This document shows positions 1 to 64,000 of a stretch of 64,000 bases of DNA, piece after piece (positions within the stretch are counted from its first letter, which is position 1; every line of letters begins with the position of its first letter). The stretch is from Gammaproteobacteria bacterium. Its GTDB lineage: Bacteria; Pseudomonadota; Gammaproteobacteria; Pseudomonadales; Pseudohongiellaceae. The stretch spans positions 62,001-126,000 of the forward strand of contig JAQWZF010000031.1 of the NCBI GenBank assembly GCA_029253585.1, given 5' to 3'. The notes under the pieces were generated by a model, which worked only from the letters and a program-made list of their open reading frames with translations, was not told where the DNA came from and made no database searches. The translations under genes were made by a program, and so were the position numbers.

Positions 1-1245
1 ATACCCACTGGGGGACGCTATTTTTTCAATGGTGAGGAGTTGCCGGAAGGCGCGAGACGCTTCTTCGGAGAAGCCCCCGAGCGGAATAATGAAGCACCTC
101 AGCGGTCCTACGCGACTGGTCCCGGGTCAGGGGTAATAGTCGATGCCTCCGTAGGCCTATTATCATGAATCATCATGTAGTTGCAGATGCCTCTCAGATA
201 ACAGTGCGGCTCAGTGATGATAGAAGTCTGAGAGCGAAGCTCCTAGGCAGTGATCCTGGCACCGACATAGCGCTATTGCAGGTCGAGGCAGAGAACCTCG
301 TTGAAATTGACTTTGCCGATGTCAGCACAGTCGCCGTTGGCGATTATGTTGTCGCCATTGGCAATCCGTTCGGTATCGGGCAAACGGTTACCTCGGGTAT
401 TGTCAGCGCTCTGGGCCGTGCAGGCATAAACAATGATAACTATGAGGACTTTATCCAGACAGATGCGGCCATTAACCGGGGTAATTTCGGTGGCGCACTT
501 GTTGATATGGAGGGTAGGTTAATAGGGATCAACACGGCGATCATAAGCGGTAGTGGCGGCAGTAACGGTATAGGCTTTGCTGTGCCTACAGATATGGTGG
601 CAACGGTCATGGAGCACCTGAGACGCGATGGAGAGGTACGGCGCGGGCTGCTTGGCGTGACCATAGCCGACGCTACCCCTGATATTGTCGCAGCGTTAGA
701 CGTTGAGGTTGATTATGGCGCTGTTGTGACGAGTGTGATGCCCGATAGTGCCGCGGATAAGGCTGGTGTGCAGGTGTCGGATGTCATTGTGGGGATAGAT
801 GGGGAAGAGGTACATGGCAGCAGGCAGTTGCGAAATAGGGTGGGGCTCATGCTTCAGGAGCAGCAGGTAGAGTTGGCGCTGTATCGCAATGGCAAGCGCG
901 AAACCTGCAAGCCAGGATCGGGGGGCCTCGGGTCAGGCGGCTGCTCCTGCCGATTCGCTCGATATGGTCAACAAGGAATTCCGCGGGGCAATGCTAGAAG
1001 CTACACGGGGTAGTAATTTTGATGTAAAACAGGGTGTTGAAGTTTTTTCTTTAAGTCAGTCAAGAGGTTCTTGGGCGGCAGGATTGCGAGAAGGTGATGT
1101 AATTATAGAGGTAAACCGCAGGCAAATAGCTGACCTTGAGGCATTCAATGCTGCCACTTCAGCGAACGCCGAGGGCTCGAGCGGCAGCCTGACCGCTCTA
1201 ACTATCATTCGAGACGGGCGCAGAATGCTGTTGTTTCTCCCCTAA
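1..1245 (+). pseudogene. Deg/HtrA-family S1C protease with PDZ domains, frameshifted, 5' end outside window
   Basis: Frame 1 encodes ...RSYATGPGSGVIVDAS then TGA at 166-168; frame 3 continues IIMNHHVVADASQITVRLSDDRSLRAKLLGSDPGTDIALLQV...; frame 1 resumes near the G6 run at 920-925 (GASGQAAAPADSLDMVN...). The catalytic motif reads GNFGGAL instead of GNSGGAL. Confidence 0.85.
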
Positions 1246-1321
1246 TGCGAAACGAAGTCGTGTTTACCGGGGCAGCGCGGCTACCGGGCTAGATTCTTTT
1301 AACTAAAAAGTGCCCCCGCTT

Positions 1322-1376
1322 GGCCGACTTAACTAGAGTTAAGTAGAATTAACTAAAGTTAGGTCGGCTTTTTTAT
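1322..1376. terminator. Intrinsic terminator-like hairpin with T-run
   Basis: GGCCGACTTAACTAGAGTTAAGTAGAATTAACTAAAGTTAGGTCGGCTTTTTT: GCCGAC.TAACT pairs with AGTTA.GTCGGC, followed by a T-run; lies after the Deg gene. Confidence 0.7.
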
Positions 1377-1495
1377 TGCCGCCAAAAACGCTCGCTCAAT
1401 ACCTGCATCGGGATAATGCCGTGTCTGATGCAATTGGTACCCAGCGTTCGACAACGCGGTTAAACTAGTGATCTGCTATTGCACATCTGCGAGCA

Positions 1496-2737
1496 ATGAG
1501 TGATCCGATAATTAAGTCAAAACCAGGTGATAAAACCGCCGAGATTCATCCAGTGACTATGTGCATCCATAACAGGGAAGTATCTATCAAAATTCGAACT
1601 CTGCTCATCAGCTTCTTTGCCTTTAGTTTATCTCTGGGTAGTTCGTCACTATTAGCCGGTGATCCTACTTTGGAGGCTAACTACAACTACGATCTGTCCA
1701 AATTTGTAGGCTGGATGGAAGCTTCGACTCGAGAAAAGGAAATTCCAGGTGTTGCCTTGGCGATAGTCTCCCGTGAAGGCATCATGCATATGCAGACATG
1801 GGGTGTGAAAAGCATCGAAACTCGGGAGCCTGTACACACCGACTCTGTATTTCGTATTGCCTCGATGTCCAAGACCTTTGCCGGCACGTCAGCGGCGCTC
1901 TTGGTTGATCAGCATTATCTAACCTGGGACACAAAGCTCACCGAACTTTTTCCTTCAATGCACCTAGGTACGCGTCGTTCATCCGATGATATCACGCTCA
2001 AGCATGTGGTAAGCCATTCGACAGGCTTGATGCCGCACTCCTATTCTAATTTACTGGACGACGGAGTGGGCTATGATCGCATCAAGTCAAGTTTCTCGAA
2101 GATTCCAACGGTATGTCAGCCGGGCGATTGTTATGGCTATCAGAACGTAGTCTTTTCTCTGATTGGTGATGTCGTCGAGCAGAGCACTGGCGAGAGTTAT
2201 GAAAAATTTATTTACGAACAAATTTTTAAACCTCTGGGAATGATTACGGCATCAGTAGGAATGGAGCCCTATTTGGGAAATGCAGAGGCAACAGCTCCGC
2301 ATCGCCAATCGAGAGGCGCATGGCGCACCACCTCTACTAATCCTGCCTATTACTCGGTCGCTCCTGCCTCAGGAATTAACGCAAGCATCTTCGACATGAG
2401 TATGTGGGTGCGAGCTAATCTGGGGGCTTTTCCAGAGGTGCTGTCTCCCAATTTTCTTTCCCAGTTACACGAACCTATTATCGCAACTCCCAGAGGCAAC
2501 TATTTCAACCGCTGGTCGGGTCTAGAAAAGGCTTACTATGCGACGGGTTGGCGAGTGTTTGAGTACGAGGGGCAGCGTGTAGTGCATCATGGGGGCGGTG
2601 TGCGTGGCTATAGGTCTGAGATGGCATTTGTGCCTGAGGCAAACATAGGGCTAGTGCTTTTATTTAATGCTGAATCAAATCTCGCCAACGATATCGTGCC
2701 GGCATTCCTCGACAATCTTACTAACACTAGCCATTAA
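1496..2737 (+). CDS. Secreted serine hydrolase, class C beta-lactamase-like family
   Basis: SMSK (SxxK), YQN (YxN) and HHGGG motifs; hydrophobic N-terminal segment. Actual start may be downstream, at MCIHNRE. Confidence 0.85.
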   Translation: MSDPIIKSKPGDKTAEIHPVTMCIHNREVSIKIRTLLISFFAFSLSLGSSSLLAGDPTLEANYNYDLSKFVGWMEASTREKEIPGVALAIVSREGIMHMQTWGVKSIETREPVHTDSVFRIASMSKTFAGTSAALLVDQHYLTWDTKLTELFPSMHLGTRRSSDDITLKHVVSHSTGLMPHSYSNLLDDGVGYDRIKSSFSKIPTVCQPGDCYGYQNVVFSLIGDVVEQSTGESYEKFIYEQIFKPLGMITASVGMEPYLGNAEATAPHRQSRGAWRTTSTNPAYYSVAPASGINASIFDMSMWVRANLGAFPEVLSPNFLSQLHEPIIATPRGNYFNRWSGLEKAYYATGWRVFEYEGQRVVHHGGGVRGYRSEMAFVPEANIGLVLLFNAESNLANDIVPAFLDNLTNTSH

Positions 2738-2790
2738 TTTTTAAGCTATCTACCTAACTATCTTACTTGACCAACTAATAGGATGTTCTC

Positions 2791-3528
2791 ATGAGCTCAG
2801 TGATTGACTTGCTGAAGTCCCACCGCAGTATTCGAAAATTTACAGATCAGGCTATTGAGCCGGAGCTATTTGCTGACCTTATAACTGCGGGTCAGGCCGC
2901 CGCGACCTCAAGTTTTTTGCAGGGTTCTACAGTGGTTAGAATAAAGAAGGCAGAAACCAGAAGCGCGATCGCCAAGCTGGCGGGTGGCCAGAGCTATGTT
3001 GAATCGGCTGCCGAGTTCATGATTTTCTGTGCAGACTTGAAGCGGCCAGGAAATTATTGTGCAGAGTATGAGAAATCATTCGAAGTTGATTATACGGAAC
3101 ATTTTATTATCGCTACTGTAGACGTTGCCTTAATGGCGCAGAGCATGGTGGCGGCGGCCGAATCGGTAGGTTTGGGAATCTGTTATATCGGGGGCATCAG
3201 GAATGACCCGGCCCAGGTATCCGAATTGCTTGAGCTACCTAAGGGGGTCTACCCCGTCTTTGGCCTGTGTCTCGGCTATCCAGATCAGGATCCTGAGGTC
3301 AAGCCGAGGCTTCCTCTATCGGTAATACTAAAGGAAGAGGTCTATAACGAAGTAGGGGATAGAGAGGCTATCTCGGAATATGACGATCATATTCGCGAAT
3401 ACTACAAGACCAGGACAGGAGGAGGGCATGGCATTAGCTGGACCGAGCAGGTGTCCTCACTTCTCTCTGAGAAGGCCAGACCACACATGAAAGATTTCCT
3501 TGAGGGGCAGGGCTTCAAGTTCCGCTAG
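2791..3528 (+). CDS. NADPH-dependent nitroreductase / flavin reductase, NfsA-like
   Basis: DLLKSHRSIRKFTDQAIEP N-terminus, SVGLGICYIGGIRNDP, LCLGYPDQDPEVKPRLP motifs typical of the NfsA/FRP group. Confidence 0.85.
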   Translation: MSSVIDLLKSHRSIRKFTDQAIEPELFADLITAGQAAATSSFLQGSTVVRIKKAETRSAIAKLAGGQSYVESAAEFMIFCADLKRPGNYCAEYEKSFEVDYTEHFIIATVDVALMAQSMVAAAESVGLGICYIGGIRNDPAQVSELLELPKGVYPVFGLCLGYPDQDPEVKPRLPLSVILKEEVYNEVGDREAISEYDDHIREYYKTRTGGGHGISWTEQVSSLLSEKARPHMKDFLEGQGFKFR

Positions 3529-3579
3529 CAAGTTTCTGGTATGGCGAGTATAGATCCAGATTTGAACATCGTCAGAATT

Positions 3580-4080
3580 TTAGTTAGTGGGCCGTTGATA
3601 GCGATAGGAGCCGGTAGAGGGCAGAATTTCAACGCGATCGCTCACTTTAGATGCGATCGTCTCTGATGGGGGTATAGCGCCGGATCCGAAGGCGAAAGTA
3701 AACTCACCATTCACCAAGCCTCTTCTATCATCTGTTACTGACCAGCGAGCGATATAGTATTCCGATTTGGGTAATTCTCCCGGTATCGGCAAGACGAAGC
3801 TGTGACTAAATCGTGAAGGGTCGTATTGAAAATCGATATTAATCCATTCATCTTCCGCGGTATACAGCGCGAGCTTTAGCAGCCGCACGTCTACCCGAAA
3901 ACTCATAGTGATCATTTGTGGAGGTTCGGTTAGTACAGAATCGTCCGGGGGAAAGGTTACGCCAGGAGTTAGAACGCCATGGCTATGCTGCGCTAATGAA
4001 TTGGTAGATGACAGCAAGCCCAGCAACGCGCCAAGGACGAGAAGACTCACTTTTCGTTGAAGTGTATTCATGCTCATCAA
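3580..4080 (-). CDS. CopC-domain copper-binding-like periplasmic protein
   Basis: Signal peptide, then QHSHGVLTPGVTFPPDDSVLTEPPQMITMSFRVDVRLLKLALY...GEFTFAFGSG, CopC-like; N-terminal HSH retained. Confidence 0.7.
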   Translation of the reverse strand: MMSMNTLQRKVSLLVLGALLGLLSSTNSLAQHSHGVLTPGVTFPPDDSVLTEPPQMITMSFRVDVRLLKLALYTAEDEWINIDFQYDPSRFSHSFVLPIPGELPKSEYYIARWSVTDDRRGLVNGEFTFAFGSGAIPPSETIASKVSDRVEILPSTGSYRYQRPTN

Positions 4081-4191
4081 CTTGTCACCTCGCTATTTCT
4101 CCAACGCCTAGATTCTAACAAAAACCTGCGTTACTCTCTATCTTACTGTCGCCTTAGCGAACCCAGTCAGTTAGGAAGGTCGCAGGCTAAA

Positions 4192-4989
4192 TCAGCCGAA
4201 ATAGACCATGCACTGCCGGGTCAGTGCTATCAATCGGCCTGACTCGTCGTATATCTTGCCGGATTGCTGCGTATAACCATCTGCCGCAGCATCGATTTCG
4301 AATTCCATATAGAACCATTCACTGCTTATTAACTCCGGCGCCTCTATAAATTCTAAGGACCAGCTCAGCGAGCTTGCCGGGACGGGAGGTTTATCAAAAT
4401 GAGATAACAGTACCGGTGGCGGAATATCGGCTATCGCTAATAGCTTCTCTACGGGAAAGCGGGAAACATCTTGCTTGTGCCGAACCCATAGATTTAGAAA
4501 CGGCTTGTAGCTACTGGAGAAGGGCATGCCACCACCAATCCAGCAGCCATCGAAGTACTGCAAGAAATGGGGCGTCTGTTTGCTATTGTCGCTAAAAGCT
4601 ATGCCGCTATTTCTGTCCGGTAATTCCTTTATGGCCTGACGGGGGGGCTCGAAGGCCTCGCGCGAATTACCAAAAGCTGCCATGGCTTGAAGGGCAATCT
4701 GCCCCTGTGATATTACGTTCGCACTGCACTGAGATACGTTCTTGCCCTGGCGAAGAAGAGAAGCCTCTACCGTAACTTCGCCGGCAGCGACCGGTGCGAT
4801 AAAAGAGACCATTAGGGAACGAATGGTCTGTGCTTGAGCTAGTTGTTTTCTCATGGCGGTTACCGCAAATGCAGCTGCCAGTCCACCGTAAGCTGAGCGA
4901 CCCTGTGACCAGTTCTCGCTAAAATGTGTGGTGTTAGAATTGCTATTCTCGAGCTCGTCGAGTATTAGATCTATGTTTGTACCCTGCAT
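4192..4989 (-). CDS. Acyl-CoA thioesterase family protein (double hotdog, TesB-like)
   Basis: TTHFSENWSQGRSAYGGLAAAFAVTAM and MVSFIAPVAAGEVTVEASLLRQGKNVSQCSANV typical of thioesterase-like superfamily proteins. Confidence 0.8.
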   Translation of the reverse strand: MQGTNIDLILDELENSNSNTTHFSENWSQGRSAYGGLAAAFAVTAMRKQLAQAQTIRSLMVSFIAPVAAGEVTVEASLLRQGKNVSQCSANVISQGQIALQAMAAFGNSREAFEPPRQAIKELPDRNSGIAFSDNSKQTPHFLQYFDGCWIGGGMPFSSSYKPFLNLWVRHKQDVSRFPVEKLLAIADIPPPVLLSHFDKPPVPASSLSWSLEFIEAPELISSEWFYMEFEIDAAADGYTQQSGKIYDESGRLIALTRQCMVYFG

Positions 4990-5171
4990 TATTGGTCTTC
5001 TTTCCTCTATCTTATGTCCATATTCCGGCTATCCTCATATTTCCCAAATTTGGCCGGCGATGCTATTCTTCGTCATCAGTTTTAAGTGGCAATAGTCGTG
5101 AAAGTTGCGAAAGTATCAAAGTTTCGAAAGAATTGAATTTTTCGCCATGGCGGGACTAAAGTGGAAGCGCA

Positions 5172-5792
5172 TTGAATCCGTACTCAATCCAAAAAGTCTG
5201 TATAGCTTGTCTGAGCCTAGGGCTATGGCATTCTGCCATTGCTCAACCCCCCGTTGGAGGCCTCTATGCTCAAGGTGAAGATGTTACAGGAATTAGCATC
5301 GAAACAGAAACCTCACCCGCAGATGACAGTGTCCTGGCCGCGGCTCCCGAGCGACTGCGTTTGGAGTTTCCCTACGCTGTGCGATTGGTTAAATTGACTC
5401 TTAGAAATGAGTTACGGGATTGGGTGGATATTAGCTTTCGCTACGATCCGACGGTACAAGAGGAATTTTTTTGGGATGTACCGCAACTCAATATTGCTAC
5501 CTATTACACGGCAGACTGGGCGATTCTTGCCGAGAATGACTTTCTAGTCAGAGGGAGTTTTAGCTTTTCCTTCGGGCCGGATGCGCAGGCCCCATCATTA
5601 ACAAAGGCTGCAGAAGCCCTGCTAATAGATACGCAAAACGGTGGGCCCGATTCCGATGTTCGCTTTGTTACTCCACCACGTACGAATATAATCCTCAATC
5701 AGGATAAACCTCGCTACGATCCTCCCTTCACAATTAAGCTAGAGGCTGAAGAGGCGGAGCAATCACAAGATTCCTCCACCGCGCCGCGCTAA
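5172..5792 (+). CDS. CopC-like secreted protein lacking histidines in the mature region
   Basis: TSPADDSVLAAAPERLRLEFPYAVRLVKLTLRNELRDWVDISFRYDP parallels the 3580-4080 product; the only His (WHSAIA) is in the signal peptide. Confidence 0.6.
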   Translation: MNPYSIQKVCIACLSLGLWHSAIAQPPVGGLYAQGEDVTGISIETETSPADDSVLAAAPERLRLEFPYAVRLVKLTLRNELRDWVDISFRYDPTVQEEFFWDVPQLNIATYYTADWAILAENDFLVRGSFSFSFGPDAQAPSLTKAAEALLIDTQNGGPDSDVRFVTPPRTNIILNQDKPRYDPPFTIKLEAEEAEQSQDSSTAPR

Positions 5793-5795
5793 CTA

Positions 5796-6743
5796 TTAAG
5801 GGCTTACGTTAACCGTAATGCGCTGATCGTGATACAGCCCGCCATCATCGCCTCGGGCCCACAGCACATACTCGCCAGGCTCTGAAAATTTGGCCCTCAC
5901 TTCGTAGATGCCATCCTCTGGAATGGGAGGAGGGGTCCAAAGGGCTCCCCATGGTGAGTTTGCTGAAGTTCTTGTGTCTTCCCAGGGTTTTACCTGCGCT
6001 GGCTCGAAGCTAACCTCACCGGGGCCTCGGTACTTATTCCAAGATAGGAACAGCCCGTTAGTCTTACCTACTGTAGTTCGGCGTGGTGGTCGCATCATGC
6101 GTTCCTGAACCGATGTACTTGTTCGTGCGGAGGTGGTGCTGCGAGGCTTGGGTAAGCCATCATCGGCCACATGTGTCGTGATGATAATTTCTTCACCGAC
6201 TTTTGCGTTTCTCGTAATGCCCCCATTCATAGTTTCACCCTGAACGGTGACTACGGGAGCAATATTGGCTCGGGATTCGGGGCTGCTAGTTCCAGCGCCT
6301 AAAGAACCGGTCTCTGAGGCGATAACCATATTATCGATCAGATAGTCAGCGGTCAGTGTGCCATAGGCCCTGTTGGTTTCGCCATTGTGAGTTAGTGTCC
6401 AAACTAGCTCACGGTCGCCCCAGTCTGACGGCACAATCACCTCAAAGGTGAACCGATTACGCCTCGGTAAAAAATGTGTAGGCTGTCCTCGATCGGCATC
6501 TCCGGGAGTAAAGAAGTTACTTTCTCCGACGTCAATGTCAGGCTGTTCTTCCCAATTCTCATTCATATATCCGAAAATAAGAGTATAGGTCCCATCTTCG
6601 TTGGCGCGCCATCCTTCATAACCCGGCTCGATCTCAGCGCCTGTACGATAGCTAAGCTGCGCCGTTGCTGGCTGGGTGCTCAGTACCGAGAAGAGAAGCA
6701 ACCCAGTTAGCCATTTTTTCTTATTAATCGAATAATGGTTCAT
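5796..6743 (-). CDS. Secreted protein of unknown function, paralog of 6933-7865
   Basis: Signal peptide MNHYSINKKKWLTGLLLFSVLSTQPATAQ; shares GYMNENW.EQPD..VG..NFF.PGD.DRGQPTHFLPRRNRFTFEV.VPSDWG with its neighbour. Start set at the second Met. Confidence 0.85.
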   Translation of the reverse strand: MNHYSINKKKWLTGLLLFSVLSTQPATAQLSYRTGAEIEPGYEGWRANEDGTYTLIFGYMNENWEEQPDIDVGESNFFTPGDADRGQPTHFLPRRNRFTFEVIVPSDWGDRELVWTLTHNGETNRAYGTLTADYLIDNMVIASETGSLGAGTSSPESRANIAPVVTVQGETMNGGITRNAKVGEEIIITTHVADDGLPKPRSTTSARTSTSVQERMMRPPRRTTVGKTNGLFLSWNKYRGPGEVSFEPAQVKPWEDTRTSANSPWGALWTPPPIPEDGIYEVRAKFSEPGEYVLWARGDDGGLYHDQRITVNVSP

Positions 6744-6893
6744 GTCTTTCCCCTGGCACAATTTTTTTATTAGTTAGTAATAACGTGTTTTAAGCATAAC
6801 GACTGAGAAGATCATGGTGTTGACTTTGATCAATTCTATCTAGACCAGTTTTAATGAATTTTCACCTGCTGAAATATTCAAATTTCAGGCAAT

Positions 6894-6920
6894 AAAAAGG
6901 GGCGAATAACGCCCCTTTTT
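6894..6920. terminator. Rho-independent terminator (11-bp stem)
   Basis: AAAAAGGGGCG-AATAA-CGCCCCTTTTT perfect inverted repeat directly downstream of the minus-strand gene 6933-7865. Confidence 0.9.
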
Positions 6921-6932
6921 ATAATTAGCTAA

Positions 6933-7865
6933 TTACTCGGTAACATTCACTGTGATGTAGCCATCGGTATAAAGGCCACCATCGTCGGCACGCCCCCAGA
7001 GAATATAAGTGCCTGGTGCATCGAAGGTCGCGGTTGCCTCATACAGACCATCCTCTGGCGCTTCTGGTGGTAACCAGAGTGCACCCCAAGGAGAATTGGC
7101 AGATGTTCTAGTGTCTTCCCAAGGCTTGGGCATGGGAGGGTCAAATGTCACATTGCCTGGACCTCTATATTTGTTCCAGGATAAGAACAGTCCGTTAATC
7201 TTACCTACGGTAATGCGGGTAGGGGGCCGCATCATGCGTCTCTGTAGAGCGTCCTCACTCGTAGTGCTTTCTCGTCTAGCTTTCGGCAAACCGTCATCAA
7301 TTACTTGCGTGACGAAGCTTATCTCTTCGCCGACGCGTGCAGTGCGAATATCGTCACCCTGAATAGCGACAACTGGCGGAATATTGGCACGAGACTCTGG
7401 ACTACTGGTGCCTGCACCTAGTGAACCGGTCTCGGAAGCGATGACCATATTATCCACCAGATAATCGTCTTTCAGCGTTGCATAAGCTTTACGCTCAACA
7501 CCATTTACGTTCAGCGTCCAAACCAGCTCGCGTTCACCCCAATCGGAAGGTACAACTACCTCAAAGGTGAAGCGGTTTCTGCGCGGCAAGAAATGGGTTG
7601 GCTGTCCCCTGTCGGTATCACCGGGAGAGAAAAAATTATTGTCTCCAACAGCGACGTCCGGTTGCTCGGTCCAGTTCTCATTCATGTAACCAAACATGAA
7701 GCTGAACGTGCCGTCTGCATTTGGGCGCCAGCCTTCATAGGCAGGTTCGATGTGCTGTCCGAACTGATAGGTGTCGGCAAGGGCGGCAGTCGATGTGACT
7801 ACTATAAAAATAGCAATCAGCAGGGCGTTAACCCTGCTGATTGATTTACTAATTAACCTACTCAT
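6933..7865 (-). CDS. Secreted protein of unknown function, paralog of 5796-6743
   Basis: Signal peptide; extended identity to the neighbour including LVDNMVIASETGSLGAGTSSPESRANI and INGLFLSWNKYRGPG. Confidence 0.85.
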   Translation of the reverse strand: MSRLISKSISRVNALLIAIFIVVTSTAALADTYQFGQHIEPAYEGWRPNADGTFSFMFGYMNENWTEQPDVAVGDNNFFSPGDTDRGQPTHFLPRRNRFTFEVVVPSDWGERELVWTLNVNGVERKAYATLKDDYLVDNMVIASETGSLGAGTSSPESRANIPPVVAIQGDDIRTARVGEEISFVTQVIDDGLPKARRESTTSEDALQRRMMRPPTRITVGKINGLFLSWNKYRGPGNVTFDPPMPKPWEDTRTSANSPWGALWLPPEAPEDGLYEATATFDAPGTYILWGRADDGGLYTDGYITVNVTE

Positions 7866-7884
7866 CTTGTTGCTACAACCTCGA

Positions 7885-9324
7885 CTAGTTGCCAGCTACG
7901 TCGTTCGCTGCTTCGCTTTCAGTTTCGGCGATAGGAGCGACTAGAGGAGCCAGACAGAGTGGGCAGCCAATAACATGGTCATTGGGTCCCAAATTCAGCA
8001 CCTGGCGTCTCTCTTCCATAGCTTCGAAGAATTGATCATCTGTTAAGGTCACTCGAATGCCCAGATCGATGAACATATTCGTTACTGAACGGTTGCCAGA
8101 ACCCTGCCAGTTGCGCGGATCAGGAACGTTCGGATTAGTCTCCGTGTTGTTCATGTAGCCGACGATATGCAAGATAGTGCCCTTAGGTAGAAGAGGGGCT
8201 GCGTGGTCTTCATAAGGATAGCCGCGCACCCAGTTGTGGTCGTAGCCTACGCAAGAAAGCGTTTCTACTGTGTAGCCCCAAATGGCCTCAAGACACATGC
8301 GCTCACCAGGAGCATGCAGGTGTGGCTCGAATGTTATGACCTTAGTGTGCTGATTAAGCACCGTGTAGGCGTGTAGCTCCTGGTCCTTCTCGTTACCCGT
8401 AATACTGATATCAACGCCATTACCCAACCCGATGAAGGCATTCTGGTATTTCGGCTTGTAATCCTCAGGGTGGAAACGAAAACCAACCTCAAGGTGACCG
8501 GTGGTATCACGTCCGTTGGAGTGCAGATGCACGGAATCGGAAACGATTGATGAACCCGCCTTCAACAGGCGACCCGCATCTTCGTCGAAGATGTCAGCGT
8601 TTCTGCCGACTTCGTGAACTGGCCATGGAATGGAGAAGCTGCCATCACGCTCGCCGTTCTCATTAAGCTGGGCTGTACCCCAAATCATGTGGTGGAAGAT
8701 ATAGGCGCCACCAACAGTATCTCGGCCAGTGCCTGCCTGATTGTCTACATCGTTGACTTCAACGACTTCGACTGACTTCACATAGCGATCTTCTTCCAAG
8801 CCTGTAGGAATGTAATCGATCTCACCCCACCAGTCAGGTGTGCCCGCTAATTTGGTTATATCGTTCATGACAACCACAAGGTCAGGCTCGCCAGCCTTCC
8901 ACTTCAGACTGTCATCGAAGACCAAAGGAGTAGGTGAGTCTGCTTCGCTGCCTTTTGGCGTGCCAGTGCGTGCCCAGGTAGAGATAAGAGCTAGTTCTTC
9001 ATCGCTTAGAGAAGGGTCATCCTTGTATGCCTGGATACCGATGTTTTTCTCCATGTACCAAGGAGGCATGGCGCCAGCACGGTCACGCAGAGCTGTCTTG
9101 TACTCGATCAAACCGGCAAAAGGTGCAACCTGATCATAAGTCACCAAAGGCATTGGTCCAGCACCGCCTGGGCGGTGACAGTTCTGACAGCTGCGCTGCA
9201 GAATTGGTTCAATGTCCTTATGGAATGTAACTTCGCTCGACTGTGCTAGCGATATTCCAGGGATGGACATTGCTGCTGTGACTGCAACACTGCCTAGCAG
9301 TGATTTAGCGGAAATAATTCGCAT
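7885..9324 (-). CDS. Secreted cytochrome c / PHM-like copper type II monooxygenase fusion
   Basis: Signal peptide; CQNCH heme motif in EPILQRSCQNCHRPGGAGPM; PHM-like copper-site candidates FHHMIWG, VHLHSNG and EPHLHAPGERM. Confidence 0.75.
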   Translation of the reverse strand: MRIISAKSLLGSVAVTAAMSIPGISLAQSSEVTFHKDIEPILQRSCQNCHRPGGAGPMPLVTYDQVAPFAGLIEYKTALRDRAGAMPPWYMEKNIGIQAYKDDPSLSDEELALISTWARTGTPKGSEADSPTPLVFDDSLKWKAGEPDLVVVMNDITKLAGTPDWWGEIDYIPTGLEEDRYVKSVEVVEVNDVDNQAGTGRDTVGGAYIFHHMIWGTAQLNENGERDGSFSIPWPVHEVGRNADIFDEDAGRLLKAGSSIVSDSVHLHSNGRDTTGHLEVGFRFHPEDYKPKYQNAFIGLGNGVDISITGNEKDQELHAYTVLNQHTKVITFEPHLHAPGERMCLEAIWGYTVETLSCVGYDHNWVRGYPYEDHAAPLLPKGTILHIVGYMNNTETNPNVPDPRNWQGSGNRSVTNMFIDLGIRVTLTDDQFFEAMEERRQVLNLGPNDHVIGCPLCLAPLVAPIAETESEAANDVAGN

Positions 9325-9577
9325 AGTTGCTACTCCTCATAGCCTGTTCGGTCTCAAATCGGTTTAAATTGATTGGGGTTTAGTAAGTATTCGTGCCGGT
9401 TCTTATAAGCTCGGGAAGGATAGCATTTTTAGGAGATTAATTGAATATAGAAGTATCCCAAATCCACTTAAAATTGATCTGCTGGTCAGTGCTATAAGCC
9501 TTAACTTCGCAAAATCTACCGAAAACCCGATAATTCGTCAGTTTTTTGGCGTTTGCTAGCCTAAAATCTGGCTAAAG

Positions 9578-10345
9578 TTAGCGTCCGCGCAACAAGGCCC
9601 AAAGATTACTGCTTGCTAGGAAGCTTATGAAAAGAACTAACAAAGCGAAGCTAAACCATTGAAGTGCATAAGATAAATTTTGGTTTACGTCGGCGTTCAC
9701 AGCGGGCCAATGGCGAACTAGAACCCCTGCCTGCTCCTCGGTGAGCCGAACCTCGAAGGGAAACAACGGCTCACCAAGAATATCGGCAATTACGTCGATT
9801 TCGAGGCTGCGTATGCGCAGAGGCCACTGCGAGGCATCGATTTGGCTTGCCAATACCCGCGCATTTTCCTCGGGAACGAATATCTGAGCGGTAATCTCGA
9901 CCGGACCCGATGCCGGGCGCAGATCTGGTGGGGTATCTGGTGGCAATATGCCGGTAGTCCAGCCGCGGCTCACCAGAACCAATTGGCCGTTGCTTTCGAG
10001 CCTAAATGGCGTCACGACCCCATAGCCGATCATCCCCTGAAAGAACTCTGCTAGCAGCAAGATAGAGCGCTCATTTACGAACTCCCCTTTCAGTGAGACA
10101 TGGCGGTTCTGCAAATCGGGATTTGCCCGATGCAGGTGGCCGGCCGGAATAATCTCTATGGGCTCAGCATTTTGACTGGACTCGATTACCATGGCTTGCT
10201 GTGCTGCAACCTTCTCGGCCGCGCGGTCTAGCTGCCAGAGCCCTAGTCTGGCAAAGGCGGCAAAAGTCATAAACACGCAGGCGGCGAAGAGCCAGTTTAT
10301 CTTGATGTGAAAAATTCCGATGGAATGTTCTGAGCGAAGTTGCAT
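9578..10345 (-). CDS. SURF1 family protein
   Basis: RLGLWQLDRAAEKVA near the N-terminal TM, SRGW, and NLSYALQWFSFALLVL C-terminal TM, typical SURF1 topology and motifs. Confidence 0.8.
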   Translation of the reverse strand: MQLRSEHSIGIFHIKINWLFAACVFMTFAAFARLGLWQLDRAAEKVAAQQAMVIESSQNAEPIEIIPAGHLHRANPDLQNRHVSLKGEFVNERSILLLAEFFQGMIGYGVVTPFRLESNGQLVLVSRGWTTGILPPDTPPDLRPASGPVEITAQIFVPEENARVLASQIDASQWPLRIRSLEIDVIADILGEPLFPFEVRLTEEQAGVLVRHWPAVNADVNQNLSYALQWFSFALLVLFISFLASSNLWALLRGR

Positions 10346-10499
10346 AAGAGCCTATTTGAAGAGAGGTTGAACTTTGAATTCGGTAACTGTTTCTAGCCGC
10401 GCTGCTTGTGTCTGGCCAGCCGGCGCATCTGCAAGCGCAGGAAGACTAATGCAGAACTAGCTTTAATTCAATCAATACGCGTACTGAAAACTTTAGGCC

Positions 10500-11006
10500 T
10501 TAACACCAGAGACACCAATGATAGGGAGGGCGATAGTACGTGATAAGTCGGCCACAGATAATCACCGCGCACCAGCAGGCAAGAGAGATAGCGGCTATGG
10601 CCTTTGCTCGAAATAACATCCTAGAAATAGCGTCTCCTGATTTCACCTCATTCGCCGTAGTGGCATAGAAAAACACCATATTAATGCCTGCGATAAGCAT
10701 GAAGAAGAACTTACTTTGTACGGCGGGATTGTAGATATATTGATCTGGGGCCGTGCTTAGGAACATGATGCCAGTCACTACATTTAACGAGTAGCCTGCG
10801 ACTCCAGCGGGGACTAAGCGATGCAGTTCGGCGAGGGATATTTCTTTTGCAAAACCCATCATGCGCAAGTCGAACAAACCGACGGTACCGACGAGCAAGC
10901 ACAATCCGAAAAAATGGATGGATTCGGCGACGGGCCAGCCCCATGGAGAGTTCATGAAAGAGTAAATGCCAGTCGCTTGAGAGAAGCTGAGTAGGATCTC
11001 TATCAT
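10500..11006 (-). CDS. DUF6644-type small integral membrane protein
   Basis: PVAESIHFFGLCLLVGTVGLFDLRMMGFA; multiple TM segments. Confidence 0.65.
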   Translation of the reverse strand: MIEILLSFSQATGIYSFMNSPWGWPVAESIHFFGLCLLVGTVGLFDLRMMGFAKEISLAELHRLVPAGVAGYSLNVVTGIMFLSTAPDQYIYNPAVQSKFFFMLIAGINMVFFYATTANEVKSGDAISRMLFRAKAIAAISLACWCAVIICGRLITYYRPPYHWCLWC

Positions 11007-11012
11007 GATCGC

Positions 11013-11531
11013 TTAAAAAAACCGTGAGGCGAGAAGGGTGTTGTGGGTATAGGCAAGGAAGCGGCCTGCGGTTAATGTGACAATCCAAAGCAACACTGAG
11101 ACATAGGCCAGGTTAATCGTTCGGCGATCGTTAGAGACTTTGGACCTGTCGAAGAAAGTCGCTTGAAAGTGTCTGCTGATTAATAAGCCTAGAGTCAGTG
11201 CGGCTAGTTTTAGGTAGAAGACCGGGTTCGTTAGGGCCTTTGCCGGGTAAGCTAATAGCAACGCCATTCCAGAAATAAATATGAATACGGCGGCATACCA
11301 GTGCAAGCTATAGAAGCGGCCTAGTGCTGCTAGCTCTATCCGGGGGGCAAAGCCAACCAGGCGCAGGTTGATTGCGAAGTTTATCCCTACGACAAATGCC
11401 ATAGCTAATGAGTGCACAGTCAGTGCGCTAAAGAACGCAAAGCCGGATTCGCGCATCCAAATACTAAGCGCTGTTTCTTCTAATCTCGCTAGTGTTTCCA
11501 GTTTTAATAATCCTATTTCAGAGCCCGGCAT
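11013..11531 (-). CDS. DUF6644-like small integral membrane protein
   Basis: LTVHSLAMAFVVGINFAINLRLVGFA; TM-rich; 6 bp upstream of the similar gene 10500-11006. Confidence 0.6.
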   Translation of the reverse strand: MPGSEIGLLKLETLARLEETALSIWMRESGFAFFSALTVHSLAMAFVVGINFAINLRLVGFAPRIELAALGRFYSLHWYAAVFIFISGMALLLAYPAKALTNPVFYLKLAALTLGLLISRHFQATFFDRSKVSNDRRTINLAYVSVLLWIVTLTAGRFLAYTHNTLLASRFF

Positions 11532-11548
11532 TTAGGCTGGCATGAATT

Positions 11549-12466
11549 CTAGGCCAAGAGCGGGTCTATGAACCTTTCCATTTCGGCGCGCAGATTCGCA
11601 TCGGGTAGCCGCCCTCTGGCAGCTTGAATATTGTCCTCGGCGTGGTGGGGTTTGGTAGTGCCTGGAATAGGTATTGGTGTGCTCGCGTGTGACATTACAT
11701 ATTTCAGAAACAGCTGTGCCCAGGACGTGGCATCTATGTCGGCGGCCCAGTCCGGCAAGGGCCTGTCACCTACTGCATTGAATAGGCGGCCACGGCCAAA
11801 GGGTAAATTTGTTAATACTGCAATGCCTCGATCCCGCGCCAGAGGTAGAACCTTCTCTGCAGCACTGTGGTTGCCTGGTGAGTAGTCGACTTGAATAAAA
11901 TCTAATGTGTTGTTTTCCATTACCTCAATGAGTTGCTCATATTGGCTTTCGTTGGAGGTGGTTACACCAATGTGGCGAAATCTTCCTTGTTTCTTCCATG
12001 CCAGCATGGTTTCAAGCTGAACCGCGGTACCGCGTAAGTTATGTACCTGCATTAGCTTAAAATGCTCACCACCGAGTAACTCGAATGATCTTACCATTCG
12101 GTTTATGCCCTCGGTGCGATCTTCGCGATCTACCTTGGTCGCCACCCATAAGCCTTCGCGAATACCAAGATCGGACATGATGCGACCTATGACCTCTTCG
12201 GAGTTTCCGTAGTTAGGTGATGTGTCTATGATCTTTCCGCCAAGACGGTGGTACTGCGCGAATGTGTCGCGAAATACGGTGAGTTCGGCATCCCCAGCCT
12301 GGGCTCGATAGTTTCTGCAGCCAATTCCTACCCTAGGCACAATCTGCCCGGAAGAGGGGATAAGCACTGTGCTCAGAGGGGGCTGGGCCAGAGCAGAATT
12401 TATGACAGTTGCTGCGCCCACTGCACCTGCGCTGGCCCTGAGCAATTCTCTTCGTGTTAGTGTCAT
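11549..12466 (-). CDS. Aldo/keto reductase with putative Tat signal
   Basis: TRRELLRASAGAVGAATVINSALA N-terminus; IDTSPNYGNSEEVIG, MQVHNLRG, HIGVTTSN, PIPGTTKPHHAEDNI motifs. Confidence 0.85.
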   Translation of the reverse strand: MTLTRRELLRASAGAVGAATVINSALAQPPLSTVLIPSSGQIVPRVGIGCRNYRAQAGDAELTVFRDTFAQYHRLGGKIIDTSPNYGNSEEVIGRIMSDLGIREGLWVATKVDREDRTEGINRMVRSFELLGGEHFKLMQVHNLRGTAVQLETMLAWKKQGRFRHIGVTTSNESQYEQLIEVMENNTLDFIQVDYSPGNHSAAEKVLPLARDRGIAVLTNLPFGRGRLFNAVGDRPLPDWAADIDATSWAQLFLKYVMSHASTPIPIPGTTKPHHAEDNIQAARGRLPDANLRAEMERFIDPLLA

Positions 12467-12647
12467 CGTTTCGCTTCAAGACCAATGAAATAAGGGTAAA
12501 GTCACCCGGATACACGATAATTAGCTGGACAGAGGCTAGCTGTCAATACGAAATCCGTCAAGTAGTCGTTAATCTCATCTATTTAGAATTTGGCTGCTGC
12601 CTTGAAAGTGATATGGTTACTCGAAATAACAAAAATGGAGGAAGACA

Positions 12648-13481
12648 ATGCGTGCTTTCATCGCTAGACCTGAACGTAAACACCCAGGATTAGCCGCCCT
12701 TCTGGCGTCAGCGCTGTTGATGCTAGGTGCTGCATGTCTCGGGGCCGAGAATGATTCTGTGCCAAGAACGGCAGACTCAAAGCCGGACTTCAATGGTATT
12801 TGGCAGGCTATTGGCAGCGCACATTGGAATATCGAGCCCCGCGCCGCAGATTTTGGTCCTGTAGTGGAGTTAGGTGCCATAGGCGCTATTCCCGGTAGCC
12901 TGGGCATTGTTGAGGGCGGATTAATCCCCTATACGGCCGAAGCCAGGGCTAAGCAGCAGGAAAATAGGGCAGACTGGCTGGCTTTGGATCCGGTCGTGAA
13001 ATGCTATATGCCTGGAATTCCGAGGGCGACCTATCTACCGTTCCCTTTTCAAATAATACAGTCTCCCGATCACGTGGTTATGGCTTATGAGTTTGCCAGT
13101 GCGAGCCGTATTGTCTATATGGATAGACCAGACTTCGAAGCACCGATTTTTAGTTGGATGGGGCATTCACGCGGCCGAATCGAGGGGGATAGTTTGGTCA
13201 TAAATGTGAGCGATCAGGTGCCAGATACATGGTTGGATCATGCGGGTAATCATCATAGCGATGCCTTGCGTGTAACAGAGCGCTATACCCATCTGGGGCC
13301 GAATACGCTTATGTATGAGGCGACGCTTGAAGATCCCAATGTCTATAGTTCGGCATGGACGCTTAAACTCCCGCTCTACCGGAGGCTGGATGAGAACATG
13401 CAATTACTGGAATACAAGTGCGTTGAATTTACCGAGGAGCTTATTTACGGGCATCTGCGCAAGGGTGTGGATACCGAATAG
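12648..13481 (+). CDS. Secreted protein of unknown function (same family as 50820-51848)
   Basis: N-terminal hydrophobic segment; KPDFNGIWQA; IIQSPDHVVMAYEF; GRIEGDSLVINVSD; ERYTHLGPNTLMYEATLEDPNVYSSAW. Confidence 0.75.
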   Translation: MRAFIARPERKHPGLAALLASALLMLGAACLGAENDSVPRTADSKPDFNGIWQAIGSAHWNIEPRAADFGPVVELGAIGAIPGSLGIVEGGLIPYTAEARAKQQENRADWLALDPVVKCYMPGIPRATYLPFPFQIIQSPDHVVMAYEFASASRIVYMDRPDFEAPIFSWMGHSRGRIEGDSLVINVSDQVPDTWLDHAGNHHSDALRVTERYTHLGPNTLMYEATLEDPNVYSSAWTLKLPLYRRLDENMQLLEYKCVEFTEELIYGHLRKGVDTE

Positions 13482-13557
13482 AGCGATTTAGCTGTTGACC
13501 GTTACTGAGCGCCGCTGTCGCTCAAGGGCCTGCTGTGTTGCTCTTCATCGAGGAAGC

Positions 13558-14898
13558 TCAGCGGCCCATCTGTTCGAGCAGGCCGCTATCAATTCCCTGA
13601 ATACCGACCATGGCTAAGGTGATAAGGAACGAAGTTTGGGGACCCCGGTGAGAATTGGTGGGCATAAACCATTCGTCAGGGGAGTGTGCGCCTCCACCGT
13701 TACCGCCACCGGCAATGGTAATAGCCGGGATGCCCAGCGACATAGGAACATTCGAATCTGTGCTCGATATTCCCAGGCTCTGTAATTCTATGCCTACTCT
13801 GTCGAAGGCTAGTGCGGCAGCTTGAACTAATTTGTTTGTTGCAGCGGTTTGTCCAACCGGTCGGTCACCGATCAGCACAAATTCCACGCTTATCTCGCCG
13901 TTGTTCCAGCGTGCATTTTCCTCAGCGACCGCCTCGAGCGCGGCAGTCTTTGCCCGCTGTTCCAGAAGTGCGAGTTGTTCGCGATCGTTGGACCTCATAT
14001 CCAGAGCGAAAACCGCATCCGCTGCTATTGAGTTTACCGATGTGCCGCCGGCGACAGTGCCTACAGTAAATGTCGTCTTGGGAAAACTTGGTGTCTCGAA
14101 GTCAGCGATCTTGTTTATTGTCCTACCCATGGCATGTATCGCGCTGCTCAGACCGAAGGCGCCGAAGGAGTGTCCGCCGGGCCCACTAAAGCGAAATTCG
14201 AAGCGCCTGCTGCCGGTGCCGCCATTGGTAATACGTCGCAGGTTTACCCCATCGATAGATACGAAGCCATCGATCTCGGGGTGATCTCTGAAGATCGCCT
14301 TGATGCCGCGTAAATCGCCTCTACCCTCCTCGCCTACATTGGCGGCAAACATGATGTCGCCATGGGTTTGAATGCCAGAGTCATTGAGTGTTTCGATGAT
14401 GGAGAGCATTGCGGCAAGCCCGCGCGTATCGTCGCCGATTCCAGGCGCATAATAACGACCCCCGCGAAGCTCGACGCTAGTGTCTACGCCCTCAGGAAAT
14501 ACTGTATCTAGATGTGCCGCGATCAAAAACGTGGGGCCATCGCCGTTTCCGCGATGTATACCGATAGCGTTGCCCTCACTATCGATATAGGCATCCTCTA
14601 ATCCGCGATCCTGCATCAGCGAAAGATAGTAGTCGGCGCGCACCTGCTCCTTAAATGGAGGTGCGGGGATCTCAGTCAATCGAAATTGCTCTCTGATCAT
14701 TTCAGGTTCCCGCGCTTCTATTCTGGATAGTGCGTCGGTAACCCGAGGATCTGCAACGATCGCATCGAAAGAATTCCGTACAGTCTCATCGATAGCAACA
14801 ACGGATTGCTGCGCGACTGCTATTGATTGAATTGAGCCAATCAGAGACGCAAAACTCAAAGCTATTAGGGTGGTGGTTTTGTTCAATGAAAACTCCAA
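13558..14898 (-). CDS. Secreted M20-family metallopeptidase
   Basis: LIAAHLDTVFPEG, GIGDDTRGLAAMLSI, ANVGEEGRGDLRG, and a dimerisation-type domain GPGGHSFGAFG. Confidence 0.9.
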   Translation of the reverse strand: MEFSLNKTTTLIALSFASLIGSIQSIAVAQQSVVAIDETVRNSFDAIVADPRVTDALSRIEAREPEMIREQFRLTEIPAPPFKEQVRADYYLSLMQDRGLEDAYIDSEGNAIGIHRGNGDGPTFLIAAHLDTVFPEGVDTSVELRGGRYYAPGIGDDTRGLAAMLSIIETLNDSGIQTHGDIMFAANVGEEGRGDLRGIKAIFRDHPEIDGFVSIDGVNLRRITNGGTGSRRFEFRFSGPGGHSFGAFGLSSAIHAMGRTINKIADFETPSFPKTTFTVGTVAGGTSVNSIAADAVFALDMRSNDREQLALLEQRAKTAALEAVAEENARWNNGEISVEFVLIGDRPVGQTAATNKLVQAAALAFDRVGIELQSLGISSTDSNVPMSLGIPAITIAGGGNGGGAHSPDEWFMPTNSHRGPQTSFLITLAMVGIQGIDSGLLEQMGR

Positions 14899-14906
14899 CT
14901 TGTCAT

Positions 14907-15482
14907 CTAGAATATGCGCACGCGCATTCCGCGCCCGCCTTTACGCAGGGCACGCCTCTCTCGCATGCGAGCATGCAGGATTGCGCGCTTGTCGGCAATC
15001 CAGTCTTCGAGGCCAACGTGGGGGTCGATGCCGTGCTTCTTGCGTCTATTTTCCTCTGCGATAAGAAAGTGACAAAACTCCTGATACATCTTCATTTCGA
15101 CCCTAAGTTTCTGAACGATGATTTACGCATACATGGCATCATTTAGGAAGCCTATGCTAGGAATATGGTCTGGAATTAAATCATCGGGATCGATAAAGTA
15201 GCAGAGTGCTCCGCGAATGCTGTTTATTTCAGCATCGCTGAGTTCCCACTCTGCATCTCTAATCATATTGATAAGTATCTGTAGTTTTAGCACCCTGTCG
15301 CGAATGAACTGGGGTAGATTATTCTCGCCAGCTCGTTGTATCAGTTCGGCGGACTTTTCCTCGATGCTCTGCGTGCTCTCATTGTCACTTATCGCCAGTT
15401 TTCCTTTATCAATACTCTCTTGAAACTTTTCTAAATCGTCATCGCTGAGTGTAATAGTTATGTCGAATGGCATCGTATCCAT
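14907..15482 (-). pseudogene. DUF1232 (YkvA-like) protein interrupted by in-frame TAA
   Basis: ORF 15123-15482 ends DPDDLIPDHIPSIGFLNDAMYA-TAA; same frame continues IIVQKLRVEMKMYQEFCHFLIAEENRRKK... matching the paralog at 22766 (DDAMFVEIIIRELRSEISAYGEFCRFRDAEDER). Confidence 0.75.
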
Positions 15483-15599
15483 CCCTAATCTAGAGGTTGG
15501 TATTCTTGTTCTGTTTCTAGAGGTGTTCTTCGCAGTAAGCGTTAAGGTAGCTAAGTCTGCCTTGCCAGCTGAAATTGTTCAATACGAGATGCGACCAGG

Positions 15600-16163
15600 C
15601 TATCGGGCTAGCTTAACTTCCAGCATCGCTCCATAGAGTGCCTGTTTGTCGGCGTCGGTGAGCAGATTGGGCGCAATTGTTGCCTGGAATAAGTCCCGAT
15701 CCCGTTCGTTCAATAGGTGGTCGTTACTAAGCAATGCAGCAAAGAGCCTGATAATGTCGCTACCCAGCTGGTCCAGGGCGGGTCTGATATCTGCCTGGAT
15801 ATCCACGCTTCTCGTGGGCATTTCCTGGCTCAAGAGCTGGGCACGATAACGGTATTGTATTGCCTTTGCAGCATTGATCTGGGCAATGAAAAAGGTTTCC
15901 ATAGATTCGGGGTCCAGCCCCTGGCGCGCAGCGAGATTCTTGGCATCGAGAAGGACAATTCTCTCCCGTTGCAGATCTTCGACGGGGATTTTATTTTTAG
16001 CCTTATACAGGCTGACATCTTCCATATAGCCCAGGCGTTCGTCTATGGCTCGAAATAGGGCGAGAGTAGAATCTGGTTCAGCACCTCTAGCGCAAGTGGA
16101 GAGTAATATACCGCTAAGGCATAGCAGAAGCGGTAGACACCGATTGGCGATGATGCTGCCCAT
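15600..16163 (-). CDS. Secreted gamma-class chorismate mutase (*AroQ-like)
   Basis: Signal peptide; IDERLGYMEDVSLYKAKNKIPVEDLQRERIVLLDAKNLAARQGLDPESMETFFIAQINAAKAIQYRYRAQ matches the AroQ-gamma core as I remember it. Start set at MGSIIANR. Confidence 0.8.
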   Translation of the reverse strand: MGSIIANRCLPLLLCLSGILLSTCARGAEPDSTLALFRAIDERLGYMEDVSLYKAKNKIPVEDLQRERIVLLDAKNLAARQGLDPESMETFFIAQINAAKAIQYRYRAQLLSQEMPTRSVDIQADIRPALDQLGSDIIRLFAALLSNDHLLNERDRDLFQATIAPNLLTDADKQALYGAMLEVKLAR

Positions 16164-16170
16164 GATCAAG

Positions 16171-16710
16171 TTAATTTTCTGAGGCGCGCAGTGGTGCGAT
16201 TGCGCGATCGAAAATCGATGCCAGCGTGGAGACAACCAAGATGTAGTTGAAGTAAATGATTGTCGTGTTTAGTAGATTCTGGATGCCTTCAAGAAAGGGG
16301 AGTCTGGAGGTGGCTAGAAACACGATAGGCACAAAGTAGAGAATTCCATTCCAGCGTCCGAGGAAGCTCATACGCAATTTTTTTTGTTTAAATAGAAAGT
16401 AGGAATCCAGAACGTATTGGGAAAAGGCGACAACTATTAAGAGCGGAAGGAGCAGGGGTGCCAGGTCTACAGTAGAGAGGGCAAATAGAGCGGTAGTCAC
16501 GAAAACAAAGTCCGTCCCATGGTCGAATAACATGCCTCGAGCAGAAGCGGTATGCAAAGCCCGGGCAACCTTGCCGTCGAAGTAGTCGCTAGCGATAGCA
16601 ATTAGTAGCAGAGCAAGGAGTAACCAGCTCGTCATGAGCTGGGCATTGGCTATCGCCAATGCTACTGGAATAACCAGTAGCAGGCGTATAGCAGTTAGCA
16701 GATTGGCCAT
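16171..16710 (-). CDS. CDP-alcohol phosphatidyltransferase family membrane protein
   Basis: SDYFDGKVARALHTASARGMLFDHGTDFVFV resembles the CDP-alcohol phosphotransferase motif (DG..AR......G...D...D); TM-rich. Confidence 0.85.
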   Translation of the reverse strand: MANLLTAIRLLLVIPVALAIANAQLMTSWLLLALLLIAIASDYFDGKVARALHTASARGMLFDHGTDFVFVTTALFALSTVDLAPLLLPLLIVVAFSQYVLDSYFLFKQKKLRMSFLGRWNGILYFVPIVFLATSRLPFLEGIQNLLNTTIIYFNYILVVSTLASIFDRAIAPLRASEN

Positions 16711-17711
16711 TACTTCCCGAATAGGTCGCGTTGGGCTTTACGCCAGAACACTAGCCCGATAGCCGCATTAAACAAGATGAAGAAATTATGTTGTACAAAA
16801 CCGAAGGCGGCCATCTGCCCTTCGTTCTCGGGAAATAGAATAACCCAAAATGTTATGGCAGCGGCTCGCATGGGCGTAGGCACGGCCGCAGCAAAAAAGA
16901 TTACCGGCAAGAATGGCAGCAGCGTCATAAGCGAGGCTTCGACACCGAATAGGTTGAGAGCAACGGTATAGACGACAACCGCGGCGAGCAGTGCCGGAGA
17001 GCGAAGCAAGAAGAAGGCACCGTAGTGCCAGGGCTTCGCCAGACGGAAGGCGTGCAAGACACGGCGGTCGCGAAATTTATTATTTGGGAGGATGACCCCT
17101 TGGAAATAGGCTATCCACAAGACCAAGAGCACAGCTGCGGCGCCAGCTAGATAGGGCACAAGGCCGAAAACTTCTGGTAAGGAGCTGCCGGCAACCGTGA
17201 AGCCAATAGTAGCCCAGACTAGCAGATAGTATATTTCACAGAACATTACGAACAACATGACCGAGCCAACCTCCCAGCCAGGTATTTGATCGCGCTTATT
17301 CAGGTAATAAGCCATCGCACCTTTGCCTATCTGCTCGTTGAAGATAGAGATGATATAGGCGCTGGCGCGTATAGGCATGATGTCTTTGTATTTGATGTCG
17401 GCAATAAACCAGTTTAGCGCCTTGGTCACTACCAGAGTGTCTATGGCGAAGTAGAATAACGAGTAGCCGATCATTAGCAGTAGCCATGGAACCCAATTCA
17501 CTGTGGAGAATACCTGACTCATATATTCGACAAGCCCGACTCCTTCACGTGCTGCAGCGCCATTTAGCCTGTAATAGAGATAGGCAAAACAGGCGGCGGT
17601 AAGTATTAAAAATAATACGCGGCCGATTGGGTTGGGCTTCTTCTTGCCAGAAACCATATTTTCATCGGAGGGGGCTGTTTCTTCAGCAGTATTTTGGGTT
17701 TCTTCGCTCAT
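16710..17711 (-). CDS. Multi-pass membrane protein, LPG synthase TM/flippase-like
   Basis: About eight TM segments; NEQIGKGAMAYYLNKRD and PTPMRAAAITFWVILFPENEG; TAATG overlap with the downstream gene. Confidence 0.55.
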   Translation of the reverse strand: MSEETQNTAEETAPSDENMVSGKKKPNPIGRVLFLILTAACFAYLYYRLNGAAAREGVGLVEYMSQVFSTVNWVPWLLLMIGYSLFYFAIDTLVVTKALNWFIADIKYKDIMPIRASAYIISIFNEQIGKGAMAYYLNKRDQIPGWEVGSVMLFVMFCEIYYLLVWATIGFTVAGSSLPEVFGLVPYLAGAAAVLLVLWIAYFQGVILPNNKFRDRRVLHAFRLAKPWHYGAFFLLRSPALLAAVVVYTVALNLFGVEASLMTLLPFLPVIFFAAAVPTPMRAAAITFWVILFPENEGQMAAFGFVQHNFFILFNAAIGLVFWRKAQRDLFGK

Positions 17712-18607
17712 TTGTTTTTCTTGTGCTCCAGGATTTTTTCAAGAGTGTTCTGTAGAGGCGTTAGTGAAATATTCAATGCGCCGTCGGCGTTCTCAGCGAC
17801 CACTTCGTCCATAGTAATCACGTCAATCACCGTAGGAGTTATGCCGCCTCCTTTGATGCTCGAGCTAATAGATGCTACCAATTTGGCGAGAAATATTGGA
17901 ACAGAACCAATTTCAACGTTGTTGTTCATCATCGATCCAGTCTTCTGAATAAGATCGCGGTAGCTAATTGGCTCTGGTCCAACCAGTTCATATAGCGCAG
18001 CCTTCGTTGACTCGCTATTGCAGCAATTCAAGATGGCCTGATTGAGGTCATCGATGTCTAGTGGGCGCATGAAATATTTTCCGCCGCCTAGAATTTTGGT
18101 TTTATTCTGTGTGGCTGCGCCTATGATAGAGCTTGCGCCGGCGGTGTTCGGACCCAGTAATATGGGTGTGCGAATTATGCTAGCAGGGAGGCCTGATCTA
18201 TTAACTATTTCCTCGGCTAGACCTTTCGATTGGAAATAGGCGTTAGCAGAATCTGCGCTTGCGCCAACTACACTTATGAATACCAAATGTTTTGTATTCA
18301 GTTGTTGCGCAGCTTTCACTACGGCTTCGGTAGCGTCGACATTCGCACTTTTATAGCTGGTATTTTTGTCCTCTATCAGTATGCCTGCGAGGTGCACGAT
18401 ACAGTCTGCTCCTTCAAGGGCGGCCGCTAGTTGGGCCGGATCCTGATAGGAAATAATGCGCGGGTCTACCTGAGGAGAACTCGGTAGGGATTTCATTGCA
18501 CGTTCGGAACGAACGCCAGCGATTACATTAATATCTGTTTCGGAGACTAAATGCTTCAATAGATTTAGGCCAACACTGCTGTTTGCCCCGGTGATTGCGA
18601 TTTTCAT
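17708..18607 (-). CDS. NAD(P)-dependent epimerase/dehydratase-like (atypical SDR)
   Basis: MKIAITGANSSVGLNLLKHLV Rossmann start, DCIVHLAGI, VFISVVGAS, YFQSKGLAEEIV; ATGA overlap with 16710-17711. Confidence 0.85.
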   Translation of the reverse strand: MKIAITGANSSVGLNLLKHLVSETDINVIAGVRSERAMKSLPSSPQVDPRIISYQDPAQLAAALEGADCIVHLAGILIEDKNTSYKSANVDATEAVVKAAQQLNTKHLVFISVVGASADSANAYFQSKGLAEEIVNRSGLPASIIRTPILLGPNTAGASSIIGAATQNKTKILGGGKYFMRPLDIDDLNQAILNCCNSESTKAALYELVGPEPISYRDLIQKTGSMMNNNVEIGSVPIFLAKLVASISSSIKGGGITPTVIDVITMDEVVAENADGALNISLTPLQNTLEKILEHKKNK

Positions 18608-18728
18608 GCTGAGTTTGATTATTCCTAATTAGTAGACCTTATTTATGAAAGGCGGGCTGGTAAAAGGTACGTAGAGGGAAAGGGTTTGGTTTTCATGTCT
18701 TGCGGCTTCATTAATTTATGTCGGTCTG

Positions 18729-21164
18729 CTAGATAGCCTGGGCCAGATTTTCCAGTTTTTTGCTGCGCTGTTTCTTGTCTGCAGAGTTATTCTCGATCTC
18801 GCGCAATTCCTGAGCGTTTATAGCGGTTTGATATCGTTCTGATGGTGCGCAAGCATACAGTGTATTGCGCATACGAGGCAGTCGGTTCATCTTACTAATT
18901 GTGTCTTCTATGGCTTGAGCTGTCCATTCCTGCCCGTAACTCGCTCCTGCTGCTCTGGTAATGCTCTCATTCATCAATGTGCCGCCTAGATCATTGGCTC
19001 CAGCGTTGAGGCAGGCAGCCACTCCATCGAGGCCCATTTTGACCCAGGAGGCCTGAATATTTTGAATCTGGCCATGAAATACCAATCTGGCTACCGCGTG
19101 CACTAGCACCGCCTCACGGAAACTTGGGCCCCGGCGAGAGCGTCCCTTGAGGTAGATGGGTGCCTCCATATGCACATAGGGCAGGGGAACGAACTCGGTA
19201 AAGCCGCCTGTGCGTTTTTGTAGTGCACGAATTCTAAGCAGGTGGTTGGCCCAGTGCCTGGGTCTGTCGATATGACCGTACATGATAGTCGCGGTAGTTT
19301 TAAACCCGACCTTGTGCGCAGTTTCCATTACTTCAAGCCACTGCTGGGAATTTAGCTTATCCGCGCATAGCACTTCTCTGACTTCATCATCTAAGACTTC
19401 CGCAGCAGTGCCAGGTAAGGTATTCAAGCCGGCCGCTTTAAGCTTCTCGAGGAACTCTTCCAGTGAAATGTCTAGCGTGGCAGCTCCCTGCCATACTTCC
19501 AGTGGGGAGAAGGCATGAATATGCATGTCTGGTACTGCTTTCCTCACGGTTTCGATAATATCGAGATAGGTCTGACCGGTGTAGTCTGGATGAATTCCAC
19601 CCTGCATGCAGACTTCGGTGGCTCCTCGGTTCCAGGCTTCGATAGTTCGTCTGGCAATTTCTTCGGCGCTTATATCATAGGGGCGACCGCGCAGGTCTTC
19701 GCTGAGCTTTCCTTTGGAGAACGCACAGAATTGACACTTAAAATAGCAAACGTTGGTGTAATTAATGTTTCTGTTTACAACATAGCTGACAGTATCGCCG
19801 TTGCATTGCTGTCTTAGTTTGTTGGCAGATTGAGCGACATAGGCGAAGTCGGCTCCGCGGCTTTCGAATAAGCGACTGACGTCGGAGATTGTGAGCTCCT
19901 GCTGATCTTCGCAGGCCTTTACGATTCGTTGCACCTCGGCAGAGACTTTTTCAACGGGAATGGCGTCATACAGTAGGTTTTTATCCAGATCTGGAATAGC
20001 TTCGCTCGCACCCGGTGTCCACTTGTCCCTCTTGGCGAAGCCGCTACTGTCGCTTTGTTTCATAATTGGAAATTTTAACTTGTCGTCTAGCCACCTCTGA
20101 GGGTCTGTCGCGTATTCGGGATAGATGGTTAGGCGCTGCTCCAGAAACTTTCGGGCAGCGGCCGTTTCTCTTGCCAAGTTTTCAAGGTGTGGCCACGGTG
20201 CTTCTGGATTTACATGGTCGGGCGTCAGAGGCGAAACGCCTCCCCAATCGTTTATTCCGGCATCGACTAACTGGAGAAGAACGCCTGGGCTAAGGTTTGG
20301 CGGAGCCTGAATATTCATCTGTGCGCCGAAGACTAATCTTGCCACCGCCAGAGTCCAAACTAGTTCATGCAGGTCAGGCTCCGGAGCCTGTGCCATCTTG
20401 GTATTAGGCTTCGCACGAAAATTCTGCACAATGACTTCCTGCAGGTGTCCGTGTTTTTCATGTGCGCGACGCAGTGCCAGAAATGATTCAATTCTCTCCA
20501 GCCTTGTTTCACCGATGCCAATCAGAATTCCTGAGGTAAAGGGCACTTGGGCTCTGCCTGCGAGCTCTATGGTTTCGAGTCGTGTCTTAGGGTCTTTATC
20601 CGGCGAGCCGTAATGAGGCATGCCTTTTTCGCAGAGGCGAGACGAGGCAGATTCCAGCATGATGCCCATCGAGGCGCTGACTTGGCGCAGCCTGTCGATT
20701 TCCTCCGTAGTCATATTGCCAGCGTTGATATGAGGTATGAGACCGGTGTCCTGGAGAACTTTGCCGGCTACCTCGATTACGTAGTCGATAGTCGATTCGA
20801 AGCCTAATTCGGCGAGTGCGTCACGTGCTGCCTTGTATCTAAGTTCGGGCTTTTCGCCAAGGGTGAACAGTGCCTCCTGGCAACCTTCGGCAGCGCCTTG
20901 GTGACAGAGTTCGAGGACCTGCTCGACTGGCATATAGGGCTGATCGATACGTTTTGGTGTGCGCGCAAATGTGCAGTAGTGGCAAACATCCCTGCACAGG
21001 TGTGTTAGGGGTATGAAGACCTTCTTGGAATAGGTGATGATACTGCCATGGGCGCTGTCACACAGTGCCCGAGCCTCAGCGGCAAGCTCTGCTGTATCGG
21101 TTCTTGACGCGAGCGCAAGCGCATCGGTCTCGCTGAGCTGTTTGTGTGCTGTGTTCTGTATCAA
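18729..21164 (-). CDS. fbiC: Bifunctional FO synthase FbiC (fused CofG-CofH radical SAM)
   Basis: 811 aa with two CxxxCxxC motifs (CRDVCHYC, CYFKCQFC); INDWGGVSPLTPDHVNPE; TEVCMQGGIHPDYTG; HAFSPLEV; GANDLGGTLMNESITRAAGASYGQE. Confidence 0.93.
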   Translation of the reverse strand: MIQNTAHKQLSETDALALASRTDTAELAAEARALCDSAHGSIITYSKKVFIPLTHLCRDVCHYCTFARTPKRIDQPYMPVEQVLELCHQGAAEGCQEALFTLGEKPELRYKAARDALAELGFESTIDYVIEVAGKVLQDTGLIPHINAGNMTTEEIDRLRQVSASMGIMLESASSRLCEKGMPHYGSPDKDPKTRLETIELAGRAQVPFTSGILIGIGETRLERIESFLALRRAHEKHGHLQEVIVQNFRAKPNTKMAQAPEPDLHELVWTLAVARLVFGAQMNIQAPPNLSPGVLLQLVDAGINDWGGVSPLTPDHVNPEAPWPHLENLARETAAARKFLEQRLTIYPEYATDPQRWLDDKLKFPIMKQSDSSGFAKRDKWTPGASEAIPDLDKNLLYDAIPVEKVSAEVQRIVKACEDQQELTISDVSRLFESRGADFAYVAQSANKLRQQCNGDTVSYVVNRNINYTNVCYFKCQFCAFSKGKLSEDLRGRPYDISAEEIARRTIEAWNRGATEVCMQGGIHPDYTGQTYLDIIETVRKAVPDMHIHAFSPLEVWQGAATLDISLEEFLEKLKAAGLNTLPGTAAEVLDDEVREVLCADKLNSQQWLEVMETAHKVGFKTTATIMYGHIDRPRHWANHLLRIRALQKRTGGFTEFVPLPYVHMEAPIYLKGRSRRGPSFREAVLVHAVARLVFHGQIQNIQASWVKMGLDGVAACLNAGANDLGGTLMNESITRAAGASYGQEWTAQAIEDTISKMNRLPRMRNTLYACAPSERYQTAINAQELREIENNSADKKQRSKKLENLAQAI

Positions 21165-21238
21165 AGCAGAAGCCTATATGGGATAGCCGTATAAAGATGT
21201 TAGATTAACAGTCTCAGAGACAAAAAGAGAGTTAGAAA

Positions 21239-22708
21239 ATGCATATACGGCGGCCATTTGACATCGTTAGCTTGTTTGAAGGATTTTCTACCGGTTATCC
21301 TGTCTTGAGGCCATTTCTGGCAGCAATTGGGGTGCCGGTGCAGCTGCTGGTTTTGCTGATGTTGCCCCTTGCCGCAAGCCAGGCCCAGGAAGCAAGCCAG
21401 GCCCAGGAAGCAAGGCAGGCTCCTCTGTTATTGGAAAATGCGAGGCTGATCATTGGTGATGGATCGGTGCAGCAGGGCGCGGCGATGCTTATTGCGGATG
21501 GTAGCATCGTAAGTGTAGGTCTGCGCGCCAATATGGAGGTTGACGAGAGTGTCGAGGTAATCGACTTGAATGGTAAAACCTTAGTTCCTGCCTTCATCGA
21601 CAGCCATGCCCATTTGGGGTACGAGGGTCACCGGAGTTGGGGGGGGAGTAACTACAGTCGTGACAATCTCATCGATCATTTGCAACGTTATGCCTACTAT
21701 GGGTTTTCCGCGGTATTTTCTGCAGGTAGTGATCCAGATGCCTTGGCTCTAGAAGTGCAGCAGGCACAACTGCGAGGCGATTTTGATGCTGCGCGTTTTC
21801 TGTTCGCAGCGGGCATGGCTCCCCCGAGGCAGGGTCCGAATGATCAGTTCCTGGTTCATGCCTTGGCCTTGGAGCAACAGACAGGACAGAAAATTCTTTA
21901 CGGTGTGGCGAGTGCTGAGCAGGCTACGGAGGCCGTCCAGCAGATAGCGGCAAAGAAACTATCGGTCATCAAAATTTGGGTAGATGATCGCGGAGGAAGT
22001 CAGCAAAAGCTTTCTCAGGATCTGTATAGGGAAATCGCAGCGGCAGCTACCGAAAATGGCATCGATGTCTATGCGCATCAACAGTATGCCAGCGATATGC
22101 CCGGCCTAATAGACGCTGGCGTCGCAGGTTTTTTGCACGGAAGAATCGGTGCCGACCTAGGTATGGAAATAGCTAGGCAATTGGCGCAGGCGGAGGCATT
22201 CGTAGTGCCAAATATGGGTTTGGGTGAATTGCGTAGGGAAGCGATAGGACTCGATCCCTTTCTGCAGCAATCGCTGCCGGAATCTGTTGCTGCTCGTTTG
22301 CTGGAGAGTGACAGGCGTTCGCTGACCCCGCTGCGATCAGAAAGTTTGGAATCTGAGCTAAAGACAAGCTTTGCCGCTTTGCTAGATGCCGATGTAGACA
22401 TCTTGTTAGGCACAGATGCCGGTGCGGTCCCCGATCATTTTTTTGGCTATACCGGACACCGGGAGCTGGAAATCTTTGTGCGCCTGGGAATGACACCCAT
22501 GCAGGCTATTGTCGCGGCAACTAGCAAGCCGGCACAGAGGCTGGGTCTGAATGATCTGGGCCTATTGCGGCCAGGGTATAGCGCAGATTTCATGGTGTTG
22601 GAAAACAATCCTTTGGATGATATTCGCAATACCCGGTCGATCGAGTCTGTCTATTTGAATGGCCGGGCCGTGGATAGAGAGCGTCTCGCTGAAGGTTTTA
22701 CAGACTAG
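21239..22708 (+). CDS. Secreted amidohydrolase family protein
   Basis: LNGKTLVPAFIDSHAHLGYEG, VYAHQQY, ILLGTDAGAVPDHF, IVAATSKPAQRLGLNDLGLLRPGYSADFMVLENNPLDDI. Confidence 0.9.
   Translation: MHIRRPFDIVSLFEGFSTGYPVLRPFLAAIGVPVQLLVLLMLPLAASQAQEASQAQEARQAPLLLENARLIIGDGSVQQGAAMLIADGSIVSVGLRANMEVDESVEVIDLNGKTLVPAFIDSHAHLGYEGHRSWGGSNYSRDNLIDHLQRYAYYGFSAVFSAGSDPDALALEVQQAQLRGDFDAARFLFAAGMAPPRQGPNDQFLVHALALEQQTGQKILYGVASAEQATEAVQQIAAKKLSVIKIWVDDRGGSQQKLSQDLYREIAAAATENGIDVYAHQQYASDMPGLIDAGVAGFLHGRIGADLGMEIARQLAQAEAFVVPNMGLGELRREAIGLDPFLQQSLPESVAARLLESDRRSLTPLRSESLESELKTSFAALLDADVDILLGTDAGAVPDHFFGYTGHRELEIFVRLGMTPMQAIVAATSKPAQRLGLNDLGLLRPGYSADFMVLENNPLDDIRNTRSIESVYLNGRAVDRERLAEGFTD
21374..21419. repeat. 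18-bp tandem repeat (two full units plus a degenerate partial)
   Basis: (GCAAGCCAGGCCCAGGAA)x2 followed by GCAAGGCAGG; encodes ASQAQE-ASQAQE-ARQA near the signal peptide end. Confidence 0.95.
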
Positions 22709-22718
22709 AGTCACTGCG

Positions 22719-22756
22719 CTCAAAATAGCATGGCCGTCTTGTCATGCTATTTTGAG
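22719..22756. terminator. 14-bp perfect inverted repeat between convergent genes
   Basis: CTCAAAATAGCATG-GCCGTCTTGT-CATGCTATTTTGAG, between the stop codons at 22708 (+) and 22766 (-). Confidence 0.6.
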
Positions 22757-22765
22757 GATTTGAGG

Positions 22766-23326
22766 CTAAAAGATGTGAAACAAGAACTCTTCATTGACTG
22801 AACTTCTTGTCTCGGCAATTTTCGAATGCAGCTCATCTCGTTTAGCACCTAACCACTGATCTCTGTTCTCGGAAGGATCTTTACCTTCGGCGGCGAGGCG
22901 CTCATCTTCTGCATCTCGAAAACGACAGAATTCACCGTAGGCTGAAATTTCAGAGCGTAGTTCTCGGATAATAATCTCTACGAACATCGCGTCATCCAGG
23001 AAGCCAATGCCTGGAATATGGTCCGGGATGAGGTCGATAGGATCGGCAAAATAGGCCATGGCGCTGATAACCCTTTCGCGATCTAGCTCGCTGAGGTCCC
23101 ACTCGGTATCTTTCATCATTTCGAGCAAAGTCTTGAGTTGCAGAAGTCTCTGTGCGATGAAGTCTGGAAGGTCAGTATTCATTGTCACTTCGACAATGTT
23201 ATAGGCAGCCTTCTCGATCTCTGCTTTTCTCTGCGGATTGGAAGCAGTGGGCTGGGCCTTCATTACGATTGTCTTGAATCTTTTCAGATCCCCATCGCTC
23301 AGGGTTAATGTGATATCGAGAGGCGT
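22766..23326 (-). CDS. DUF1232 (YkvA-like) protein; candidate ACG start or internal ATG at 23263
   Basis: YFADPIDLIPDHIPGIGFLDDAMFVEIIIREL; upstream in-frame TPLDITLTLSDGDLKRFKTIV aligns with MPFDITITLSDDDLEKFQESI of the paralog, with ACG at the Met position. Confidence 0.7.
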   Translation of the reverse strand, partial: TPLDITLTLSDGDLKRFKTIVMKAQPTASNPQRKAEIEKAAYNIVEVTMNTDLPDFIAQRLLQLKTLLEMMKDTEWDLSELDRERVISAMAYFADPIDLIPDHIPGIGFLDDAMFVEIIIRELRSEISAYGEFCRFRDAEDERLAAEGKDPSENRDQWLGAKRDELHSKIAETRSSVNEEFLFHIF

Positions 23327-23348
23327 GATGTTGTCCTATTGCTATTGA

Positions 23349-24704
23349 TCAGTCTGCCTGAATTACATGGTATTCAGTCTGTCTAGGTTGAATATACTCG
23401 AACTTCGTTCCATCATAAAACCCGTCTTCTTCGAGTTTTATAGAGAGTTGCTCGCTACTCCATTCGGGAACACTAACAAGCGCCGTCAATTCTATGGAAT
23501 AGGCTGTATTGGGGTTCATCTTGTAGTCGCCTGAGCCAGGTACGCCATCTTGTTTGTCCCACATACCAATTGTCGTGCCGGCCGCATGGCCATGTAAGCC
23601 AATCGGATGGGTATAGATGATAGGGCCAATGCCCACGTTTACCGCCTGCTCTCTAGTGCGGCGCAGTATTTCATTTCCGCTGCGACCGACTTGAAAGTTG
23701 CTAGTCAGAATGTCCTGTAGCTCATTGCCTTTGTGCAGGGCTGCAACTAAATAGTCGGGAACAGTTGTTTCGTCATCCTTTAGAATATAAGCATTCTGCT
23801 GAGTGTCGGTCTGTAAGTCTAGATAACTGATTCCGAAATCGATATGAATCATGTCGCCTTTATGGAATATATTCTGCTGCTCAGGGTCGTCACCAATAGC
23901 AGCTTGCAGGGCTTCTGAGCGCATTAGATCGATCCCCGTATGGAACCATGTGTCCAGGCCTAGATCGTTTACGCGTTGGCGGTACCACCAGGTAAGATCT
24001 TCGATACTTGTGACTCCGGGCTTGACCACGGTGGCGGTAAAGCCTTCGGCTATAATGCCATGTGCGATGTTCATCACATCCTTGTAGAGTTCCATCTCAG
24101 AGGCTGTGCGAGTTTCCAGCCAACCTACCGCCAGGTTCTCAGCTGAAACAATCTTGTTCTTCAAATCGGTAGGCAGTGCTGAGCTAAAGTCTCTGTATTC
24201 GGAGTAGCTCAAACCGTCAGCCAAGGCGTAGCTGTCGGAATAATTGAGGGCTATGCTGCCGGGATTAAATTCCGTTAATAGCTGTGCGATGCGTTGATAT
24301 TGATTCGGTTGTTCTTCGGGATTCCAGGCGGCGGGGAATATGTCACCCACCGCATAGCGAGCAATGGCAAGTCGCTCCACGCCCCGCTCATCGCCGTGAT
24401 CCATAAACAGCAATACAGTGCGCCTGCGTGCATTCAGCCATGTTGCGGGCAGCATTGTCTTTAGTACGGGGTCTTCGTTGTACTCGCGGGCAATAATGAC
24501 CCAGGCATCTAGGTTTTCCCGGCGCATGAGTTCGGGTACGAGGGTATCTAAACGCTCCGTCAGAATCTGATTCTCTATGGTGGCCCGCTCTCGTAAGGTA
24601 AGAATACTCTCACGTAATTCGTCGGCAATAAGGGGGGTAGAGGCCATGCTCAGTGACCACGCGGCTAGAGTACATAGTGCGGCGATGTTTTTTGAATATT
24701 TCAT
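23349..24704 (-). CDS. Secreted M24-family Xaa-Pro aminopeptidase-like protein
   Basis: GDMIHIDFGISYLDLQTDTQQNAYIL, THPIGLHGHAAG, AYSIELTALVSVPEW; signal peptide. Confidence 0.85.
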   Translation of the reverse strand: MKYSKNIAALCTLAAWSLSMASTPLIADELRESILTLRERATIENQILTERLDTLVPELMRRENLDAWVIIAREYNEDPVLKTMLPATWLNARRRTVLLFMDHGDERGVERLAIARYAVGDIFPAAWNPEEQPNQYQRIAQLLTEFNPGSIALNYSDSYALADGLSYSEYRDFSSALPTDLKNKIVSAENLAVGWLETRTASEMELYKDVMNIAHGIIAEGFTATVVKPGVTSIEDLTWWYRQRVNDLGLDTWFHTGIDLMRSEALQAAIGDDPEQQNIFHKGDMIHIDFGISYLDLQTDTQQNAYILKDDETTVPDYLVAALHKGNELQDILTSNFQVGRSGNEILRRTREQAVNVGIGPIIYTHPIGLHGHAAGTTIGMWDKQDGVPGSGDYKMNPNTAYSIELTALVSVPEWSSEQLSIKLEEDGFYDGTKFEYIQPRQTEYHVIQAD

Positions 24705-24894
24705 GATAGATTTACTTTCGATTATGGCTTAGTAAGAGCCTACCACTATTTACTGCATTGGATAACCGTTTCCAGCCAACGTTGGGGTGACTTATGGACA
24801 TGCCTGTTGCGCCGGGCGAATTAGCATAAGGAGCAGCTTATACTGTAGAGGGTAAAAAGGCTTAGTAAAAAATAATCTGAAAAACAGTGATCAT

Positions 24895-25701
24895 TCAAGC
24901 GGCAATTCGAAATATCGCCGTATGTTGCACTTGAATAGCGGGCTCGTCGTCTGCGCTCATCGTAATAGCCAAGCGTATAAATTGATGGCCCTTTCGTTCC
25001 CACTTCTTGGTGGGTACGGTGCGAATCAGAATCTTTTGCCCAACACGAATAGGTCGCTTGATGACTATTTCACTGCCGGTGTGAATCCAGGCGGGTAGGA
25101 TGAACATTCGCATCAGTGCCTTGTTGCAAGCATCCAGCAGATAGTATGGATGTATGTAGGCTGCAGGCCCTCGATAAATAGCGGCGTTATCTCTCTGCGC
25201 GTCCACTCGCTGTCTATTGTCCTCGTCCTTGGGTGTCCATAGGAAGTCTGGAGCTGCTCGGTCGAGATGGATGCCGTCCCAAGATATCTCAGGCCTGACT
25301 GCTATCTCCTCGTCTTGCGAGATTCTCTGAGGCTCTCGAATTTCGGAAATGCTAGTGCCGAGCGCTGTCTCTAGCTGTGCCAATAGAATTCCCTGTTGAT
25401 TGTAAGCGCTGCTCGTGAAGATAGAGTTGTCTTCAGTGCTTTGTAGTTTCTCGGTCTTAATGTGCAATACTTCATCGTGGTACGCCGGCTTAAAAAACTT
25501 CACGCTCAGGGCGGCTCTATCTAGAAATGTTCCGCCCAGATGTTGGGTTAGAGGCTGGCTAAGATAGCCGAAAACGTTCACGCCGCTTACCAGTGCTCCA
25601 GTGAAGCCATATTTGAGTGCGATCTCATCGCTGTGGATTCTGTTCTCAGAAGTTTCGGCGTCGTTCAACGCGCGAATATTCATATCTTTAATTGCTGTCA
25701 T
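24895..25701 (-). CDS. MaoC/hotdog-fold dehydratase-like protein
   Basis: IHSDEIALKYGFTGALVSGVNVFGYLSQPL...LSVKFFKPAYHDEVLHIKTE; second hotdog-like half with IRVGQKILIRT. Confidence 0.6.
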   Translation of the reverse strand: MTAIKDMNIRALNDAETSENRIHSDEIALKYGFTGALVSGVNVFGYLSQPLTQHLGGTFLDRAALSVKFFKPAYHDEVLHIKTEKLQSTEDNSIFTSSAYNQQGILLAQLETALGTSISEIREPQRISQDEEIAVRPEISWDGIHLDRAAPDFLWTPKDEDNRQRVDAQRDNAAIYRGPAAYIHPYYLLDACNKALMRMFILPAWIHTGSEIVIKRPIRVGQKILIRTVPTKKWERKGHQFIRLAITMSADDEPAIQVQHTAIFRIAA

Positions 25702-27751
25702 TGAGGGTCTTCAGGTATCTGAATAAATAGATTAACTAGCTTGGAGAGGCTCTCATCATATCGCTCAGAGTATCGGGTATTTATAAGACTATTCCTACGA
25801 TTTTCTTCCAAGATTGTTACGCAGGGGCGTATTTCACATGTAGGGTAAATGAAAATTGATGCTACAGTGTGGCAGAGTTTTTCCAATACAGTCGAAGTCA
25901 TGTTGGTAAACTGAGGCTGCCGTGAGACAGAGGGCCGCAGTGACCACTGCTGCAGCAACTTATCCTGAAAACCTTCCGCGACGATAAAAGATTTCAACGT
26001 TTCCACCGAGAAGACGCATAAGGTAACCGGAGTCTTCGCGATGACGCTAGCGTTGCGCGTCCCGCTTCCAGTGATAACCGCCATTTCGCCTAAAATGTCT
26101 CCTGCCTGCAATTCAGCGTCTTTGCTGAGACGGAAGCCGTCGTGTTTGACCACCTCGCAGTAGCCAGTCAGTATCAACTAGACGTAGCCGCGGATCGTCG
26201 CATCTTGAACTAGGATTACATCCTCAGCGTTATAGCGTCGAATTTCTTCTTCTGCGAGCAGGCTGCGCATCCACCTGTTTGGAAAAAGGCGGCCAAGCCA
26301 CTCGGTAAGATAGTGGTTGATTTGTGAAGTATAAATTGCTGAACCACCGTCCAGAATCGTATAGCGCTTTCCGGAAGTCGCTAGGGAGAACGTTGTATTG
26401 AATTCATTGGCTAACTCTTCCACATGGACAAACACGACTCGATCCGAAGCTGATTGAATGGCATCGGCAGGATCGCCATGAATATCCCCTGCGCCGCCGT
26501 CGGCTACTAGTAGTGAGAACCTGTCGGTGTACAGTCGCTCCAGGTTCTTCGTCGTGCTCTCGCGAATCAGGCTTCGTTTTGTCAGGTCGCGTATGGCGCT
26601 CATCTAATGGTTGTCACCTATGATGCAGATTTCTCTTTTTATACCCTTGTTCACAGTAGAGAAGGTGGCACCAATGGTTGGGATACTATGGACTGTTACA
26701 TGTGGCTCGATAGTCAGGCCAAAGTAGTTCATCCGTTTGCCCGGGGTAACCTCCACCAGATTAAAGTGTTCACATACGGCATTGAGCGTCCAGCCTATAC
26801 CACATGAAATTTTCTCCATCGCCATATTGAAGACCTCACGCGTAGTGATGAGATCGACTCGATGAAGCACAAGCATCAACGGGAACAGAGAGGAATGATC
26901 ATCGTGCAGGTGGGTTAGGAAAACGGCTGCAACCTGATTCTTGGAAATGCCGCGAGCAAAAAGGTGTTGGGCTAGGAAGGGAATGGCATCTATTAGCAGG
27001 TATTCCCCGTTATAGCAGAATGCCAGTCCGGTGCAGGGCTCAGTGGGGGTGAAGCCAGAGGCTCCACCTAACACTTCGATACCCATCTTAACCAAGCCGC
27101 CTGGGAGGGAGTCTGGCTCAACTTTATCGGGGGGGCTGGATTTCGGTGTCTTCGTTGAGATCGATGCGCACGGACCTGCCGCCACTGTCTATATCGAAGA
27201 CATCTGTATCGACATGGATAATGGCTTGATCGTCAACTTTTACCCAGCCATCCCTGAACGGCAGGACATTGAAGAAGTCTTGAGCGGGAATGATCTCGCC
27301 ATACTTGTCCTTAAGAGCGAGCTCTTCGCTGGCTGCAAGCCATTCGTTGGCAAGGGCCTTGTCTGTTTGCCAGCCATTCAACTCGTCACGGGTTGGTCCG
27401 AATAGCGTGATACGCAACAGGCGCAGGGCATGAGAAATATCAGCGGCTTCACCGACCAGGTTGAGTCTTCGGCCTTGTTTCAGGCCTTTACTCATGAATA
27501 AAAAGAAATACAGTGGAAATTCAAGACTGTTCGTAAGGGACCCGCTCTTCTCTTTAATGTCGGGGAGGACGTGCGTGTCGAAATTCGTGACGCCATGGAG
27601 CAGCAAACCCTTTAGAACTTCGGGAGGTTGCCCCAGCAATATCTATCGCTCCGGAATCGTCTTCATAGAGACGGCTACCCAAGGACGGTTGGATCTGAGT
27701 GCTTTGGCCGGTATAGGCGCTGGCAGGTATATTAGGATTCTGAATAGCCAT
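25698..27751 (-). pseudogene. Metallo-beta-lactamase fold + cyclic-nucleotide-binding fusion, multiply disrupted
   Basis: Four consecutive ORFs form one protein: MAIQNPN...SGAIDIAG | QPPEVLKG...TEIQPP | DKVEPDS...THLHDDHSS...IIGDNH-TAG-MSAIRDL...DATIRGYV-TAG-LILTGYCEVV...AGDILGEMAVITGSGTRNASVIA. Lesions: CCCC (27631-27634), G7 run (27129-27135), TAG at 26604-26606, TAG at 26178-26180. Confidence 0.85.
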
Positions 27752-27899
27752 TAGTTGTTTATTATTATCTTATAAACAGGGTTTGACGGAACTGTCAGCA
27801 ATTACCTTTTGCAGATTACAATCTGAGGAGTTTCAGGGGAAGAGAAACATGGGTACAAATAGGGGTAATTGGGCAAATACAGTACCTAGTTACTGATCC

Positions 27900-28481
27900 C
27901 TAGTCGATTTGACTTCTGCCCATGGTGTAAAACTCGGTATTTGGCCTTATATCAGCCAGATTGGCCATTCGGTTAGACAGGGCGAATAGAGCGGCTATGG
28001 AGCCAATATCCCAGATCTCTTCGCTATTGAAACCGTTTTCTTGCAAAGAGGCGATGTCGGAATTCTGAATTTCGTGGGCTTGCTGCGAGACCTTCACGGC
28101 GAAATCCAGCATCAGCTTCTGTTTCGGTGTGATATCTGCCTTACGATAATTGGTTGCGACTTGATCTGCGATGAGTGGGTTTTTCTCCCTAATCCTGAGA
28201 ATTGCGCCGTGGGCTACGACGCAGTAGATGCATTGATTGATTCCGGATGTTGCGACTACTATCATTTCGCGCTCGGCCTTGCTTAGGCCCTCTGACTTCT
28301 CCATCAGGGCATCGTGATAGCTAAAGAATGCCCTAAATTCGTCCGGCCTGTGAGCCAGGGCAAGAAAAATATTAGGAATGAAACCAGCCTTTTTCTGCAC
28401 CGCCAGAATGCGTTGGCGTATATCTTTAGGTAGCTCATTCAGTTCTGGGACCTTAAATCTGCTCATGGGTATATCGCTCAT
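27900..28481 (-). CDS. Peroxidase-related / carboxymuconolactone decarboxylase (AhpD-like) protein
   Basis: EREMIVVATSGINQCIYCVVAHGAILR: CxxC...H AhpD-like active site. Confidence 0.9.
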   Translation of the reverse strand: MSDIPMSRFKVPELNELPKDIRQRILAVQKKAGFIPNIFLALAHRPDEFRAFFSYHDALMEKSEGLSKAEREMIVVATSGINQCIYCVVAHGAILRIREKNPLIADQVATNYRKADITPKQKLMLDFAVKVSQQAHEIQNSDIASLQENGFNSEEIWDIGSIAALFALSNRMANLADIRPNTEFYTMGRSQID

Positions 28482-28672
28482 AATGTGTCTGCAGTGCTCG
28501 TTTGATGTGTTATGTTTTATCGAACTTAGAAGTTTGTTTAGTCTACTAGATGCGGCGTGTTTGTTCTTCGAAAAATATCGAGCTTACCTGAGTTGTCTGT
28601 CTCCGGTCTCGGTTACATTAATTGGAAACATCCCAGCCAGCTGGTATTAGGTAAATTAGGGCGGTAGCAAAG

Positions 28673-29542
28673 ATGGGTCAGTTAGCTTTAGAAGGCAGAA
28701 ACTACGTAGTTACAGGCGCCAATAGCGGAATCGGTTTCATTGCAGCGCGGCGTTTTGCCGAGTTGGGTGCAAATGTTGCACTGGTCTGCCGCAGCGAGCA
28801 GAGAGGGAGGGAGGCGGTCGCAGACATAATTGCGGCAACGGGTAATGAGAACGTCAGCCTCTATCTGGCAGATTTCGCTTCACTGGCGAGTGTTAGTGCG
28901 ATGGCAAATTGTCTTCTGCAGGACATGCCCGAAATCGACGTGTTATGCAACAATGCGGGAGGTGCCAACGGAGTGAGGAGTGTGACAGCGGAGGGCTTTG
29001 AAACTACACTTGCCAGTAATCATTTGAGTGCTTTTTTACTCACTAAGAAATTGTTGCCTGCAATTTTAAAGGCGGCTGACGAACGGCTTGCGAGGGTTGT
29101 CTTTACCAGTTCCTACGGGCACTTCAATAGCGCTTTAGATTTCGACGATATTGGCCTGAGCGAAGGCTATAGCACGCTGAAGTCCTATGGCCGTTCGAAA
29201 TTGATGAATCTGTTGACTGCCATGGAGTTGCAGAGCCGGCTTGTGGATAACAATGTAGTTACAAGTTCTTTTCACCCAGGCACGGTTAGGACTCCTATAT
29301 GGAAAAAAGGAGGCTTGTTGGCGCGGATACTAGGTTTGCTCTTGTATCCAACTATGATCAGTCAGGAGAAGGGGGCAGATACATTCATTTGGTTGGCGAG
29401 CTCGGAAGACTCGCCTAGTAAGAGTGCAGATGGTCATTATTTTTTTAAGCGACAGCGAGCGAAAGTCGCCAAGTTCGCAACGGCGGAGGAGGCAAAAAGA
29501 CTATGGCAGCTTAGCGAGAAGCTGGTTGCGCCATACTGCTAA
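28673..29542 (+). CDS. Short-chain dehydrogenase/reductase
   Basis: VVTGANSGIGFIAARRFAELGANVALVCRS, LCNNAGG, YGRSKLMNLL. Confidence 0.93.
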   Translation: MGQLALEGRNYVVTGANSGIGFIAARRFAELGANVALVCRSEQRGREAVADIIAATGNENVSLYLADFASLASVSAMANCLLQDMPEIDVLCNNAGGANGVRSVTAEGFETTLASNHLSAFLLTKKLLPAILKAADERLARVVFTSSYGHFNSALDFDDIGLSEGYSTLKSYGRSKLMNLLTAMELQSRLVDNNVVTSSFHPGTVRTPIWKKGGLLARILGLLLYPTMISQEKGADTFIWLASSEDSPSKSADGHYFFKRQRAKVAKFATAEEAKRLWQLSEKLVAPYC

Positions 29543-29634
29543 TCAGGTTTTGAGTTCGGGGTTTGTTGCGTAGGCGTAGGCGTCTGCGCCAAGGAAGCGC
29601 TGCAAGAGTGGTAAATCAAGCTATCTTCAGGCCA

Positions 29635-31146
29635 TTAGTTAACCGAGCGATCCTGGTCTTCCCAATGGGGCGCGCGCAGCTCCCTCTTCAGGACTTTGCC
29701 TGGGCCCGATTTGGGGAGAGGTTCTACCTGCACATCCACGCCCTTGGGCACTTTGTACGCGGCAATGCGTTCGCGACAAAATTCGATCAGCTGCTCTTTG
29801 TCGATCTCATTACCTTCCCGCTGCACCACGACTGCCCAAACGGCTTCTCCCCATTTCTCATCGGGCACGCCGAATACAGCGACCTCGAGAATGGCAGGGT
29901 GCTGATAGAGTATTTCTTCGACTTCGGTGCAATACACATTTTCGCCACCGGTAACGATCATGTCTTTACTGCGATCGACTAGAAATACGTAACCCTCGTC
30001 ATCCATGTAGCCCAAGTCGCCGGTCCAATAGGCGCCATCTTTAAGCACGGCTGCCGTCTGCTCTTTCTTGTTCCAGTAGCCCTGCATCACATTTGGCCCA
30101 CGCACTACAACCTCGCCAATTTCGCCCGCAGGTAGCTCATCTCCATTGGGGGCGAGTATGGTAATCTCATTGCCTATCGCTGGTCGGCCACAGGACCTTG
30201 CTAGCGGGGAATCGATTAATTCTTGTTCCCTCGTGAGTATCGTGCAGATTGGTGAGAGCTCGGTGGCTCCATAGACTTCAATCAGTTCTGCGTTGGGGAA
30301 GGCCGCATGGGTGCGACGAAGAACTTCTGTGGCTATCGGCGAACCACCATGTACAAGCAGTTTTAGGCTGTCTGTCTTTCGCGGGCGTGCATGCTGCTCT
30401 TCCGCAATGGCTGCAAGCATAGTAGGGACCCCAAGGCTTTCTGTTATTCCGTGGGTCTGTATCAGGTCGAGCGCGATCTTAGGATCGAACGCGGCCAGTG
30501 TGACCTGAGTTCCCATTGTCCAGATATTTGCGATCACACCATTGGAACCCGCCGCATGAAATAAGGGTGCCATCACCAGCATTAGGTCATCTTCATGCTG
30601 TGGAACGGTGGTCATATAGTGAAAGGCGTTTGCGATGAGATTGCGATGGCTGAGCATTACGCCTTTGGACTTCCCGGTAGTGCCCCCGGTATAGAAAAGG
30701 CCGGCTAGATCAGACTCCTTGATATCGATGCCCAGTTCACTCTCTTGCGCCGCGCTGAGCATCGCATCATAGGCATCGGGAATCAGGATGACATGATCCA
30801 CGCAGTTGGCTAGTACGCCTGGGTCTTGGTCGATTAACAAGACCTTGGTCTGCGAGTCTTCTAGCGCATATTTTAATTCGCTGACTGCGTGGCGTGTGTT
30901 GAGAGGGACTACCACCAGCCCTGCGGCAGGCACTCCCATATAGGTTTCAATATAGCGTTGGCCGTTATTAGCGAGAATGGCGACTCGGTCACCCTTGTCC
31001 AAGCCCAGAGCTAATAGGCCGCCGGCTAAGAGGCGGCAGCGTCGATGCAACTCGGCAAAATCGATTGACTCGCTGCCGTCGATAATAGCAGTCTTGGCCG
31101 GGACCATTCTAGAGGCGTATAGGAGCGGATCAGCGAACGTGTGCAT
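29635..31146 (-). CDS. Class I adenylate-forming long-chain acyl-CoA ligase-like protein
   Basis: LFYTGGTTGKSKGVMLSHRN, EVYGATELSP, YWTGDLGYMDDEGYVFLVDRSKDMIVTGGENV, LPKSGPGKVLKRELR. Confidence 0.93.
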   Translation of the reverse strand: MHTFADPLLYASRMVPAKTAIIDGSESIDFAELHRRCRLLAGGLLALGLDKGDRVAILANNGQRYIETYMGVPAAGLVVVPLNTRHAVSELKYALEDSQTKVLLIDQDPGVLANCVDHVILIPDAYDAMLSAAQESELGIDIKESDLAGLFYTGGTTGKSKGVMLSHRNLIANAFHYMTTVPQHEDDLMLVMAPLFHAAGSNGVIANIWTMGTQVTLAAFDPKIALDLIQTHGITESLGVPTMLAAIAEEQHARPRKTDSLKLLVHGGSPIATEVLRRTHAAFPNAELIEVYGATELSPICTILTREQELIDSPLARSCGRPAIGNEITILAPNGDELPAGEIGEVVVRGPNVMQGYWNKKEQTAAVLKDGAYWTGDLGYMDDEGYVFLVDRSKDMIVTGGENVYCTEVEEILYQHPAILEVAVFGVPDEKWGEAVWAVVVQREGNEIDKEQLIEFCRERIAAYKVPKGVDVQVEPLPKSGPGKVLKRELRAPHWEDQDRSVN

Positions 31147-31203
31147 GCGTCTATATCACCAGGGTAACATTACTTGGATTCAACGTGTCTGGCATCACTT
31201 GAT

Positions 31204-32853
31204 TTAGTTATCTTTCAGGCCGAAGGTATACACCACATTTCCTGATGCAATAGTCACGAACTGCTTTCCGTCAACGGCGTATGTCATAGGTGCTGCATGA
31301 ACTCGTGCACCCAGGGAGATATGCCACAGCTCTTCGCCAGTAGCTGCATCCAGGGCGAAGAAATAGCCGTCCGCGCTGCCCGTGAAAACGATTCCACCTG
31401 CTGTTGTCGTAATGCCTGCGGATGAGCGTGGCATTATCGGAAATTCCCATTCAATCTGTGCAGTTGCAGGATTGATGGCGCGAATGGAGCTGTGGAATGC
31501 GTCCATAGGTTGATTGTAGCGACCGCCACCACCGGTAAAGCGTTCGCCTTCTTCGTAGTCTTCGTCGCGTTTAAAGAATTCTTGTTCGCCGTCGAATGAG
31601 GTCACGTAGAACAAACCGGTCTGTTGGCTGTAGCCGGGAGAGTACCAGTTAGTTGCGCCAACGATAGGAGGGGACACCAGAATGCCCTCATAGGTAGGTG
31701 CCATGCCGGGAACGCGAATGGGGCGGCCATTAGGGTCTAATCCCTGAGCCCAGGTCTGTGATGCATAAGCATCTCCTTCCAGAAATTCGCCAGTCACGCG
31801 ATCGATAGTGTAGAAGAAGGCGTTACGGTTTGCCCACATCATTACCTTGCGTGTGCTGCCCTGGTATTCGATATCCGCGAGAATGGGTACTTGGATAGAG
31901 TCGTAGTCGTGCACATCGTGAGGCGTGAATTGAAAGTGCCAGGCGATCTCGCCCGTATCGCCATCCAGTGCCAGGGCGGAATCTGAGTAGAGGTTGTCGC
32001 CCAGGCGAACGTCTCCATTCCAGTCTGGCCCGGGATTGCCTGTACCCCAGTAAATCAGGTTCAGATCCGGGTCATAGGAGCCCGTAAGCCAGGTGGCTGC
32101 GCCGCCAGTTTTCCAGGAGTCACCAGACCAGCTGTCGTTGCCGGGCTCACCTGAACCTGGAATAGCGTAGGTGCGCCACTCCAGTTCGCCGCTAGCAGGA
32201 TCATAGGCATCGATGAAACCGCGAATTCCAAATTCGCCCCCGGCGATTCCGGTTACGACCTTGTCTTTGACAATTAACGGTGCAGCAGTCTTGCTGTATC
32301 CAGCTTCGTAGTCAGCCACCTCGGTGTCCCAAAGAACATTACCCGTGCGAGCATCTATGGCAACGAGGTGAGCATCCAAAGTGCTCATGAAGAGTGTCTC
32401 ACCTAGTATAGCCACGCCGCGGTTGTTACGCCCGCAGCAGATGCGCAAATCATCGGGTAGCTCGTGATCATAACGCCAATACACTCGACCGGTGCGAGCA
32501 TCTACAGCGGTTAGATTGCTGGGCGCTTCGGTGATAAACATGATTCCATCGACCACAGTTGGCACTGTTTCCGCTCGGTCTATGACCGGTATCTGGTATG
32601 ACCATTTCATTTCAAGTTCGGCCACGTTGCTCTTGTCGATCTGATCGAGGCGGCTGTAGCGCTGACTGTCCAGAGTGCCGGAGTACATCATCCAGTTCTC
32701 GGGTTCATCTTCAGCATTTATAAGGCGTTCCCAAGTAACTGGACTAAAAGCCGGCGTGATAACGGTCTGAAATTCGTCTTCCTGCGCGAAAACGGGCAGG
32801 GTCAGACCTAAGCCAAGGCATAGAGGGGCTAGCAGAGCGATGGATCGATTCAT
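31204..32853 (-). CDS. PQQ-dependent (quinoprotein) dehydrogenase
   Basis: Beta-propeller W-motifs, vicinal cysteines RICCGRNNRG, WGTGNPGPDWNGDVRLGDNLYSDS, FTPHDVHDYDS; signal peptide. Confidence 0.9.
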   Translation of the reverse strand: MNRSIALLAPLCLGLGLTLPVFAQEDEFQTVITPAFSPVTWERLINAEDEPENWMMYSGTLDSQRYSRLDQIDKSNVAELEMKWSYQIPVIDRAETVPTVVDGIMFITEAPSNLTAVDARTGRVYWRYDHELPDDLRICCGRNNRGVAILGETLFMSTLDAHLVAIDARTGNVLWDTEVADYEAGYSKTAAPLIVKDKVVTGIAGGEFGIRGFIDAYDPASGELEWRTYAIPGSGEPGNDSWSGDSWKTGGAATWLTGSYDPDLNLIYWGTGNPGPDWNGDVRLGDNLYSDSALALDGDTGEIAWHFQFTPHDVHDYDSIQVPILADIEYQGSTRKVMMWANRNAFFYTIDRVTGEFLEGDAYASQTWAQGLDPNGRPIRVPGMAPTYEGILVSPPIVGATNWYSPGYSQQTGLFYVTSFDGEQEFFKRDEDYEEGERFTGGGGRYNQPMDAFHSSIRAINPATAQIEWEFPIMPRSSAGITTTAGGIVFTGSADGYFFALDAATGEELWHISLGARVHAAPMTYAVDGKQFVTIASGNVVYTFGLKDN

Positions 32854-32855
32854 GC

Positions 32856-33668
32856 TTAATTCTCCTTTCGCAGTGAAAATAGATAGGCCACGAGGTCATC
32901 TACTTCGCTGTCGGATAAAATCTGTGTATAACTGGGCATGGTCGATTCTTCGACCCGCTCGATGGAGGCTAGTTGTCTCTTTGGATAAGACCAAAGATTC
33001 GATTCGGCATCCATTATTCGAAGTGAGAAGCTGTCTTCGTTCATGCGCAGGCCTTCTCTTGTGATGCCCTCGCTATCGGTTACGCGCATTGTCCACCAGC
33101 GCGGAGCAACCTCTTGGTGCGGATCGAGAATATCGGTCAGTAATTCTTCCGGGTTACGTCGCTCCCCAATGCGAGAAAGATCCGGCCCTAGCCTGCCTCC
33201 TTGCCCGTCAATCATGTGGCAGCTATTGCAGTCACCTTTATTCGCAAACAGTCTGGCTCCGGCCACCACGGAGCCGGGCAAATCGATATTTGCAGGGTCT
33301 GTGCTGAGTGAGCCTATATAGGCGACGAGTTGCCATACCTGAGAGTCGGGTAGGTCGGCGGCTACTGGGAGCATTGCAGTTCCAGGTACTCCCGTGCGTA
33401 TGATATTGAAGATACCTACATCTGAGCTGGCTCTAGATAGCCTGCCTGTTAAGTCCGGTGCGCCGGTTTCGTCATTGCCCTTCGCATCGAAACCATGGCA
33501 GCGGGAGCATTGCCGCTCGAAGTATTTCAAGCCTGCATTGATGTCGAAGCGCGTGTTGTAGAGATTGCCTGCATCTTCGGCGTTGCCACCGCTAGCGGCA
33601 AAGAGTGTGCCGCAAATGGCGATCGCCAGTAGATGCTTTATTTGAGTGCTTATACTGCTCATGCTCAC
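32856..33668 (-). CDS. Diheme cytochrome c
   Basis: Two CxxCH motifs (CSRCH, CNSCH); signal sequence; ends 3 bp upstream of the PQQ dehydrogenase start. Confidence 0.93.
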   Translation of the reverse strand: MSMSSISTQIKHLLAIAICGTLFAASGGNAEDAGNLYNTRFDINAGLKYFERQCSRCHGFDAKGNDETGAPDLTGRLSRASSDVGIFNIIRTGVPGTAMLPVAADLPDSQVWQLVAYIGSLSTDPANIDLPGSVVAGARLFANKGDCNSCHMIDGQGGRLGPDLSRIGERRNPEELLTDILDPHQEVAPRWWTMRVTDSEGITREGLRMNEDSFSLRIMDAESNLWSYPKRQLASIERVEESTMPSYTQILSDSEVDDLVAYLFSLRKEN

Positions 33669-33873
33669 TCCTCATTATTGTTGTTTGGGTGAGACTCTCT
33701 AGTGTAACACCACGGCCTGATCAAGCAATTGCTAATGCCTGTTTCGATTTCGGCTAACTGGAGAGAAGAAGGCCTAGTGAGCCTTGACGATAATATTACA
33801 ATTATGTGACAAAGTTGTAGTGTTAGGTAAAGAGTAAAACTATACTCGCAGTAAATCAAAGCAGGCTTAGATT

Positions 33874-34548
33874 ATGTCATCTTCACTCAGCGCTTTATTT
33901 GGCCGTTCTCCCATTCGGCCCATTCAAGAACATATGGCAATTGCCCACCACTGCGTGGAATTGCTGGGTAAGTTTCTTGAGGCAAGTTTTGTTAAAGATT
34001 GGGATGTCGCATTCGCCGTGCAGCAGGAAATTAGAGCTCAGGAAAATTTGGCGGATGATCTTAAAAGCAATGTGCGCACAGGGCTACCAAAGAGTCTATT
34101 TCTTCCCGTGCCCAGAACAGACCTGTTAGAACTCCTCTCTACGCAAGATAAGCTCGCCAACCGTGCCAAGGATGTGGCAGGGCTCATGCTGGGCAGGCGT
34201 ATGGAGATTCCGGAGAGCCTCGTTGTCGAAGTTCGCGAATACTATAACGAGAGTTTCTTGGCTTCGAAACAGGCGCTCAAAGTAATCAATGAGCTGGATG
34301 AACTGCTGGAAACAGGGTTTCGAGGCAAAGAGGTCGAGCTGGTTGAGGGGCTAATCGATGAGCTGGATGACCTGGAGCATCAGACTGACGTAAGTCAGGT
34401 AAAGTTGCGAGCAAAGTTGTTCGAGTTGGAGCAGTCACTGCCTCCAGTTGATGTTATGTTTTTATACAAAATCATCGATCAGATTGGCGACCTGGCTGAT
34501 ATTTCCGAAAGCGTGGGCGCGCGGCTACTGCTGCTGATAGCGCGATAA
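33874..34548 (+). CDS. DUF47 (TIGR00153/PhoU-like) protein
   Basis: SSLSALFGRSPIRPIQEHMAIAHHCVELL and DLADISESVGARLLLLIAR; adjacent to a PiT transporter. Confidence 0.9.
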   Translation: MSSSLSALFGRSPIRPIQEHMAIAHHCVELLGKFLEASFVKDWDVAFAVQQEIRAQENLADDLKSNVRTGLPKSLFLPVPRTDLLELLSTQDKLANRAKDVAGLMLGRRMEIPESLVVEVREYYNESFLASKQALKVINELDELLETGFRGKEVELVEGLIDELDDLEHQTDVSQVKLRAKLFELEQSLPPVDVMFLYKIIDQIGDLADISESVGARLLLLIAR

Positions 34549-34581
34549 AAAGAATAATAACAACACGAAGCTAGGTAGTAC

Positions 34582-35856
34582 ATGTCTGACATAATCTCTC
34601 AATACGGCACTATTTTCCTGATCATGGCCTGTGTGTTTGGCTTCTTCATGGCCTGGGGTGTGGGCGCCAATGACGTGGCCAATGCGATGGGGACATCGGT
34701 TGGAGCCAAGGCTATAACTATCAAGCAGGCGATTCTTATCGCCATGGTGTTCGAATTCGCTGGAGCCTATTTCGCAGGCGGGGAAGTAACCTCAACCATC
34801 CGAAGTGGCATCATCGACATTGAAAAAGCAGGATTCGCCGATTCGCCAGAGCTGCTGGTGTACGGCATGCTGTCCTCACTGTTAGCGGCGGGGATTTGGC
34901 TATTGATCGCCTCCCATTATGGCTGGCCCGTTTCGACTACCCACTCGATAATCGGTGCAATCGTGGGCTTTGCCGTAGTTGGAATCTCCGTAGATGCAGT
35001 GGTTTGGAGCAAGGTGTGGTCTATCGTGGCTAGCTGGGTTGTCTCGCCCATGTGCTCGGGTATCATCGCCTTCTTTATTTTTCGCAGCGTACAAAAATTA
35101 GTGCTCGAAACCGACGACCCGTTCGCCAATGCGAAGAAGTACGTGCCGCTGTATATCTTCATGGTGGGCTTTATTATCGCGATGGTAACCTTGGTAAAGG
35201 GGCTGCGCTATGTGGGGCTGGACTTTAGTTTTGGCCAGTCTCTGGGTATCGCCGTGGCAGTAGGTGTATTTGCTATGCTCCTGGGTGTGTTACTTCTGCG
35301 CGGCATTAAGGAAGTGGCAGCTGGAAACGAAGATTTTCATTTCAGCAGCGTTGAGAAAGTGTTCGGTGTTTTGATGATATTCACCGCCTGCTCGATGGCA
35401 TTCGCTCACGGATCGAATGATGTAGCAAATGCTATTGGGCCGTTGGCGGCAGTGGCCGGTGTGGTGAGGAGCGGGGGAGAGTTTGCTGAACAGTCCGGAT
35501 TGCCCTTCTGGATCTTACTCTTGGGCGGCGGCGGTATAGTCGCGGGTCTTGCAATGTGGGGTTACAAGGTTATTGCGACCATAGGCAGAAATATTACCGA
35601 GCTTACGCCGAGCCGCGGTTTTGCTGCAGAGTTGGCGGCGGCAACCACCGTCGTTGTTGCCTCCGGCACCGGTATTCCGGTATCCACTACGCACACACTT
35701 GTAGGCGCCGTGTTGGGAGTAGGGCTAGCTCGCGGTATCGGTGCGCTGAACCTCACAGTCGTTAGCAGGATTTTTCTTTCTTGGGTGGTTACCCTGCCTG
35801 TAGGCGCGGGAATCTCCATAATATTCTTCTTCCTATTCAGGGCTATTTTTTCCTAG
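34582..35856 (+). CDS. PiT-family inorganic phosphate transporter
   Basis: Duplicated signatures GANDVANAMGTSVG and HGSNDVANAIGPLAA; PVSTTHSIIG and PVSTTHTLVG. Confidence 0.95.
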   Translation: MSDIISQYGTIFLIMACVFGFFMAWGVGANDVANAMGTSVGAKAITIKQAILIAMVFEFAGAYFAGGEVTSTIRSGIIDIEKAGFADSPELLVYGMLSSLLAAGIWLLIASHYGWPVSTTHSIIGAIVGFAVVGISVDAVVWSKVWSIVASWVVSPMCSGIIAFFIFRSVQKLVLETDDPFANAKKYVPLYIFMVGFIIAMVTLVKGLRYVGLDFSFGQSLGIAVAVGVFAMLLGVLLLRGIKEVAAGNEDFHFSSVEKVFGVLMIFTACSMAFAHGSNDVANAIGPLAAVAGVVRSGGEFAEQSGLPFWILLLGGGGIVAGLAMWGYKVIATIGRNITELTPSRGFAAELAAATTVVVASGTGIPVSTTHTLVGAVLGVGLARGIGALNLTVVSRIFLSWVVTLPVGAGISIIFFFLFRAIFS

Positions 35857-36016
35857 CTAGCTAACTCATTACGTATCGCGTGCCTTAGCTTTGTGCTCGG
35901 CGCCGTAGAAGAAATGCTGGAGCAGGGCGGGCCTGAAAGGCTTGATGCTCGTGCGGATAGGACGGTCATGGAGAATTGCTATCAGCTACACAGTAGCTGT
36001 CGGGTCGTTCTGCTGG

Positions 36017-36280
36017 CTACCTCTCCTGCTTTGTTTCTGCATTAGCTTCTGCCCTCTTGACTCGGATAGTGTTGCCATTGATCTCCTTACCATTTAGATT
36101 CTTGGTTGCCGCCTTAGCCTCGCCTGGCTTAGGCATTTCTACGAAAGCAAAACCCTTGGAGCCGCCAGATTTCGCATCGAGCACCAAGGCGCAGGACTGT
36201 ACGGCGCCATATGCCTCGAATAGAGCTTTTACTTCTGACTCAGCAGTCGTGCGTGCTAAGTTGCGCACCAATAATTTCAT
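36017..36280 (-). CDS. RRM-domain RNA-binding protein
   Basis: MKLLVRNLARTTAESEVKALFEAYG (RNP2) and GGSKGFAFVEM (RNP1); AAGGAACTGAAAATG start context. Confidence 0.9.
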   Translation of the reverse strand: MKLLVRNLARTTAESEVKALFEAYGAVQSCALVLDAKSGGSKGFAFVEMPKPGEAKAATKNLNGKEINGNTIRVKRAEANAETKQER

Positions 36281-36302
36281 TTTCAGTTCCTTTTTCTGGC
36301 TT

Positions 36303-36611
36303 CTATCTATCTTCGGCTCGAGTCGATTTTGTTGCGCCTGCAAATTGCGCGATTTCTTCGGTTGAATATTTCGTGTGTACCCGTTTGTCGGAGGCGGGTT
36401 GATGATTGCGGCTCACGCCCGGTCTTCTTTCCGTTTGCGGCCTGATGGGGCGCTTGCTAAAGCCGCCGCCGCAATTAGGGCATACGTTGAACAGTACGTT
36501 TTGAACGCAATGGGCGCAGAAGGTACACTCGTAGGTGCAAATACGCGCCTGGTTTGATTCGGGCGGTAGGTCCTTGTCACAGTACTCACAATTCGGTCGT
36601 AATTCTAACAC
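36303..36611 (-). CDS. DUF1272 cysteine-rich protein
   Basis: MLELRPNCEYCDKDLPPESNQARICTYECTFCAHCVQNVLFNVCPNCGGGFSKRPIRP. Confidence 0.9.
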   Translation of the reverse strand: MLELRPNCEYCDKDLPPESNQARICTYECTFCAHCVQNVLFNVCPNCGGGFSKRPIRPQTERRPGVSRNHQPASDKRVHTKYSTEEIAQFAGATKSTRAEDR

Positions 36612-36636
36612 GCTGATTAGTCCTTCGGATATCGTT

Positions 36637-37275
36637 CTAAAATTCCACTTCTTCCATCGCTGCCATGCTCATCATGAGAAAGCCAGTGAACGCGGCGCTG
36701 TTTGGTGAGAGCGATGGGTCCACCTTGGTCTTCATTTCGTTAATGGTCGCGCGAAACGTTGTGTAAAATTCCCAGGAAGGTTGCGGTCTATAGTGCAAGT
36801 CTTGTAGCTCGAAATGCGCTATCGCTTTTTTTGCGGTTGTTGGCTTCACGAAAACTTCATCTTGCGGGCTGTAGTAAACTGGGCAGATGCTGATCAGTGA
36901 CCACTTGGCCATTTTTCCGATCAGCATTATATTGAGAACCTTGTTGAAACCTTTTTCTGTATCGCCGTGCAGCTGATCTTTCAATCCGCTGGCCAGGGCG
37001 TTCTTGTGCTTTGGTTCCAGAGAGCGCGCGAAGTCACGAAACTTCGGCTTCTCGAATATTGAAACCATCGAGGAGCGAGACACAACCTTGATCATGCTCT
37101 CGATGATTTCAGGTGGGTCCCTAAAGTTTTTCTTTGCAAATATCTCATGGCTAAGCGCTATCATCCTATCCATCTTATGCTTCTTGGCAATAGCCTGCAT
37201 TTCCGGGTGAGAGAAACCGCCGGGGTAACTTCTCAGAAACAACTCTTCAGCCCATTTTAGTTTTGCCAGATTCAT
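36637..37275 (-). CDS. Hypothetical protein
   Basis: 212-aa uninterrupted ORF starting MNLAKLKWAEELFLRSYPGGFSHPEM; compact spacing to its neighbours. Confidence 0.7.
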   Translation of the reverse strand: MNLAKLKWAEELFLRSYPGGFSHPEMQAIAKKHKMDRMIALSHEIFAKKNFRDPPEIIESMIKVVSRSSMVSIFEKPKFRDFARSLEPKHKNALASGLKDQLHGDTEKGFNKVLNIMLIGKMAKWSLISICPVYYSPQDEVFVKPTTAKKAIAHFELQDLHYRPQPSWEFYTTFRATINEMKTKVDPSLSPNSAAFTGFLMMSMAAMEEVEF

Positions 37276-37292
37276 TCTATTGCCAGCAGCTT

Positions 37293-39437
37293 CTAGTTGT
37301 CGGTAGGCAGGAATGAATAATCTTCCGCATACTCTAGCATCTGCGCCATGAAGTCGTTCGGATACTCAACCCGAACGTTGCTGACTACTCCATTTTCGTC
37401 ATCGGCTACTATGCGGGGGTTGATAAATCCGGAGTAGGGGGCAACCTCTAAAGCGGCATAGCGCTGAAGCACCTCGGCATGCAGTTCCTGGTCTACCCGA
37501 GTGCCATAGTTCTCCACAAGCTCTCGGGCTGCCTCGAAATCGCCTTCGGACTTGATGCGTTGAATTTCTCGCAGCAGGCGGCCAAAGATTTCTCGCAGTT
37601 TTTCATAGTCATTCACGACGAAATAGGTTTTTCCGTCTCGTACCACGCGTTCGATAACATTGTCTTCTAGCCCTTGCTCATAAGACCACAGGGCGACCAG
37701 CTGGCGATTACGCATATGTGCTTCCTCAACCAGTTCGCCGGGTTGCAATCGATACAGCTGGAGCATAGCACCGCCGCGTATGTAGGCGTCATACTCAGAG
37801 CGACCAACATCCAGACTATCCATAACGCCTATTTCGATTAGCATCGGGTCCATAATGTAATACAGTGCTACTAGGTCGGCGCGACCCTCTTCTAGCGTGC
37901 TCGCATATTGGCGCAATGTTTCTCTAGTTGTGCCAACGCCAGGGTTAATCTGGCCCGATGCGTGTCCGATGACTTCATGCATATCTGTGTGCAAGTCGCC
38001 GGCTTGCTCCGAGTGGGTTTGGCTCCGCAGAATCTCTTCCTCTGAATACGCGAATTCTGCCAGAGTTTTACTGGGGGAAGAATTGTATGCGCCTACTATG
38101 TTGCCCAGGCTTACCGATTTCGAGCCATGTTCGGCTCGGATCCAGCTAGAATTTGGCAGGTTGATACCGATTGGGGTAGCGGGGGAGGCGTCGCCGGATT
38201 CCATGACAACTGTGATGACTTTGCCATCGATACCAGTAACATCTGCTTTCTTGTGTTCGTTTAAAATGGGTGAGTTATCTTCGAACCATTGAGCTCGCTC
38301 GCCGATGGCGGAAATTCTCAGCGTAGCTTCGCCATCGCGAAAAGAAACGACCGACTCGAATGAGCCTCGATAGCCTAACGGGTCGTTATAGACTTCGATA
38401 AAGCCATTGATGACATCTACCGTAGAATCAATATCCTCTACCCAGGCGATGTTGTAAGCGTCGAAGTCTTCAAGGTCCCCGCTGTGGTAATATTTGACTA
38501 GAAGTTCAAATGTTTTCTTCTGTTTTTCATTTTCCGCAACATCTATGGCTCGCTCCAGCCAGTAGACCACTTGCTCAAGCGCATCGTTGTACATGCCACC
38601 AACGCGCCATACATGTTCGACGAGCTCGCCATCGACTTTCGTGAGTTTTGAGTTTAGCCCGTGAGATACTGGAGTATCGTCATCGTTCGTCGACCTGGTT
38701 GCATAGAAATCGACAACTTCCTGTTCGGTGACGCCCTCGTAGAAATTGACAGCGGAGGTTGCAACTTTGTCTACGCCATCGGCGGTGTTCACTTTCTTCG
38801 GGTCTATCGTTGGGTCGAAGATGATTGGTGTTAGTTCCGCGACCAACTGCACGAGGCTCTGGCCTTCGCGAACTGGGAACTGCGACCCTTCTGTTGAGGC
38901 TATGATGATTTCACTAAAGTACTCCTGATCGAACAGAGGGGTAAATTTGGCGCCAGAGTAGTGGTGGTGAATGCCGTTGGCAAACCACATCTGCTTTGCG
39001 TAGCTTAGGAAATTCGCAAAACTCTGGGACTGTCTATCGCCACTGTAATTCTTCAGAACTTCTTCGATAGTGCGGCGAATCCGAAGATTGTGTTTGTAAT
39101 TCTGGTCATACATGATGTCACGGCCAGACAGGGCTGCCTTCGACAAATAATAGAGTAACTCTTTCTGCTGATTACTTAGGTCCTCGAAGCCAGAAACCTG
39201 ATAGCGCAGCATGCGAATATCAGCGAAGCGGTCGGCTTCATATTCAAACTCTGCATCACTAGAGGTCGGGTTCGTCTGTACCGCCTCGGCACTGGCTGCG
39301 ACTTCCACGGCGGTGGGCTGCGGAGTGGTCGTCGCCGGTTCGCTGACTTCGCCGCAGGCGCTCAACAGGGTTAGAGAGGCAAGCAAGATCAATCTGCGAG
39401 AAATAATGCGTGTATCTGCTGTAAAAGAAAGGGTCAT
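37293..39437 (-). CDS. M49-family dipeptidyl-peptidase III-like lipoprotein
   Basis: LLSACGE lipobox, HEVIGHASG zinc motif, EEGRADLVALYY. Confidence 0.85.
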   Translation of the reverse strand: MTLSFTADTRIISRRLILLASLTLLSACGEVSEPATTTPQPTAVEVAASAEAVQTNPTSSDAEFEYEADRFADIRMLRYQVSGFEDLSNQQKELLYYLSKAALSGRDIMYDQNYKHNLRIRRTIEEVLKNYSGDRQSQSFANFLSYAKQMWFANGIHHHYSGAKFTPLFDQEYFSEIIIASTEGSQFPVREGQSLVQLVAELTPIIFDPTIDPKKVNTADGVDKVATSAVNFYEGVTEQEVVDFYATRSTNDDDTPVSHGLNSKLTKVDGELVEHVWRVGGMYNDALEQVVYWLERAIDVAENEKQKKTFELLVKYYHSGDLEDFDAYNIAWVEDIDSTVDVINGFIEVYNDPLGYRGSFESVVSFRDGEATLRISAIGERAQWFEDNSPILNEHKKADVTGIDGKVITVVMESGDASPATPIGINLPNSSWIRAEHGSKSVSLGNIVGAYNSSPSKTLAEFAYSEEEILRSQTHSEQAGDLHTDMHEVIGHASGQINPGVGTTRETLRQYASTLEEGRADLVALYYIMDPMLIEIGVMDSLDVGRSEYDAYIRGGAMLQLYRLQPGELVEEAHMRNRQLVALWSYEQGLEDNVIERVVRDGKTYFVVNDYEKLREIFGRLLREIQRIKSEGDFEAARELVENYGTRVDQELHAEVLQRYAALEVAPYSGFINPRIVADDENGVVSNVRVEYPNDFMAQMLEYAEDYSFLPTDN

Positions 39438-39668
39438 TTCGCAATCCTTAAGGGCATAGATGTTTCTAAATTATGAGTTGATTCAGTGGGTATCCGCCGC
39501 GCGCTAGAGTCGAGGCTCGCTATATCGGGAATTCTATATCGGAAACCGCGGCGGTGCACCCTGTCCTGAGAATTAGGCTTTAAGCAGCACTGGCGCGGAT
39601 GTGGGGTTTCGCTAAGGAGAGAGTACGAATTGTCGTCTAGTAGAGGCGTTGCGGCTATCTTATGGGCC

Positions 39669-40838
39669 TTAATCGGCAAGAACGTAACGGTCACGTCCCT
39701 CGGCCTTTGCCAGATAGAGGCATTGGTCGGCCTTTTCCACGAGTTGATCGAAAGAGAGACCCTCCGAATGCGTGGCGATACCCGCGCTAAAAGTAACAGG
39801 AGATTTCTCCTTTACCACGCTGCGGATACGTTCAACTAGAATCACGGCTTCATCCAGACCTGTAGAGGGCAGCACGAGAAGAAACTCTTCGCCGCCGTAG
39901 CGCACGACCAGGTCTTGATCTCTGGAGCAGTCCTTCAAGATCTCGGATATCGTTATGAGTAAGTCGTCACCAGCTTTGTGGCCGAACTCATCGTCGTACA
40001 GTTTGAAATTATCAATATCCAGTATTACGACACTGAAAGGGTCCTTGCGACGCAATGAAGAGGGAAGCAGTGTCTCTACCAATAAATAGAGGCGGCGACG
40101 GTTCCCTAATTCGGTTAATGGGTCTGTGAGAGACTGATGTTCGTTCTCGATTCTAAGGACTATGTTTTCGACCAGTAATCGGTTTTGGCGCGGTATCAAG
40201 CCTGACAGGAGCAGGTAGGCAATGAGCAGCATAAAGCCTAGGGTGTTGAATAGAGGTTCTTGCACCCAGAACGCCTTGGCAATCAGGGGTAGCATGCTCG
40301 CGTTCATAAAGAGGAAGATAACGGGCAGCGAAGTACTATAGGAAAGAATGCTTCCCGATATAAGCGTCATCACGATCACGGCATAGAACAGAAGCGCGTC
40401 GAATCCAAACTCCCCTTAGGGGATGAATACGGCACTGGAGAAGCAAAGAAACGGTACGATGCTGCAATAGAAGAAGTAGTTCTCCCAGGGCTTAATATTG
40501 CTTGCGGTGATTTCTCTTTTCTTCAGCTTCTTTGCAAACTGCAGGGAAAGAAGAATTCGGGGAATATAGGCGATACCAACTGCGATGGCCCAGGGATAGG
40601 CGACGCTCACAGTAGCGAGCTAATTAATGGTATAAGCAAAGAAGAACACGCCGGTAGCAATGCCAAAGTAGCCTGCGTTGGTATTAGCATACAAGACGCT
40701 AATTCGAGTGAAGTCCAGTTCTGGGTGGCTATCTTTGCTATTCACTGACGTACCCTGATTATTTTTATTAAGGCCGGTTGGTCGCCGTATTAAATAATAT
40801 GACCAACCCATCGTCCTGCCAGCATTACACCAGACCAA
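39669..40838 (-). pseudogene. Membrane-anchored GGDEF (diguanylate cyclase) protein interrupted by in-frame TAG and TAA
   Basis: Three ORFs share one frame: ...GVFFFAYTIN-TAG(40620-40622)-LATVSVAYPWAIAVG...SSAVFIP-TAA(40416-40418)-GEFGFDALLFYAVIVMTLIS...; C-terminal DPLTELGNRRRL and RYGGEEF intact. 5' limit approximate. Confidence 0.75.
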
Positions 40839-41284
40839 AGGAGGAGTGATAGGCTTCCGATAACTTTAAGTTGCATGGGAGTTGAAGAGGCGCCATCCCA
40901 TCGGGCAATGTTCTTGTAAATACGGAAATGGAAATATGCCATGTTAAGACCGGCAAGAGCGAGCAGAACTATCTTCCATTGAAATGCGGGATTTACCACG
41001 TGGGAAGCCGCACGCGTGATGAACATGCCAAGGCCCGTTACGGTGGCTATAACAAACGCTCCCCAGGTCCAGGGAACGAGTTCTTTCGACAGGGTGCTTA
41101 TAGGGTACTTAACTGCTGCGAACCCAAGCAGTCTCAAATCCACCATCAGTATAGACCCGACAACAAAGGCCGCTGCAATCACATGAATAGATTCTAGGAA
41201 TGGGAACCACCAGGTTCCCCCTATCGTCCAGGATAGTGACCAGTTCTCTACGTCGATCCACTTAGGTGAGTTTAGAAATCCCAT
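40790..41284 (-). CDS. DUF6644-like small integral membrane protein
   Basis: PFLESIHVIAAAFVVGSILMVDLRLLGFA; GRWVGHI C-terminus. Confidence 0.65.
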   Translation of the reverse strand: MGFLNSPKWIDVENWSLSWTIGGTWWFPFLESIHVIAAAFVVGSILMVDLRLLGFAAVKYPISTLSKELVPWTWGAFVIATVTGLGMFITRAASHVVNPAFQWKIVLLALAGLNMAYFHFRIYKNIARWDGASSTPMQLKVIGSLSLLLWSGVMLAGRWVGHII

Positions 41285-41384
41285 TTCTATTACCAGCTTC
41301 GTCCCATTCGGTTTATCACGAATTTAATTAAGTGCAATTTCACTGCCCAATCTCTAGGCTTCGCTCTAGATCTTCAGCATTAAT

Positions 41385-41822
41385 TTAAGTTTCAAGGCTA
41401 GCGAGCCCAGCAGCCACATTGGGAACAGTGAATAGATTCGTTGCAGCGACCTGTCCGAGCACAGTAAAAATGGACTGCAAGGCGAGAGCCCCTTCGTTGC
41501 TTAGAGCAAGTCGTGTTTCGTTAAAACAACGAGTGCCAAGCAGGTCAATCAGCAATTCTGCCATTTCCCGATTCGCCTGCTCGCGGGCGGACATTGATAC
41601 ATCGGCTATTTCTGCGACAGCAGGATGTAGTGCCATGGCTGTAAACATCCATTTGACCAAGCTCAGTTTGCCCTCTTCTGTAGTGGAGCTTAGCAGGCAA
41701 TCAGAAAGCGCATCACTGTACTCGCCTGCAAAAGTAGCCGGAGAGAGCGTCAAGAGTCCCAGAATAAGAGGTATCTGCAGTTTTCGCTGTCTTCGAAGAG
41801 TAGGTTTTTTAGGGTTGGGCAT
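41385..41822 (-). CDS. Hypothetical secreted protein
   Basis: Signal peptide ...PLILGLLTLSPATFAG; 145 aa; lies between two DUF6644-like genes. Confidence 0.65.
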   Translation of the reverse strand: MPNPKKPTLRRQRKLQIPLILGLLTLSPATFAGEYSDALSDCLLSSTTEEGKLSLVKWMFTAMALHPAVAEIADVSMSAREQANREMAELLIDLLGTRCFNETRLALSNEGALALQSIFTVLGQVAATNLFTVPNVAAGLASLET

Positions 41823-41834
41823 TTCGGCGGCTTC

Positions 41835-42362
41835 CTAAGCAGGGTAGTAGATGTATTCTACGTAAGCGATCCAGCGTCCAGCCATGGCCACCATAAGCCA
41901 AGACATAAGCGACAAGAGAGCGACGGCCCTCGCACTCCACAGGCGTTTCGAACTTGACTCCCAATAGGCTTCCTCTCGTCGGCTCATCAGGTGAAAGAAT
42001 AGGGTCAGCAGCACCGCACAGATAAGAAAGCTCACCTTCCAGCCGAAAATCGGGTTGTTAAAATACCTAAGGGGGCGCCCAAATAGAAAGAAGGCGCCCG
42101 AAACAAGATTCGACGTCAGGGCCCACCACAGCCATGGCATTAATCTGCGAGTCATCTCGGTAATATTCTGACTGGGGACGGCCAGGCCTAGGATACGCAG
42201 GTTGAGTATCACCACGCTGCCCATCACCACGGCGATTCCGAGGATATGCACGGTCTGAATTATGGGAGGAAACCCTGGAATCGTGCTCAGGGCCCAGAGC
42301 GCACCCGACTGCAGGAAGCTACCGTCTAGCAGGGTGCCAATGCTGGTGAAATAATCGGGCAA
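41835..42362 (-). CDS. DUF6644-like small integral membrane protein
   Basis: IQTVHILGIAVVMGSVVILNLRILGLAV; AGRWIAYVEYIY C-terminus. Confidence 0.65.
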   Translation of the reverse strand: MPDYFTSIGTLLDGSFLQSGALWALSTIPGFPPIIQTVHILGIAVVMGSVVILNLRILGLAVPSQNITEMTRRLMPWLWWALTSNLVSGAFFLFGRPLRYFNNPIFGWKVSFLICAVLLTLFFHLMSRREEAYWESSSKRLWSARAVALLSLMSWLMVAMAGRWIAYVEYIYYPA

Positions 42363-42406
42363 TTTAGGACCTTTATTGTTCTTATTTTGGTCAGAGGGGT
42401 TATCGG

Positions 42407-44089
42407 CTAAAGGTACTTATCCGTTACCGCACCTTCTGAGGCTGAGGCTACTGACGCTGCGAACTTCGCCAGCACGCCGCGCGTATAACGGGCTGCAGGC
42501 TTTTTCCACTTCGCCAGTCTTGCCGCGATTTCCTCGTCGCTAAGGTCTAGCTTGACCTCGTTGGTTTCTGCGTCGATTGAGATCTTGTCGCCAGTCTCTA
42601 CGATTGCAATCGGCCCGCCTTCTATAGCCTCCGGGGTCACATGGCCCACTACGAAGCCGTGACTGCCGCCAGAGAACCGGCCGTCGGTGATCAGGGCGAT
42701 GTCCTCGCCCAGGCCTTTGCCCATGATGGCAGAAGTCGGGCTCAGCATCTCGCGCATACCGGGAGCGCCCTTTGGTCCTTCGTAGCGAATGACCAGAACA
42801 TCACCTTTAACCACGGTGCCATCCAGCACGCCCGCCAGGCAATCCTCTTCGGACTCATAGACTCTAGCGCTTCCTGTAAAGCTCAGGCCTTCTTTCCCAG
42901 TGATCTTTGCCACTGCGCCAGTAGGTGCTAAATTTCCTTTTAATATAACAAGATGGCTGTCTTTCTTAATAGGATTGTCGAAGGATCGAATGATGTCCTG
43001 GCTTTCAGGATAGGGCGCAACGCAGGAGAGATTTTCTGCCATGGTCTTGCCTGTCACGGTCATGCAGCTGCCATCGAGCATGCCGGCTTCGAGCATGCGC
43101 TTCATTAGAGGCTGAATACCGCCAATCTTGATGAGTTCCGACATCAGGTATTTGCCGCTCGGTTTGAGATCCGCGAGCATCGGGGTCTTCTTGCCAATTG
43201 TAGTGAAATCATCCAGCTCTAGCTCAACTCCCATGGTATAGGCCATTGCGAGCAGGTGGAGTACGGCATTGGTGGATCCGCCCAGGGCGATAACGACCTT
43301 AATGGCGTTCTCAAAGGCTGATCGGGTCATAATATCCGAGGGTTTTATGTCGTGTTCGATAAGGTGCATGATCGCTTCGCCCGCGTTCTTGCAGTCATTG
43401 ACCTTTTCCTGGGAGATTGCATCCTGCGCTGAGCTATTGGGCAGGCTCATGCCCAGGGCTTCTATAGCCGAGGCCATGGTGTTCGCCGTATACATGCCGC
43501 CGCAGGAACCAGGGCCTGGGATAGCTGTTTCTTCAATGTTCTTCAGTTCAATATCCGACACTTTGCCAGCGGCATGCTCGCCCACGGCCTCGAACACAGA
43601 CACGATGTTGGTGTGATTGGGGCCCGGTTGTATGGTGCCCCCATAGATGAATATCGAGGGACGATTTAGCCTGGACATGCCCATTAACAGCCCGGGCATG
43701 TTCTTGTCGCAGCCTCCTATGGTGATGATGCCGTCATGCCCCATGCATCCGGACACGGTTTCAACAGAGTCTGCGATGACTTCGCGAGATACCAGGGAAT
43801 ACTTCATACCCTCTGTGCCCATGGATATGCCATCTGAGATGGTTATGCAGTTGTAGATGATGCCCTTGCCGCCGGCGGCGTCAGCTGCTTCGTTGACATC
43901 TTCCGCCAGTTTGTTGATATGCATATTGCACGGCGTGACCATGCTCCAGGTTGAGGCGATACCGATCTGTGGCTTCTTGAAGTCGGCGTCTTCGAAGCCA
44001 ACGGCGCGCAACATGGAGCGGCTGGGTGCTTGTTCAACCCCGTCAACCACTAGCTTAGAATATTTCCTTAAGTCTTTGTTATTCATCAA
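42407..44089 (-). CDS. ilvD: Dihydroxy-acid dehydratase
   Basis: [76 protein letters not shown]. Confidence 0.97.
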
Positions 44090-44149
44090 TATACCAACTA
44101 CATTTATCTTTGATTTATTAGGCTTGCTACGCTAGTTGTGAGCGCTATG

Positions 44150-44172
44150 GCAGAGCATAATTAATGCTCTGC
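44150..44172. repeat. Short inverted repeat upstream of ilvD
   Basis: GCAGAGCAT-AATTA-ATGCTCTGC (9-bp perfect arms). Confidence 0.7.
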
Positions 44173-44188
44173 AAGGCCCAAGAGGCGG

Positions 44189-44464
44189 CTAATATACACC
44201 AGCGGGGAGATCATCGCATTCCCCTTTGCCGCCTATAGGCCTTAATCTATAGCAACTTGCACAGAAAACAGCAATCACATTGGCTTGGTCGGCAATTACA
44301 TCCACCGACGCCGGGTCAGTGCATGATTTTTCGGCACAGCCGAAGCGCGAGGACGCTAGTCTTTTGTCTGCTGGGGATTGCACAGGCGATAGTCGTGCCA
44401 GGCGCCAGCTGTCCATAGGTCGTATCGTCATCAATTCTGGGTGTGCGGCGTTCGCCAGCTTCAT
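44189..44464 (-). CDS. Small cysteine-rich hypothetical protein
   Basis: MKLANAAHPELMTIRPMDSWR...CAEKSCTDPASVDVIADQANVIAVFCASCYRLRPIGGKGEC...; fills part of a 600-bp gap but the start context is weak. Confidence 0.4.
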   Translation of the reverse strand: MKLANAAHPELMTIRPMDSWRLARLSPVQSPADKRLASSRFGCAEKSCTDPASVDVIADQANVIAVFCASCYRLRPIGGKGECDDLPAGVY

Positions 44465-44689
44465 TGTCACTGTGTTTTTGAAATATATTATTAGATAAGC
44501 GTTATATAACAATTGGTTATATGTCTTACATAACTATCTACTTGATGTTTTTCCGACTTTCTATTTGTCGATAGTTGCGTCCGAAAACGGCCAGTAATTG
44601 TTGCGAGATAGAGTATGCTACGAGTTATTGATAAGCGGTTCTGCATCGGCAGGCCATGAGTTCTCAGTGGAGCTCCAGCTGGAATCGGA

Positions 44690-46171
44690 ATGACAGCCCT
44701 GCCTGATAATGATGAATATGAAAATGCGCGCCAGAGTCGCGATCCTCGCTTCGATGGGCGTTTCTTCGTGGCTGTGCTGACGACAGGCATCTATTGCCGC
44801 CCTGTGTGTCCGGTGCGAATTCCCAAGAGAGAGAATGTGCAGCTGTATCGCAGCGCCGCAGGTGCCGCCGAGGCCGGCTTTCGGCCTTGCCTGCGCTGTC
44901 GCCCGGAGTCTTCGCCAGGCACGCCAGCGTGGATAGGCGCTTCCTACAAGGTGTCAAAGGCCCTGCATCTGATTGCGCGGGGTAATCTGGACGGCAGCTC
45001 GGTAGAGGCCTTGGCAGGGCAGTTATCCATAGGTTCCCGGCAGCTGAGCAGACTGTTTCAGCAGCATGTTGGAGCCTCTCCCGTCGCCGTTGCGCAGACG
45101 CAGAGGCTGCACTTTGCAAAAAAGCTTCTCGATGAAACGAACTTGCCTCTGGCCCAGGTCTGTTTCGCCGCCGGATTTGGCAGCCTGCGTCGCTTCAATG
45201 CGGTATTTCAGTCAACCTATGCAAGAACGCCGAAGCAATTGCGCAAGGGCAGGCGGGGTTCGAAGCAGTTACACGGTGAGGGTATTGAAGTTCGGCTAGC
45301 CTATCGACCGCCCTTGGACTGGCGATCGATGCTGGCGTATCTGGACTACCGCAAGATTCCCGGGGTGGAAACTATCGATCTGCAGGACAATGCCTACTCT
45401 CGAACAATAGCCATAGGCGAAAGCGTGGGCGATATCTGCGTCGTGTTCTCGGAGAAGGAGCACGCGGCGATTCTGCATATAAATTTTCCAGATACGCACC
45501 ATCTCTATCATATTGTTGAAAAGGTTCGCCTGCTGTTTGATTTGAAGGCGGATAGCGAAGAGATAGAGCGTTTTCTAAGCAGGGATCCCTTGTTGAAAAA
45601 AATCATCGCAAAAAACCCGGGCACGCGAGTTACCGGTTGCTGGGATGGTCTGGAAGTAACGGTAAGAGCGATTTTGGGGCAGCAGGTAACCGTGAAGGCT
45701 GCGACGACTCTGGCAGGCAGGGTGGCCGAGAGGCATGGCGAGAGCTATAGCTGTTCGTCTGCGCATTTAAACCGCATTTTTCCTTCGGCTAAGACGCTTG
45801 GCGAGGCAGACCTGGACGGTCTGGGTATCGTGGGGCAGCGAATAGCGGCAATCAAAGCCGCAGCGGTAATGATTGGAAGCAAGGAGATCGATTTTACTGG
45901 CGCGGAGGAAACAGAAGAATTCGTATCGCGGGTCTGTGAAATAAAAGGAATAGGTGATTGGACGGCGCACTACATAGCATTGCGTGTATTGAGTGACCCA
46001 AATGCCTTCCCGTATTCAGACCTCATTCTGCGCCGCGCCGCTACCAGCAATCAAGAAACACTCTCGCCAAAGGCTTTGTTAGGCAGGGCTGAGGTATGGC
46101 GGCCCTGGCGCGCCTACGCTGTGATTCTTTTGTGGAAGCACTATCAACAAACTATGCGTAAAACTAAATAA
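44690..46171 (+). CDS. Ada N-terminal/AraC-HTH + AlkA DNA-3-methyladenine glycosylase fusion
   Basis: GIYCRPVCPVR...FRPCLRCRPE (Ada Zn-Cys domain), AraC-type HTH, AlkA N-terminal domain, HhH-GPD (EIKGIGDWTAHYIALR). Confidence 0.9.
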   Translation: MTALPDNDEYENARQSRDPRFDGRFFVAVLTTGIYCRPVCPVRIPKRENVQLYRSAAGAAEAGFRPCLRCRPESSPGTPAWIGASYKVSKALHLIARGNLDGSSVEALAGQLSIGSRQLSRLFQQHVGASPVAVAQTQRLHFAKKLLDETNLPLAQVCFAAGFGSLRRFNAVFQSTYARTPKQLRKGRRGSKQLHGEGIEVRLAYRPPLDWRSMLAYLDYRKIPGVETIDLQDNAYSRTIAIGESVGDICVVFSEKEHAAILHINFPDTHHLYHIVEKVRLLFDLKADSEEIERFLSRDPLLKKIIAKNPGTRVTGCWDGLEVTVRAILGQQVTVKAATTLAGRVAERHGESYSCSSAHLNRIFPSAKTLGEADLDGLGIVGQRIAAIKAAAVMIGSKEIDFTGAEETEEFVSRVCEIKGIGDWTAHYIALRVLSDPNAFPYSDLILRRAATSNQETLSPKALLGRAEVWRPWRAYAVILLWKHYQQTMRKTK

Positions 46172-46217
46172 TACCTGGTGAAAATTCACCCTAGCTTGTA
46201 ATCAGAAGGTAATTAAC

Positions 46218-46718
46218 ATGGCCACATACTACCACTATCACAACACTCCGATTGGCGAGCTGCTATTGGCGGGCGATGGCGAGCTTCTTTGCCTATTGGG
46301 TTTTCCAAGTGGAAAAATGCAGCGCCGCCATGATATCGATTGGACGCTCGATGCCAATCCATTCAAAGAAGCCTGTCGGCAGCTGGATAGCTATTTTGCT
46401 GGAGAACTTGTGCAGTTTGATCTGCCGCTTCAGCCTAGTGGCACCTCCTTTCAGGAATCGGTCTGGCGGGCGTTGAGAGAGATTCCTTACGGTGAAACCT
46501 GGAGTTACGGTCAGCTAGCGGCTCATATTGGCAAGCCAAAGGCGTCGAGGGCGGTGGGAGCTGCGAATGGAGTGAACCCGATTCCGGTAATTATTCCCTG
46601 TCATCGAGTAATCGGCAGTTCGGGCAAGCTAACTGGATTCGGCGGCGGCATTGAGACCAAGCAATTTCTATTGGGGCTGGAGAAGGAGAGGGCGGCGCCT
46701 GGTTTCAACTTTTCCTAG
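46218..46718 (+). CDS. ogt: Methylated-DNA--protein-cysteine methyltransferase
   Basis: RALREIPYGETWSYGQLAAHIGKPKASRAVGAANGVNPIPVIIPCHRVIGSSGKLTGFGGG. Confidence 0.95.
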   Translation: MATYYHYHNTPIGELLLAGDGELLCLLGFPSGKMQRRHDIDWTLDANPFKEACRQLDSYFAGELVQFDLPLQPSGTSFQESVWRALREIPYGETWSYGQLAAHIGKPKASRAVGAANGVNPIPVIIPCHRVIGSSGKLTGFGGGIETKQFLLGLEKERAAPGFNFS

Positions 46719-46841
46719 GGCCGGTTAGTGGCTTTTCGAGGAACTTTAGATACGGGCTCTTGTCTAGATTGTCAGGTGCCCTACTTACTAGGTGCGCCAG
46801 ATAGCTTGGTTTGCAGGCGTAAATTGAATAAGAGCGAGTAG

Positions 46842-47783
46842 ATGAACTTTGCCGATGACATAGCCTTGGGCAAGCTTTCCCGGGCTGACCTCAATGCTAT
46901 TAGCAATGATAAGGCTCTCCTCGTTCGGCCATCGCAAAAAGTTAGCAGCTCTCCAAGTCTACAGCTCAGTTTCGCGATTTCTGCGTCGTTCCATTTTGCT
47001 CTGGCGGCGACGCTCTTATTTCGTGTGGCAGGCGAGGTTGATGTTGTTAAAGAGGCGCTGCCCCCCGTATTGCAGATAGCCTTTGTTCCTGCCAATTCCC
47101 TGCTTAGTCCGCAAGAGGAAGCCGCGGTCACCGAGCCGGCACCGGCAATTTCTCTGGGTCAAAGTGTTTCCATACCGGCTGCTGTGCCAGAGCCGCCACC
47201 GCAAAGTTCGGAGGCTGATCGTCCGAGTATTGCCGAAACAGAGATAGCCGAACCGAGAGAAATAGCAAGCCCGCCATCTTTGCCTGCCGAAATAATTGCA
47301 CTACCATCGGTGGAATCGGTGCGGCGCGTATTGAGCGATGTTCAACGTGCTGAGACTTCGCAGTTCTACAGTTATAACTGCAATAAACTAGAAAGAGAGA
47401 AAGAGTTTTCACGATGCACCCCACTTGATGATCGTAACTACGCAGAAATTTCCAGCAATTCCGTGAGTGAATTTTATAGGCCGGCAGTTGAAGTTAGTCG
47501 TTCGCGTCAGACTGTTACGACCTTGGCGCGTCACAGTGATAGTGTCGCTGGCCGGCTAGCACTTAACAACCTTCCTCCGAGTCTCTCGGCTTATGTAATG
47601 GAAGAAATAGAGCTAAGTATAGAAACGTATTCGAATACGTCCAGTCGGACCGCTGGGCATATGAGCGCGATGGTAGACAAGAGTGCGGCTGGCGAAATGG
47701 CACGACGAATTTCTGCGCCCTGGGTGCAACAACAATCCGCGGTATTGCAAGCTCGAAAAGCAAGCGATAGAGTCGACGATTAG
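46842..47783 (+). CDS. Hypothetical protein with TonB-like N-terminal anchor and Pro/Ala/Glu-rich linker
   Basis: LSFAISASFHFALAATLLF membrane segment, then a P/E/A-rich stretch; no canonical TonB C-terminal motif seen. Confidence 0.6.
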   Translation: MNFADDIALGKLSRADLNAISNDKALLVRPSQKVSSSPSLQLSFAISASFHFALAATLLFRVAGEVDVVKEALPPVLQIAFVPANSLLSPQEEAAVTEPAPAISLGQSVSIPAAVPEPPPQSSEADRPSIAETEIAEPREIASPPSLPAEIIALPSVESVRRVLSDVQRAETSQFYSYNCNKLEREKEFSRCTPLDDRNYAEISSNSVSEFYRPAVEVSRSRQTVTTLARHSDSVAGRLALNNLPPSLSAYVMEEIELSIETYSNTSSRTAGHMSAMVDKSAAGEMARRISAPWVQQQSAVLQARKASDRVDD

Positions 47784-48291
47784 TTTAGGAGTTATATGTA
47801 ATAACTTCAGGGTATTCATGCTGACTTCGGATGAATTCACGAAGTGTTTGTCGCTGGGTGCAAACCCTCTGATTCTCAGTATCGAATTGTAGACTATCTT
47901 TATGGCGCCCTTAAACGGACTTGGAGATCTCAATTAAGACTATGAGAATCTCCCGGGCGAGTTTTATAATGCTAGCTCTTTTTTCAGGTATTCATCCAAT
48001 GAAGTCTTTTCTTCTCATCAAAGCTAAGGCCTGAAACTTAAATTGCGTGTTTGCTAATGCTGTACAGATAGTATCGATAATGCCGCATTCAGTTCTTCGT
48101 ATAGATAGCATCAACTCTTGTAGCTACTCGTCTCGCCGCTTTCTCTCGCGCTTTTGGCCGCTTTGTAGCCAGTTAGTAGCAATCTGCTAAACTGTTCGGA
48201 TGTAGTCTGCCCGCGTCACTCCTTCAGCTCCTCTAAGCTCTCGTTGCATAGGATTTTGTGACGCCGACCACTTAGTTCTATGGAAATTTGA

Positions 48292-49695
48292 ATGACATTA
48301 CAAAAATTTAAAAGCGGCTGGGGACTGTTTAAACAGGCGATGGCTGGCGATGGCGACATTGACTATACACAGGGCTCTATTGGTCGTGTGACGCTGCTAT
48401 TGGCTATACCGATGATTCTAGAGATGGCGATGGAGTCGGTGTTTGCTGTAGTAGACATTTTCTTCGTCGCGGGCCTGGGAACCGCTGCCGTGGCGACCGT
48501 GGGCTTAACAGAGGCAATGATTACGCTGCTGTATGCCGTGGCCATCGGGCTGAGTATGGCTACCACAGCTTTGATCGCTAGGCGTATCGGTGAGAAAGAG
48601 CCGGCGGCAGCTGCGCTCGCAGCAGGACAGGCGATCTGGGTAGGCATGATTATTTCAGTGCTGGTGGGCCTGGTTGGAATCTTCTTTGCACGAAACATTC
48701 TCCTGTTGATGGGGGCTGACGAGCTTGTGCTAGAAACAGGAGAGACCTATACGCGAATTATGTTCGGTAGCTGTTTTACGATTGTCTTTCTGTTTTTGAT
48801 TAATGCGATATTTCGTGGGGCGGGGGATGCGAGCCTTGCAATGCGCGCGCTTACTCTGGCGAATTGTATCAACATAGTACTCGACCCTTGTTTGATCTAC
48901 GGTTACGGCCCGTTTCCTGAATTGGGATTGAATGGGGCGGCGATTGCCACCAACATCGGCCGAGGGATTGGTATGCTATATGGGCTCTACTATCTCTGTG
49001 GAGGTGGTGGAAGAATTCGATTGCATGTCAGCAATCTGCGGCTTCAGTTAGACGTGGTTTTTTCTATTATCCGAATCTCTATTGGGGGCGTTTCTCAGTT
49101 TCTGGTATCCACTGCAAGTTGGATTTTCCTGATGCAAATAGTCTCGGGTTTTGGCAGTGAGGCGGTTGCCGGCTATACGATTGCGGTGCGTATCGTCATG
49201 TTTAGTATTCTGCCTGCCTGGGGCTTGAGTAATGCGGCGGCCACCTTAGTTGGTCAGAACCTGGGTGCGGACTTACCGGAGCGCGCAGAGGAATCTGTGT
49301 GGCAGATCGTAAAATACAATGCCATGTACATGGCCTTTGCTTCACTAGTGATGCTTCTGTTTACTCGATCGATCGTTAGCGTGTTTACTGATGAGTCTGT
49401 CGTCATCGACTATGCGGTGCAGTGTCTTACTATATTCGCGGCTGCATTTATTGCATGGGGTGCAGGGATGGCGATTATTCAGGCCTTTAATGGTGCTGGA
49501 GATACGATGACGCCGACCTGGATTAACATATTCTGCTTCTGGGTCGTGCAGGTGCCGCTGGCCTATTTTCTGGCGCTGACTCTGGGGTTCGGGCCGGTTG
49601 GTGTTTTCTGGGCGGTGTTTGCGTCGGATATCCTCACTGGTATAGTAGGCTACCTTGCGTTTCGGCGCGGGAAATGGAAAGACAGAGTAGTCTAG
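48292..49695 (+). CDS. MATE-family efflux transporter
   Basis: 12-TM pattern; GSIGRVTLLLAIPMILEMAMESVFAVVDIFFVAGLG; IFRGAGDASLAM; AFNGAGDTMTPTWIN. Confidence 0.93.
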   Translation: MTLQKFKSGWGLFKQAMAGDGDIDYTQGSIGRVTLLLAIPMILEMAMESVFAVVDIFFVAGLGTAAVATVGLTEAMITLLYAVAIGLSMATTALIARRIGEKEPAAAALAAGQAIWVGMIISVLVGLVGIFFARNILLLMGADELVLETGETYTRIMFGSCFTIVFLFLINAIFRGAGDASLAMRALTLANCINIVLDPCLIYGYGPFPELGLNGAAIATNIGRGIGMLYGLYYLCGGGGRIRLHVSNLRLQLDVVFSIIRISIGGVSQFLVSTASWIFLMQIVSGFGSEAVAGYTIAVRIVMFSILPAWGLSNAAATLVGQNLGADLPERAEESVWQIVKYNAMYMAFASLVMLLFTRSIVSVFTDESVVIDYAVQCLTIFAAAFIAWGAGMAIIQAFNGAGDTMTPTWINIFCFWVVQVPLAYFLALTLGFGPVGVFWAVFASDILTGIVGYLAFRRGKWKDRVV

Positions 49696-49734
49696 CGTTT
49701 CCAGCCTATTGATCCTTTACTAAGAATTGAGTGT

Positions 49735-50703
49735 ATGCAGAGCAGTCAGCAACAGATAATTTCTCACGTGCAGCAATGGTTGCATAGCGGCAGGCCGGTG
49801 TGGTTATGCACGATAATGAAAACCTGGGGGTCTTCCCCCCGCCCTATAGGTGCCATGATGGCCTGCACCATGGATGGTGAGTTGGTGGGGTCTATTTCGG
49901 GCGGCTGTATCGAAGAAGACTTCTTGGAGCAACTGAGGGACGGCAGTCTAAAGGCGCAATACGACGAAGAGTCAAAGCCCTTTCTCGTAAAGTACGGAGT
50001 GACAGCTGAGGAGCAGGCGCGGCTTAAACTTCCCTGCGGTGGACAGTTACATGTGCTTCTGGAATATATAGATAGCACCAAAGTGAATGTCGACGTGTTT
50101 CAACGGCTGGCAGTGGATTTAGAAAATCACAATCGAGTGAGTCGTATTGTCGACCTGAATAACGGAGTCATTTCAGCTGCGGCAGAAAGTAGCGAGGAAG
50201 CGGTTGTGATCGAAGGCTCGCGGATGACCCATAGCCTCAGCCCAATGTACCGTTTGCTAATTCTAGGTGCGGGAGATGTGGCGAAATTTGTAGCCGAGAT
50301 GGCAATAGCTCTCGAGTATGATGTAACCCTGTGTGATCCACGGCCGAATTATTTGGACAATTGGCATGTGGCGGGTGTTGAGACTACTGCGCAACTTCCT
50401 GATGATGTCGTGCGTGAGCGATTTAGCAACCCCTATAGCGGTATTATAGCGCTGGCTCACGACCCAAGAGTGGATGATATGGCATTGATGGAGGCATTGA
50501 AGACGAATGCATTCTATATTGGCGCGATGGGGTCGGTAAAAACGTCGGCGGCAAGACGCGAAAGGTTGCCTGAGTTAGGCCTAAATGACGAAGAGATTTC
50601 TCGTCTGCATGCGCCAATAGGTTTTCAAATTAATAGTAAGACCCCGGCAGAAATTGCGATTGCAGTCATGGCAGAGGTTACCGCGGTTAGGTATCAGAAG
50701 TAG
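49735..50703 (+). CDS. XdhC/CoxI-family protein
   Basis: VWLCTIMKTWGSSPRPIGAMMACTMDGELVGSISGGCIEEDF; LPCGGQLHVLLE; FYIGAMGSVKTSAARRERL. Confidence 0.93.
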   Translation: MQSSQQQIISHVQQWLHSGRPVWLCTIMKTWGSSPRPIGAMMACTMDGELVGSISGGCIEEDFLEQLRDGSLKAQYDEESKPFLVKYGVTAEEQARLKLPCGGQLHVLLEYIDSTKVNVDVFQRLAVDLENHNRVSRIVDLNNGVISAAAESSEEAVVIEGSRMTHSLSPMYRLLILGAGDVAKFVAEMAIALEYDVTLCDPRPNYLDNWHVAGVETTAQLPDDVVRERFSNPYSGIIALAHDPRVDDMALMEALKTNAFYIGAMGSVKTSAARRERLPELGLNDEEISRLHAPIGFQINSKTPAEIAIAVMAEVTAVRYQK

Positions 50704-50742
50704 AGCGTCGGTATTTACGTTTCAGTGAAGTAAAAAGAATCG

Positions 50743-50772
50743 AAAAAAAAGGTAGCCGTGGCTACCTTTTTT
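50743..50772. terminator. Bidirectional intrinsic terminator
   Basis: AAAAAAAAGGTAGCC-GT-GGCTACCTTTTTT between convergent genes. Confidence 0.9.
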
Positions 50773-50819
50773 GTTTTTGTCTTTTTGTTTTCCCTGTTTC
50801 TTATCTCTATGTCGTATCG

Positions 50820-51848
50820 CTACTGTTCTATAGCGCGCTCGACACCGTCTCTCTCCATAGCCTCTAGTCTTCTAGCGCCAGCGAGTATGCCAATGATGCC
50901 GTAGTTGCCTTCGTGGCAAGCGTATTCGTATACGGGCTCATCCATGCGTGAGAGAGGGTAGGCACCTGACCACTGTGCGCTATATACAGTAGGGTCATCT
51001 ACGGTAAAGCCGTAGATGATTTTGTTGTTCGCGCCGCGTTTGAAAGTTTCTATAACGGTTAGGTTTTCAGTAGGTGCTCCGCGATAGGTGATCCAGGGAT
51101 TGTAATTCTTGGTCTCTACCACTAGCGTGTCGCCTTCCCAGCGTCCAATCGAATCACCCATCCACTTCTGGTGTACCTCGCCGGCTGGGTTTCTTTCGTC
51201 GGCAATCTTGATGATTCTTGAGTCGTGAGCCATTTCGACGATGATGTTTACATACCCAGGTGACTGCACGATCTGCATATGGCTGTTATACATTACCGGG
51301 GTCATAACCGGCCCCGATGAGTTACCGAAGGCTACCAGACAGCGCTCTCCAAGGCCGCGACCTTCCGGGCCTGCATTTCTATCAGGTCGATTCGCTCGTA
51401 ACTCCTGCATTTTTTCTCTAAAACCCGCTACTCGCTCGGGGATACGACCATTCGGTGGATCGATGATGGCCGATGTTCGAAATTCGCCGTCGATCGTAGG
51501 CAGGAACATGCCGCGGTCTGTCCAGAATAGGTCGTAGTTACCCACCGGAGGCAGGGCTTCGAGTGCGGGAGCGGGGCGATTGGGGTCTAAGGGCTCGTTG
51601 TCTTCTTCTACCGCTTGCTGAGCCTGCTTTTCCAAGAGCGTGGCTTCTTCTTCGGTATAGGCTTGTTTTGTGCCTAATTCGCTAGGCCGCTCGAAGGGCA
51701 TTACTGTGGCGTTCTTCCAGTTCCCTTGCAGGTCGGGTACGCCCCATTCGGTATAGGGTGTCTGAAATTCTTGCCCAAAACTAGCACTAGCCAGGCTTAG
51801 CGTAATGCTGGCTGAAAGAACGGATAGTAAAGAAATTCGCGGCTCCAT
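50820..51848 (-). CDS. Secreted protein of unknown function (same family as 12648-13481)
   Basis: Signal peptide; VPDLQGNWKNATVMPFERP; MQIVQSPGYVNIIVEMAHDSRIIKI; GDSIGRWEGDTLVVETKNYN; FTVDDPTVYSAQW. Confidence 0.8.
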   Translation of the reverse strand: MEPRISLLSVLSASITLSLASASFGQEFQTPYTEWGVPDLQGNWKNATVMPFERPSELGTKQAYTEEEATLLEKQAQQAVEEDNEPLDPNRPAPALEALPPVGNYDLFWTDRGMFLPTIDGEFRTSAIIDPPNGRIPERVAGFREKMQELRANRPDRNAGPEGRGLGERCLVAFGNSSGPVMTPVMYNSHMQIVQSPGYVNIIVEMAHDSRIIKIADERNPAGEVHQKWMGDSIGRWEGDTLVVETKNYNPWITYRGAPTENLTVIETFKRGANNKIIYGFTVDDPTVYSAQWSGAYPLSRMDEPVYEYACHEGNYGIIGILAGARRLEAMERDGVERAIEQ

Positions 51849-52041
51849 ACCTTGTCTCCATATTAAGTAACATATGAGCTATGTTCTTTAATATATTGTT
51901 ATATATTGATAATTATATTAATTTATGGTTTTGCTATGGGTAATTATAAAACAGCTTCCCAGCCCTGTGCGTCATGAATTGTGACAGCTTCTGCGGGCAG
52001 TCTCCAGCCTCTAGGGAGCTGCAAACAGAAGCTAGCTCTGC

Positions 52042-53493
52042 CTAGGAAGCTGCCTTAGCCAAGCCAGACCAGGGGGCGGCGATTTCTAGATCAGCGGCCA
52101 GCCTCAGCAATACTGCGTCGTTACCCCAGGCGGCAGTAAACATGGCGCCCACCGGCAGGTTCTCTGTTGATGTCGCTATAGGGACAGACATGGATGGCTG
52201 GCCGGTACCGTTGGCGAGAGCGGTAATTCCGCTATAGGACTTGAATCTGCCACCGTAGCTTGCCAAATCTTCGCTATTCATATCCAGCCAGCCCAGTTTT
52301 GCAGGCACCTTGTTCAATACTGGTTGGATAATGACGTCATATTGCTGATGAAAGTCCCGCATCTGCCTCTCTGCGGCTAGCAGGCTTTCTCTGGCCTGCA
52401 GATGATCGACGGCGCTAACCGCCGCGCCGCGTGAGGCCATGGCTAGAGTCGAGGCCTCGAGAGGGCAGTCCTTCAGTTCTAGCTGTAACGCCTCTGCGCG
52501 CTTTGCCACAGACTTATAGATGAAGGTATTGATTAGGCGCGACATGGCTTTGCCGGCGATGGCATGATCAATCGGGTGCGCAGCTTCCTCTACACGGTGA
52601 CCCAGAGACTCGCAGAGCCTCGCTGCCTGTTTCACGGCTAGCAGGCACTCTTCGTCGATAGTTTCGCCGGTGGGGTGTTCATATTGCACAGCAATGCGCA
52701 GTTTCTTCCCGCCAGAGGGATCTTCTGCCAGGGTATCGAAGAAGGAATCTGGGCTAACTGGCAAAGGATATAAATGTGGGCTATGTAGTTTGACGACGTC
52801 GAGGAACGCGGCACTATCGCGCACACTGCGGCTGACCACGTGTTCCACGCTCATGCCTTCCCAGGACTCGGTATGTGTATCTTCAACTGCCGTTAGACCG
52901 CGGCTGGGCTTGAGGCCAAACAGGCCGCAGCAAGAGGCGGGAATACGTATTGATCCACCTCCGTCACTGGCGTGTGCTACCGGGACTATGCCAGCCGCCA
53001 CGGCGGCCACCGCGCCGCCGCTGGATCCCCCGGTGGAATAGTCTAGATTCCAGGGGTTGCGACAGGGTCCATTGGCTGCTGACTCGGTAGTAAGCGTGAG
53101 TCCAAATTCCGGTGTGTTGGTTTTTCCAACTATGGGCAGGCCAGCTTCAACATACTTTGCAACGATGTTGGAATGCTTGTTCGAGATATAATTCTCGAAG
53201 AGCCTGCTGCCATAACTTGTCCCCAGGTCTTTAACCTCGGCGAGGTCTTTAATTAAGAACGGAACCCCGGCGACCCTGCTTTTCTCGAATAGGGCGGGCT
53301 GCTCATCTAGGTCCCTGGCCTGCACTAGAGCCTGCTCGAAGTTCTCAAACACGATAGCGTTTATGCTGGGGTTGATCTCGATGGAGCGATTGATCGATGC
53401 TTCCGTCAGTTCTGCGCTGGTGAAATCTTTGTTTCGGATTCCCTCAGCCGCAGCAATAGCGTCGAGCTTTTTGTAGTCAGAATAATCAAGCAT
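52042..53493 (-). CDS. Amidase signature family protein
   Basis: [98 protein letters not shown]. Confidence 0.95.
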
Positions 53494-53513
53494 GGTTGAG
53501 TAGGGTATCCCGT

Positions 53514-53729
53514 TTAAAAAATTCTATCGTTATCGTCGTCGGACTGAACTAGCGACAAACCGCCTGCGTCTTCATCAGCGTCGATATCGGTCTGGTCAGC
53601 ACCCTTGCCTTCGGACAACTGAATGCGCAGCCGCAGGTTGTTCTTGGAGTCGGCATTCTTTAAGGCTTCTTCGTAGCTGATCTTTCCGCTCTTAAAGAGG
53701 TCATAGAGTGCGGAGTCGAAGGTCTTCAT
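53514..53729 (-). pseudogene. PilU/PilT C-terminal fragment
   Basis: MKTFDSALYDLFKSGKISYEEALKNADSKNNLRLRIQLSEG resembles the PilU C-terminus; the same frame extends upstream (QEKSEQQG-M...) into the pyrB end, with no ATPase domain. Confidence 0.7.
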
Positions 53730-53773
53730 GCCTTGCTGTTCGCTCTTCTCCTGTGAATCCTGTCGTTGGATTA

Positions 53774-54787
53774 TTAGAATCTGCCTTCGGTATACCAGCC
53801 TACATCGCTGGCCGTATCGTCTACTTTTTCAGCAACATCCAGTACCAGTGCGAACAGGGCCATGCGCACCAGAACGCCGTTGTCGGTCTGACGGAAAATG
53901 GCGAGGCTGGGATGTTGGTTGAGATCATTGTCCAGTTCGTTCGCTTCCTCTCGTGAGTCTCGAGGTAGCGGATGCATTATTACCGTATTGGGTTGGCAAT
54001 AACGGGTATAGATGGATTGGTTTAATCTAAATCGGCCCCGATAGATATTGGCTTCAAGTTTGGTGGTAAAACGTTCTTCCTGTATGCGAGTCAGATAGAC
54101 CGTGTCTATGTCATTCAGGCCGGTCTCCATTTCTTCGGTTTCGATAACCTTATGCCCAGCATCCTTTAACTCGGAGACAATTTCAGCGGGCATCTTCAGT
54201 TCTGCGGGGGAGATCAGCTTGAAGGTTATATTGTCATACAGCGACAATACTTGTGAGAGGGAGTGTACAGTTCGTCCATGTTTCAGATCCCCGATCATGG
54301 CTATATGCATGCCATCAATTTGACGATTATTGGACAGTAGTTCCTTCTTGATGGTGTAGAGGTCTAATAGAGCCTGGGACGGATGCTCGTTCGGCCCGTC
54401 GCCTCCATTAATCACAGGCACCCGGCTAGCCTTGGCGAACTCGCTAACTGAGCCGACCTGCGGATGTCGCATGACTATGACATCGCTATATCCGCTAATG
54501 ACTCTTGCCGTATCATAAAGAGACTCGCCCTTGGAGATCGAGGAGGTTTTTACATCGGTCGTTTCCCGTACCTGTCCGCCCAGCAGATTGAAGGAGCAGC
54601 CGAAGCTAACTCGAGTTCGCGTGCTAGGCTCAAAAAACATATTGCCTAAGATTGCACCCTGCAGGGCTTTTGTAATCTTCTCTCTTCGGGCGTAGGGAAT
54701 CATGGTATCCGCTACTTCGAAGATTCGATCCACATCAGATCGCTCGAACTGTTTTACGCTGAGTATATGGGCGCCTCGAAAATCCAT
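53774..54787 (-). CDS. pyrB: Aspartate carbamoyltransferase catalytic subunit
   Basis: FFEPSTRTRVSFGCSFNLLGG; NGGDGPNEHPSQALLDLYTI; MHPLPRD...ELDNDLNQHPSLAIFRQTDNGVLVRMAL. Confidence 0.96.
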   Translation of the reverse strand: MDFRGAHILSVKQFERSDVDRIFEVADTMIPYARREKITKALQGAILGNMFFEPSTRTRVSFGCSFNLLGGQVRETTDVKTSSISKGESLYDTARVISGYSDVIVMRHPQVGSVSEFAKASRVPVINGGDGPNEHPSQALLDLYTIKKELLSNNRQIDGMHIAMIGDLKHGRTVHSLSQVLSLYDNITFKLISPAELKMPAEIVSELKDAGHKVIETEEMETGLNDIDTVYLTRIQEERFTTKLEANIYRGRFRLNQSIYTRYCQPNTVIMHPLPRDSREEANELDNDLNQHPSLAIFRQTDNGVLVRMALFALVLDVAEKVDDTASDVGWYTEGRF

Positions 54788-55085
54788 GCTTGCTGAGCTC
54801 TATTGTCGTTTCTATGTCTGTTTAGTGTCTGGTCAAAATTGCGCGGAAATACTGCAATTTGATCTGCCGTAGGGATTTAAGCCCGCTGCGATCAAAATAA
54901 CCAGTCAAACGATAGGGATACTACTACAGATGGGCGTTTAGAAGGAATTGCTAAGTCAATATTACCAATCCTGCAGCGCGCTGAATTATTGCCATACGCA
55001 GCGGGTAGAAATCGCTATAATCATGGCTAATCAGGCCATGTTTTTGGCAGCAGCGGCAAGGCCCAAACCAGAATAGGGTAGCGAG

Positions 55086-56522
55086 ATGTCAGGAAATTCA
55101 ATCTATTGGTATGACTTCGAAACTTTCGGCAGAGATCCCCGCCGAACTCGAGCTTCCCAGTTTGCGGGAATTCGTACGGATGAGGATTTGAACATCATTT
55201 CCGAGCCCTTGGTGTTCTACTGCAAGCCAGCGGACGACTTCTTGCCAGACCCTATGGCCTGTCTGATAACGGGGATCTCTCCGCAGAAGGCATTGCAGGA
55301 AGGTGTCTGTGAATCTGAGTTTATCCGGCGGATCGAGAGAGAATTCTCCCAGCCCGGCACCTGTGTTGCTGGCTACAACAGCATCCGTTTTGACGATGAG
55401 TTGACGAGACAGCTGCTGTATAGAAATTTCTACGATCCCTACGAGCGGGAATGGAAGAATGGAAATTCTCGCTGGGATATTATCGATATGCTGCGGCTCT
55501 GTGCAGCGACCCGCTCAGGGGGCATTGTGTGGCCACAGCGGGAAGATGGCAGCACCAGTTTCAGACTGGAACAGCTCACCGCGGCAAACGGGATCGAGCA
55601 TGCCGATGCTCACGATGCGCTTTCCGATGTCATTGCCACCATAGAGATGGCAAAACTAGTGCGGCAGAAACAACCCAAGCTATATGACTATGTCTATAAG
55701 CTGCGTAACAAGAGGGTTGTGCAATCTGAAATAGACATGGTGACTAGGAAGCCGGTGCTGCATGTTTCCATGATGTATCCGGCTGTACAGGGTTGCCTTG
55801 CACTAGTCATGCCTATCTGCCCACATCCAACAAATAACAATGGAATCATCGTCTATGATCTACGTGTAGATCCGGATAGTTGGACTGCGCTAACGGTCGC
55901 TGAGATACGAGAGAGAATCTTTATCGCCCGCGAAGACATGGCCGAGGGAGTGGAGCGTATCCCCCTTAAGACGCTACATATTAATAAGTGTCCAGTGATT
56001 GCTTCTCCAGCGGTCTTGCCGGCTGAGCGTGCAGAAGAATTCGGTGTTGATCTCGAAGAATGCCGTAAGCACTGGAGCATGCTGCAGAACAATCAGGACC
56101 TCGTGGCTAAGGTCGCGGAGGTATTCACAGAAGAGATGGGGCGAGGGGAGCTAGATCCGGACTACATGATTTACAGTGGAGGTTTTTTCTCAGAGTCTGA
56201 TAAGAGTTTGATGGCGATGGTTCGCTCCACCTCCGCAAAAGACTTGGCGCGGTTAGACCTGCCATTCCGTGATACGCGATTGGCTACTATGTTACAACGA
56301 TATAGGGCGCGTAATTTCAAGGACACGCTAAAGGATCAGGAATTGGCAGAATGGAACAAGTTCAGGCAGAAGCGACTGTCCTCACCCGGTGCGCTTGCCG
56401 CGTTTGAGGAAGGTTATGGTCAGGCCAGAGAAAGAGCGGGTGGTCAGAATGAGGAGTTATTTATGAAGCTCGACGAGTACGTGGCTGCGCTTACTGAATT
56501 CGAAGAGAAGGCTGCGGGCTAG
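55086..56522 (+). CDS. sbcB: Exodeoxyribonuclease I
   Basis: YWYDFETFGRDPRRTRASQFAGIRTDEDLN; GYNSIRFDDELTRQLLYRNFYDPYEREWKNGNSRWDIIDMLRL; AHDALSDVIATI. Confidence 0.96.
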   Translation: MSGNSIYWYDFETFGRDPRRTRASQFAGIRTDEDLNIISEPLVFYCKPADDFLPDPMACLITGISPQKALQEGVCESEFIRRIEREFSQPGTCVAGYNSIRFDDELTRQLLYRNFYDPYEREWKNGNSRWDIIDMLRLCAATRSGGIVWPQREDGSTSFRLEQLTAANGIEHADAHDALSDVIATIEMAKLVRQKQPKLYDYVYKLRNKRVVQSEIDMVTRKPVLHVSMMYPAVQGCLALVMPICPHPTNNNGIIVYDLRVDPDSWTALTVAEIRERIFIAREDMAEGVERIPLKTLHINKCPVIASPAVLPAERAEEFGVDLEECRKHWSMLQNNQDLVAKVAEVFTEEMGRGELDPDYMIYSGGFFSESDKSLMAMVRSTSAKDLARLDLPFRDTRLATMLQRYRARNFKDTLKDQELAEWNKFRQKRLSSPGALAAFEEGYGQARERAGGQNEELFMKLDEYVAALTEFEEKAAG

Positions 56523-56635
56523 GGGTCGTTCGTGCGGGTGCAATGGGGCTCCAAAGCGGATAGAATCCGACACCAAAAGCCGGCCTGCAAAGGCTGTAAG
56601 AAATCCATAAGCTATTGATAAAAATCAGAATATAA

Positions 56636-57787
56636 ATGGATAAATTTAAAGAGATACGACCCTATCACGATGATGAGATTCGTCCTGTCTTAGATCGATT
56701 GATTACGGATCCAGAATTTCCTTCCAGTGTAGCAAGTTTTTATGCGCCGAAATTGTCACGCCTTTTTCCTGGCCTGATGCGACTGCTTGCCAAGAATAAA
56801 CTTAAGGGCCAGGTTGCATCCGTACATGATGTGGCCAGCATGCAGGACGTTATAGCTGGCTACATGTATAAGATGATCGAAGACACGACTACAAGCTTGA
56901 CCCATTCGGGCTTAGAGAATCTGGATAGTGAGAGAAGCTATCTTTTTATTAGCAACCATCGTGATATCACGATGGATCCGGCCTTTGTCAATTACATGCT
57001 GTATCACGCAGGAAACCGGACAGTGCAGATAGCGACCGGAGATAATTTGCTCAAGAAGCCTTTTGTATCCGACTTGATGCGTCTTAATAAGAGTTTCATT
57101 GTGCGCAGATCGCTAAAAGGAAGAGAGTTATTGCAGGGCTTAACTCTACTTTCAGAATATATGCAGCATTGTATCGAGCAAAACAGCCATGTCTGGATAG
57201 CTCAGCGCGAAGGTCGTGCCAAGAACGGAATCGATAAGACCGAGGCCGCACTTCTTAAGATGTTAGCCATGTATCAACGCAAGAAACCGTTGACCGAAAG
57301 CTTGGGGAAACTCCATATAGTGCCGGTCTCAATATCCTACGAGTATGATGCCTGTGATGTGCTTAAGGCGGAAGAGCTCTATCAGCTAGAAACTACGGGT
57401 GCTTTTACGAAGACCGAGGAGAGTGACATCGAGAGTATAGTTGCTGGCATGATCGGTTATAAAGGAGCTGTGCACGTAGCCTTTGGGACAGAGATTCAAT
57501 ATGAGAGCGACGACCCAGACGTCATAGCGGCAAGCATCGATAAGCAGATACTGGCAAACTATAAATTACGTGATAGCAATTTCATCGCTTTAGAAATGCT
57601 TAAGAATAAAGGGCTGTTGCCAGAGGGTGTTGCAGAGCTCGCTATTGCAATGCCAAAAATAGCAGACCAGTCTCGGGAAGTGTTTATGAACCGGTTCAAG
57701 CAAGTGGACTCGAGGCTGCACCGCCACTATCTGCTAAGTTATGCCAACCCGGTTATCAGTTACTACCGAATTGCGCCTCTAGCGTAG
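56636..57787 (+). CDS. Glycerol-3-phosphate/1-acylglycerol-phosphate acyltransferase-like protein
   Basis: SERSYLFISNHRDITMDPAF (HxxxxD-type motif variant), VWIAQREGRAKNG, VPVSISYEYDACD. Confidence 0.75.
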   Translation: MDKFKEIRPYHDDEIRPVLDRLITDPEFPSSVASFYAPKLSRLFPGLMRLLAKNKLKGQVASVHDVASMQDVIAGYMYKMIEDTTTSLTHSGLENLDSERSYLFISNHRDITMDPAFVNYMLYHAGNRTVQIATGDNLLKKPFVSDLMRLNKSFIVRRSLKGRELLQGLTLLSEYMQHCIEQNSHVWIAQREGRAKNGIDKTEAALLKMLAMYQRKKPLTESLGKLHIVPVSISYEYDACDVLKAEELYQLETTGAFTKTEESDIESIVAGMIGYKGAVHVAFGTEIQYESDDPDVIAASIDKQILANYKLRDSNFIALEMLKNKGLLPEGVAELAIAMPKIADQSREVFMNRFKQVDSRLHRHYLLSYANPVISYYRIAPLA

Positions 57788-60307
57788 TTTTTGTAAAACC
57801 TGGCCGAGGCGATCTTTGAACTGTTTTCTCGTGGCATCTGCAATGGGACCCATTGCGGAGAATCGAAATTCGGTTGCCATCGCGTATTTCAGATTTTGCT
57901 TCGGGTCCGGCTTTGCCTGACCAAATCCACTTTGTAGCTGCTCTAACTGCAACTTCATCCGTAGTGCTTTATCTTCAGCGGGGGAGTCGATGTTTGCTCG
58001 AATCTCTGCCTGTATGCACAGTTCTCTAAACTCATCTTCGCATTTCTTGCATAGCTGCATTAGCTCGGTCATGGAAGCGGCGGAAGCTACAGAGTTGTAT
58101 CTGGCATGCAGCACATCGTCTGCTTCAGCATTTCCGCTCTTCCCGATCTCGTTCCAGCTATCTTTGTCGAAAGCCTGCTGCAGGGCAGTAAACTTTCCTG
58201 AATCATCTTCTTTGAGCAACGCGTTCTCTAGCGCTCGCAAGCGTTCTGTCTTGTCCAGAATTACCTGCTGTGTTGCCTGTTGGCGTTTGTCTGGCAGGGC
58301 CCTAAACCTGGAATCGATCAGTCGTTTAGTGGAATTAAATCGGTCTAGCAAGCGCTTGCGTTGTGATTTGATACGCGGGTCAAGCGAGTTTGAAAATTCT
58401 TGAGCTAGGTCTTGGTAGGCGGCTTTAGACTCGCGAAATTCAGCATCGCTTTTCTTGGAAATTCCCTCTAAGTCACTGAGAATCTGGTTAAGGCGGGCTT
58501 CGATTTTCTTTAGGTCTTGCTTGATCTCGTTGCCTGCCTGGCTGCGCTTACTAAAAATTGTATCGCAGGCTGCTCTGAAGTCTTGCCAATACTTGTTGTC
58601 TTCTTTGTAGGTGGTGGGGCCTATCGTCTTCCATTGCTGCTGTAGGCGTTTGGCTTCATCCATTGTCAGTTTATTATCTTCCTGTGTTGTCAGCTCTTGC
58701 GCCTTCTTGATCAGCTCCTGCTTCTGTTTGGCGCTATTGGAAACCTTGCTCCTGCGGAGCTTGCGCAGTTCGTTAACAGTTGCATAGTATCTTTTCTGTA
58801 GTGCCTTAATCTTTCTCTGTTCTATTGGGGCGTGCAACTTCCAGTTCTTATCTGCTTCGTTGAGAAGCTTGTTTAGTCCAGAAAGGTCGAGCTCTGCCTC
58901 TGAATCTTTTAACCGACCATGCTCTGCTTCGAGTGCGTCGCAAATCTCTCTGCGTTTGAGCAGGTTGTCATTCATCAACTGTTTTCGTTGTTTGAAGTGC
59001 TCCTTGCAGGGCTCGTAAGCCTGATCCGAAATTTTCTTGAACTCTTTCCAAAGCTGTTCATTCTGGTTGGAATGGCCTAGGGCCTTCCATTCTTGATGCA
59101 TCTTGCTAATGCTCTTGGATCGGTCGGATACATGCATCTTTGATTCTAGAAGGTGCTGCATCTGAACTATCAATTCTTTCTTCTTCTCAGTAGCGGCGAA
59201 GACCTTCCAGTTGCGAAGTTCGGTAACTTTTTCTTTGTGTGTGTTAGCTGTCTTCTGTAGCTCCGCTCGTATTTGGTTTTGCGTGTTGCTTATGTTTCCT
59301 TGTATCTTGTCCCAGCACTTGCCCGCATTTTCTGAATTTCCTGATTCGAGTGCTTCCGCGAGGGAGACAAGCAATTCCTCAGTTTTCGCTTTCAATTCAT
59401 TCTGGTATTCATCATTCTTGACAATCTTGCTGGCTATGTCGGCTTGTAAGGTTTCTATATTTCCACGTAGTTCTATCTCGGCATCTGTCAGCCTGGCTTG
59501 CAATTTCCTTAACTGGGAGCGGATTTCAAAGAGCCGGGTGGTGTTTTTGTAACTTACCATAGAAGCCTCTTTTTCTACGGCGTCGAATTCGATCTTGGGT
59601 TCGACTAGAGGGGGCTCAGGCTCTTTGTCCTTGATCGGTTTGGGTTCAGCTTCTTTAGGAGTTGTCGTGGCTGGAGCTTCTCCACTGGCTACGGCTGGAG
59701 TGGCCGGTTTTTCTTCGCTCTTGCTAGTCGATTCCTGCTCGAGACGACTGGCGATGGTCTTGGTAACCGTTTTATCTTTGCCGGCGACTTTGCTGTGTAT
59801 CTCCTTAAGCAGTTGCGTGTCTTCTATGAGAAGGGCTGCAGATTTTCGAACATGGACGCTAGCGGCGAATAAACACAGGTCCGCAAGTTCTTCATTCTGC
59901 TTTACAGCTGAGGCCGCTAGAGTGCCAATGCTTTTTGTTTTTGTAATTAGCGCGACCTGCTTAACGCCGGCTACTGGTAGCCGTGCCAATCTCTCGGTTC
60001 TCTCTTCCTCGCTGTGCGCGGAATCCACTGTGCCGGCGATGATCTGACAACTCTGCTGCTGGGCAGCTTCTTTTGCCTTGCCGCCTGCCGTCTTTAACTT
60101 TGCGAGCGCTTCGAGGTCAACTATTCGTGAGATAGCTGAGCTGCGGACCTTCTCAAAGTCGTCTTCAAGAGCCACTTTAAGAAGGAAGTCGGCTGTACTG
60201 GACTCTTTGGGATCCAGTTTTTCTAAGGTTAACAGCCTTTGCTCGCAATCTTGGTTGAGCCAGGTGTTGTCTCTAGTTGAGGGTGCTGAGATTGAGGCAG
60301 TTGTCAT
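57779..60307 (-). CDS. DUF349-domain coiled-coil protein
   Basis: Repeated DUF349-like units (SKMHQEWKALGHSNQNEQLWKEFKKISDQ, LQQQWKTIGPTTYKEDNKYWQDFRAACD); charged, helical. Confidence 0.85.
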   Translation of the reverse strand: MTTASISAPSTRDNTWLNQDCEQRLLTLEKLDPKESSTADFLLKVALEDDFEKVRSSAISRIVDLEALAKLKTAGGKAKEAAQQQSCQIIAGTVDSAHSEEERTERLARLPVAGVKQVALITKTKSIGTLAASAVKQNEELADLCLFAASVHVRKSAALLIEDTQLLKEIHSKVAGKDKTVTKTIASRLEQESTSKSEEKPATPAVASGEAPATTTPKEAEPKPIKDKEPEPPLVEPKIEFDAVEKEASMVSYKNTTRLFEIRSQLRKLQARLTDAEIELRGNIETLQADIASKIVKNDEYQNELKAKTEELLVSLAEALESGNSENAGKCWDKIQGNISNTQNQIRAELQKTANTHKEKVTELRNWKVFAATEKKKELIVQMQHLLESKMHVSDRSKSISKMHQEWKALGHSNQNEQLWKEFKKISDQAYEPCKEHFKQRKQLMNDNLLKRREICDALEAEHGRLKDSEAELDLSGLNKLLNEADKNWKLHAPIEQRKIKALQKRYYATVNELRKLRRSKVSNSAKQKQELIKKAQELTTQEDNKLTMDEAKRLQQQWKTIGPTTYKEDNKYWQDFRAACDTIFSKRSQAGNEIKQDLKKIEARLNQILSDLEGISKKSDAEFRESKAAYQDLAQEFSNSLDPRIKSQRKRLLDRFNSTKRLIDSRFRALPDKRQQATQQVILDKTERLRALENALLKEDDSGKFTALQQAFDKDSWNEIGKSGNAEADDVLHARYNSVASAASMTELMQLCKKCEDEFRELCIQAEIRANIDSPAEDKALRMKLQLEQLQSGFGQAKPDPKQNLKYAMATEFRFSAMGPIADATRKQFKDRLGQVLQKLR

Positions 60308-60530
60308 GTACTACGAACCGAAGGATTTGACTGTGATTGAGGGCTTCCATTGCTTTACGCGCTGAAATTGAAAGTAATAATACTGAGATTTAAGTGTAGC
60401 AGATGTTGTTTCATTCAAAACAGAAAAGAATTATAGGAATCAGACGATTTCCGATAATTTTTCTGGTAAGCAGCCCACAGATGCTATGATTCATCTACTA
60501 TTCAGCAGTATTTAAACTGCACTCTGAGGA

Positions 60531-62663
60531 ATGATGTGGATGTTGGCGGATGATGTAAAGGACAGTATTCAATCCGCCTATCGCCAATTGCTAGAGTCCC
60601 GCGAACTCACTCCGCGCTATGGTCAGCGTCTTATGATCGCCGAGATTGCGAAGACCTTGTCCAGCCTTGCAGAGGAGGACTCCTCACCCCCAATCTGCGT
60701 GGTCGAAGCCGGGACGGGTACCGGAAAAACGCTGGCCTACGTTTTAGCTGTAATACCATTGGCTAAGGCGTGGGATCTCAAGGTGGTGATAGCCACGGCT
60801 ACTGTAGCGCTTCAGGAACAGGTTGTGCACAAGGATCTGCCAGAGATATTAGCAGGCTCCGATCTCAGCTTTAGTTACTCCTTAGCCAAGGGGAGGGGGC
60901 GATATCTGTGCCTGGCGAAATTGGATATGCTGCTCAGAGGCAACGACAGCATGCAGGCGATGATGGACCTGTACGGTGAAGAACTGGATGATCCAGCCGG
61001 CGGAGACCAGGCCCTCTACGAAAAAATGCTAGATAAGCTGAGCATGGGTAGCTGGAAAGGCGATAGGGATGACTGGGAAAGCTCTATTAGCGATGATGAT
61101 TGGAGGCCGGTCACCGTAGATAACGCCCAATGTATGGGGCCCAAGTGTAGTCACTTTAGAAACTGCTGTTTCTATCAGGCGCGCGATTCCATGGATAAGG
61201 CAGACTGTATTGTGAGTAATCACGATTTGGTGCTGTCTGATCTGGCGCTGGGAGGTGGCATAATTCTTCCTGAGCCTGAAAAATGTATCTATATCTTCGA
61301 TGAGGCTCACCACCTTCCACATAAGAGCAATAATCATTTCTCTGCGTTTACTCGTCTAAAGGCTGCCAGTAGCTGGTTGGAGCGTACTGAAACGATAACC
61401 CTTCGCCTACAGAAGGACGATTTTATCGATGGAACGACGCAAAAATCCTTGCACAAATTACTCCTGGACACACGAGAGCAGCTTGATCACGCCTGGTTAG
61501 TGCTGGAGCAAATCCTCGAGTCTCTGGATAAAGCCGACAGCTATGACAACCGCATCCAACATGCTTTCGAGTTAGGCGTGGTGCCGGTAGAGGTGCAATC
61601 TCTTGCTGCAAATCTAGCAAACCTCTTTGCCCGCCTGGCCGCCGCGTTTCAGAGTACTGCCGATGATCTGAAAGAGGCTATGGAGGATGGGGGTGATGTA
61701 AAACGAAGGCAGCTTGCTGAGCAGTGGTTTCCTCTCATAGGTTCGCAACAGAAACGCGCAGAATCGAACTTGGGACTCTGGTTGAGTTATGCTGCCGTGG
61801 ACCCGCAGGGGAAGGCGCCATTGGCGAGATGGCTCAGTTACACCGCGAACGAAAATTTCACCGACATCGGCTTGTCATCCAGTCCAGTTTTAGCTGCGGA
61901 TAATCTTCAGCAGAGACTCTGGGACAACTGTGCCGGGGCGGTACTAACTTCGGCTACGCTTTCCTCTCTTGGCAATTTCGACATGCTGAAGATGCGTGCT
62001 GGTCTGCCGGAATATACACACTATTTAAGTATTCTCAGCCCGTTCGACTTCGCGAACTCTGCAAGTTTGGTGATTCCCAAGATGCACTGTGACCCTTCTG
62101 ACTCGGAAAAACACACGGATTTTATCGTCAAGGCGATTCCACGCTTGGTGGATGAGACTGGGGCGTCGCTGATGTTATTTTCCAGTCGCAGGCAAATGCA
62201 GGATGTTATGCAATTGCTGCCCCCGGCTTGGCGCGACCTGGTCTTGTGTCAGGATGATTTTCAGAAGTCGCAACTTATGAAATATCATCGACAACGAATA
62301 GATAAAGGAGAGGGGAGTATCATTTTTGGCCTTGCTAGTTTTGCCGAGGGGGTTGATCTGCCAGGCAAATATTGCACCCATGTTCTTATTGCCAAGATCC
62401 CATTTGCTGTACCGAACGATCCCATCGAACTGACTCTCTCGGAGTGGATAGAACAGCAGGGATTAAATTCCTTTATGACCTTAGCTGTGCCCGACGCAGC
62501 CTTCCGCCTCGTGCAGGCGAGCGGAAGGTTGCTGCGTAGTGAGTCAGATAGCGGAACAATAACGCTGTTCGATGAGCGCATTGTGAGTCGGCGCTACGGG
62601 AAGACGATATTGGAATCTATGCCGCCCTACAGGCGTGAAATATTTGCCGAAGAGGCGGGGTAG
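60531..62663 (+). CDS. dinG: DinG-family ATP-dependent DNA helicase
   Basis: VEAGTGTGKTLAY (Walker A), YIFDEAHH (DEAH), FeS-type cysteines (CLAK, CMGPKCSHFRNCCF), LVQASGRLLRS. Confidence 0.93.
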   Translation: MMWMLADDVKDSIQSAYRQLLESRELTPRYGQRLMIAEIAKTLSSLAEEDSSPPICVVEAGTGTGKTLAYVLAVIPLAKAWDLKVVIATATVALQEQVVHKDLPEILAGSDLSFSYSLAKGRGRYLCLAKLDMLLRGNDSMQAMMDLYGEELDDPAGGDQALYEKMLDKLSMGSWKGDRDDWESSISDDDWRPVTVDNAQCMGPKCSHFRNCCFYQARDSMDKADCIVSNHDLVLSDLALGGGIILPEPEKCIYIFDEAHHLPHKSNNHFSAFTRLKAASSWLERTETITLRLQKDDFIDGTTQKSLHKLLLDTREQLDHAWLVLEQILESLDKADSYDNRIQHAFELGVVPVEVQSLAANLANLFARLAAAFQSTADDLKEAMEDGGDVKRRQLAEQWFPLIGSQQKRAESNLGLWLSYAAVDPQGKAPLARWLSYTANENFTDIGLSSSPVLAADNLQQRLWDNCAGAVLTSATLSSLGNFDMLKMRAGLPEYTHYLSILSPFDFANSASLVIPKMHCDPSDSEKHTDFIVKAIPRLVDETGASLMLFSSRRQMQDVMQLLPPAWRDLVLCQDDFQKSQLMKYHRQRIDKGEGSIIFGLASFAEGVDLPGKYCTHVLIAKIPFAVPNDPIELTLSEWIEQQGLNSFMTLAVPDAAFRLVQASGRLLRSESDSGTITLFDERIVSRRYGKTILESMPPYRREIFAEEAG

Positions 62664-62696
62664 CAGCCTCGCGGTGACGGCAAGCCTTTGTTGCGG

Positions 62697-62888
62697 CTAG
62701 GTCTTACGTTTAGTCTTGGGGTGGTTGATAAGGTAGCCCACGACGCCGCCTATAAGTACGCCGGATACAGTGGATACAAGGACACTACCCATGATCGCGC
62801 CTAGCCCAAAGCCCAGGATCAATCCGCTGCTTAGGCTGAGTGCATAGGTGCCTTGCATTGAGTTCTTCTTCGCTTTCTTCTTCGACAT
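62697..62888 (-). CDS. Small glycine-zipper-like membrane protein
   Basis: 63 aa; LSSGLILGFGLGAIMGSVLVSTVSGVLIGGVVGYLI flanked by Lys-rich termini. Confidence 0.6.
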   Translation of the reverse strand: MSKKKAKKNSMQGTYALSLSSGLILGFGLGAIMGSVLVSTVSGVLIGGVVGYLINHPKTKRKT

Positions 62889-62918
62889 GTCAGCTCCACA
62901 ATAGCTGGGGTTGTCTGC

Positions 62919-63782
62919 TCAGTTTGCCTTACGCACGGAGTAAATCAAGGTGCTAAGGCTAGAGAATTGAACCGGATCAATTGCCGTACTGCCTATAGTG
63001 TCCATCACCGACTGACCTTCGATGACTTGTCCTATTACTGTGTATTTTCCCGTAAGCTGGGGGGCATCGGCGAGGCTGATAAAGAACTCGGGGCCATTGC
63101 TGTCGGGGCCCGAATTGGCCAGTGCCACCGTGCCCCTGACGATGGCTCGGCTGCGTAGTGACAAGTCATAGCGGTAGCCCTGACTCTCATATACCGATTT
63201 CACCGTTAGTTCTTGTAGCTCAGCGAGTGTCTGATATTGCCTAGATAATGCCGTGTCAACGTCTGCAATATTCCTTCGGGAGTACAGTGGTGCCAGGATT
63301 TCGGTATGAAAGTCCTGCTTCGACTCGATATTGAGTTCATCAGCGAAGCTGCCGTCGGGATTGATAGCCTGAATCTGATCCAGGCCCAGGGCATCTGCAT
63401 TTATCTCATCTGGTAGAAGCTCTACCTGCAGCCCTAGGGGATTCTTAGCCTGGCTGCCCGCCTGAATGACGAAGCCGGGTACTACGCGATGAAAGCGCAT
63501 GCCGTTATAGTAGTAGCGCGCCTGAACTGGCTGGCCTGTGTCTGGATTGGTAAAGTCTTTCTCGCCTTGTGCAAGGGCAATGAAATTCTGCACATTGTTA
63601 GGTGCTTCGTTAGGGAACAGTTCTAGATAGATCTCGCCCCTAGAAGTGCTGATTAGCACCAGTGGGTTCTGTGGATCTTCCATGGCGAGTAACGCCGAAG
63701 AAGTATCGGCAAATGCCGTGTTTAGCAAACCGAATAGCAGAACAATTAGTGGAAGCAGGCTGTGTCTGTAGGGCTGATGCAT
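62919..63782 (-). CDS. Secreted cyclophilin-type peptidyl-prolyl cis-trans isomerase
   Basis: VLISTSRGEIYLELFPNEAPNNVQNFIALAQGE, YYNGMRFHRVVPGFVIQAG, NGPEFFISLADAPQLTGKYTVIGQVIEG. Start set at MHQPYRHSLLPLIVLLFG. Confidence 0.92.
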   Translation of the reverse strand: MHQPYRHSLLPLIVLLFGLLNTAFADTSSALLAMEDPQNPLVLISTSRGEIYLELFPNEAPNNVQNFIALAQGEKDFTNPDTGQPVQARYYYNGMRFHRVVPGFVIQAGSQAKNPLGLQVELLPDEINADALGLDQIQAINPDGSFADELNIESKQDFHTEILAPLYSRRNIADVDTALSRQYQTLAELQELTVKSVYESQGYRYDLSLRSRAIVRGTVALANSGPDSNGPEFFISLADAPQLTGKYTVIGQVIEGQSVMDTIGSTAIDPVQFSSLSTLIYSVRKAN

Positions 63783-63790
63783 GATTAGAA

Positions 63791-64000
63791 TTACTGCAAC
63801 AAGTGATGATCGGCGGGAAGGTTTTTGGAGATCCAAATTGCCAGTTTGTGGCGCATATTTACTGCGTTTTCATCTTGCGTTGCCAGTGCCTGTATTACTC
63901 CGTCCTTGACGAGTAATAGGTAGATCGCACGCACTTTTATGTCGACATGATCGGTGTTTTCAAACTTTCCCGCACCCCGAGCTTCGAAGTAGCGCGTGCC
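63791..64000 (-). CDS. Hypothetical protein, C-terminal part only (gene runs off window)
   Basis: Open frame from window edge: GTRYFEARGAGKFENTDHVDIKVRAIYLLLVKDGVIQALATQDENAVNMRHKLAIWISKNLPADHHLLQ-stop. Confidence 0.55.
   Translation of the reverse strand, partial: GTRYFEARGAGKFENTDHVDIKVRAIYLLLVKDGVIQALATQDENAVNMRHKLAIWISKNLPADHHLLQ

Follow-up and report, generated by a model that had tools for sequence, protein, structure and literature searches.

The window, the whole stretch of 64,000 nucleotides of DNA that was analyzed, carries on its minus strand a gene for a 479-aa protein (7885-9324; the PHM gene), followed by two genes for secreted proteins, PART1 (6933-7865) and its tandem paralogue PART2 (5796-6761, with a likely ATG start at 6743). 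On the same strand lie SURF1 (9578-10345) and two genes for membrane proteins (10500-11006 and 11013-11531) on one side, and a thioesterase-like gene (4192-4989) and the CopC-like gene CopC_B (3580-4080) on the other. Another CopC-like gene, CopC_A (5172-5792), is located on the plus strand, convergent with PART2. An RNA hairpin with a 12-bp stem (7814-7843, minus strand) begins inside PART1, 22 nt after the start codon. Every open reading frame named in the original prediction was found at its position; CopC_B and the hairpin were absent from it.

The PHM gene product is composed of a signal peptide, a c-type heme domain and a PHM/DBH-like dicopper monooxygenase domain, and the motifs CQNCH, FHHMIWG, VHLHSNG, and HLHAPGERM, noted for it earlier, were all found in its translation. 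The heme domain (approximately residues 31-125; 8950-9234, minus strand, as are all features of this gene) was assigned from a weak Cytochrome_CBB3 match in Pfam, which lies below the cut-off, and from invariant residues. In an alignment of 59 relatives, C46, C49, and H50 of the CxxCH (CQNCH, 9175-9189) and the probable axial ligand M86 (9067-9069) did not vary, giving the heme motif and conserved axial ligand of a c-type cytochrome. The PHM-like core (approximately residues 140-440; 8005-8907) was assigned from Foldseek and ligand conservation and contains all six copper ligands. The CuH ligands are H211 and H212 in FHHMIWG (8689-8694) and H266 in VHLHSNG (8527-8529), while the CuM ligands are H335 and H337 in HLHAPGERM (8314-8322) and M417 in SVTNMF (8074-8076). 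H211, H266, and M417 were invariant (59/59 relatives), H212 was kept in the aligned relatives (n = 59) save for one unread residue, and H335/H337 were present in 57/59, the two exceptions being redoxin-fused paralogues. HLHAPGERM had been proposed as a copper site; its two histidines fit this role, but the Met of GERM does not, the CuM methionine being M417 by position.

The AlphaFold2 model of the PHM gene product has a mean pLDDT of 77, corresponding to moderate confidence. The Foldseek results showed that PDB matches 1-31 of the model were DBH or PHM without exception (probability 1.00), with human DBH at the top (E 1.3e-10) and a TM of ~0.52-0.61 on PHM, so that the predicted fold is the double jelly roll of PHM/DBH. 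No PF01082 or PF03712 match was obtained for the protein in Pfam up to E 1, and it is therefore classed as PHM-like, a divergent variant, and not as PHM, such a match being a criterion of detection and not of biochemistry. Pfam Cu2_monoox_C (PF03712) does match homologous paralogues in the same genome, one of which (C24:5296) scores 29.8 bits against a curated cut-off of 23. Assignment to the family relies on the fold and these paralogues because sequence searches of solved structures missed PHM: a sequence profile of the window protein's own family, run against PDB chains, did not reach it, and a profile built from a paralogue gave E 0.16 at best against PDB PHM. Structure prediction thus bore out the expected combination of heme c with a PHM-type fold and paired copper-ligand sets, and the model indicates that 7885-9324 encodes a fusion of a c-type heme domain with a dicopper monooxygenase fold of the PHM/DBH type.

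Compared with PHM/DBH, the model shares the double-jelly-roll fold as well as an HH + H site and an HxH + M site in similar order and spacing. The ligands are spaced by 55/69/80 residues in the window protein vs 65/70/70 in rat PHM. The CuH ligands of rat PHM are H107, H108, and H172 (PMC6123673). The window protein differs in sharing ~12% identity with PHM/DBH, in carrying a fused c-type heme instead of relying on an ascorbate supply, and in belonging to a bacterial system with a dedicated Ig-like partner. The places of R240, N316, and Y318, the substrate-binding residues of rat PHM, hold E, I, and L, so the protein departs from PHM proper, and because these residues replace the peptide-binding ones, peptidylglycine would be an unlikely substrate. 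A likeness to PAM (PHM + PAL) was also seen in the source genome, where 8/17 genes for NHL-repeat propellers have a PHM-type gene within 10 kb (p 6e-5) and one propeller gene matches rat PAL at 7.7e-26. However, the genes are separate, the propellers neighbour other paralogues, and no NHL match was found near the window PHM locus, which lacks the PAL lyase and PHM combination that defines PAM. The redoxin-cytochrome c-PHM proteins of the same genome share the heme c and PHM core, but they have an extra N-terminal thioredoxin-like domain and no paired same-strand PART gene.

PART1 and PART2, described previously as two similar secreted unknowns, are 67% identical and belong to a single family (PART), built of tandem Ig-like domains. 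The assignment of PART1 as a secreted partner was based on PHM adjacency, the AF2 model and Foldseek. The PART model (pLDDT 79) consists of two Ig-like beta-sandwich domains, and Foldseek returned Ig-like matches only, with none to an enzyme; an enzyme or DOMON-type domain was ruled out on this basis. At the 90% level, PART has no conserved His, Met, or Cys, which rules it out as a copper carrier. Sampling of the order, class, and phylum revealed no PART in other families.

To evaluate the linkage of PART with PHM, 80 related loci were compared, including 32 full loci orthologous to the window locus and 21 full ones of a second type. In the source genome, PART genes number nine, spread over eight loci, and each of them adjoins either a PHM gene or the PART next to it, a pattern beyond chance (binomial p ~7e-18). 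The results showed that PART lies beside PHM in 31/32 full orthologous loci and in 21/21 of the second type, where the neighbours are otherwise quite different and almost none of the other neighbours of the window locus occur; the original prediction of a conserved linkage in other genomes therefore held. The intergenic gap between PHM and PART is mostly 0-36 bp, and dozens of genomes share the arrangement. For the eight PHM-PART pairs of the source genome, the two identity matrices were strongly correlated (Mantel r 0.95, permutation p 1.5e-4); the paralogues diverge in step, suggesting that the pair was duplicated as a unit. Across 79 genomes of the family, each of the 57 that bear PART has at least nine PHM matches, whereas the 22 without PART have 0-2 each, and heme-PHM copy number reaches 20 or more per genome in relatives. 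The PHM-PART pair is the real unit of the locus. Spread by plasmids was also considered and dropped, neither PHM nor PART giving any plasmid match.

Among the matches listed, 118 of the 144 PART genes had PHM within 1.2 kb. Seven of the remaining listed genes were examined: one is located at a contig end, directly next to a PHM fragment, and the other six adjoin a gene for a membrane protein that has a helix-turn-helix of the AraC type (7TM-AraC). A CopC that keeps its N-terminal His is also present at two of these six solo loci, and in one genome (G376) the gene order is CopC, PHM, PART, regulator. Solo PART genes without PHM, found in some sister genera, indicate that PART can act apart from PHM, and their position beside AraC-type membrane regulators suggests that PART may also serve signalling. 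The same genes bear on whether PART could be a protein substrate, with PHM oxidising a PART residue as a post-translational modification. One-to-one operon pairing and co-divergence would look alike in that case, but solo PART genes stand beside 7TM-AraC regulators without any PHM, conservation spans the whole PART length as two folded Ig-like domains and does not centre on one exposed site, and a second PART copy per PHM is present in just 7/32 full orthologous loci. We consider a substrate role quite unlikely; of the earlier suggestion that the paralogue pair are partner or substrate proteins, the dedicated accessory partner is the part retained.

The remaining neighbours had been proposed as working parts of the same module. 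SURF1 was clearly recognized as such (PF02104, E 1.6e-32, 114 vs cut-off 23.4 bits), in agreement with the earlier annotation, and is the only copy in the genome, whose cytochrome oxidase (cox) operon on contig C15 has no SURF1. The two membrane proteins had both been called DUF6644-like. That of 10500-11006 matches this family (PF20349) below the threshold (24.9 vs cut-off 27 bits), while that of 11013-11531 has DUF2214 as its best match (22.5 vs cut-off 34.1 bits) and reaches 14.9 bits against PF20349 (cut-off 27), so that neither passes as a DUF6644 member. The thioesterase-like gene was listed for conserved synteny only (31/32 full orthologous loci, 0/21 other-type loci). One explanation is that SURF1, CopC, the DUF proteins and PHM jointly serve the biogenesis of a copper/heme-copper oxidase. 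The same-strand cluster does include SURF1 in 30/32 full orthologous loci, but SURF1 and the DUF pair occur in 0/21 of the other-type PHM-PART loci, SURF1 is located elsewhere in sister genera with PHM, and in PHM-less sister genomes it lies near cox genes. An oxidase-assembly locus is thus very improbable, and the likely role of SURF1 itself is with cytochrome c oxidase. Within the genus, synteny extends to SURF1, the DUF pair, the thioesterase-like gene and other genes, all of them missing from other-type loci. SURF1 and the DUF proteins were ruled out as core parts by the other-type loci and the SURF1/cox context; CopC_A was found at 1/21 of those loci, and the proposed membership of these genes in the module was not upheld. 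The PHM-PART pair is not tracked by SURF1, the DUF pair or the CopC genes.

Both CopC-like proteins exceed the PF04234 cut-off (CopC_A, E 2.7e-6, 28.7 vs 23.3 bits; CopC_B, E 1.7e-5). The family assignment of CopC_A, made earlier, was thus supported, but no conserved His, Met, or other metal-type ligand was found in it across 45 orthologues, and in contrast to CopC it has lost its conserved metal ligands. CopC_B retains the N-terminal His pair only: its predicted mature N-terminus is HSHG, with the cleavage site read by eye, and H32 (39/39) and H34 (38/39) of this His-x-His are kept. CopC_B, but not CopC_A, would accordingly have the N-terminal His expected of a copper carrier. A canonical CopC-CopD pair is located just outside the window. 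These genes would suit a system for copper or redox sensing and handling, in which the PHM fold is a copper-binding sensor or store, PART acts in the periplasm as the relay to an AraC-type regulator in the membrane, and CopC is the carrier: H32/H34 are retained, the CopC-CopD pair is close by, and in sister genera PART adjoins such a regulator, sometimes with a CopC keeping its N-terminal His. Against this, conserved metal-type ligands are lacking in PART, nearly all PHM paralogues retain the full catalytic ligand set, and a copy number reaching 20 or more per genome is more in keeping with enzymes that act on many substrates than with a sensor. We regard sensing as an unlikely function of the pair.

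The hairpin inside PART1 was first flagged by a terminator-like scan and is followed by a T-rich run, as in a terminator. In the orthologous loci, the stem beats synonymous-codon shuffles in 28/42 (p <= 0.02), with a mean score of 9.3 vs 4.6 in shuffles, and usually begins ~20-27 nt past the annotated PART start, a few loci in the survey having a misplaced start call; in other-type loci it beats shuffles in 2/26 only. A significant stem was found in 27/43 first-PART genes and in 0-2 of each of the other genes of the locus. Compensatory changes were detected at 10/12 pairs of the stem, with a covariation score of 0.50 vs 0.21 shuffled, in 18 aligned loci that had been selected because they have the stem; since this choice favours pairing, the synonymous-codon shuffle test gives the cleaner evidence. 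Rfam gave no convincing family match. Taken together, a covarying hairpin is present inside PART1.

The explanation we favour, with somewhat better than even confidence, is that PHM and PART together make up a secreted (periplasmic) oxygenase of two components, with heme as the electron donor and PART as an accessory. The PHM product would bind two coppers in its PHM/DBH-type fold, activate O2 and hydroxylate a small molecule at a C-H bond, while the fused c-type heme would pass electrons to the coppers instead of ascorbate. PART, made from the same operon, would be a dedicated accessory subunit in complex with PHM, for docking, substrate capture or stabilisation, and not an enzyme. The hairpin at the start of PART1 may set the PHM:PART ratio, and CopC_B may supply copper; SURF1, the DUF pair and CopC_A would be neighbours, not parts. 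The fold, ligand conservation, pairing, co-divergence and hairpin are results of the analysis; catalysis, the passage of electrons through the heme, the complex, copper supply and the function of the hairpin are inferred. Such an enzyme would probably be a secreted hydroxylase independent of ascorbate. PQQ alcohol dehydrogenases and cytochromes c adjoin several PHM-PART paralogues; the dehydrogenases suggest alcohol products, and hydroxylation followed by alcohol oxidation fits this neighbourhood.

The PHM/DBH-type copper domain is best known from animal hormone-making enzymes. PHM-type enzymes have been described as mainly eukaryotic (PMC8812541), and copper is absent from the main text of a study of these clades in the North Sea (PMC8371827). 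No paper on bacterial heme-PHM fusions and no account of the window protein family was found in the literature searched. More broadly, and at somewhat less than an even chance, the locus may represent a large, uncharacterised class of bacterial dicopper monooxygenases with two subunits, where a fused c-type heme replaces ascorbate, a lineage-specific Ig-like subunit is obligatory, at least 20 heme-PHM genes per genome occur in marine Pseudohongiella/OM182 relatives, and RNA control internal to the operon adjusts the subunit ratio. The PHM-PART pair offers a clear two-gene unit for expression and a natural test case for how a dicopper hydroxylase can be reduced by heme in place of ascorbate. 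With at least 20 heme-fused copies per genome in this marine lineage, many with their own partner gene, these proteins probably represent a large and so far unstudied family of ocean-bacterial enzymes that use oxygen, and would point to a large unexplored extracytoplasmic oxidative chemistry.

About 19 places in the 3.3-Mb genome carry a heme-PHM (a c-type heme domain fused to a PHM-like dicopper monooxygenase domain). Some of these belong to a redoxin-heme-PHM class, 560-620 aa long, that has no paired PART, the secreted partner with two Ig-like domains. NHL-repeat propellers cluster around heme-PHM paralogues: 8 of the 17 in this genome lie no more than 10 kb from one, including those at L114:5562-6632, L116:6706-7899, L117:5108-6160, L119:10946-12139, L111:11537-12733 and L112:14222-15346 (regions outside the window, numbered internally), and one NHL-repeat propeller matched the lyase PAL of rat at 7.7e-26.

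Two window genes, at 12648-13481 and 50820-51848, and one at L114:6718-7794 encode secreted proteins that carry a 'DFNGIW/DLQGxW' motif but belong to no Pfam family; the protein from 12648-13481 has relatives that turn up repeatedly in the neighbourhood of PHM loci. The window also carries, at 31204-33668, a gene for a PQQ-dependent dehydrogenase and after it one for a two-domain cytochrome c, as well as a second DUF6644 membrane-protein pair, above the Pfam cut-off (40790-42362). Just upstream of the window lies a canonical CopC gene, with CopD next after it (L124:4118-5478). In regions L266-L271 and L274, PART genes adjoin a membrane AraC-type (HTH_18) regulator, in some cases with CopC and without PHM.

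Within the start of PART1, the PART gene adjoining the window PHM gene, we found a covarying RNA hairpin (7814-7843, minus strand), which is kept at the same place across most orthologous loci and, in the window locus, is followed by a T-rich run. The hairpin probably controls PART relative to PHM.
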